A stretch of 28,541 nucleotides of DNA from a virus: positions 1 through 28,541 of the IMG/VR virus record IMGVR_UViG_3300039106_000273. The stretch is one strand, 5' to 3'. Each line of letters starts with the position of its first letter. Positions within the stretch are counted from its first letter, which is position 1. A program made the position numbers and the translations under genes. The notes beneath the pieces were generated by a model. It was not told the origin of the DNA. It made no database searches and was given only the letters and a program-made list of their open reading frames with translations. Of the stretch, positions 1 through 28,541 are shown one piece after another.

Positions 1-1308
1 GAAGATGCGGCAGGAGTGGGCAAAATTGCTGGAAAAGGGCAAGAAAACGACCCACGATACAAAACCAGTCTAACAGTGGATGTACATCCTGACACCGTAG
101 CTAAAGAAATTGCGGCATTTTTTCCCACCAAGCCTCCCAAAACAGGCCAGCACCATATAAAAGAAACTGATATGAAGAAAATTAACGAAGTCAACCCACA
201 CGATTACGACAGCGACGAAGACTATTACGCCGCATTAAGACGCAAGCCCCGAGCTGCCAGTGATGATTATGATCCTCCTGAACCAGCACCCAGCGCCGAG
301 GACGACTTCTACGACAAACAGGCTCGAGATCGTGAGCGACACAAACAACAGGTGCAAACCACATATTCAGACCATGAAGGTGTTGCACCCAACAATGAAA
401 AATACAACGGCATCTATACAATCAAAGCTGTAGACAAAGCCACAGGCGAAAACGAACTGTACAAGTGGAAAAACTTTCATCACGGCGCTAAAAAAGTAGT
501 AGACATCAAACAAGTGGAATCCAAAATGCCTGGAGGCCCTGTTGAGCTTACTGTGTACTATGTGGACAATCACAAGTATGGTATGTGGACACCCTGGAAG
601 GCGGAGGAAAGTCGAGATCCAGATCATCGTTTTTCCAATGAAGTGGATGGTGTAGATGCCAGAGTGAAACAGATGGCAATACATCGTGCCCGTGACATGG
701 AAGAAGGCACAGGGGAAGAATTTGAATTAGCAGGCGTGGGCGTAGCATACGAACTGGGCCGTCGAGCATACAAACAAGGCCAGACTATTAAAGATAATCC
801 GTACAGTGCTACACGAGAAGCTCGCAAATATGACGAGTGGGAAAAAGGTCTTGAGCGTGGCAAATGGGACGCAATTGAAGCTAGACGATTCCGCCACAGT
901 GTGGGAGAGCAAGGTGTGGCGGAAGACTATAATCCCGAATACGATGACGAAGCAGGTATGGCAGACAACAACCTAGAAACTCTAGAACGTGCTGTAGACG
1001 GAATTGATGAGCTAATCAATGCAGGTGATAACTTGCCCGAATGGTGCCAAGAAAAGATTGCAGTAGCTAAATCAATGTTGGTCACTGTGTGGGACTACAT
1101 GAAGAGTGAAGAAAACCGTGGCATGTCAGAGACATCAGACCAACCCACCATGCGCCGTGTTGCACATGAAAAACTAAGTGGCAATGGCGAAATGGTCAAG
1201 GTAGTAACCTACGAAGTACTCAACAGCAAGGGCGTAACAGTTAAAACAGGCATGAGCCGCGAGACAGCAGCCAGCCTAGTAAAGCATTTGAAACAACAAG
1301 GAAAATAA
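1..1308 (+). CDS. modular phage protein, probable virion-internal polyprotein (5' end outside window)
   Basis: The frame is open from base 1, so the gene almost certainly starts upstream; a GTG at 16 is possible but has no convincing ribosome site. The protein is hydrophilic and mosaic. An acidic, charged region covers about nt 180-370. A Tyr/Trp-rich segment follows at about nt 390-600. A segment at about nt 745-890 resembles ribosome modulation factor (GRRAYKQG, then DNPY, then W..GLERGKW). A GVAE tetrapeptide lies at nt 913-924. Next comes a helical module containing NLPEWCQEKI (about nt 960-1120), a pattern I recall from structural or internal proteins of marine T4-like phages. The C-terminal 34 residues match the C-terminus of the next gene. 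I infer a virion-internal protein cut by a prohead protease; no enzyme activity is evident. The next gene follows after 2 nt. Confidence 0.6.
   Translation, partial: EDAAGVGKIAGKGQENDPRYKTSLTVDVHPDTVAKEIAAFFPTKPPKTGQHHIKETDMKKINEVNPHDYDSDEDYYAALRRKPRAASDDYDPPEPAPSAEDDFYDKQARDRERHKQQVQTTYSDHEGVAPNNEKYNGIYTIKAVDKATGENELYKWKNFHHGAKKVVDIKQVESKMPGGPVELTVYYVDNHKYGMWTPWKAEESRDPDHRFSNEVDGVDARVKQMAIHRARDMEEGTGEEFELAGVGVAYELGRRAYKQGQTIKDNPYSATREARKYDEWEKGLERGKWDAIEARRFRHSVGEQGVAEDYNPEYDDEAGMADNNLETLERAVDGIDELINAGDNLPEWCQEKIAVAKSMLVTVWDYMKSEENRGMSETSDQPTMRRVAHEKLSGNGEMVKVVTYEVLNSKGVTVKTGMSRETAASLVKHLKQQGK
907..927 (+). repeat. GVAE junction repeat, copy 1
   Basis: The DNA caaggtgtggcggaag encodes QGVAE and joins the RMF-like module to the NLPEW module of the first protein. 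The same 16 bases recur in copy 2, and 15 of them in copy 3, with identical codons GGT GTG GCG GAA. Confidence 0.7.
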
Positions 1309-1310
1309 TT

Positions 1311-2873
1311 ATGAGAGAATCAGATATGATGCCCATGGCATTCCAACGTGGCCAGAGAGTTTTTGCACGAAGCACATTCGGTGAAATCTCTGGTACTGTA
1401 CAACGTGTGGAAGGCGACAAGGTATTCATCGTTAAAGACGATGGTGAAATGGATGTGTACCGAGCAGGCGAGTTGCGAGCAGACTCTGAAGGTCATGCTG
1501 GCGCCATGGCTGGTAACATGCGTGACATCAAGCAGGGCATCAAGGGCTTCTTTACTGGTAAAGAAAGCGTGGAAGAAGAATTCAACCCCACTGACTCAGT
1601 CAGCATGGATGTGCCACTGATGATCCGTATCATGGAATACGCTCGTGAAGATGCCAAGACTGACATGGCACTACATGATGTTGCTGAGAACCTGATTCGC
1701 CTAAGCAATGAAGGCCGCACACTGACAATGGATGACTATGATGCCATCGTAGGTTCAGTTGAACAGGATCGCCCTGTAGGACAAGAAGGCATGACTGAGA
1801 CTGCTTTACAAGGTAAAGAAGATCTTGAAGCCAAACGCCAAGCACTACAAGATTTAGAACGCGAGCCAGGTGCTGACCAAGAAGCTATTCGCCAGCGTAA
1901 ACTGGACTTGGAACGAGAAGCTCGTGCTCAAGGTGTGGCGGAAGGCTCATTGGCAGAAAAAATAAATCCTAAAACTCTGACCCGCGGGTTCCGTCAAGAA
2001 AAAGATATGGGCTGGTATACATTACAGGCTGTTGGTGATTTTGCAAGTCGCATGGCCGACGAACCGCCAACTATGGAAATTTACGCAATGTTAAAACCAG
2101 AGGCTGGCAAGCGTGACGGAAAGCAGATAGGACAATTAAGTCTTAAAATAGCGCAGGGCATGTTTCTCAAAGATAATCCAGGAGCAGAAGCATTAGTAGC
2201 AGGTGGAGTTGATGTTGATCCTGCATATCAACGCAAGGGTGTGGCGTCGGCAATGTATGCATTTGCCAAAGAATTAGGTAACGATGTTATAGCTAGTGTC
2301 GACCAATCAGACGATGCTAAAGCTATGTGGGCAGGCATGCGAGCAAAAGGTGTGGCGGAAGGCTTAGATGATAATCCAGTAGCAAGTGCTATTACTCGTC
2401 GTATCATGTTACAGCGAACAGACCTGTTAGCTAAACACGGTCCACAGAAGGTAGTGGCAGCAATTGACGAAGTTGCTGACTTTGTGGGAGATGTGGATGA
2501 AATTGGAAGCAGTGATGTATCAGGTTGGGTCAAACATGTAGAACAAATGCTGGGTAACATGAACGAACAAGGTGTAGCAGAAGTTGCTCCTAAAGGTTGG
2601 GAAGGCACAGTTAAAGCCATGAAGAAACATGGTGAAGTTGACAACCCATACGCACTAACCAACTATATGAAAAACAAAGGCTATCACAGTCACAAAACCA
2701 AGTCTGGTAAAGACAAACGTGAGAGTGCAGAGCCAGCACCATTCATCAAACGTGTTGCTGAAGGCCGTAAGGTCACATACAGTGTACACAATGCCCTGGG
2801 CGAGTGTGTACTAGATGGTCTGAGCCGTGACGCGGCAGCACTAAAATTGCAGGACCTGCGCGAAGGTAAATAA
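1311..2873 (+). CDS. modular phage polyprotein with embedded GNAT acetyltransferase
   Basis: A 520-residue mosaic protein starting at ATG 1311 with an AGGAAA site upstream. Residues 6-55 look like an SH3/KOW-type beta module (RGQRVFAR, then GTVQRVEGDKVFIVKDDGE). Residues 85-145 form a helical module (MEYAREDAKTDMALHDVAE). Residues 165-206 are a charged coiled coil. GVAE sits at 208-211. Residues 212-346 contain a GNAT acyl-CoA-binding pattern (VDPAYQRKGVASAMYAFAKE). GVAE recurs at 347-350, followed by a helical module (ITRRIMLQRTDLL). A third GVAE at 421-424 is followed by a GWEGTVKAMKKHGEVDNPYA module, and RVAE lies at 481-484. The last 36 residues resemble the C-terminus of the preceding gene. 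Cleavage after each VAE would release peptides of about 211, 139, 74, 60 and 36 residues. V-A-E resembles the T4 gp21 prohead protease consensus (Leu/Ile-x-Glu), so I infer a packaged polyprotein. The acetyl acceptor is unknown. Confidence 0.65.
   Translation: MRESDMMPMAFQRGQRVFARSTFGEISGTVQRVEGDKVFIVKDDGEMDVYRAGELRADSEGHAGAMAGNMRDIKQGIKGFFTGKESVEEEFNPTDSVSMDVPLMIRIMEYAREDAKTDMALHDVAENLIRLSNEGRTLTMDDYDAIVGSVEQDRPVGQEGMTETALQGKEDLEAKRQALQDLEREPGADQEAIRQRKLDLEREARAQGVAEGSLAEKINPKTLTRGFRQEKDMGWYTLQAVGDFASRMADEPPTMEIYAMLKPEAGKRDGKQIGQLSLKIAQGMFLKDNPGAEALVAGGVDVDPAYQRKGVASAMYAFAKELGNDVIASVDQSDDAKAMWAGMRAKGVAEGLDDNPVASAITRRIMLQRTDLLAKHGPQKVVAAIDEVADFVGDVDEIGSSDVSGWVKHVEQMLGNMNEQGVAEVAPKGWEGTVKAMKKHGEVDNPYALTNYMKNKGYHSHKTKSGKDKRESAEPAPFIKRVAEGRKVTYSVHNALGECVLDGLSRDAAALKLQDLREGK
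1926..1946 (+). repeat. GVAE junction repeat, copy 2
   Basis: The DNA caaggtgtggcggaagg encodes QGVAEG and separates the coiled-coil region from the GNAT module. It is identical to copy 1 over 16 bases. Confidence 0.7.
2343..2363 (+). repeat. GVAE junction repeat, copy 3
   Basis: The DNA aaaggtgtggcggaaggc encodes KGVAEG and closes the GNAT module on its C-terminal side. Codon choice is identical to copies 1 and 2. A related string (aagggtgtggcgtcgg, 2233-2248) inside the GNAT domain encodes KGVAS and is ordinary GNAT motif. Confidence 0.7.
2565..2585 (+). repeat. GVAE junction repeat, copy 4 (diverged)
   Basis: The DNA caaggtgtagcagaag encodes QGVAE with two synonymous changes (GTA GCA). 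It separates the ITRRIMLQ module from the GWEGTVKAM module. A weaker fifth site, RVAEG, lies at 2751-2765. Confidence 0.6.
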
Positions 2874-2876
2874 AAC

Positions 2877-3284
2877 ATGCGTAAGTTTATGACCATAGTA
2901 GAGGCGGCAGGCAAGAATTGTCCTGTTGCCACTCACGACATCAGTGTTAACATTAAGAATAGACAAGTGGCTATTGATGAGTACCACTATGGTCCTGCCA
3001 ATCCTGAGAAACCTGGCAAGTATTGGAAAGATGCAGCCAAGCGTTGGCGTACAGACGAAGATATCGTCAAAACCATGCTATGTGAGAATTGCGGAGCATT
3101 TGATGTCAGCGATGACATGCGAGAGTGTATTGAGGATGGCATCCGTGGAGATGACAAACCAATAGCAGATGCTAGAGCACCCATAGACCTGGCAGACCTG
3201 GGCTACTGTACATTTTTAAAATTCAAATGTGCAGGTACCCGAACCTGTAGCGCCTGGATCACTGGAGGTCCTATTGTCAAATAA
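2877..3284 (+). CDS. conserved phage protein with Cys motifs
   Basis: A 135-residue soluble protein that I recognise as a recurrent hypothetical family in marine T4-like phages. The N-terminus (MRKFMTIVEAAGK) includes I-V-E followed by A, which again fits the prohead-protease pattern. It is followed by a segment ending in GKYWKDAAKRW. Two cysteine clusters follow: CENCGAF near residues 64-70, and C-x(8)-C-x(4)-C near the C-terminus (LGYCTFLKFKCAGTRTCSAW). The cysteines could bind metal or an Fe-S cluster. It follows the polyprotein gene by 3 nt and its end overlaps the next start by 11 nt, so it is probably co-expressed with the virion genes. Function unknown. Confidence 0.7.
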   Translation: MRKFMTIVEAAGKNCPVATHDISVNIKNRQVAIDEYHYGPANPEKPGKYWKDAAKRWRTDEDIVKTMLCENCGAFDVSDDMRECIEDGIRGDDKPIADARAPIDLADLGYCTFLKFKCAGTRTCSAWITGGPIVK

Positions 3285-3459
3285 CAGTGTTGAATCCTAC
3301 ATGGATGACTATGAATCATACGCACGTTATCAGCAGAAGTGCAAATGCTGGTGTACCCGACACTGCGGGTTCAGTTGTATGACTGATGGATGTGATTGCA
3401 ATGAGTGCCAATGCGTCACATGCGAAGATGCAACCCTCGCTAACCCTAACCCCAAATAA
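3274..3459 (+). CDS. cysteine-rich mini-protein (TTG start)
   Basis: A 61-residue peptide. I chose TTG 3274 because a strong GGAGG site (3264-3268) lies 5 nt upstream. The first in-frame ATG downstream (3301) has no ribosome site, and the upstream ATG at 3229 lies deep inside the previous gene. Ten cysteines fall within about 30 residues (CKCWCTRHCGFSC, then CDCNECQCVTC). This metal-binding or metallothionein-like density is unusual for a cytoplasmic phage protein. The N-terminal third is acidic and Tyr-rich. The end overlaps the next gene by 32 nt. Function unknown; zinc or copper binding is an inference from cysteine spacing only. Confidence 0.6.
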   Translation: MSNNSVESYMDDYESYARYQQKCKCWCTRHCGFSCMTDGCDCNECQCVTCEDATLANPNPK

Positions 3460-4072
3460 ATTTAATTCCAACGGCTACTGGTCTCGACCCATCGACAAGA
3501 TGTTGTATATACCAATAGCTGAAGACCTTTCACTATTTGATCAGAACGGTTATGATCTAACTGTACTGGAACAGAGGTATGCCAACAGCAATCATCAGCC
3601 GGGTGACGAACATCGTTATCGTGTAGCAGTCAAACAACCCTGGTTTACACAAGAGCAGGGTGTTATTGAAGGCGCAATACTAAATCACAGTCTGTTATTT
3701 GAACGTAAAGCATATTCGGGTGCCGCACTGGACCAGTTGACCTACTGGGCCAAGAGTCTACCCATAGTACACAAAGTGATTGCCATGCGACCCAAATGGG
3801 GTCTGGACTTCAGCATGGACTATGTGGACCGTGTGGGTAATGCTTTTGAAGTGTTACACTGGGAATATGATGGCTTTGACTATCAGGAAATACAAAGTGT
3901 AAAAGAAATGATCGAGCCAGTATTATTAAATATTGATTGGGACGATGCTGCCAAGACACTGTTACATAAAAAATCACAATGGCACCACTTGGACTTCTTT
4001 GAACAGAGTGCTTGGAAATGTGACTTTTTTGGAATAAAAAATGAGCGTTTTAAAATGGTTTTGTGGGAATAA
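3428..4072 (+). CDS. conserved phage hypothetical protein
   Basis: A 214-residue protein if started at ATG 3428 (MQPSLTLTPNKF); a start at 3386 would add 14 residues with poor sequence character. It is rich in aromatic residues and acidic, with no membrane segment or recognised catalytic motif. Segments such as YIPIAEDLSLFDQNGYDL, AILNHSLLFERKAY, RPKWGLDFSMDYVD and HHLDFFEQSAWKCDFFGI look like a conserved alpha/beta fold that I associate only with hypothetical phage proteins. It is the last gene before the promoter at 4076, and no terminator is visible between them. Confidence 0.65.
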   Translation: MQPSLTLTPNKFNSNGYWSRPIDKMLYIPIAEDLSLFDQNGYDLTVLEQRYANSNHQPGDEHRYRVAVKQPWFTQEQGVIEGAILNHSLLFERKAYSGAALDQLTYWAKSLPIVHKVIAMRPKWGLDFSMDYVDRVGNAFEVLHWEYDGFDYQEIQSVKEMIEPVLLNIDWDDAAKTLLHKKSQWHHLDFFEQSAWKCDFFGIKNERFKMVLWE

Positions 4073-4075
4073 GTA

Positions 4076-4105
4076 TTGACTTACACATCAAGTAGACACT
4101 ATACT
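4076..4105 (+). promoter_or_regulatory. sigma70-type promoter for the replication block
   Basis: TTGACT (4076-4081), an 18 nt spacer, then TATACT (4100-4105). It lies in the only gap before the DsbA-like gene, whose AGGAG site is at 4117-4121. Confidence 0.65.
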
Positions 4106-4128
4106 CACGCATCTATAGGAGATTTTCA

Positions 4129-4389
4129 ATGTCAGCAAGAATGTTCGGCTCAGCCGAAAAAGCAAAACTAACACAACTTATCAATGAAGGCATGACAGTG
4201 CTTCAGGAAATTGAAGACCTGAACGGTGGCTTAAATGACACAGTCAAAGCCATTGCAGAAGAACTGGAAATTAAACCCAGTGTCCTCAAGAAGGCCATTA
4301 AACTGGCACAAAAATCTAAAGTGACTGAGACCAACAAGGAACACGAACTGTTGAACGACATTTTGGAAACAGTGGGCAAGACACTTTGA
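4129..4389 (+). CDS. DsbA-like small dsDNA-binding/transcription factor
   Basis: An 86-residue helical protein starting at ATG 4129 behind AGGAG with a 7 nt gap. The order LINEGMTVLQEIEDLNGG, TVKAIAEELEIKPSVLKKAI, then an acidic C-terminal helix (ELLNDILETVGKTL) matches small phage proteins usually annotated as T4 DsbA-like regulators. In T4, DsbA binds DNA near late promoters. The central segment could act as a helix-turn-helix. It is the first gene after a good sigma70 promoter and overlaps the next gene by 4 nt. The DsbA assignment rests on remembered family resemblance and is moderate. Confidence 0.6.
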   Translation: MSARMFGSAEKAKLTQLINEGMTVLQEIEDLNGGLNDTVKAIAEELEIKPSVLKKAIKLAQKSKVTETNKEHELLNDILETVGKTL

Positions 4390-4697
4390 CACCAAGTTTT
4401 GCAGCCTGGCGCAGTAGCGTCTGGACGTATGTCAAGGCAGACTTTCACGAATACCCTCTGAGATTCTGCCTTGAGATGGTGGGTTGGGCCATCAGTATTG
4501 GTTGTAGTTTAACCTACGCCATAACTGTGCCTGACTTGCCATTCATTCCCTTGTACTGTGCGTTCATTACCGGTTGTGCAATCATGGCCTGGTGTGCATG
4601 GACACGTGGTAGTTTTGGTATCCTGGGTAACTATCTGATACTAAGTATTATTGACAGCGCAGGATTAATCAAGTTAATATTGCAACGATATTATTGA
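4386..4697 (+). CDS. small membrane protein
   Basis: A 103-residue protein with about three predicted hydrophobic helices (FCLEMVGWAISIGCSLTYAI; IPLYCAFITGCAIMAWCAW; GILGNYLILSIIDSAGLIKLIL) after an amphipathic N-terminus. The start appears to be TTG 4386, overlapping the stop of the upstream gene, because no ATG occurs in frame until residue 30. A Trp- and Tyr-containing N-terminus (WRSSVWTYVKADFHEYPLRF) precedes the first helix. It sits between a regulator and the DNA polymerase in the replication operon, perhaps anchoring replication or altering the host inner membrane. Function unknown. Confidence 0.6.
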   Translation: MTPSFAAWRSSVWTYVKADFHEYPLRFCLEMVGWAISIGCSLTYAITVPDLPFIPLYCAFITGCAIMAWCAWTRGSFGILGNYLILSIIDSAGLIKLILQRYY

Positions 4698-4761
4698 TTG
4701 GAGTCGTCCACCTTACGGACATGAATCATGGTTTGCCGGCCAAAAGCGGTGGAGGAAAAAT

Positions 4762-7428
4762 ATGAGTTATGTAGACGCTCTCTATGAGCGCAATCGAGAT
4801 AGAATCCATGTGGTAGAACGAGTAGACGGAGAACGAGTCTACAAAGAGTATCCAGCCAATTACATCTTTTATTATGATGATCCCCGCGGCAAACACCGCA
4901 CCATTTACAACACACCAGTAAGTCGATTCAGCACACGCAACAGCAAAGAGTTCCATAAAGAACTACGAGTCAACAGTGACAAACGCATCTGGGAGTCGGA
5001 TGTGAACCCAGTGTTCCGCACACTGAGCGAGCATTACCTGAATGCAGAGCCACCCAAACTAAATGTAGGGTTTCTGGACATTGAGGTGGACTTTGACCCA
5101 GTGCGTGGATACAGCAAACCTGAAGATCCATTCAACAAAATCACAGCCATCACAGTCTACCTCAACTGGCTGGACAAACTGGTTACTCTGGCACTGCCGC
5201 CCAAAACTCTCAGCTGGGAATCAGCACAAGACATTGCCAACAAGTTCACAGACACCTATCTGTTTGATAACGAAGCAGACATGCTGGATGCGTTCTTAAA
5301 TCTGATTGATGACTGTGATGTACTCAGCGGCTGGAACAGTGAGGGATATGATATTCCTTATATCGTGGGACGCATCACTCGTGTACTAAGCAAAGACGAC
5401 ACACGACGACTGTGTCTGTGGGGGCAATATCCCAAGCAACGTGAGTTTGAGCGTTTTGGCGCCAGCAATGTGGCATATGATCTCATTGGCCGTGTACACA
5501 TGGACTATATGCAGTTGTACATCAAATACAACTACGAAGAACGTCACAGCTACAGCCTGGATGCCATTGGCGAATACGAAGAAGTGGGCAACAAGGTGCC
5601 GTACGAAGGCACACTGGACCAGTTGTACAACATGGACTTTGAAAAGTTCATCGACTACAACAGGCAGGACACTGCACTGGTTAACAAACTGGATCGCAAG
5701 CTGAAGTTCCTGGATCTGGCTTGTACTATTGCACACGAAAACACAGTGCTGTTGCAGACCACAATGGGTGCTGTGGCCACCACAGAGCAGGCTATTATCA
5801 ATCAGGCACATGGTCTGGGATTGATTGTGCCCAACAAAAAGAAATACGACAACAGTGAAGACCTTCAGGCTGCTGGTGCGTATGTGGCTTTTCCCAAACG
5901 TGGCATGCACGACTGGATTGGTGCCATTGACATCAACTCACTGTACCCGTCTGCCATTCGTGCGCTGAACATGGGACCTGAGACTATTGTGGGCCAGTTG
6001 CGTCCCATTGCCACAGACAAATACATTTCAGAAAAGATGGCCTCCAACGGTGGCAAGTTTGCTGAAGCCTGGGAAGGTTTGTTTGGCACTCTAGAATACA
6101 CTAGTGTGATGAACGGCGAGATTGGCACAGAGATCACCATTGACTGGGAGACAGACAAGACCAGCACAGTACACAGTGCCAAAGAGATCTGGAAGATGGT
6201 GTTTGACAGCAACAACCCCTGGATCCTGTCAGCTAACGGCACTATCTTTACCTATGAACGTGAAGGTGTTATTCCTGGTCTATTAGCACGTTGGTACAAA
6301 GAGCGTAAGGAGATGCAGGCCAAACTCAAGACTGCCACCACTCCTGAAGAACAGGAGTACTGGGACAAGCGCCAGCTGGTCAAGAAGATTAACCTCAACA
6401 GTCTGTATGGCGCTATCTTGAACGCTGGTTGTAGATTCTTTGACAAACGCATTGGGCAGTCCACTACGCTGAGTGGCCGCACTATTGCTAAACATATGGA
6501 TGCGTATGTGAACGAATGTATTACAGGCAAGTATGAACACGATGGTGATGCTATCGTGTATGGTGATACTGACTCCTGCTACTTTAGTGCCTGGCCAGTG
6601 GTCAAAGCAGATGTGGAAGCAGGGCGTATGGAGTGGAGCAAAGACACCTGTATTGCATTGTATGACAACATTGCTGATCAGGTTAACGAAAGTTTTCCCA
6701 GCTTTATGGAACGAGCGTTCCACAGTCCAAGACGCATGGGTGAAATCCTCAAAGGCGGGCGTGAACTGGTGGCCAGCAAAGGCCTGTTTATCAAGAAGAA
6801 ACGTTATGCTGTGCTGATTATTGACAAAGAAGGCAAACGCCAGGACACTGGTGGCAAACCTGGCAAGGTAAAAGCCATGGGCCTGGACTTGAAGCGCAGT
6901 GATACACCCAAAGTTGTGCAAACGTTCTTGAGCGAGATTCTGTTGGATGTGCTAACTGGTTGCGAAAAAGAGCATGTGTACGAAAAAGTTAAAGAGTTCA
7001 AACTGCTGTTTACTGAGCGTCCTGCATGGGAGAAGGGCACACCCAAGCGTGTGAACAATCTGACCAAGTTCACAGCCGCAGAAGAAAAACAAGGCAAGGC
7101 CAATATGCCAGGACACGTTCGTGCCGCGATGAACTGGAACAACCTCAAGCGTATGCACAGTGACAACTACAGCATGAGTATCATTGATGGTATGAAAACC
7201 ATCGTGTGCAAGCTGAAGGACAATCCGCTGGGTTATACTAGTGTGGGCTATCCAGTAGATGAGTCACATCTACCTGCCTGGTTTAGGGAACTGCCATTTG
7301 CTGATGACGAAATGGAGACAGCAATCGTGGATCAGAAGGTGGAAAACCTATTGGGTGTGCTGAACTGGAGTGTGGCAGAGCACACACAAATCAACAGCAC
7401 ATTTGACAACCTTTTCTCATTCGAATGA
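4762..7428 (+). CDS. 43: family B DNA polymerase (T4 gp43-like)
   Basis: A replicative DNA polymerase of 888 residues with 3'-5' proofreading, close to the T4 gp43 length (898). Exo I is GFLDIEVDF with D106 and E108. Exo II-like SGWNSEGYDIPYI and Exo III-like YNRQDTALV follow. Polymerase motif A is DINSLYPSAI (D390), motif B is KKINLNSLYGAILNAG, and motif C is YGDTDS (D602, D604). The C-terminus (TFDNLFSFE) resembles the clamp-binding tail of gp43. ATG 4762 is preceded by GGAGG at 4751-4755. The gene stops in an ATGA overlap with the methyltransferase, and the sliding clamp lies one gene downstream. All catalytic residues are intact and no intron or split is seen. Confidence 0.97.
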   Translation: MSYVDALYERNRDRIHVVERVDGERVYKEYPANYIFYYDDPRGKHRTIYNTPVSRFSTRNSKEFHKELRVNSDKRIWESDVNPVFRTLSEHYLNAEPPKLNVGFLDIEVDFDPVRGYSKPEDPFNKITAITVYLNWLDKLVTLALPPKTLSWESAQDIANKFTDTYLFDNEADMLDAFLNLIDDCDVLSGWNSEGYDIPYIVGRITRVLSKDDTRRLCLWGQYPKQREFERFGASNVAYDLIGRVHMDYMQLYIKYNYEERHSYSLDAIGEYEEVGNKVPYEGTLDQLYNMDFEKFIDYNRQDTALVNKLDRKLKFLDLACTIAHENTVLLQTTMGAVATTEQAIINQAHGLGLIVPNKKKYDNSEDLQAAGAYVAFPKRGMHDWIGAIDINSLYPSAIRALNMGPETIVGQLRPIATDKYISEKMASNGGKFAEAWEGLFGTLEYTSVMNGEIGTEITIDWETDKTSTVHSAKEIWKMVFDSNNPWILSANGTIFTYEREGVIPGLLARWYKERKEMQAKLKTATTPEEQEYWDKRQLVKKINLNSLYGAILNAGCRFFDKRIGQSTTLSGRTIAKHMDAYVNECITGKYEHDGDAIVYGDTDSCYFSAWPVVKADVEAGRMEWSKDTCIALYDNIADQVNESFPSFMERAFHSPRRMGEILKGGRELVASKGLFIKKKRYAVLIIDKEGKRQDTGGKPGKVKAMGLDLKRSDTPKVVQTFLSEILLDVLTGCEKEHVYEKVKEFKLLFTERPAWEKGTPKRVNNLTKFTAAEEKQGKANMPGHVRAAMNWNNLKRMHSDNYSMSIIDGMKTIVCKLKDNPLGYTSVGYPVDESHLPAWFRELPFADDEMETAIVDQKVENLLGVLNWSVAEHTQINSTFDNLFSFE

Positions 7429-8357
7429 AACTAAGCGAACTATTACTAATAAGAGAACAGTTGCAGGCTGCGCCGCTGGATAGTATCCTCAAGGCGGCCA
7501 ACCTCAACTGGGAATACTTCAGTAACTTCCCCACCGACCATGTACAAGATCAAGGGTTGGCCGCCCTTGAAAAGATTATCAAGTTAGTGGGAGAGACACA
7601 GACCCATCTGGATCAGTACAAACTGGAACTGGACAAGGATATCGAAACCTGGCAAAACAAATACTTCTATCCTGACTTTGTTAGTGATGAAGGCGGCTGG
7701 CGTGTGAGCCCTGATCACTTTTTTCCCATGGTGGAGGAAGAGCGTAAACATCGTATTCTGGAAATAACTGACAACACTGCCACCGCAGTACGTGGTGCCA
7801 TTGCCAAATACAGTGCTTGGGAATATCCCACACTGGAATTGGGATCAGGCATGTCACAGTTTACCAAAGATCTGGTGGGCAGTGATCCACTCTATATTAC
7901 CGATTGTTTGCCTGAGTTACTGGATGAGGCAGTGGCACAATTTAATCCTGTATATCAGAAACGAGTTAGACCCTATCTAATTGATTACCGTCTACAGGAC
8001 TACAGCAAACTACCAGAAGGACAGTTCAGTTTTATATTTGCCTGGAACGTCCTAAACTATTACACCATGCCTAAAATCATTCGCCTGTTGCCCAAACTGG
8101 AACGTCTGTTAAGGCCTGGTGGTGTATTCATGTTCAGTTACAACAACTCAGACCGTTATTGGGGCGGCAGATATGTGGAACTGGGTAAAGCGAGTAGTGT
8201 ACCCTACCGCTTGCTGAGTGAACTGGTACAAGACGAAGGCTGGGAGATTATCGAAGCAGTGGATATTGAAACAAATGTCAGCTGGATTGAAATCAAAAGG
8301 CCTGGTGTATTGGAAACGGCTAAACTGCATCCGAGTTTAGGTGAAATAATTCCTTAA
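7425..8357 (+). CDS. class I SAM-dependent methyltransferase
   Basis: A 310-residue protein. After a helical N-terminal region of about 90 residues, a Rossmann-type core begins with motif I TLELGSGMSQFTKDL (about residues 134-148). An acidic strand end (YITDCLPELLDEAV), motif IV-like FSFIFAWNVLNYY, and the post-motif segment LERLLRPGGVFMFSYNN follow. No DPPY or NPPY motif is present, so it does not look like an adenine-N6 or cytosine-N4 DNA methylase, and no PC motif of cytosine-C5 enzymes is seen. The substrate is unknown; RNA, protein or a small molecule are all possible. It is translationally coupled to the polymerase (ATGA), placing it inside the replication module. Confidence 0.8.
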   Translation: MKLSELLLIREQLQAAPLDSILKAANLNWEYFSNFPTDHVQDQGLAALEKIIKLVGETQTHLDQYKLELDKDIETWQNKYFYPDFVSDEGGWRVSPDHFFPMVEEERKHRILEITDNTATAVRGAIAKYSAWEYPTLELGSGMSQFTKDLVGSDPLYITDCLPELLDEAVAQFNPVYQKRVRPYLIDYRLQDYSKLPEGQFSFIFAWNVLNYYTMPKIIRLLPKLERLLRPGGVFMFSYNNSDRYWGGRYVELGKASSVPYRLLSELVQDEGWEIIEAVDIETNVSWIEIKRPGVLETAKLHPSLGEIIP

Positions 8358-8362
8358 TACAC

Positions 8363-8391
8363 TTGCGCGATCTAAATAAATGCAATATACT
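8363..8391 (+). promoter_or_regulatory. possible promoter upstream of the sliding clamp
   Basis: TTGCGC (8363-8368), 17 nt, then TATACT (8386-8391). The spacer also holds CTAAATAAA (8372-8380), which resembles a T4-type late promoter core (TATAAATA). Either reading would give the clamp its own transcript. The -35 match is poor. Confidence 0.4.
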
Positions 8392-8410
8392 TACTTTCAA
8401 GGAGAAACTT

Positions 8411-9133
8411 ATGCGTGATTATCTAATGGACATTGTCCAACATACATACGGACTAGGCAACATTGACCTGGTTAAAGTCACTGGCACTGCCGCTGACACG
8501 GCTATTGATGCCATTGCTAGCGACCGTAGTGTCATTCTGCAATGCAAAACACATGCACCAGTGGCAGAAATGGTGGGAACATTTGGTATGCCCAACCTGG
8601 CAAAACTGAATACAATCTTGAACATTCCTGAGTATCGTGAAGATGCCAAGATCCAGGTCAAGAAGAACAAGGATGGAGATCCTGAAAGCATTCACTTTGA
8701 AAACAAAGCTGGTGACTTCAAGAACGACTATCGCTTTATGGCAGCAGAGATTGTCAACGACAAACTGCGCTCAGTCAAGTTCAAAGGCACCACATGGGGT
8801 GTGGAAATTGAACCTTCAGTGTTGAGCATTCAGCGTCTGAAATTCCAGTCACAAGCACACAGCGAAGAAGCCGTGTTCAGTGTCAAGACCAACGGCACCA
8901 ACTTGGAAGTGAACTTTGGTGACCACAGCAGCCACGCAGGTGACTTTGTGTTTGCTACTGACATCGTGGGCAAACTGGCCAAAACCTGGCAGTATCCTAT
9001 CGCTATCGTAATCAGCATCCTGGGCCTGCCTGGTGACAAGAGTCTCAAGTTGAGTGATGACGGCATCATGCAGATCACAGTGGACTCTGGTCTAGCAGTT
9101 TACAACTACCTAATCCCAGCGCAAACAAAATAA
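8411..9133 (+). CDS. 45: DNA polymerase sliding clamp (T4 gp45-like)
   Basis: A 240-residue processivity clamp, close to T4 gp45 (228). The start is ATG 8411 behind AAGGAGA; a TTG at 8363 would add 16 residues without a ribosome site. The segment MVGTFGMPNLAKLNTILNI matches the gp45 N-terminal domain. Two-domain PCNA-like beta architecture is suggested by YRFMAAEIV, then VLSIQRLKFQSQAHSEEAVFSV, then the closing strands of the second domain. In T4-like phages the clamp tethers gp43 to DNA and also activates late transcription. The loader (gp44/62) is not in this window. It ends in a TAATG overlap with the transglycosylase gene. Confidence 0.85.
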   Translation: MRDYLMDIVQHTYGLGNIDLVKVTGTAADTAIDAIASDRSVILQCKTHAPVAEMVGTFGMPNLAKLNTILNIPEYREDAKIQVKKNKDGDPESIHFENKAGDFKNDYRFMAAEIVNDKLRSVKFKGTTWGVEIEPSVLSIQRLKFQSQAHSEEAVFSVKTNGTNLEVNFGDHSSHAGDFVFATDIVGKLAKTWQYPIAIVISILGLPGDKSLKLSDDGIMQITVDSGLAVYNYLIPAQTK

Positions 9134-10800
9134 TGTCTGATCAAAACAACCTTCCTAGAGAAGACTTGACTGTCAAGCAGAAGGATTATTCAATCTTTCT
9201 GCCTGCCATCAGCGGGTTCTACAGCACGTATGTGGGCAAGCAACGTCATGAAAAATATGTGGAAGACGATCGTATTCCTGCAGGTTTTGAAAATGGCATT
9301 GAGGGTATGAACTTCCTAAATCCTGACAAAGGATATTTCCATTACAAGTGGGGTTTGTACTCTGCAGGACATGCCAACTTGGACACTACACAAAACGATC
9401 CACGCGAAGACATGATTCGCAATCGTCATCCTGACAGTTTCATCCTGGGCGACTCGGGTGGATTCCAGATTGGTAAGGGTGTCTGGGAAGGTGACTGGCG
9501 TGCTGGCTCAGGCTGTGACAAAGCGCATAAGAAACGCACACAGGTTCTGGACTGGATGGAAAGCTACATGAACTACGGCATGACACTGGATATTCCAGGT
9601 TGGGTAGGCCGCACTCCACGTGGGCGTGAAGCAACCAAGATCACCACATACGATGAAGCAGTGGAAGCAACCAAGTTCAACTTTGACTACTGGCTACGTA
9701 ACCGTCGCGGCAACTGCAAGTTCCTAACTGTTCTGCAAGGCGATAATCACGAACAAGCAGATCAGTGGTACGGTGAAATGAAGAAGTTCTGTGATCCCAA
9801 AGTGTATCCTAATGAACACTTTAATGGCTGGGCTATGGGATCGCAAAACAAATGTGACGTGCATCTGGTGCTACGACGTCTGGTTACACTGATCTATGAT
9901 GGTTTGCTGGAAGAAGGCAAGCAGGACTGGATTCACTATCTGGGTACTAGCAAACTGGAATGGGCCATGATGTTTACTGACATCCAACGTGCCATCCGTA
10001 AAAATCACAATGCCAACTTCACAATCAGCTTTGACTGTGCAAGTCCATTCCTGGCCACGGCCAACGGTCAAGTGTATCACGAAAACCGTCTGGAAGATAG
10101 AGGCAAGTGGGCTTACAAGATGAGCAAATGTGTGGACGATAAAAAGTATGCACATGACAGCCGTCTGTTCCGTGACGCCGTGGTAAATGACGGTCTGTTT
10201 GAAAGTTTCATTGACAGTCCATTCATGCAACGTACACAGATCAGTGATATTTGTCACTATGCTCCTGGCGATCTAAATAAGATTGGCAAGGAAGGGCGCA
10301 CCAGCTGGGACAGTTTCAGCTATGCTATCCTGATGGGACATAATGTTCATGCACACATTCGCAGTGTACAAGACGGCAATGAGTTGTATGATCAGGGCAT
10401 TGTGCCGGCAGCTCTAGTACAAGAGAAACATCGTCGTAGATTCTTCCGCGATCTAGTGGACAGTATCTTTAGTGCGCCCAGTTATGGTGCTGCCATGGCA
10501 ATCGTGGATGATGCACCCAACAGCATCTGGTACATGGATATTGTGGGCAGTAGTGCCAACGGTTATCTAGGCAAGAAATCTCGCAATGCATCTACTATGG
10601 CAGAAAAGCATCTGGAGATCGAAGGTGAACCACTGGACAAAGTGGTAAAAGGTAAAAAGACTGCCACACCAGTATTTGTCAGCAGTCTCTGGGAAGGTGA
10701 CGACCTGGACCTGGTGGATGAACATCCAGAAGATCGTACCATTGATGACTCGGGCATTGATGGATCAGCACTTGAACAACTTGAACAGGATCAACAATGA
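9133..10800 (+). CDS. dpdA: tRNA-guanine transglycosylase-like base exchange enzyme (DpdA-like)
   Basis: A 555-residue TIM-barrel-type transglycosylase. ILGDSGGFQIGKGVW carries the TGT substrate-binding Asp (D107) with the GGFQ signature, and FLTVLQGDNHEQADQWY corresponds to the TGT QG segment. GWAMGSQNKCDVH and IHYLGTSKLEWAM follow the G.A.G and HLLG-like strands. TISFDCASPF offers D301 as the likely nucleophile. The protein is much longer than bacterial Tgt (about 375 residues) and lacks the clear CxCxxC zinc site. Phage DpdA enzymes swap guanine in DNA for a 7-deazaguanine such as preQ0 and thereby evade restriction. The presence of folE, queD, queE and a YhhQ-type transporter in the same window supports this. 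Action on tRNA cannot be excluded. Confidence 0.75.
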   Translation: MSDQNNLPREDLTVKQKDYSIFLPAISGFYSTYVGKQRHEKYVEDDRIPAGFENGIEGMNFLNPDKGYFHYKWGLYSAGHANLDTTQNDPREDMIRNRHPDSFILGDSGGFQIGKGVWEGDWRAGSGCDKAHKKRTQVLDWMESYMNYGMTLDIPGWVGRTPRGREATKITTYDEAVEATKFNFDYWLRNRRGNCKFLTVLQGDNHEQADQWYGEMKKFCDPKVYPNEHFNGWAMGSQNKCDVHLVLRRLVTLIYDGLLEEGKQDWIHYLGTSKLEWAMMFTDIQRAIRKNHNANFTISFDCASPFLATANGQVYHENRLEDRGKWAYKMSKCVDDKKYAHDSRLFRDAVVNDGLFESFIDSPFMQRTQISDICHYAPGDLNKIGKEGRTSWDSFSYAILMGHNVHAHIRSVQDGNELYDQGIVPAALVQEKHRRRFFRDLVDSIFSAPSYGAAMAIVDDAPNSIWYMDIVGSSANGYLGKKSRNASTMAEKHLEIEGEPLDKVVKGKKTATPVFVSSLWEGDDLDLVDEHPEDRTIDDSGIDGSALEQLEQDQQ

Positions 10801-11210
10801 CAACTCAACAAGAGCGAGAAATTATTGAAACTCGCAAACACAATTCCAAGAAAATGATCTGGGTGTCCTTCCAGAAGGAAGGCATCCACCGTTACCCAGC
10901 GGCGGCCACTGATCCCAAGTTGGCCACTGGTGATGAATATGATGTCAGTTTCCTGGCATCTCCACATCGTCATATCTTTCACTTTGTTGTAAAAATCGAA
11001 GTGTTTCATGACGATCGTGATATCGAGTTTATCCAATTCAAGCGTTGGCTGGAGAACCTTTACAAAGGCGGAACGCTGGTGTTGGATTACAAATCTTGCG
11101 AAATGATCAGTGATGACCTGTTCCTACAGATCAGCGCAAGATACCCCAACCGTGCCATTGTCATTAACGTGAGTGAAGATGATGAAAACGGATGTGAGAT
11201 TGCCTACTAA
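10797..11210 (+). CDS. putative T-fold (QueD/PTPS-like) protein lacking catalytic residues
   Basis: A 137-residue protein translationally coupled to the transglycosylase (ATGA). The order of elements follows 6-carboxytetrahydropterin synthase: an early His (GIHRYP, H31), a paired His strand (SPHRHIFHFVVKIEV, H57 and H59), an acidic turn followed by DIEFIQFKRWL (like the D-F-x-x-L-K helix), LDYKSCEM where QueD has LDH, a helix (ISDDLFLQISARYP), and a last strand VINVSEDDENGCEIAY where QueD has the V-x-E Glu. The catalytic Cys between the zinc ligands is absent, and the catalytic His is Tyr98. It may be a non-catalytic or repurposed T-fold partner. This is a by-eye alignment; the family is otherwise unknown to me. 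Confidence 0.45.
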   Translation: MTTQQEREIIETRKHNSKKMIWVSFQKEGIHRYPAAATDPKLATGDEYDVSFLASPHRHIFHFVVKIEVFHDDRDIEFIQFKRWLENLYKGGTLVLDYKSCEMISDDLFLQISARYPNRAIVINVSEDDENGCEIAY

Positions 11211-11214
11211 AAGT

Positions 11215-11243
11215 TTGACAATCGACTTTTCAACCTGTATTAT
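11215..11243 (+). promoter_or_regulatory. sigma70 promoter
   Basis: TTGACA (11215-11220), 17 nt, then TATTAT (11238-11243) in the 63 nt gap before the next gene. A GGAG site follows at 11262-11265. Confidence 0.75.
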
Positions 11244-11273
11244 TAACATAACACAACAACTGGAGAACCTATA

Positions 11274-11573
11274 ATGGCCCAACCCGCATGGCTTAAAAAA
11301 TATCTACGTCTGAAACCAGAAGTGGAACAAATTTTTAATGACCTGGAGGAATACGAAGTATTCTGTCGTGACTTTGGTCGCGTCTTTGATCAATCCGAAA
11401 TGTATGAGAACCGCAGTATCAACTGGCAGGATTTCATGAAACACAAATCAGGACGTCATTGCCGCAACGAATGGGGCGAAGAACTCAAGCGTATGCATCG
11501 TGCTGCCAATGGCTTTGGTTACAACAACAACCGCAGTCACAATAACAATTATGGCAACAGACGCTATCACTAA
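11274..11573 (+). CDS. conserved phage hypothetical protein with Asn-rich basic tail
   Basis: A 99-residue protein with a compact N-terminal helical part (WLKKYLRLKPEVEQIFNDLEEYEVFCRDFG), a middle segment with Trp and Tyr, and a low-complexity C-terminal tail rich in Asn, Arg, His and Tyr from about residue 82. Such a tail could be disordered and contact nucleic acid. It is the first gene after a strong promoter, with a good ribosome site. Its last 23 nt overlap the cupin gene. No enzyme motif is visible and function is unknown. Confidence 0.65.
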   Translation: MAQPAWLKKYLRLKPEVEQIFNDLEEYEVFCRDFGRVFDQSEMYENRSINWQDFMKHKSGRHCRNEWGEELKRMHRAANGFGYNNNRSHNNNYGNRRYH

Positions 11574-11880
11574 GCGCAACTGGGGTCACTATGACGTGAT
11601 CCGTGACTACCGTGGGTGCAAACTCAAGGAACTGGTAGTTGAGCCTGGCAACAGTCTCAGCTATCAGCGTCATTTCCACAGAGCTGAAATCTGGTATGTC
11701 CGTGCAGGATCTGGACAAATACTACTGGATGGCGAGTTGTTGGAATTACCACAGGGCCACACACAGTTTATTCCTGTGGGTGCCTGGCACAAACTTATCA
11801 ACAACACTGCACTACCTTTGCATATTATTGAGATACAGCATGGTACAGTGTGTGAAGAAGAAGACATCGAACGACAATGA
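11551..11880 (+). CDS. cupin-domain protein (ManC C-terminal / mannose-6-phosphate isomerase type II-like)
   Basis: A 109-residue single-domain cupin. The start ATG 11551 gives MATDAITKRNWGHYDVIRD; upstream codons in this frame are low-complexity sequence inside the previous gene. Cupin motif 1 is visible as LSYQRHFHRAEIWYVRAG, with metal-type His residues and Glu, and motif 2 as IPVGAWHKLIN. The opening WG.YDV and the ...H.RAE.WYV pattern are those of the C-terminal isomerase domain of ManC-type GDP-mannose pyrophosphorylases, which interconverts fructose-6-phosphate and mannose-6-phosphate. No nucleotidyltransferase domain is fused here. It is coupled by ATGA to a glycosyltransferase, so a sugar supply or modification role is likely. 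Confidence 0.7.
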   Translation: MATDAITKRNWGHYDVIRDYRGCKLKELVVEPGNSLSYQRHFHRAEIWYVRAGSGQILLDGELLELPQGHTQFIPVGAWHKLINNTALPLHIIEIQHGTVCEEEDIERQ

Positions 11881-12962
11881 CAAAAATTTACATAGTACCT
11901 ATCGAACCCATCGATCAGAGATATACCAAACAATGGTATGATCAGATCCCCCAACTGCTACGTGGTCGTGCAAACGAACGTGGCTTGGAAGATGTGGTAG
12001 TGACTACTGTTGACGGCAAACAAGTGACCAGTGGCACCACCACTGGCGCCTTTCTGGATTTCAGTGCTACCAATATCTATAAAGCAACACAGGCTGAGTT
12101 TATCAGTCGACTGTTCCAGGCAGGCAAAATCAAACCCGGCACCAAGTTCCTAGTAACTGATGCCTGGAACTTTGCCATTACTCCTATCAAATATCAGAGC
12201 GACCTGCTGGGCATTCCAGTTGAGATCCATGGTATCTGGCATGCAGGCGCTTATGATCCCAGCGACATCCTGGGACTCAAGATGGAGAAGCCCTGGCCCT
12301 ATCATGCAGAACGCAGTTGGTTTTACAGTTGCGACAAGAGCTATTTTGCCACAATGTTCCACCGTGACATGTTCTTGCGTAACCTGGACATCCCCGAAGC
12401 TGACCATCACAGGGCTGTGGTAAGTGGACAACCACATTCTGATGTCATGAAGTATTGTGGCGAGTTTACTGATGTACCCGCACAAAAGCGTGACAAGACA
12501 GTCATGTGGCCACATCGTTACAATTCGGACAAGCAACCTGAAATTATCGAAGATCTAATTGCACAGAATCCTGACTTTGAAATTCAGATTACCCAGAAAA
12601 TGAATCTCAGCAAGGAAGAATATTACCAACAGCTGGGTCGTTCGCGAGCTGTGTTCAGTTGCAGTCTACATGAGAATCTGGGCATCAGCATGATGGAAGG
12701 CTGTATTGCTGGCGCTATTCCAATCGTACCAGATCGTTGTAGCTATCGTGAAATGTATTTGCCCGAGTTCAAATACCCTACAGAGTGGACCAAAGACTTC
12801 GAATCCTATCTGGCCAATCGTGACAAACTGATGAAGTTTATTAACGATCGAGTTCAGAATCACAGTCTGTATGCCGCTGCCATGCGTGAGCAACGAGAGA
12901 TTTTGCGATCTGAGTTCCTAAATGCCAACGTGATGTTTGACAGCGTGTTGGGCATCAAGTAA
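11877..12962 (+). CDS. GT-B fold glycosyltransferase (GT4-like)
   Basis: A 361-residue protein. The C-terminal half carries the retaining glycosyltransferase pattern CSLHENLGISMMEGCIAGAIPIVPD (about residues 261-285), with the E-x7-E arrangement that binds the nucleotide-sugar donor in GT4-type enzymes. The N-terminal half has Rossmann-like strands (KFLVTDAWNFAI; IPVEIHGIWHAGAYD), and VMWPHRYNSDKQPEIIEDLI precedes the donor domain as in GT-B enzymes. The acceptor could be modified phage DNA, a virion protein or a host surface sugar; the sequence does not say. Its start overlaps the cupin stop (ATGA), making a two-gene sugar unit. folE follows 21 nt downstream. Confidence 0.7.
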   Translation: MTKIYIVPIEPIDQRYTKQWYDQIPQLLRGRANERGLEDVVVTTVDGKQVTSGTTTGAFLDFSATNIYKATQAEFISRLFQAGKIKPGTKFLVTDAWNFAITPIKYQSDLLGIPVEIHGIWHAGAYDPSDILGLKMEKPWPYHAERSWFYSCDKSYFATMFHRDMFLRNLDIPEADHHRAVVSGQPHSDVMKYCGEFTDVPAQKRDKTVMWPHRYNSDKQPEIIEDLIAQNPDFEIQITQKMNLSKEEYYQQLGRSRAVFSCSLHENLGISMMEGCIAGAIPIVPDRCSYREMYLPEFKYPTEWTKDFESYLANRDKLMKFINDRVQNHSLYAAAMREQREILRSEFLNANVMFDSVLGIK

Positions 12963-12983
12963 ACTAGCACATTAGGAGAAACA

Positions 12984-13730
12984 ATGACAGATAAAGAAAC
13001 AGCATTAGACGCAATGGCCGGTGACGGTGGGTATCGAGAAGGCAAATACCTCGGTGACTATCTTCGCTTTAAAATGAAACGTGAACAAAAACGTTTCTGG
13101 GCAGGAGACAACATTAGCGAATATCTTAATGAAGGTGACAAAGAACGATTAATCGATGAAGCCGCAGAAGCATTTGAAACGGTGCTTGATAGATTGCTTA
13201 TTGATCGTGAGAACGATCCTAATAGTAAAGGCACGGCCCGACGTCTGGCCAAGATGTACTTTAATGAAATTATGGGAGGTCGTTATGACCCAGCACCAGA
13301 TGCAACAGCGTTTCCCAACGACTCGCAGGACCGTTATGAAGGCATGCTGGTTGTTCGTAGTGAGCTTCGCAGTATGTGTAGCCATCATCACCAGCCCGTT
13401 AGTGGCGTTGCTTATATTGGTATTATTGCTGCCAGTAAACTTATTGGCCTTAGCAAATACACACGCATCGCACAGTGGTGTGCCCGCAGAGGTACTCTCC
13501 AGGAGGAACTTTGTAATGACATTGCTAGGGAGATACAAAAAGCCACAGGAGCCGAAGACCTAGGTGTCTATATCCAGGCTACACACGGATGCTGTGAGAA
13601 TCGCGGCATCATGGCACACAGTTCACTGACACAGACCACTGTGTTAAAAGGTCGCTTCATTGATGATCAGAGTACCAAGAAAGAGTTCTTTGACAACATC
13701 AAGATGCAACAGGAATTTGCACCACGTTAA
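12984..13730 (+). CDS. folE: GTP cyclohydrolase I
   Basis: A 248-residue enzyme converting GTP to 7,8-dihydroneopterin triphosphate, the first step towards folate and 7-deazaguanines. The C-terminal catalytic domain is intact: zinc ligands C132 and C203 with active-site H134 and H135 in SMCSHHHQP and THGCCENRG, then IGLSKYTRIAQWCARR, the QEEL segment and a SSLTQTTVLKGRF ending. The N-terminal region of about 80 residues is longer than in E. coli FolE (222 total). ATG 12984 has a TAGGAGA site. In phages folE usually accompanies queD and queE for DNA 7-deazaguanine synthesis, as here, although a folate role is also possible. Confidence 0.93.
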   Translation: MTDKETALDAMAGDGGYREGKYLGDYLRFKMKREQKRFWAGDNISEYLNEGDKERLIDEAAEAFETVLDRLLIDRENDPNSKGTARRLAKMYFNEIMGGRYDPAPDATAFPNDSQDRYEGMLVVRSELRSMCSHHHQPVSGVAYIGIIAASKLIGLSKYTRIAQWCARRGTLQEELCNDIAREIQKATGAEDLGVYIQATHGCCENRGIMAHSSLTQTTVLKGRFIDDQSTKKEFFDNIKMQQEFAPR

Positions 13731-13740
13731 GGAGAACACT

Positions 13741-13932
13741 ATGTCACAACTAAGCAAACTAGCAAAAGTAAATGAATCAATTACCATTAATCGTTACGAC
13801 AACGGCTGGATGGTGGAGATTGGCGGTCGTAATAAAAAAGACGACTGGAGTAACACCAAGACAGTATGTAATACAGAAGCTGAAGTGTTGGACCTGGTTA
13901 AAGAATACAACACGATCCCATTAGCTGACTAA
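13741..13932 (+). CDS. small conserved phage protein
   Basis: A 63-residue protein started at ATG 13741 behind AAGGAGA. An in-frame upstream ATG at 13660 lies inside folE and is not needed. The sequence (SITINRYDNGWMVEIGGRNK, then a Trp-Ser-Asn turn and KTVCNTEAEVLDLVKEY) suggests a small beta-hairpin plus helix domain. I recognise the pattern from phage hypothetical proteins but know no function. It lies between folE and another small gene in the same operon. Confidence 0.65.
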   Translation: MSQLSKLAKVNESITINRYDNGWMVEIGGRNKKDDWSNTKTVCNTEAEVLDLVKEYNTIPLAD

Positions 13933-13940
13933 GGTTCATC

Positions 13941-14168
13941 ATGGCAACACGCAAAAAGAAATTAGAGAATGTGCCAGCTAATGGTTGGCCCATTATTAAT
14001 CAAGGCACTCATCTTACTGTGAAAACATTTGAAGATGGGCACACAGAGCTAGTATGGGACGATGACCAACTGTTAAAAGAAGTTCAAGAAGCTATTGCGG
14101 CTTATGAGCTTGACCAACTGAAGCCAGCAGTACGTGCTAAAGTGGGAAATAAGGCTAAGAAAAAATGA
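13941..14168 (+). CDS. small conserved phage protein
   Basis: A 75-residue protein with a basic N-terminus (MATRKKKLE), a central PIINQGTHLTVKTFEDGH strand pair, an acidic LVWDDDQLLKEV helix and a very basic C-terminal tail (VRAKVGNKAKKK). The basic ends suggest nucleic acid contact, but no fold is recognised. The ribosome site is weak (AAGG at 13932-13935). It overlaps the phosphoribosyltransferase gene by 4 nt. Confidence 0.6.
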   Translation: MATRKKKLENVPANGWPIINQGTHLTVKTFEDGHTELVWDDDQLLKEVQEAIAAYELDQLKPAVRAKVGNKAKKK

Positions 14169-14689
14169 AGAAGCTATACTACAACTGGACTAATGTGCAA
14201 GGTGCAGTGCTCAACATCGCTCGTGATCTACAAAAAGACAACTGGCGCCCTGACTACATCGTGGGTCTGACTCGTGGTGGGCTGGTGCCTGCTGTCATGC
14301 TGAGTCAGTATCTAGAAGTACCCATGCATGCCTTAAAGGTCAGTCTACGTGACGATGGTGACACTGAAAGTAACACCTGGATGGCAGAAGATGCGTATGG
14401 ATATAATGGGGAAGTTGGTCAGGCAGCCGCCAAGAACATCTTGGTAGTGGACGACATCAACGACTCTGGGGCAACTATTGCCTGGATCAAACAGGATTGG
14501 CGAGCCAGTTGTTTGCCCAACGATGCACGTTGGGATCATGTGTGGGGTCAGAACGTGCGCTTTGCAGTGCTGACAAATAACCAAGCCAGTGATGAAATTG
14601 TGGACTACTGTGCTTGGGAAGTGAACAAAGGTGAAGAAGACTGCTGGTTGGTTTTCCCCTGGGAGGAGTTTTGGTACAATGGCAACTGA
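14165..14689 (+). CDS. type I phosphoribosyltransferase (xanthine/hypoxanthine type)
   Basis: A 174-residue enzyme with the PRPP-binding signature ILVVDDINDSGAT (residues 92-104, acidic pair D96 and D97) and an upstream VGLTRGGLVPAVMLSQYL loop typical of purine salvage transferases such as Gpt. The reaction would be a purine base plus PRPP giving a nucleotide and pyrophosphate; the exact base cannot be read from sequence. The hood region is short and ends with CWLVFPWEEFW, resembling the VFPWE tail of Gpt-like enzymes. It is coupled to the gene before (ATGA) and overlaps the HIT gene by 11 nt. Nucleotide salvage, or handling of an unusual base, would fit the neighbourhood. Confidence 0.85.
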   Translation: MKKLYYNWTNVQGAVLNIARDLQKDNWRPDYIVGLTRGGLVPAVMLSQYLEVPMHALKVSLRDDGDTESNTWMAEDAYGYNGEVGQAAAKNILVVDDINDSGATIAWIKQDWRASCLPNDARWDHVWGQNVRFAVLTNNQASDEIVDYCAWEVNKGEEDCWLVFPWEEFWYNGN

Positions 14690-15056
14690 TTTAGAAAAGG
14701 CATTACATGACAAACGAGCACCCTGGACAGAGATCGAATATCGAACACGAGATTATTGGGCGTTTAGGGATATCTATGCGGTTACCGAAGGGCATCTGTT
14801 ATTTGTGCCTACCACAGAAGACTTTGATGGAATTATGGAATGCTACCGAGCCGCCTACAAGTTTGGATTTGACGGCGTACAAAGTGGAAAATGGGATGCG
14901 TTTAACGTCGGACAAAACTGCGGCCAGGCTGCTGGCCAAACAGTGATGTATCCACACATCCACATGATACCACGACGCACAGGTGACATGTCTGATCCAC
15001 GTGGTGGCGTTCGTCACGTTATACCCGAACGCGGCAACTATAAACTATGGAAGTAG
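14679..15056 (+). CDS. HIT-family nucleotide hydrolase
   Basis: A 125-residue protein started at ATG 14679, which has a GGGAGGAG site about 10 nt upstream; the longer frame from 14631 has no such support. The HIT signature is at AGQTVMYPHIHMIPRR (H93 and H95), where H93 aligns with the catalytic nucleophile. The first His of the usual His triad is replaced by Tyr91. An N-region YWAFRDIYAVTEGHLLFVP matches the HIT beta strands, and GGVRHVIPERGNYK closes the domain. HIT proteins of this kind hydrolyse dinucleoside polyphosphates such as Ap4A or nucleoside phosphoramidates. It lies between a phosphoribosyltransferase and a PP-loop ATPase, suggesting a nucleotide-processing cluster. Confidence 0.8.
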   Translation: MATDLEKALHDKRAPWTEIEYRTRDYWAFRDIYAVTEGHLLFVPTTEDFDGIMECYRAAYKFGFDGVQSGKWDAFNVGQNCGQAAGQTVMYPHIHMIPRRTGDMSDPRGGVRHVIPERGNYKLWK

Positions 15057-15892
15057 GACATGCAGGTTGGTTGACTGTTGAGCTGACCACTGACACTACT
15101 TCTAGAGTCCAACTGGACTTTACTGAGCAGAGTATTCGGTCCATGCCATTCCAGGCAGCGGCTGACTACACTGCTCAAGTCATTGCGGCAAAATACAACA
15201 ATCTACATCTGGGTCTTAGTGGTGGACTGGACAGCGAATTCGTTGCCGCAGTATTACTACGCAATCAGATACCATTCACTCCAGTCATATTTGATTATGG
15301 AATGAACAGTGCCGAACTATGGTATGCCAAAGAGTTCTGTCGTCGGCACAATCTCAAGCCCCAAGTGACACAAATGGATCTGAGAGACATGTTGGCATTA
15401 TACCGACAGTGTTCTCTAGAACTGGGCTTTCTAGAAAGTTTTGAAATCAATGTGGTTAGTGTGGCGTTGCCATTGTTATATCCTGATGCACATTTTATAA
15501 CTGGCTATGGTGAACTATTGAGCAGTGCTAGTGATACATTAACTGGTAGCGAATATATTCCACGAGTGCTAGAAGCCATGCCACACGACTGGTTCCTGGA
15601 AGTGTATAGTAAACAGTCACATCCTGGTGCGTTTTTCAGTTACACACCTGAGCTGATGTATTCGTTTATCAACTCTATCAACTTTGACACCAACCTACAA
15701 ACTGCCAAGTCCAGTCTGTATAACGTGCCTAATAGACCTAAAATTGCAGCCAGTTTCTGGCATCACCGATATGGTGATGACCAGGCTGACACTATCTACA
15801 GCCGCATCATTCGCAGTGTTCATCGAGAAGAAATACCGCTGACGCTGGATTATGATGACTTTAAACATAAGTTTATCATTGACTCTCAGTGA
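15047..15892 (+). CDS. PP-loop ATPase (Asn-synthase/QueC-like)
   Basis: A 281-residue protein with a PP-loop SGGLDS at residues 58-63 (HLGLSGGLDSEFVAAVLL), followed by a Rossmann-like strand (FTPVIFDYGM) and a second adenylate-domain region (AHFITGYGELLSS). PP-loop enzymes adenylate a carboxylate or carbonyl and then add an amine or sulfur. QueC uses this chemistry to turn 7-carboxy-7-deazaguanine into preQ0, but QueC carries a C-terminal four-cysteine zinc site that is absent here. The overall look is closer to the C-terminal domain of asparagine synthetase. The next gene is queD, so a 7-deazaguanine role is possible. It overlaps the HIT gene by 10 nt. Confidence 0.65.
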   Translation: MEVGHAGWLTVELTTDTTSRVQLDFTEQSIRSMPFQAAADYTAQVIAAKYNNLHLGLSGGLDSEFVAAVLLRNQIPFTPVIFDYGMNSAELWYAKEFCRRHNLKPQVTQMDLRDMLALYRQCSLELGFLESFEINVVSVALPLLYPDAHFITGYGELLSSASDTLTGSEYIPRVLEAMPHDWFLEVYSKQSHPGAFFSYTPELMYSFINSINFDTNLQTAKSSLYNVPNRPKIAASFWHHRYGDDQADTIYSRIIRSVHREEIPLTLDYDDFKHKFIIDSQ

Positions 15893-15907
15893 TAAATAGT
15901 TTATACT
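15879..15907 (+). promoter_or_regulatory. sigma70 promoter for the queD operon
   Basis: TTGACT (15879-15884), 17 nt, then TATACT (15902-15907). The -35 lies inside the end of the PP-loop gene. A GATAAATAG string (15891-15899) in the spacer resembles a T4 late promoter core. Confidence 0.7.
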
Positions 15908-15996
15908 TTCAACTACAGCGGCCTTTCACGTACATTCACCCCGCTATACAAATTCTGCATGTCGTCAAACTTGCTACTTTTTAAAGGAGACTAGAG
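15908..15996 (+). promoter_or_regulatory. queD leader, possibly structured
   Basis: About 85 nt of untranslated leader, long for this compact genome, ending in AAAGGAGA. AGCGG (15917-15921) can pair with CCGCT (15941-15945). Loop bases 15929-15935 can pair with 15959-15964 (with one bulged base), giving an H-type pseudoknot outline. I do not see a match to the preQ1-I consensus, and the pairing could be chance. Confidence 0.3.
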
Positions 15997-16551
15997 ATGG
16001 CAAAATCCTCAACAGCTGATTTAATCAGACACTTGGAAGACAATCTTCCGTATTACGGTCCTGTTAATTACAAATACACCAGCACTAAAGAATATGTGGA
16101 CGCATTTCCCTGCGCCTATCGTCAATGGCGTGCTGATAGTCATTGCAACTTAAATCACGGTTACTCATTCAGCATGAAGTTCTATTTTGGGACTAATGAT
16201 CTGGATGCACGTAACTGGGCTGCCGACTACGGCGGTCTAAAAGAACTTAAACAGATTCTGGAGTCACAGTTTGATCACACCACACTGGTGGCAGCTGATG
16301 ATCCTGAACTGGAGTTTTACAAAGAAATGGAACGCCGCAACTTGGCCAAGCTGACTATTTTGCCAGCACTAGGCTGCGAGGCGCTGGCTGACATGTTATA
16401 CAAATTTGTAAACGGCGTTTATATTCCTGACAACTGGGGTCCTGGAGAAGCAGAACGTTTGTGGTGCTATCGTGTGGAAGTTCGCGAAACACAAGCCAAC
16501 ATGGCTTTCCGCGAAGGTCACCGCGAGTGGAAGGAAGACCTGTTTGCATGA
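15997..16551 (+). CDS. queD: 6-carboxytetrahydropterin synthase (QueD/PTPS family)
   Basis: A 184-residue T-fold enzyme expected to convert dihydroneopterin triphosphate to 6-carboxytetrahydropterin. Family marks are FPCAYRQW, SHCNLNHGYSFSMKFYFG (C50, H54), DARNWAADYGGLKELK, the catalytic FDHTTL (D93, H94), DDPEL, GCEALADMLY and the final strand YRVEVRETQANMA with its Glu. It belongs to the longer HGY-type branch rather than the E. coli QueD type (121 residues). At position 41 this protein has Tyr where I expect the first zinc His (FPCAH), a one-base change (TAT for CAT). Metal binding may therefore be altered. It has its own promoter and AAAGGAGA site. Confidence 0.85.
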   Translation: MAKSSTADLIRHLEDNLPYYGPVNYKYTSTKEYVDAFPCAYRQWRADSHCNLNHGYSFSMKFYFGTNDLDARNWAADYGGLKELKQILESQFDHTTLVAADDPELEFYKEMERRNLAKLTILPALGCEALADMLYKFVNGVYIPDNWGPGEAERLWCYRVEVRETQANMAFREGHREWKEDLFA

Positions 16552-16760
16552 TTAATAAAGAATGGTTAGATAAAGTTGTACTCAGTGCCACCCTATACAA
16601 CAATCAAAGACTTCATACTGATTTTCAAGAAGATGAGATTTTAAAGTTTGTTGAATGGATGCATCAACAATATGGTATTGCTTACGAAAAACCAAAAGCA
16701 ACTCATATAAACACTCCAGAGAAATTACAACAACTAAAGGATCAAAATGAAAAAACGTAA
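16548..16760 (+). CDS. small hypothetical protein
   Basis: A 70-residue protein whose ATG overlaps the queD stop (ATGA). It is mostly helical ([35 protein letters not shown]) with a polar C-terminus, and is slightly more AT-rich than its neighbours. Its last 14 nt overlap the isocitrate lyase gene, so it is translated between the two. No family recognised. Confidence 0.55.
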
Positions 16761-17955
16761 CTATACTCAAGAAGATGTACGTAAGCTACAAGGCTCACTA
16801 CAAATTGAACATACTCTAGCCAAACGTGGCGCATACAAATTGCGTGAATTGCTGGCAAATGAACCATTCGTCGCCACCCTGGGTGCATATAATGGACAGA
16901 CCGCAGTGCAACATGCCAAGGCTGGATTAAAGGCAATCTACTTGTCAGGCTGGCAAGTGGCTGCTGCCAACAACACAGCCAACACCACCTACCCAGACCA
17001 GTCGCTATATCCAGTGGACTCAGTGCCTCGTGTGGTCAAAGGTATCAACAATGCTTTCCGCCGTGCTGACCAGATTGAAACACTGGAAGGCAATGCGACT
17101 ACAGATTATTTCTTGCCCATTGTGGCCGATGCAGAAGCTGGCTTTGGTGGTGCGTTGAACGCATACGAACTAATGACGGCCATGATTGAAGCAGGTGCCG
17201 CAGGCGTACACTTTGAAGACCAGTTGGCGTCAGAAAAGAAATGCGGTCACTTGGGTGGCAAGGTACTAGTGCCCACAAGCCAGATGATTCGCACACTAAA
17301 TGCCGCACGTCTAGCGGCAGATGTTGCTGGTGTTGATACTGTTATCATGGCACGTACTGATGCAGAAGCCGCAACACTGATTACATCAGACCATGATCCA
17401 TTGGATAAGGAATTTATCATTAATGAACGCACTGAAGAAGGCTTTTACAAATTTAAAAATGGTATTGATGCTTGTATTAGCAGAGGTCTTGCTTATGCCC
17501 CTTACGCTGATCTCCTTTGGTTTGAGACTTCGACTCCTGATCTCGTACAAGCTAGAAAGTTCGCCGATGCTATCCACGCACAGTACCCTGATCAAATGCT
17601 TGCTTATAATTGTAGTCCTAGTTTTAATTGGCGTAAGCATCTGACTCGTGAAGAATGTGTGGCATTCCAATCAGAGCTGGGCAAGATGGGTTACAAGTTC
17701 CAGTTCATTACACTGGCTGGTTTCCACAGTCTAAACTTAGCATCATTCAGTCTAGCAAAAGCATACGCAGAAGAAGGTATGGGTGCATACTCAGATCTTC
17801 AACAACTGGAATTCGCCACAGGTGCTGACAGCAAGTTTACTACTGTTCGTCATCAGCGTGAAGCTGGTGTCCCATACTTTGATGCTATTAGCGTGGCAGT
17901 TGGTGCTACATCAACGGCAGCTATGGCTCATTCTACTGAGCATGATCAGTTCTAA
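16747..17955 (+). CDS. aceA: isocitrate lyase
   Basis: A 402-residue enzyme of the ICL/PEP mutase superfamily, which cleaves isocitrate to glyoxylate and succinate. The active-site loop [14 protein letters not shown] is complete, with catalytic C166. Other ICL hallmarks are [24 protein letters not shown] (metal-binding Asp), [49 protein letters not shown] and the terminal [16 protein letters not shown]. coli AceA has 434 residues, so the core is full length and no frameshift is seen. Codon use changes between about 17390 and 17640 (CTT/CTC Leu, GCT Ala), unlike both flanks. It lies between queD and the YhhQ-type transporter. In infection it could open a glyoxylate bypass; a related lyase activity is also possible. 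Confidence 0.92.
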
Positions 17956-17981
17956 AATTATCTTAACTAAAAGGAGAAACT

Positions 17982-18605
17982 ATGTTAGATAAAATCTTCG
18001 CCGGTGTAGACCGTGCATTAGCGTATAAATTGATGTTGGCACACATCATTATTATTGCAATCAGCAATTACATTGTTCAATTTAAGATTGATATTGGTGG
18101 ACACCCACTGTCCATTGCGGCCTTTACATTCCCATTGGTAGTTGTACTGACTGACCTGACTGTGCGTTTGATCGGTAAAGAGACTGGCCGTGCAGTAATT
18201 GGCCTGGCATTTATCCCAGCTATCATTGTCAGTATCCTGATAGTGTTGGCAGGTGGTGCTCCCGAGTCTGTTGCGTTCCGCATCGGCCTAGGATCAGGCA
18301 TTGCTTACTTTGTCAGTAACCTGTTGGACGTCTATGTGTTCCAGTATTTCCGTGAGAAGTACACTGGCACCTGGTACATTGCACCCACACTGAGTGCTAT
18401 TGTGTCCACATTCTTTGACACTTACACATTCTTCTTTACAGCGTTTGCTGGTGGTGCTGATCCATTCATGTCAGAAAACTGGCACATTGTGGCTACCAAC
18501 AACAGCATCAGTAAAATCATTGTCAGCTTGGTGGTAATTTTGCCAGCTTATGGTATGTTGCTGAACTATCTGACCAAGAAGGTCGATGCTGAAAAGGCTG
18601 CGTAA
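17982..18605 (+). CDS. yhhQ: queuosine precursor transporter (YhhQ/QPTR family)
   Basis: A 207-residue membrane protein with about six hydrophobic segments. Family features are the second segment ending in FTFPLVVVLTDLTVRLIGKETGRAVI, the small-residue run GLGSGIAYFVSNLLDVYVFQYFREK, and TLSAIVSTFFDTYTFF, matching the DUF165/YhhQ pattern (LTDLxxExxGxxxAR; D..VF...R). E. coli YhhQ imports preQ0 and preQ1. In this phage it could feed scavenged 7-deazaguanine to the DpdA-like enzyme and bypass missing biosynthetic steps. It has a strong AAAGGAGA site, and the next small gene starts inside its last 20 nt. Confidence 0.85.
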   Translation: MLDKIFAGVDRALAYKLMLAHIIIIAISNYIVQFKIDIGGHPLSIAAFTFPLVVVLTDLTVRLIGKETGRAVIGLAFIPAIIVSILIVLAGGAPESVAFRIGLGSGIAYFVSNLLDVYVFQYFREKYTGTWYIAPTLSAIVSTFFDTYTFFFTAFAGGADPFMSENWHIVATNNSISKIIVSLVVILPAYGMLLNYLTKKVDAEKAA

Positions 18606-18756
18606 TATTTGGAGACTCTGGGCCAAGGCCCTGGGTGAAAAGTCGGGTGATACGGATCAGGAATCTGACCGTATTGCCTACATTAGAACTGCCATTGTGT
18701 TATCCTACATAGTGACTAATTGTTTTATTGTAGCAGGCGTTATAAGGCACTGGTAA
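18586..18756 (+). CDS. 56-residue membrane protein overlapping yhhQ
   Basis: A short gene starting at ATG 18586 inside the end of yhhQ in another frame (20 nt overlap). It has a basic amphipathic N-terminus (MLKRLRNIWRLWAKALGEK), a charged middle and one transmembrane helix (IRTAIVLSYIVTNCFIVAGV) ending in IRHW. I recognise this layout from small phage proteins found near other tiny membrane proteins. The stop is directly followed by the ATG of the next gene. Positive-inside reasoning puts the N-terminus in the cytoplasm. Function unknown. Confidence 0.65.
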   Translation: MLKRLRNIWRLWAKALGEKSGDTDQESDRIAYIRTAIVLSYIVTNCFIVAGVIRHW

Positions 18757-18987
18757 ATGAGCTCAGATCAACCAAATACAAAAGAATTCATACTAAAATG
18801 GCTGGCAAATATTGTAATTGTGGCTGCCGCGGTTGCCACAGCATTTGACATCCACCCCTGGAATAAAGTATTATTCCTATTAGGCAGTCTATTATGGACT
18901 GTGGTCGGCATCATGTGGAGACAGCCCAGTTTGTGGACGCTGAACGCATTTTGCGCTATATTATACATCATAGGTTTAAGTAAATGA
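18757..18987 (+). CDS. small two- to three-helix membrane protein
   Basis: A 76-residue protein starting at the base after the previous stop and ending in an ATGA overlap with queE. Hydrophobic helices are LKWLANIVIVAAAVATAF, NKVLFLLGSLLWTVVGIMW and WTLNAFCAILYIIGL. The spacing resembles a small family of phage inner-membrane proteins of unknown function. Being locked translationally to queE suggests shared expression rather than a proven shared pathway. Confidence 0.65.
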   Translation: MSSDQPNTKEFILKWLANIVIVAAAVATAFDIHPWNKVLFLLGSLLWTVVGIMWRQPSLWTLNAFCAILYIIGLSK

Positions 18988-19847
18988 AAATCAAAGTAAG
19001 CGAACTATTCTACAGTCTACAAGGTGAAGGTAGATTTGTGGGTGTGCCCAGTGTGTTTTTACGCACATTTGGATGCAACTTCACATGCAGTGGCTTTGGC
19101 TGTGCGCCTGGTGAAAAGAGCACTGAAGCGGACGACATTGCCAAGAACATTGAACTATACAAGAGCATTGCAGATGTGCCACTGGCCAAGACCGGCTGTG
19201 ACAGTTTTATCAGCTGGCATCCAGCATACAAGGATCTAAGCCCCACATATGAAAATCCCGACCTGGTCAAGATGATGTTGGACCTGGTTCCAGAAAACAA
19301 TTGGCTACAGAGCAACGGCAACGATGTGCATCTGGTTGTCACAGGCGGAGAGCCACTACTGGGCTGGCAACGTGCTTATGCTGAATTGCTGGAATTGCCT
19401 GGCATGATCAATCTCAAGAACCTGACATTTGAAACCAATGGCACACAGGATCTACAGGAAAAGTTTTCCGAATACATCTTTAACCGCTGGACTAAACCTG
19501 GCAAGCGAAACGAGCTGACATTTAGCGTCAGTGCCAAACTGTCAGCATCGGGTGAGAAGTGGGAAGAAGCCATCCGTCCTGACGTTGTAGTGGACTACCA
19601 GAGCTACGGACACACATACCTAAAGTTTGTGGTCGAGACTGATGAACACTTTACAGAAGTAGATCAGGCAGTTAGCGAGTATCGCGCCGCTGGATTCTAT
19701 GGCCCAGTGTTTGTCATGCCCATTGGCGGTACTGTGGAAAGTTATGATAATAATCGTGTGCGTGTTGCTGACTGGGCACTGCGACGTGGTTACAACTATA
19801 GCCCACGTCTACATGTGGACATTTGGAAGAACGGATGGGCCAAGTGA
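18984..19847 (+). CDS. queE: 7-carboxy-7-deazaguanine synthase (radical SAM)
   Basis: A 287-residue radical SAM enzyme that ring-contracts 6-carboxytetrahydropterin to 7-carboxy-7-deazaguanine. The N-terminus VSELFYSLQGEGRFVGVPSV is the classic QueE opening, followed by LRTFGCNFTC (C31, C35). VVTGGEPLLGW is the SAM-binding GGE motif, and LTFETNGTQ and FSVSAKLSASGE follow in family order. The third cluster cysteine is not in the usual CX3CX2C place: C40 (CX3CX4C) or C72 (KTGCDSF) must serve. QueE proteins with widened cluster loops are known, so activity is plausible. The gene is longer than E. coli QueE (223) and sits among small membrane proteins. Confidence 0.9.
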   Translation: MKIKVSELFYSLQGEGRFVGVPSVFLRTFGCNFTCSGFGCAPGEKSTEADDIAKNIELYKSIADVPLAKTGCDSFISWHPAYKDLSPTYENPDLVKMMLDLVPENNWLQSNGNDVHLVVTGGEPLLGWQRAYAELLELPGMINLKNLTFETNGTQDLQEKFSEYIFNRWTKPGKRNELTFSVSAKLSASGEKWEEAIRPDVVVDYQSYGHTYLKFVVETDEHFTEVDQAVSEYRAAGFYGPVFVMPIGGTVESYDNNRVRVADWALRRGYNYSPRLHVDIWKNGWAK

Positions 19848-20197
19848 TGACAACTGACCAACTACTACTGGCCACTGTCATTTCAGTATTTTTAATAGGC
19901 ATCACTTATCATTTTTCTGGATGGGACAAAATTCGCGAATGCTATTCCATGTGGCTCACTCGAGAATACTGGACCAACTATAACATAGTGGAATTTCTCA
20001 GCTGGTTTGCCAAAGCCATTATTATCATTCCTGGTTTAATTTTTGGCATTCAGATTTGGCAGTTGTATTTTCTAACACTGGCCACCAGTCTTACATTAAT
20101 CTGGGCCAGTAACAAGAAACTGTTGCCCACGCTGGTGGCATTTAACACCATGTGGGCCTGGTTGAGTTTGATGGTTATTGCACAAAAGGTAGTATAA
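19847..20197 (+). CDS. membrane protein, three to four helices
   Basis: A 116-residue protein starting at ATG 19847, overlapping the queE stop by one base. Hydrophobic spans are LLLATVISVFLIGITYHF, FLSWFAKAIIIIPGLIFGI, LYFLTLATSLTLIWA and TLVAFNTMWAWLSLMVIA. A polar Tyr/Trp-rich loop (YSMWLTREYWTNYNI) lies between the first two. No transporter signature is seen. It is one of four small membrane proteins clustered with queE and yhhQ. The stop overlaps the next ATG (TAATG). Confidence 0.65.
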   Translation: MTTDQLLLATVISVFLIGITYHFSGWDKIRECYSMWLTREYWTNYNIVEFLSWFAKAIIIIPGLIFGIQIWQLYFLTLATSLTLIWASNKKLLPTLVAFNTMWAWLSLMVIAQKVV

Positions 20198-20571
20198 TGG
20201 GAATTTTCGATCGCTTTACAAAAAAGAAGGAACCTGAGGTCAAGGCACCGCCTAAAAAGACACCAGCCAAGAAGACTGAAAAAGAAATCGCTACTGAGAA
20301 CAATGAACCATATGTTCAGGTGTTGCGTATGGATCTTAATCCTGACAATCCGTCTGAGGGCAGTTTTGAACTGGACTGGAATGATAAGTTCATTACCAAT
20401 CTCATGCGTATGGGTTACGAAGGCAAGACACAGGAAGACATGGTGGACAGATGGTTTCAGGACGTCTGCCGCAATATTGTTCTTGAAACATATCAGCAGG
20501 AACAGGCAGATCCTGATACCCGCAAACTTAATAAACGTGATTTAGGCAACGGCAGAACTGAGGTTAGTTAA
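20197..20571 (+). CDS. conserved phage hypothetical protein
   Basis: A 124-residue soluble protein. It opens with MGIFDRFTKKKEP, a lysine- and proline-rich low-complexity stretch to about residue 35, then a globular part (YVQVLRMDLNPDNPSEGSFEL, DWNDKFITNLMRMGYEGK and MVDRWFQDVCRNIVLE). The MGIFDRF start resembles amphipathic membrane-targeting ends. I know the globular pattern only from phage proteins without function. The previous membrane protein is coupled to it by TAATG. Confidence 0.65.
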   Translation: MGIFDRFTKKKEPEVKAPPKKTPAKKTEKEIATENNEPYVQVLRMDLNPDNPSEGSFELDWNDKFITNLMRMGYEGKTQEDMVDRWFQDVCRNIVLETYQQEQADPDTRKLNKRDLGNGRTEVS

Positions 20572-21165
20572 ATGTTTAGTGATATAAAGTTGTACCAGCC
20601 TGATTTCTATATCGAGTGCTACAAGTACAATACCGCAGGTGCCGTCTATCAGCAGTTCCGTGATAATGGCATTGTGAAAGCCTATGTGTATGGTATGGTA
20701 TTCAAACGCAGTCCCATACTGTATGACTTTCTCAAAGTGGGGCTCAGTTGTCCTGAACTGGCTGACCGAGAACATCAGGTGGGCGAGCGTGTGGTTCGAC
20801 AAGTGGCCTGGGTGCCTGGATGGGACTCAGAAGTCTCCAGCCCCAGTGGATTTGACTTGTGGAATGGCATACAACGACTGATCAAAGAAGAACGATTGCC
20901 CAGTAATTTCAATAAGAATCATCTGGGGGTGGCAGTCTGGGACATCACACATCGGGTGTATACACAAGCTGACGACCTCTATATTGAAGGTGAAATGGAA
21001 GCTACCAAATGGGCCGAAGGGCATCTGGCCCAACAGTATTTCGAAATGAATGGTCAGTTGCCGCCACTCAATCACCAGAACCCAGCCAATAGCAAAAGCT
21101 ATAAAAAGGGTTACATTAGTAAAACTTCTTTTAACAATTTGTTTGACGACAATCAATCTGAATAA
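20572..21165 (+). CDS. GIY-YIG/T5orf172-like putative nuclease
   Basis: A 197-residue protein. The segment AYVYGMVFKRSPILYDFLKVGLSC followed by ADREHQVGERVVRQVAWVPGW resembles the YxxG ... KVGxS ... R order of T5orf172 and related GIY-YIG domains. A later helix pair (MEATKWAEGHLAQQYFEMNGQLPP) could supply the metal-binding Glu. The C-terminus is polar and Ser/Asn-rich (SKSYKKGYISKTSF). The canonical GIY and YIG tripeptides are not intact, so nuclease activity is uncertain. It is the last gene before the promoter at 21171. Confidence 0.5.
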   Translation: MFSDIKLYQPDFYIECYKYNTAGAVYQQFRDNGIVKAYVYGMVFKRSPILYDFLKVGLSCPELADREHQVGERVVRQVAWVPGWDSEVSSPSGFDLWNGIQRLIKEERLPSNFNKNHLGVAVWDITHRVYTQADDLYIEGEMEATKWAEGHLAQQYFEMNGQLPPLNHQNPANSKSYKKGYISKTSFNNLFDDNQSE

Positions 21166-21170
21166 AGCAG

Positions 21171-21199
21171 TTGACAAGGCATTTTAAATATGCTACTAT
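21171..21199 (+). promoter_or_regulatory. sigma70 promoter giving a leaderless exonuclease mRNA
   Basis: TTGACA (21171-21176), 17 nt, then TACTAT (21194-21199). The ATG of the next gene (21206) lies 7 nt past the -10 box, where transcription should begin. No Shine-Dalgarno sequence precedes it. Confidence 0.7.
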
Positions 21200-21205
21200 T
21201 ACAAC

Positions 21206-22198
21206 ATGGCTAAATTTTTACTTATCGACACTGCGAACATGTTCTACCGCGCTAGGCATGTGTCGCATCAACGAGCTGACAGTTGGGATAAACTGGGCTT
21301 TGCTATACACACCACACTGAACTCTATCGCCAAGAGCTGGCGCATGGAGAAAGCAGACCATGTGGTATTCTGCTTGGAGGGTAGAAGCTGGCGCAAGGAC
21401 TTTTATCCGCCCTACAAAGCCAACCGCAAAGTGGCACGTCAGGCTATGACTGAAACACAAGCAGAAGAAGATAAATTGTTTTGGGAAACCTTTGATGAAC
21501 TAAGCCAGTTCCTTAAGGAAAAAACCAACTGCACTGTGCTACAACATCCTGAGCTGGAAGCTGACGATCTGATTGCTGGCTGGATCCAGAGTCATCCTGA
21601 AGATCACCACTGCATCGTCAGCACTGACACTGATTACGTGCAACTTTTGACAGACAATGTGAATCAGTACAATGGTGTAAGTGGCGAGCTGTTGACTGTG
21701 AAAGGCATCTTTAATGACAAAGGCAACCCTGTAAAGGACAAGGCCACTGGCGAAGCCAAAGCCATTCCTGACCCCAAGTGGTTGTTGTTTGAGAAGTGTA
21801 TTCGTGGTGACAGCAGTGACAACGTCTTTAGTGCATATCCTGGTGTCCGTACTAAAGGCACTAAAAACAAAGTGGGTCTTATAGAAGCGTTTGACGATCG
21901 TGATAAAAAAGGATATTCTTGGAACAATCTCATGTTGCAACGCTGGACCGACCACGAAGAAGTGGAACACAAAGTGATTGACGATTACACTCGCAATGTT
22001 ACACTGATTGATCTCACTGCACAACCTGACAACATTAAAGCTAAGATTGCTGAGACTATTGCCAGCGGTAGTGTGGTAAAACAAGTACCACAAGTGGGCA
22101 GTAAATTTTTAAAGTTCTGTGGCAAGTACGAGTTGACCAAGATTAGTGAACAACCACAGACTTATGCTGATTTTCTAACTGCAACTTATCCAGGATAA
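21206..22198 (+). CDS. rnh: 5'-3' exonuclease / flap endonuclease (T4 RNase H-like)
   Basis: A 330-residue FEN-family nuclease, near T4 RNase H (305). The first Asp is in LLIDTANMFYRARH. Further features are VVFCLEGRSWRKDFYPPYKANR with the Arg/Lys bridge residues, the metal-binding ELEADDLIAGW, IVSTDTDYVQLL, and the helix-hairpin-helix entry CIRGDSSDNVFSAYPGVRTKGTKNKVGL. It would remove RNA primers and flaps during lagging-strand synthesis together with the polymerase and clamp. It begins with ATG at the predicted transcription start, unlike most genes here, which have AGGAG-type sites. The next gene follows after 4 nt. Confidence 0.9.
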   Translation: MAKFLLIDTANMFYRARHVSHQRADSWDKLGFAIHTTLNSIAKSWRMEKADHVVFCLEGRSWRKDFYPPYKANRKVARQAMTETQAEEDKLFWETFDELSQFLKEKTNCTVLQHPELEADDLIAGWIQSHPEDHHCIVSTDTDYVQLLTDNVNQYNGVSGELLTVKGIFNDKGNPVKDKATGEAKAIPDPKWLLFEKCIRGDSSDNVFSAYPGVRTKGTKNKVGLIEAFDDRDKKGYSWNNLMLQRWTDHEEVEHKVIDDYTRNVTLIDLTAQPDNIKAKIAETIASGSVVKQVPQVGSKFLKFCGKYELTKISEQPQTYADFLTATYPG

Positions 22199-22202
22199 CG
22201 CT

Positions 22203-22631
22203 ATGACTGAAGAACACGAGCAATATCTCAAAACAGTGTACCCCAAGATGTTTGCCGATGATGGTGGTTGGGGGCCCTACTGTAATGATGGTTGGTTTGA
22301 TCTAATCAATACATTGTGTCGTTCAATTCAAGCACATACTGATTGGAAGCCCGAGTGTCCGCCAGTCACTGTGGCACAAATAAAAGAGAAATTTGGCACT
22401 CTGCGTTTCTATTACGATGGTGGAGACGAGTATGTGGCTGGCGCAGTGGCACTGGCTGAAAGTCTATCGGGCATCATCTGTGAAGATTGCGGAGTACCTG
22501 GTGCTATTGATCAGAGCGAACGCTGGGTCAAGGTGTTGTGTGAAGGATGTCGTACAGACCGACAAGAAGCAAAACGTGAACGCGAGCGTGAGCTGGCAGA
22601 ACTTAAAGAAAGAGGCAAAACTAAACCATGA
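22203..22631 (+). CDS. zinc-ribbon phage protein
   Basis: A 142-residue protein. The N-terminal half contains GGWGPYCNDGWFDLINTLCRSI, the middle has IKEKFGTLRFYYDGG, and a treble-clef or zinc-ribbon follows as CEDCGVPG and LCEGCRTD (Cys pairs about 28 residues apart). The C-terminal tail is a long charged helix of Arg, Glu and Lys. This combination recurs in phage hypothetical proteins, and the tail could bind nucleic acid. Function unknown. It overlaps the next gene by 4 nt. Confidence 0.7.
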   Translation: MTEEHEQYLKTVYPKMFADDGGWGPYCNDGWFDLINTLCRSIQAHTDWKPECPPVTVAQIKEKFGTLRFYYDGGDEYVAGAVALAESLSGIICEDCGVPGAIDQSERWVKVLCEGCRTDRQEAKRERERELAELKERGKTKP

Positions 22632-23161
22632 TTACCATCAAAGACTATATGGAAGCAGTCAACTATCGTGTGACTGGCGGCAGTGAGTATCAGTGGGCAG
22701 TGTTTGGCCCACATGCTCGGTATATGGATTGCGATCTATACCGAGACGGGCACGAACCTTATGCCAGCGTTAACATGATATTTGACACAAAAAATCAGAC
22801 AGTTTATCAAATGGAGGCCTGGGATTATGACAAGAACCGTACTTATCGTTGGACTCATCCTGACTATCTGGATGATTACCAAGCAGAGTGCGAACGCCGC
22901 GGTGTGGACATTAAAGTCGCAAGTGATGACCAGCAGTATGTAGATCTCGAGGTTGCAGGTGACATGATTGAAAAAGCCACTGCCATTGCTAACAATGAAG
23001 AATATGATGACCGTTTCCAAGTGGAACTGACACTGGCCGACGATCAGGTGTTCCAACTGATGCAGATGGCACACGAGCGTGACATCACATTCAATCAGAT
23101 GTGCGAAAGCCTTTTGCGTGAGTTCATTGACCAACAAAAAATGATGAGAGAATGGACGTGA
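22628..23161 (+). CDS. hypothetical protein with possible ribbon-helix-helix end
   Basis: A 177-residue acidic protein. The first 130 residues contain several aromatic beta-like strands (YQWAVFGPHARYMDCDLY; VYQMEAWDYDKNRTYRW). The C-terminal 45 residues (VELTLADDQVFQLMQMAHERDITFNQMCESLL) have the strand-helix-helix spacing of MetJ/Arc-type DNA-binding domains. If so, it may be a small regulator; the evidence is only pattern-level. The end overlaps the next gene by 10 nt. Confidence 0.6.
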   Translation: MITIKDYMEAVNYRVTGGSEYQWAVFGPHARYMDCDLYRDGHEPYASVNMIFDTKNQTVYQMEAWDYDKNRTYRWTHPDYLDDYQAECERRGVDIKVASDDQQYVDLEVAGDMIEKATAIANNEEYDDRFQVELTLADDQVFQLMQMAHERDITFNQMCESLLREFIDQQKMMREWT

Positions 23162-23634
23162 ACATGCTAGCCAAACCAGTGATCAAGAACAAGTTCTACA
23201 TTGTGGAACAGGATGGAGAAAAGGTCGCTACGATCCAGATCAATCCTGACAGCGTGGTACTTGTTCATAACCAACAACGTGAACGGTTCGCCAGTATTAA
23301 AAATCTGCAGGACAAGCACAACATTGTGTTTGACAAGGCCGCTCGCAAAAAGGACAAAGCTAAAGACACAGAAGGCAACGAAGTGTATGGCTACCCCTGC
23401 TCTAACAAGCCGCACAATGAGCTGTATGACGTGCAGAAAAAACTGCCGTTGTACAGTAAAAATGCCAAAAGCAAGAGTAAATACTGTGCGGGCTATTATG
23501 TAATCCAATTCCAGAATGCCTGGCTCAAGAGTTACTGTCCCAAGTTTATTACCCTGCAACGCTATCCCTATCACGGTCCATACAAGACCAAACTGGAGAT
23601 GCAGGAGCAGTTGAAAAAATTAAACAATGACTGA
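23152..23634 (+). CDS. conserved T4-like phage protein
   Basis: A 160-residue protein; ATG 23152 and ATG 23164 (MLAKPVIKNKFYIVE) are both possible, and the second resembles relatives I recall. It is basic, with a strand-rich N-terminus (KFYIVEQDGEKVATIQ), a central YGYPCSNKPHNELYDVQKKLP and a C-terminal CAGYYVIQFQNAWLKSYCPK. This is a recurrent hypothetical in marine T4-like genomes. No catalytic motif is recognised. It overlaps the next gene by 8 nt. Confidence 0.7.
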   Translation: MDVNMLAKPVIKNKFYIVEQDGEKVATIQINPDSVVLVHNQQRERFASIKNLQDKHNIVFDKAARKKDKAKDTEGNEVYGYPCSNKPHNELYDVQKKLPLYSKNAKSKSKYCAGYYVIQFQNAWLKSYCPKFITLQRYPYHGPYKTKLEMQEQLKKLNND

Positions 23635-23824
23635 AATACAACTGTTGTTGAATCAGGAGGCATTGTTGAGCAACACTGGGCTTGGCGATTCTGTCGAACG
23701 CCAAGAGTTGCACACAATGATTCGACTCATGCGTACAGATCAACCACCATGCTTTGGGGAAGACGACTGTAGCACAATCATGCTATCACGTTGTCCCTGG
23801 CGCATGGATTGCGGAGGAAATTAA
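23627..23824 (+). CDS. small hypothetical protein with Cys
   Basis: A 65-residue protein coupled to the gene before (8 nt overlap). The N-terminal half is helical (TEIQLLLNQEALLSNTGLGD, ERQELHTMIRLM); the C-terminal third has three Cys (PPCFGEDDCSTIMLSRCPW) and a final Cys, a possible metal site. The stop directly precedes the next ATG. No family recognised. Confidence 0.55.
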   Translation: MTEIQLLLNQEALLSNTGLGDSVERQELHTMIRLMRTDQPPCFGEDDCSTIMLSRCPWRMDCGGN

Positions 23825-24091
23825 ATGAATAAAGTGTTAGAAGAAATTAGTTTACAAGCAGGTGGAAGTCACTACCCCACAATTAACCCGCTGATGCAGG
23901 AAGCATTTGCGCGAATGATCATTGCCAAGTGCGTGGATATCGTTAAAGAAACTGGCACACACTGCGCCCACACTACCTTTGATTTAAGTATTGTGGACTG
24001 CACTCGTGAACAGATTGCAACAGCCATTTGCAAACATTTCCAAGTACTACCACACGACATTCTAAATGTACACAATAGAAAATCAGAATAA
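23825..24091 (+). CDS. small conserved phage protein
   Basis: An 88-residue protein with a CGGAGGA ribosome site. The order ISLQAGGSHYP, QEAFARMIIAKCVDIVKE, then a C-terminal helix (TREQIATAICKHFQV) resembles short phage proteins often annotated only as hypothetical. Three Cys and three His in the centre might bind metal. It overlaps the next gene by 26 nt. Confidence 0.6.
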   Translation: MNKVLEEISLQAGGSHYPTINPLMQEAFARMIIAKCVDIVKETGTHCAHTTFDLSIVDCTREQIATAICKHFQVLPHDILNVHNRKSE

Positions 24092-24296
24092 AGTTCGCAC
24101 TGTGCGACAGGGCGATGCTGACTTCAAGATTACAGACGGCATGGTCGTCTATCCACGAGCTATGTTGCATGTGACACCAGAGTGCCCACGTAACATTGCA
24201 GAAATGATTTCGTTAGCTAGCAAGAACGGTTGGCTCAAATGTGTAGCAAATATGTACGACAGTGAACGTATGTGGGAGGTGTTAAATGACAGATGA
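24066..24296 (+). CDS. small conserved phage protein
   Basis: A 76-residue protein; ATG 24066 overlaps the previous gene, and an internal ATG at 24141 would leave only the conserved core. The core is MVVYPRAMLHVTPECPRNIA followed by an NGWLKCVANMYDSERMWE ending, a pattern I recall from marine phage hypotheticals. It has no clear ribosome site, consistent with coupled translation. It overlaps the next gene by 11 nt. Confidence 0.6.
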   Translation: MYTIENQNKVRTVRQGDADFKITDGMVVYPRAMLHVTPECPRNIAEMISLASKNGWLKCVANMYDSERMWEVLNDR

Positions 24297-24507
24297 ATAC
24301 AAACGAGTGATTGAACGAGCACGTAACTTGCAGGAATTTGAAGTGCAAGTGACAGTGCCTAGTGTTTTTAAATTTGATGGCTCTGTGCCCTACGATATGG
24401 AGATTGTGGGCACACAGGCATTTGTAAAGGTATTAGCTGAAACAGTGGAAGAAGCCACTGCACAAGCACAAGATTATTTTAACTCGAGAACAATAGACAA
24501 TGAGTAA
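24286..24507 (+). CDS. small hypothetical protein
   Basis: A 73-residue acidic protein with a GGGAGG ribosome site inside the previous gene. An N-terminal helix (YKRVIERARNLQEFEV) is followed by strands and a C-terminal helix (TVEEATAQAQDYFNSR). No family recognised. It overlaps the next gene by 8 nt. Confidence 0.6.
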   Translation: MTDEYKRVIERARNLQEFEVQVTVPSVFKFDGSVPYDMEIVGTQAFVKVLAETVEEATAQAQDYFNSRTIDNE

Positions 24508-24718
24508 CACAACAGACCAAGCAATCGCAGAATTCCTAGCCAAGGGTGGCAAAATCCAATACGTTGACCGTGGTGTCAGCGGCAACCCTGGCGGGGTCAC
24601 ATTCAGCGCCTGGGGTGGTAGAAAGAAAGCGGCGGCACCTGCGCCGGTACTTGACCCAGTGGAAGAAGATAACGATGACGATGACGATATCGAAGGAGTC
24701 ATTCCTGATGTCAGTTAA
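24500..24718 (+). CDS. small hypothetical protein with acidic tail
   Basis: A 72-residue protein. The N-terminal helix (QAIAEFLAKGGKIQYVDRG) ends in a Lys-Gly-Gly-Lys-like turn common in small phage proteins. An Ala/Pro linker leads to a very acidic run of Glu and Asp (residues 54-65). The acidic tail could mimic DNA or bind a basic partner, but no function is known. It overlaps the next gene by 11 nt. Confidence 0.6.
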   Translation: MSNTTDQAIAEFLAKGGKIQYVDRGVSGNPGGVTFSAWGGRKKAAAPAPVLDPVEEDNDDDDDIEGVIPDVS

Positions 24719-24932
24719 AGTGGGTGTCCATCTGGACAAGTTCAACAATCGTGTGAAAGTTCTGAATCAAACACAGAGCAAAAACATGACATTGACTGCT
24801 GATGAAGCTAGGAACTTGCAGACTGACATCTTTGATCTACTATCAGCTGTGGCCAGTATGGAAGTGGAATTACAACAACTACGTAACGCTGTGGCTGCCT
24901 CGGGAGCCACCTGGGACGGAGGCGGTTTTTAA
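24708..24932 (+). CDS. small conserved phage protein
   Basis: A 74-residue protein from ATG 24708, with GAAGGAG upstream; the same frame is open further back but overlaps the acidic-tail gene entirely. It has a strand (SVKVGVHLDKFNNRVKVL), a TADEARNLQTDIFDLLSAV helix and a C-terminal helix, then a Gly-rich end. I recall this family only as a hypothetical in T4-like marine phages. Confidence 0.65.
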   Translation: MSVKVGVHLDKFNNRVKVLNQTQSKNMTLTADEARNLQTDIFDLLSAVASMEVELQQLRNAVAASGATWDGGGF

Positions 24933-24962
24933 AAACACCCAGTTTACAAGCTAAATATATCT

Positions 24963-25250
24963 ATGAGTAGACCCAAACCAGAGATACTGCTACAGCATAT
25001 CAACAAGAGCAATTACAAGAGTGATCAAATCCTGAGCTCAGAAGGCATCTGGAGTGTGTTCTACGACGGTAAACCCATTAACTTAAAGAGCCAGAATCTA
25101 CTGGTCGCATACCCTGGTCCCAAGTACAAGAAGACCAGTTTCAGCAATCCTGGCCATGCCAAGAACCTTGCTAAAAAACTCAATGTACTTTTTAAAACAG
25201 ACAAATTCACTGTTGTTCTGTTAACACAAGGTGTCCAAATCTATCCATAA
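24963..25250 (+). CDS. conserved phage hypothetical protein
   Basis: A 95-residue basic protein. MSRPKPEILLQHINKSNYKS opens it; GIWSVFYDGKPINLKSQ and GPKYKKTSFSNPGHAKNLAKKLN follow, the latter recurring in phage hypotheticals. No ribosome site is seen, but CTAAATATATC, a possible T4-type late promoter core, lies just upstream (24951-24961). It overlaps the next gene by 20 nt. Confidence 0.65.
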   Translation: MSRPKPEILLQHINKSNYKSDQILSSEGIWSVFYDGKPINLKSQNLLVAYPGPKYKKTSFSNPGHAKNLAKKLNVLFKTDKFTVVLLTQGVQIYP

Positions 25251-25620
25251 GCGACTGGAGTACACCAGAGCACTAGTTGCAGACAGTCAGCTAGCGGACC
25301 GCGATTTAACCAGTTCAGATATGTTCAACATCTGGCAAAATGTGTCAGGTGGGTTTCGTCTCACTCACGAAGGCATAGACACGTTAACCAAACTGTATCT
25401 GTTGCCCTTTTACGAAGTCAAATTCCAAGACATGAATTCAGTCTGGACCAGTGGTGAGCTGGTGCGCCTGGATCAGTGTTGCCCATGCCCCTACTACATA
25501 CGCAACACTGTCAGTGGTATTGGGCGACTGATTGTGCTAGATCGTGAACTGGCAACTATGGGAGTGTTGTATGGAAACCACACTCTATTTTTAGAGTACT
25601 TGACGCGACTGCGGGCCTAG
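25231..25620 (+). CDS. conserved phage hypothetical protein (GTG start)
   Basis: A 129-residue protein. GTG 25231 is the most upstream start that keeps the conserved LEYTRALVADSQLADRDLTS segment; no ATG lies before it. The body has MFNIWQNVSGGFRLTHEG, then LPFYEVKFQDM and a Cys-rich LDQCCPCPYYIRNT loop. I recognise it as a family of unknown function in T4-like phages. Its 3' end contains the -35 box of promoter P1 for the next operon. Confidence 0.65.
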   Translation: MSKSIHKRLEYTRALVADSQLADRDLTSSDMFNIWQNVSGGFRLTHEGIDTLTKLYLLPFYEVKFQDMNSVWTSGELVRLDQCCPCPYYIRNTVSGIGRLIVLDRELATMGVLYGNHTLFLEYLTRLRA

Positions 25621-25628
25621 TATATAAT
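25600..25628 (+). promoter_or_regulatory. promoter P1 of the moxR-VWA operon
   Basis: TTGACG (25600-25605), 17 nt, then TATAAT (25623-25628). The -35 box lies in the coding sequence of the previous gene. Confidence 0.75.
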
Positions 25629-25644
25629 AGTCACATGTTTTCCA

Positions 25645-25684
25645 GTAATGCTCTAGCTTGCAAAATGTAATACTAGAGTATTAC
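25645..25684 (+). repeat. overlapping inverted repeats between P1 and P2
   Basis: GTAATGCTCTAG (25645-25656) pairs with CTAGAGTATTAC (25673-25684) over 12 bp with one G-U. The second arm also pairs with GTAATACT (25667-25674) in a tighter 8 bp palindrome, so the two stems are mutually exclusive. No U-tract follows, so a simple terminator is unlikely; an operator or leader switch is possible. Confidence 0.55.
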
Positions 25685-25695
25685 AAAAATTCTGG

Positions 25696-25724
25696 TTGAC
25701 ATGCACCGCAACCTAATGTATAAT
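25696..25724 (+). promoter_or_regulatory. promoter P2 of the moxR-VWA operon (perfect consensus)
   Basis: TTGACA (25696-25701), 17 nt, TATAAT (25719-25724): a full sigma70 consensus. The predicted start is near 25731, about 26 nt before the GTG start codon. Confidence 0.85.
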
Positions 25725-25756
25725 TCAACCCTAACCCAACTGCAAAGGAACTCAAA

Positions 25757-26842
25757 GTGAGTGATACCCGTAAAGTAACCAGCCGCGAAGCTCGCGCCGG
25801 CATCCTGCAATGTTTCAACAAAAAGCGTCCCCTCTTTCTCTGGGGGCCTCCTGGTATTGGTAAGTCAGAACTAATTGCTGGCATTACTAATGATCTAGGC
25901 GGTCACATGATTGACTTGCGCCTAGCACAAATGGAACCCACTGACATTCGTGGTATTCCCTACTTCAACAAAGATCGTGCTGTGATGGACTGGGCTCCTC
26001 CCATCGACTTGCCCGATGCTGAAATGGCATCTAAATATCCCATCATCGTCCTGTTCTTGGACGAAATGAACTCGGCCGCACCTGCCGTGCAAGCCACTGC
26101 CTATCAGTTGGTGCTGAACCGTCGCGTGGGCAAATATGTATTGCCTGATAATGTGGTCATTGTGGCCGCTGGTAACCGTGAAAGCGACAAGGGTGTTACC
26201 TATCGTATGCCTGCTCCGCTGGCCAACCGTTTTGTCCACTTGGAAATGCGTGTGGACTACGAAAGCTGGGAAGCCTGGGCGGTGGAGAACCGTGTCCACA
26301 AGGACGTGGTGGGTTACATCGGCTTTGCCAAAGGCGATCTGTACGACTTTGATCCCAAGTCAGCCACCCGTTCGTTTGCCACTCCCCGCTCATGGAGTTT
26401 CGTGAGCGAGTTGCTGGACGACAACATGAGCGAGTCCACTCTCACTGACCTGATTGCAGGTACTGTGGGCGAAGGTCTTGCACTCAAGTTCATGGCACAC
26501 CGCAAGGTTGCTGGTCAGATGCCCAAGCCTTCAGACATTCTGGACGGCAAGGTTACCGAACTCAAAGTGAAAGAAATTTCCGCCATGTACTCACTTACTG
26601 TGAACATGTGCTATGAGTTGCGTGACAATTATGCTAAAATTGTGGACGGCAAGAACGATGACTGGCACAAGCAGGCAGACAACTTCTTCCAGTTCATGAT
26701 GAACAACTTCACTACTGAGCTGGTTGTAATGGGTGCTCGTGTTGCTCTTACAGTCTACAACCTGCCGTTCGTACCACAGAAGTTGAAGACTTTTGCGGAA
26801 TTCCACAAGCGTTTCGGCAAGTACATCATGGCCGCGGCCTAA
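25757..26842 (+). CDS. MoxR-type AAA+ ATPase
   Basis: A 361-residue ATPase started at GTG 25757 with AAAGGA upstream. Walker A is GPPGIGKS (residues 30-37), Walker B is IIVLFLDEMNSA (D102, E103), sensor 1 is VVIVAAGNRES, and the arginine-finger region is PAPLANRFVHLEM. This is the MoxR/CbbQ layout. These proteins act as chaperones with a VWA partner to insert metals or remodel complexes, and the gene directly downstream is such a partner. It has two strong tandem promoters, suggesting high early expression. The target in the host or virion is unknown. Confidence 0.88.
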   Translation: MSDTRKVTSREARAGILQCFNKKRPLFLWGPPGIGKSELIAGITNDLGGHMIDLRLAQMEPTDIRGIPYFNKDRAVMDWAPPIDLPDAEMASKYPIIVLFLDEMNSAAPAVQATAYQLVLNRRVGKYVLPDNVVIVAAGNRESDKGVTYRMPAPLANRFVHLEMRVDYESWEAWAVENRVHKDVVGYIGFAKGDLYDFDPKSATRSFATPRSWSFVSELLDDNMSESTLTDLIAGTVGEGLALKFMAHRKVAGQMPKPSDILDGKVTELKVKEISAMYSLTVNMCYELRDNYAKIVDGKNDDWHKQADNFFQFMMNNFTTELVVMGARVALTVYNLPFVPQKLKTFAEFHKRFGKYIMAAA

Positions 26843-26852
26843 TAGGTAGAAT

Positions 26853-28130
26853 ATGGCAACATCAACAACCACTGCAAACAAGCCTAAAAAGGGCTTGAAC
26901 ATTCAGGTGCCAACTGTCACTAACCCGGCAGTGGACGCCCGAGTGCGCGATAAACTGATCACTGCTCGGGTGGGCTTGTTGTTGCGTCATCCGTTTTTCG
27001 GTAACATGGCATCTCGTCTGGAACTGATCAACGGTGACGAATGGCTGGCCACTGCCGCTACTGATGGTCGTCGTTTCTACTACAACAGTGTGTTCGTGGA
27101 CTCACTGACTGCCAAGCAGACCGAGTTCTTGTTTGGCCACGAAGTGTTACACAATGTCTACGATCACATGGGGCGTCGTGGTGAGCGCGACCCACGGTTG
27201 TGGAACATTGCTGACGACTATTGCGTGAACGCAGACCTGTTGGATCAGCGTATTGGTGACAAGATCACGCAAGTGGACATCTTGTATGATCCCAAGTACC
27301 GCGGCATGAGTGCTGAAGAAGTGTACGACAAACTGTATGAAAATGCAGAAAAAATCGACATTACTCAGTTGCTGGAAGGCCTGCTGGACGAGCACTTGGA
27401 TGACGAAGACGGTGATGGCGAGGGTGACGAAGACAAGGAAGGCAAAGGCGGCCGTCCTAAACTGAGCGCTGAAGAAAAGAAGCAGATCCGTGATGAACTC
27501 AAGGAAGCTGTACTCAATGCGGCCAATGCTGTGGGTGCTGGCAGTTTGCCTGCAGGTATCCGTCGTATGATCCAGGATCTCACTGTCAGCCGTATGAACT
27601 GGCGCGAACTGCTTCGTCAACAAATTGAAAGCACCATCAAGTCTGACTACAGTTGGATGCGAGCAAGCCGTAAAGGCTGGCACATGGATGCAATCATGCC
27701 TGGTATGAAGCCAGGTGAACAGATTGACGTTTGTATTGCACTGGACATGTCAGGTTCCATTGGCACTAAAGAAATTAAAGAAATGATTTCTGAAGTCAAA
27801 GGCATCATGGAACAGTATGAAGAATACCGTATCCATCTCTGGACTTTTGACACCAGTGTGTACAATCCGCAAGTGTTTACCAGCGACAACCTGGAAGACA
27901 TCCTGAACTACCAGCCAGAAGGTGGTGGTGGCACCAGCTTCGAGTGTAACTGGGAATTCATGAAGGACCAGGGCATTGAGCCTAAAAAGTTCATCATGTT
28001 TACTGACGGGTATCCTGGCGATGGCTGGGGCGATGAGTTGTATTGCGATACGGTGTTTATCATCCACGGCAGTACTACTATTGAACCGCCATTTGGAGTT
28101 CACGCATACTACGATGCTAAAGCCAAGTAA
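26853..28130 (+). CDS. metallopeptidase-like/VWA protein (MoxR partner, DUF2201-like)
   Basis: A 425-residue protein with two domains. The N-terminal part has a zincin motif FGHEVLHNVYDH (HEVLH, residues 96-100) and NIADDYCVNADLL, as in the predicted metallopeptidase domain of the DUF2201 family. An acidic linker (about residues 180-205) separates it from a helical region. A C-terminal VWA-like domain carries the metal-site motif LDMSGSIG (D298, S300, S302), then WTFDTSV and FTDGYPGD. The pairing with the MoxR ATPase is typical of chaperone operons. Proteolysis has rarely been shown for this family, so it is a prediction. It ends 16 nt before an intrinsic terminator. Confidence 0.87.
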   Translation: MATSTTTANKPKKGLNIQVPTVTNPAVDARVRDKLITARVGLLLRHPFFGNMASRLELINGDEWLATAATDGRRFYYNSVFVDSLTAKQTEFLFGHEVLHNVYDHMGRRGERDPRLWNIADDYCVNADLLDQRIGDKITQVDILYDPKYRGMSAEEVYDKLYENAEKIDITQLLEGLLDEHLDDEDGDGEGDEDKEGKGGRPKLSAEEKKQIRDELKEAVLNAANAVGAGSLPAGIRRMIQDLTVSRMNWRELLRQQIESTIKSDYSWMRASRKGWHMDAIMPGMKPGEQIDVCIALDMSGSIGTKEIKEMISEVKGIMEQYEEYRIHLWTFDTSVYNPQVFTSDNLEDILNYQPEGGGGTSFECNWEFMKDQGIEPKKFIMFTDGYPGDGWGDELYCDTVFIIHGSTTIEPPFGVHAYYDAKAK

Positions 28131-28132
28131 AA

Positions 28133-28471
28133 TTGGTCAACATAACGAACCCGCCTGGTGCGGGTTCTTTTTACGGAACAACTGAAGTGTGGAGATCTGG
28201 TGAAATTAACCCGTTGAATGTTTTCGGCCTGCGCCGAATGGATTTCCTACCATTGCATTTTACACCAGTGTATTTTGATATCAGGACTGATGAAAAACGT
28301 CTGACCGACTGGATATACGAACATCTGTCTGGACGTTTCTTCTTCGACAAACGTTACTATAAAAATGAAACTGGTACGCATCTGGGCATGTGTGCGGCAT
28401 TTGAAGTACCAGAAGAAGCCAGTTTCTTTGCGTTAAACCTCAGTAGTGTTAATCAGTTTGAACTTATCTAA
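28133..28471 (+). CDS. small conserved phage protein (start uncertain)
   Basis: A 112-residue frame if TTG 28133 is used. This includes the terminator hairpin, and the encoded sequence (NPPGAGSFYGTTEVWRSGEI) is coherent and protein-like. ATG 28238 would give 77 residues (MDFLPLHFTPVYF) but lies on a 6 bp hairpin (28223-28238) and has no ribosome site. The body has FDIRTDEKRLTDWIYEHLSGRFFFDKRYY, CAAFEVPEEASFFALNL and a C-terminal Phe-Glu-Leu-Ile. No function recognised. If the TTG is right, the terminator must be read through or bypassed. Confidence 0.55.
   Translation: MVNITNPPGAGSFYGTTEVWRSGEINPLNVFGLRRMDFLPLHFTPVYFDIRTDEKRLTDWIYEHLSGRFFFDKRYYKNETGTHLGMCAAFEVPEEASFFALNLSSVNQFELI
28147..28172 (+). 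terminator. intrinsic terminator of the moxR-VWA operon
   Basis: GAACCCGC (28147-28154), a 5 nt loop, GCGGGTTC (28160-28167), then TTTTT (28168-28172). The perfect 8 bp GC-rich stem and U-tract make it the only clear terminator in the window. Confidence 0.88.
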
Positions 28472-28536
28472 GCGATAAAAAATATTCAGCTGGCTCTGCT
28501 AAATTAAATACTACTAGTTATTAAGAGGTATATCGT

Positions 28537-28541
28537 ATGGA
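28537..28541 (+). CDS. first codon of the next gene (cut by window end)
   Basis: ATG at 28537 is preceded by AAGAGG (28523-28528) at normal spacing. Only the start codon and two bases are visible, so no product can be named. Confidence 0.4.

Follow-up and report, generated by a model that had tools for sequence, protein, structure and literature searches.

The closest described counterparts of the proteins considered here are the internal head proteins IPI, IPII, IPIII and Alt of phage T4. The features in common are a short N-terminal leader that ends in hydrophobic-x-Glu (here on ORF3 and many relatives), varied small cargo and an S77 protease in the genome (here in relatives that have head genes) (PMC9026906, PMC3012670). 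The cleavage consensus of the T4 protease gp21 is L/I-X-E (PMC9026906). However, each T4 internal protein is a single unit cut at its ends, whereas here many units share a chain that has internal sites and is marked by a DNA seam. A second parallel is provided by the phage polyvalent proteins, which are multi-domain, are thought to be packaged and injected, carry enzyme domains, GNAT among them (Iyer et al., 2017, PMC5512222), and were likened to viral polyproteins by their authors. Their release is attributed to embedded peptidase domains, a frequent though not universal feature, whereas a profile search found no peptidase family in ORF1, ORF2 or eight relatives, and a prohead protease acting in trans is proposed instead. 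(A HELVHH stretch was spotted by eye in one relative, L007.) The third parallel is with SPN3US and phiKZ, where a gp21-type protease cuts after x-x-Glu, with several cuts per propeptide and abundant ejected proteins (PMC10052503, PMC9026906). There the cuts strip propeptides from single proteins, and the SPN3US motif is A-x-E. Finally, the cyanophage T4 GC0119 proteins (Syn9 gp114, an S-E7 structural protein and S-CREM2 gp160-like proteins) have modules and hydrophobic-x-Glu junctions in common with the present chains, although they contain fewer modules than the largest of these. Some have been detected in virions or annotated as structural. No account of them as processed cargo chains was found in the open-licence papers searched; nor did these papers describe GVAE proteins, or any phage cargo polyprotein that a prohead protease cuts.

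The locus lies at the start of an IMG/VR contig of 31,760 bases, the first 28,541 of which form the window. The contig start cuts the 5' end of ORF1, and so its N-terminus is off the contig. Start codons were set by a simple rule, which makes the start calls rough. The features, by window position, are as follows.

1-1308 (+): ORF1, predicted cargo polyprotein, 435 residues left; open frame, modules match different proteins elsewhere
178-189 (+): KINE junction before the NPHDYDSDEDYY module; matched in the alignment by KKLNE and MRINE ahead of this module
721-912 (+): RMF-like module of ORF1, weak (PF04957, E 0.023, below cut-off); homolog in L024
913-924 (+): GVAE junction (ORF1 residues 305-308) before M2; DNA seam roughly 908-927
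925-1119 (+): module M2 (NPEYDDEAGMADNNL); relatives encoded in 105 IMG/VR stretches
1120-1131 (+): GMSE junction; aligned with GVAE in L031
1311-2873 (+): ORF2, predicted cargo polyprotein, 520 residues; open frame, modules occur separately elsewhere
1566-1577 (+): SVEE, tentative junction near the start of the FNPTDS module; exact Glu uncertain
1788-1799 (+): GMTE junction before the KEDLEAKRQ module; stand-alone homologs start MRDLLSKLDAIVSE ahead of the same module
1932-1943 (+): GVAE junction before the GNAT module of ORF2; DNA seam roughly 1927-1946
1944-2348 (+): predicted GNAT acetyltransferase module of ORF2 (PF00583, 22.2 bits, cut-off 20.7; model pLDDT 85.7)
2349-2360 (+): GVAE junction before M1 in ORF2; DNA seam roughly 2344-2363
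2361-2570 (+): module M1 (NPVASAITRRI) of ORF2; relatives encoded in 158 IMG/VR stretches
2571-2582 (+): GVAE junction (GGTGTAGCAGAA) before the APKGW module of ORF2; Glu precedes this module in nine other contexts listed
2583-2750 (+): APKGW module of ORF2; 22 domain matches in other loci
2751-2762 (+): RVAE, tentative junction, in frame
2877-3284 (+): ORF3, predicted single-module cargo protein with leader MRKFMTIVE; homologs alone or inside chains
2892-2903 (+): TIVE, end of the ORF3 leader; its Glu aligns with that of chain VAE junctions

Elsewhere in the window, a full-length isocitrate lyase gene (16747-17955, +; NF011645, 676 bits, cut-off 562) is a possible auxiliary metabolic gene of the glyoxylate shunt. 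Genes for GTP cyclohydrolase I, a QueC-like protein (weak), a QueE-like protein and a queuosine-precursor transporter are clustered at 12984-19847 (+), which suggests 7-deazaguanine metabolism or DNA modification.

Comparison with relatives makes it probable that ORF1 and ORF2 are internal-protein-like cargo polyproteins of a large T4-like phage that are cut in trans as the head matures and whose modules are reshuffled at a DNA seam. Each module would correspond to a T4-type internal head protein. N-terminal targeting sequences would bring the modules to the prohead core, where an S77 (gp21-type) prohead protease would cut after the Glu of hydrophobic-x-Glu and free them. Once freed, the pieces, among them a GNAT-type enzyme, would be carried in the head and pass into the host together with the DNA. 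Modules would be swapped by recombination at a DNA element of about 20 bp that encodes the commonest junction.

The four in-frame GVAE copies and the RVAE lie exactly where the initial annotation had placed them. Four copies of GVAE in the 955 residues of ORF1 plus ORF2 compare with a mean of 0.06 in 20,000 residue shuffles (maximum 3), and the motif is absent from the remaining 7,633 residues of called protein in the window. Three of the four sites share 13 identical nucleotides (GGTGTGGCGGAAG), which have no further copy in the contig. KINE, GMSE and GMTE are additional hydrophobic-x-Glu junctions, while the RMF-like segment of ORF1 is preceded by GTGE, with Thr at P3. A module search found no homolog of the segment after RVAE.

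What lies between the junctions? The modules of ORF1 and ORF2 each resemble different proteins, and thus several unrelated domains share one polypeptide. By profile, model and fold, the ORF2 segment at 1944-2348 is predicted to be a GNAT-type acetyltransferase: the matches listed for its model in the PDB are predominantly acetyltransferases (best E 1.8e-3, probability 1.0, TM-scores 0.4-0.5). Whole ORF2 gave almost no matches in PHROGs and INPHARED, whereas searches with single modules succeeded. A DNA pattern for the GVAE motif is present in at least 119 IMG/VR stretches, and the frame that reads QGVAE is the longest open frame in 195 of the 196 matches listed. Relatives of the WSQKYK module are encoded in 353 stretches; like those of M1 and M2, they were retrieved by the module's own peptide and not by the GVAE motif. 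Some relatives have seven GVAE copies per protein with unrelated modules between them. Diversity is high (253 segments fall into 183 clusters), and cytidylyltransferase-like modules are among those carried, as are DUF6321, DUF5661 and others. Recurring basic tails, DPYFESLTNKLDRLKKK and KLPKRVLPKKRKK, close many of the chains (C-termini in L019, L058, L038 and L084), and KLPKRVLPKKRKK matches virion structural families of PHROGs.

If the junctions are protease sites, which of their positions are constrained? At a fixed offset upstream of the WSQKYK module, P1 is Glu in all 74 unique contexts and P3 is V, I, L, M or F in 71, although only 17 of the 74 read GVAE. P2 and P4-P8 are variable (entropies of about 2.5 to 3.5 bits). 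The same test on the DWQK module gives Glu at P1 in 20/20 and a hydrophobic P3 in 19/20. Before M1, relatives have GVAE, GLAE, GVEE, DLDE, DMAE, NVIE, SMTE, GIPE and others. This retention of a hydrophobic P3 and a P1 Glu among free neighbours is the pattern expected from gp21-like specificity. Val at P3 falls outside the published T4 consensus, yet leaders with Val at P3 exist. Among copies of the DNA seam with one changed nucleotide, changes in the Glu codon are synonymous in 22 cases and non-synonymous in 1, compared with 14 and 15 in the Ala codon; Val is altered mostly to Met or Leu. This count was restricted to loci fetched without the motif, and those fetched by a GAG-permitting pattern were left out because they inflated synonymous P1 changes. 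Judging from these counts, the Glu codon of the seam is under purifying selection. The proposed resemblance of GVAE to a T4-type prohead-protease site is thus supported for the Glu at P1 and the hydrophobic residue at P3, but not for GVAE itself as the recognition sequence. As far as the alignments go, GVAE is one version of hydrophobic-x-Glu and at the same time a conserved DNA element, which the initial annotation had missed.

Another clue comes from modules that stand first in a protein. WSQKYK-type modules occur not only in chains but also directly after a short leader (MKANEFITE|KWSQKYK, MKINEVITE|A, MRAQEFITE|S). Stand-alone versions of M2 (MKTNDIVE|N), of the GNAT module (MRISEIITE|EINPDIL, MRAQEFVTE|TINTDIL) and of the KEDLEAKRQ module (MRDLLSKLDAIVSE|T) have such leaders as well. 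The annotation of T4 IPII has its ten-residue leader, MKTYQEFIAE, taken off to give the mature protein. When the leader MKANEFITE|K is set against the chain QGVAE|E, the Glu is in the equivalent place, and by alignment the Glu that ends a leader and the Glu of GVAE occupy equivalent positions. ORF3 starts MRKFMTIVE|AAGKNCP, a stand-alone homolog has MRNLINIME before A, and in other contigs the same module sits inside a chain after QAVAE|D or ESVAE|S. ORF3 is a predicted member of the same system as ORF1 and ORF2; it has, as do many relatives, a targeting-like leader ending in a putative gp21-type site. No recognisable targeting sequence was found at the N-terminus of ORF2. With a loose pattern and the rough start calls, leader-like N-termini are present in 89/176 GVAE genes vs 495/2,931 others (p=7e-23), so that about half of GVAE genes are without one. 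The enrichment is weaker with a tighter pattern (28/176 vs 224/2931, p=5e-4), and a stricter pattern, run on six whole contigs, matches 7/18 GVAE genes vs 95/1,799 others (p=3e-5). Two stand-alone GNAT genes with targeting-like leaders (L240, 13717-14127; L007, 2906-3367) are on contigs that also bear GVAE chains.

Perhaps each chain is packaged uncut and injected in one piece, in the manner of multi-domain polyvalent proteins, with hydrophobic-x-Glu serving only as interdomain linkers or repeated core-binding signals. Phage polyvalent proteins can have up to 15 domains and some are transferred uncut. Nevertheless, an absolute P1 Glu and a hydrophobic P3 with free neighbours fit a protease rather than a linker, and the junction Glu aligns with the end of a targeting leader, which makes transfer of whole chains unlikely.

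The processed-cargo reading calls for a prohead protease acting in trans. None was seen in the contig of the window, a 31.8-kb fragment without recognised head genes. Among IMG/VR contigs of relatives, Peptidase_S77 is above cut-off in 7/35 of a first set and 19/40 of a second, and in 7/7 and 19/20, respectively, of those that bear Gp23. It was also found in each of the three contigs exceeding 300 kb in the group closest to the window by DNA polymerase. The sole Gp23-bearing contig without S77 in the second set has a 24.8-bit Gp23 fragment. Neither S77 nor Gp23 was found in the large GVAE contigs G015 and G017, perhaps because they are incomplete, and in the 735-kb phage LR756501, a carrier of one ORF2 module, S77 matches stay below cut-off. 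In the Gp23-bearing contigs, the capsid precursors show LLE|N, LLE|G, ILE|N or LxE|N/S ahead of the conserved domain, and their top matches listed are 64-70% identical capsid proteins of jumbo phages such as PA5oct, CBB and GAP32. The DNA-polymerase gene that defines the nearest relatives has, in many of them, GVAE chains some 1 to 8 kb upstream.

Are such proteins found in virions? Published mass spectrometry of purified virions of S-CREM2, a cultured cyanophage, detected gp137 and gp160 (PMC10665884, Table 3). gp137 shares modules with 29 GVAE proteins and gp160 with 45; the DWQK module of gp137 is joined at MNE|D where lake phages have GVAE|D. The S-CREM2 virion proteins gp6, gp13, gp14, gp136 and gp154 start with leaders such as MKNFSSFLTE|A. 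A leader pattern with Phe at P4 matches 7/49 virion proteins vs 3/165 others (p=0.0016); a baseplate protein, probably a chance match, is among the seven. A second, looser pattern matches 8/49 vs 10/165 (p=0.037). In cyanophage SynMITS9220M01, a complete protein of 39 residues consists of a leader and a WSxKYK module and nothing else. The Cas9-like nuclease gp12 of S-CREM2 (L540, 7704-10313), also detected in virions, has a leader-like stretch, FASFMAE|A, near its N-terminus and may be head cargo too.

What if the chains are scaffold or core proteins, chopped at maturation and mostly lost from the head? This is the fate of T4 core proteins gp22 and gp67, which gp21 cuts at several sites and whose products mostly exit. 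A scaffold is quite unlikely, however, as the modules include enzyme folds and are so diverse, and as homologs persist in mature S-CREM2 virions. Large T4-like lake phages instead appear to chain many small cargo proteins with cut sites for the head protease between them; for the phage of the window, we infer cleavage, packaging and injection.

The commonest junction is conserved as DNA too. Codon usage would lead one to expect GGTGTGGCGGAA in 0.7% of the 308 unique GVAE sites (from loci fetched without the motif), yet it encodes GVAE in 62%. GCG makes up 81% of Ala codons at GVAE sites (background 10%) and GTG 80% of Val codons (background 20%). In 287 dissimilar contexts, conservation extends from about -5 to +14 and then drops to background, which describes an element of about 20 bp with the consensus AGCAAGGTGTGGCGGAAGGC. 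In GTDB bacteria, the seam gave 26 single matches in 257 Gb, mostly in unrelated bacteria and near chance. That GVAE is a purely selfish or recombinogenic DNA repeat, in frame by happenstance and with no function for the protein sequence, would account for conservation beyond codon usage, but this is most improbable given that hydrophobic-x-Glu is kept at junctions without the element, that selection acts on the Glu codon and that every GGTGTGGCGGA copy counted across six contigs (28/28) reads in frame.

Stretches of homology between proteins begin or break off near GVAE more often than expected: 14% of starts and 16% of ends fall within six residues of it, vs 5% at random positions. Breaks peak sharply at QG and at E, although most breaks between GVAE proteins fall away from GVAE. 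The WSQKYK module has five different left clusters and three different right clusters as neighbours. Modularity and reshuffling at GVAE sites, as the initial annotation had supposed, are supported by the metagenome module search, the break peaks and these varied neighbours. Recombination at shared short homology would be the simplest account of the exchange. A bolder version is that the seam, about 20 bp long, acts as a dedicated boundary between cassettes, at which T4-like phages recombine in frame, the same bases serving as crossover homology and prohead-protease site, with a shared combinatorial pool of injected cargo. This is offered tentatively, at slightly under an even chance.

One gene could, on the processed-cargo reading, bring an exchangeable set of proteins into the host. 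If this is true, the T4 internal-protein principle extends from single proteins to polyproteins, and a way is suggested for jumbo phages to load many host-takeover or anti-defence proteins and to renew them. Many hypothetical proteins would become predicted cargo with defined ends that can be checked by mass spectrometry, and new phage effectors could be sought by a simple rule. The seam, in turn, would show in a concrete instance how one set of bases can encode both recombination homology and protein processing.

Follow-up and report, generated by a model that had tools for sequence, protein, structure and literature searches.

We somewhat favor the view that the 137-aa protein encoded at 10797-11210 of the window, that is, the whole 28,541-nt viral stretch analysed here (IMG/VR record IMGVR_UViG_3300039106_000273), is an active enzyme on the QueD/PTPS scaffold, which replaces QueC by a zinc-assisted, cofactor-free decarboxylation of 7-carboxy-7-deazaguanine (CDG). 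The initial annotation, made from the letters alone, had regarded it as a second, catalytically degenerate T-fold protein coupled to a DpdA-like gene, and had offered a subunit, a base-carrying factor or a new base-modifying step as its role. The features of the window referred to below are as follows.

9133-10800, + strand: predicted DpdA-like (TGT superfamily) transglycosylase, long type, 555 aa, with DSGGFQ and FDCASP motifs
10797-10800, + strand: ATGA shared by the stop codon of the DpdA-like gene and the start codon of the T-fold gene
10797-11210, + strand: 137-aa T-fold protein on the QueD scaffold (phrog_17812), proposed to be a zinc-dependent enzyme acting on CDG
11274-11573, + strand: 99-aa protein, in 123/171 loci bearing the glycosyltransferase (GT) and 0/41 loci of the short transglycosylase type
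11500-11880, + strand: cupin of the mannose-6-phosphate isomerase C-terminal type, with an uncertain start codon (PF01050, 1.2e-27)
11877-12962, + strand: GT-B type glycosyltransferase whose C-terminal domain is GT4-like, linked across phages to the T-fold protein
12984-13730, + strand: FolE, GTP cyclohydrolase I (PF01227, 1.4e-37)
14165-14689, + strand: purine phosphoribosyltransferase-like protein (PF00156, 1.2e-13)
15997-16551, + strand: QueD, phage type (PF01242, 3e-13; phrog_2389, 2.2e-35)
17982-18605, + strand: YhhQ-like queuosine-precursor transporter (PF02592, 4.9e-22; TIGR00697, over cut-off)
18984-19847, + strand: QueE, 7-carboxy-7-deazaguanine synthase (phrog_2076, 2.8e-50)

The T-fold open reading frame starts with ATG and is real, far above chance: its product matched phrog_17812, a PHROG without an assigned function, at 2.7e-35, and at least 598 relatives were found in IMG/VR, mostly in fragmentary records. 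No Pfam or NCBIfam family matched the protein, and PF01242 and TIGR03367 gave no match to it at E 1. A single-sequence PDB search returned no useful match, the bacterioferritin matches in it being attributable to chance. A family alignment of 61 sequences was assembled from three viral-contig scans and one genome scan, and the family profile matched phage QueD proteins at E=3.6e-06 and the PTPS protein PH0634 at E=0.06. The AlphaFold model (pLDDT 95.5) has the secondary-structure order beta-beta-alpha-alpha-beta-beta; its top Foldseek match in the PDB was E. coli QueD (E=1.1e-5), and QueD and other PTPS-family enzymes were its best PDB matches. VIA-align gave Z scores of 13.3 with the PTPS homologue PH0634, 12.4 with QueD and 9.8 with the QueF/QueF-like structure 5jyx. 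The predicted structure, for which a T-fold had been anticipated, therefore agrees with the QueD-like order of elements first read from the letters. Domain fusions also occur in the family, with additional sequence at either end of the T-fold domain (contigs L006, 8224-9405; L011, 8428-9312; L178, 6001-6954), and BFVD contains further T-fold fusions, which carry alcohol dehydrogenase and AAA annotations.

Residue conservation, scored over 72 relatives with <75% identity, revealed 11 positions unchanged in all of them (H31, L53, H57, H59, V69, R74, E77, F78, S100, C101 and E102), while H71, E127 and D128 differ in only one or two relatives. The three putative zinc histidines H31, H57 and H59, already noted in the initial annotation as H31 and H57-x-H59, are thus present in all 72 sequences, and the final V-x-E strand described there corresponds to the near-invariant V125-x-E127, with the C-terminal base-anchoring E127 kept in 71/72. 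In the profile alignment to PH0634, H31, H57, H59, E102 and E127 pair with PTPS positions, namely the zinc ligands and the Glu. The catalytic Cys is indeed missing, since its QueD position, four residues before H57, is occupied by the invariant L53; the catalytic Asp-His pair of QueD likewise found no match among the conserved columns of the family, and the QueD stretch that carries it, for whose active His the initial annotation had read a Tyr, aligns with a shortened loop. As this new set of polar residues is complete and strictly conserved, including the invariant C101, the family looks like an enzyme with changed chemistry and not a dead copy. The conservation pattern accordingly argues for a distinct enzyme built on the scaffold of QueD, and the label "catalytically degenerate" does not hold.

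The neighbor of the T-fold gene is, judged from its sequence, a transglycosylase. When it was aligned as a profile with E. coli TGT (E=2.3e-06), the DSGGFQ and the catalytic FDC motifs were paired, 26 of the 27 matches in a PDB profile search were TGTs (best E 0.4), and D107 and D301 are conserved. Among the loci of 225 distinct T-fold proteins, the local transglycosylase was a long DpdA in 164, a 9g-type in five and a short type in 41, with none in 15. The 280-aa short-type partner has a TGT fold (model pLDDT 95.6; Z 18.8 with an archaeal TGT). The latter two types were found through searches with the 9g DpdA and with the phi13:1 neighbor, so that T-fold phages without a long DpdA, provisionally taken as transglycosylase-less, could no longer be regarded as such; PF01702 and a DSGGFQ DNA pattern had given no match in these phages, and both missed known DpdAs too. 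For T-fold loci with full flanks, defined as 5.5 kb on each side, a TGT-family gene was present for 103/107, comprising 101 with a transglycosylase nearby and two (L001 and L116) whose long DpdA lies at another place in the record. A second T-fold protein linked to a transglycosylase and distinct from the true QueD, whose gene lies about 4.8 kb downstream, was thereby borne out, and the co-occurrence survey uncovered no frequent presence in phages lacking a DpdA-like gene. On a separate contig (L262, 469-6117 and 14641-15948), four TGT paralogues with DSGGLQ motifs surround queE and T-fold genes.

To place the protein in the pathway, whole records of 37 T-fold carriers were compared with 16 QueC-bearing control phages (15 diverse phages and Vibrio 2.275). 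QueE was found in 37/37 T-fold records and QueD over the Pfam cut-off in 31/37, the other six having no PTPS match over the cut-off. Full-length QueC was found in 0/37, as the PF06508 matches were partial PP-loop pieces; the best of them, an ORF encoded by Vibrio phage D479, belongs remotely to the QueC superfamily and has a Cys motif, so the absence of QueC is not absolute, and most IMG/VR records are fragments. A weak QueC match in Xanthomonas X1 is NAD-synthetase-like in appearance, and the PP-loop ATPase ORF of the window (15047-15892), which has only three related loci, contains SGGLDS but not the QueC Cys motif and was therefore not counted as QueC. Conversely, the T-fold protein was found in 0/16 of the QueC-bearing phages; Vibrio 2.275 encodes QueC, QueF and a related DpdA, with the T-fold protein absent across its record. 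A 2019 survey reported QueC in 63/65 phages with DpdA, FolE, QueD and QueE (PMC6884629), against 0/11 here (Fisher p about 1e-11, relatedness ignored). The swap between QueC and the T-fold protein is illustrated by two phages of Cellulophaga baltica strains that share an unusual QueD type: phi38:2 has QueE, QueC, QueF and DpdA and no T-fold protein in its whole genome, and phi13:1 has the T-fold protein and no QueC. Such mutual exclusion indicates that the T-fold protein most probably works on the last intermediate that the two routes share, so that its substrate would be CDG. With QueC missing and the step placed at CDG, a new base-modifying step fits best among the three roles first offered. 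The main contrary sign is a locus of Streptomyces sp. NEAU-Y11 (L257; L258, 9971-11636), possibly a biosynthetic cluster, where the T-fold gene lies beside FolE and QueD and no convincing QueE was found in the genome; CDG may therefore not be the substrate there.

In the route that we propose, FolE, QueD and QueE would convert GTP into CDG, which would be bound by E127, the Glu whose counterpart in PTPS enzymes anchors the 2-amino-4-oxo-pyrimidine edge. A zinc ion would be held by H31, H57 and H59, with R74, H71 and E77 acting on the 7-carboxylate, and the most likely reaction would be decarboxylation to 7-deazaguanine with no ATP or NADPH. The DpdA-family transglycosylase would then exchange guanine in phage DNA for the T-fold product, and in the lineage of the window the co-inherited GT may act after DpdA. 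The unusual guanine would likely protect phage DNA against host defences. The phosphoribosyltransferase-like gene, which recurs in 52/225 T-fold loci, could serve to recycle the guanine released by DpdA. Further genes of the window include a full-length isocitrate lyase between queD and the transporter (16747-17955; NF011645, 1.7e-203, over cut-off), and a MoxR-VWA-like pair (25757-28130) made up of an AAA ATPase and, after it, a DUF2201 metallopeptidase-like/VWA protein.

Besides the Streptomyces locus, decarboxylation leaves a second difficulty, in that 7-deazaguanine offers no handle for the GT, which is linked to the T-fold protein as tightly as DpdA is. A strong GT homologue was found in 29/37 T-fold records, including 26/26 of those with a long DpdA, and all 15 strong GT matches among 50,697 phage records were in T-fold carriers. 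At the locus level, the GT accompanied 161/169 long or 9g-type DpdAs and 0/41 of the short type, a split that was unchanged after grouping at 60% identity (eight long, five 9g-type and six short groups); relatedness inflates these counts, and common descent is part of the linkage. The GT homologue was also absent from Vibrio 2.275, a DpdA phage of the QueC type. The 99-aa protein is possibly part of the same cassette as the GT, and the cupin was found in only 19/171 related loci. Because plain 7-deazaguanine has no obvious sugar handle, the sugar would have to go to another target or the T-fold product would have to be a different one, and the co-inherited GT hints at a sugar-bearing 7-deazaguanine. 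We consider it possible, though distinctly less probable than decarboxylation, that the T-fold enzyme and the GT make such a base together, the former converting CDG into, or keeping it in, a form usable by the GT-B enzyme, with glycosylation before or after DpdA insertion and a carboxylate sugar ester or a C-linked sugar at C7 as the outcome. In one tentative order of steps, the T-fold protein would convert CDG, a DpdA-type enzyme would insert the product and the GT-B enzyme would add the sugar to give a glycosylated 7-deazaguanine in phage DNA; if true, this would be a route of 7-deazaguanine hypermodification without preQ0. However, the short-type loci combine the T-fold protein and a TGT without the GT, meaning that the T-fold step can proceed in its absence, and the target of the GT could also be another base or the cell surface.

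An accessory pterin enzyme, acting before QueE to aid or replace a QueD that lacks two zinc ligands, is in our judgement unlikely. In the QueD of the window, FRQW-type and HGYS sequences replace zinc-binding His residues, and the six T-fold records without a PTPS match over the cut-off as well as the Streptomyces locus, with FolE and QueD and no convincing QueE, would suit such a role. Nevertheless, phi38:2 has the same altered QueD together with QueE, QueC and DpdA and yet no T-fold protein, which led us to reject the idea that the T-fold protein complements a zinc-poor phage QueD, and the missing QueC would be left unexplained. Least probable is that the protein serves DpdA without catalysis of its own, as a subunit or a factor that delivers the base: the two genes do overlap in the window, where the ATG of the T-fold gene shares bases with the stop codon of the 555-aa gene, and nearly all T-fold loci have a linked transglycosylase, but the putative metal site and polar residues are invariant, the partners belong to three different TGT subfamilies and gene order is variable, with the T-fold gene directly downstream of DpdA in only 17/225 loci, which argues for a metabolic step and against a subunit dedicated to one DpdA.

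Compared with known systems, the T-fold protein resembles QueD/PTPS (COG0720, PF01242) in its fold, the order of its elements, the His triad and the positions of E102 and E127. It differs from them in having Leu53 for the catalytic Cys and no Asp-His stretch, in the new invariant or near-invariant H71, R74, E77 and C101, and in lacking a match to their family models, while a true QueD is encoded separately. In the gene set, the protein fills the place of QueC (PF06508) at the CDG step before insertion, whereas QueC has an unrelated fold, is ATP-dependent and makes preQ0. QueF and QueF-like enzymes also have a T-fold and act on 7-deazaguanines; they match the model less well than QueD does, however, and need preQ0 and hence QueC, which the T-fold genomes lack. 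An unnamed family with hundreds of relatives would therewith become a testable enzyme, one that takes over from QueC and channels the queuosine pathway towards a DNA base that is not preQ0, and a single base-making step would be common to three transglycosylase subfamilies. As the GT travels with two of these, a sugar-bearing 7-deazaguanine can be tested by mass spectrometry in the cultured phages PA5oct and ACP17. A counterpart in the proposed function is DpdL, reportedly proposed in 2023 by Cui and colleagues as a phage 7-carboxy-7-deazaguanine decarboxylase. The conversion of CDG to 7-deazaguanine fits a set of FolE, QueD, QueE and DpdA without QueC, and the T-fold genomes share this context, as they make CDG, lack QueC and have DpdA; the likeness is one of predicted step and gene context. 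The T-fold protein may thus be the published DpdL. If so, the enzyme itself is already known, and what is new is its strict residue set, its exclusion of QueC in many phages, its three-way partnership with transglycosylases and its link to the GT, which to our knowledge was not part of the DpdL work.
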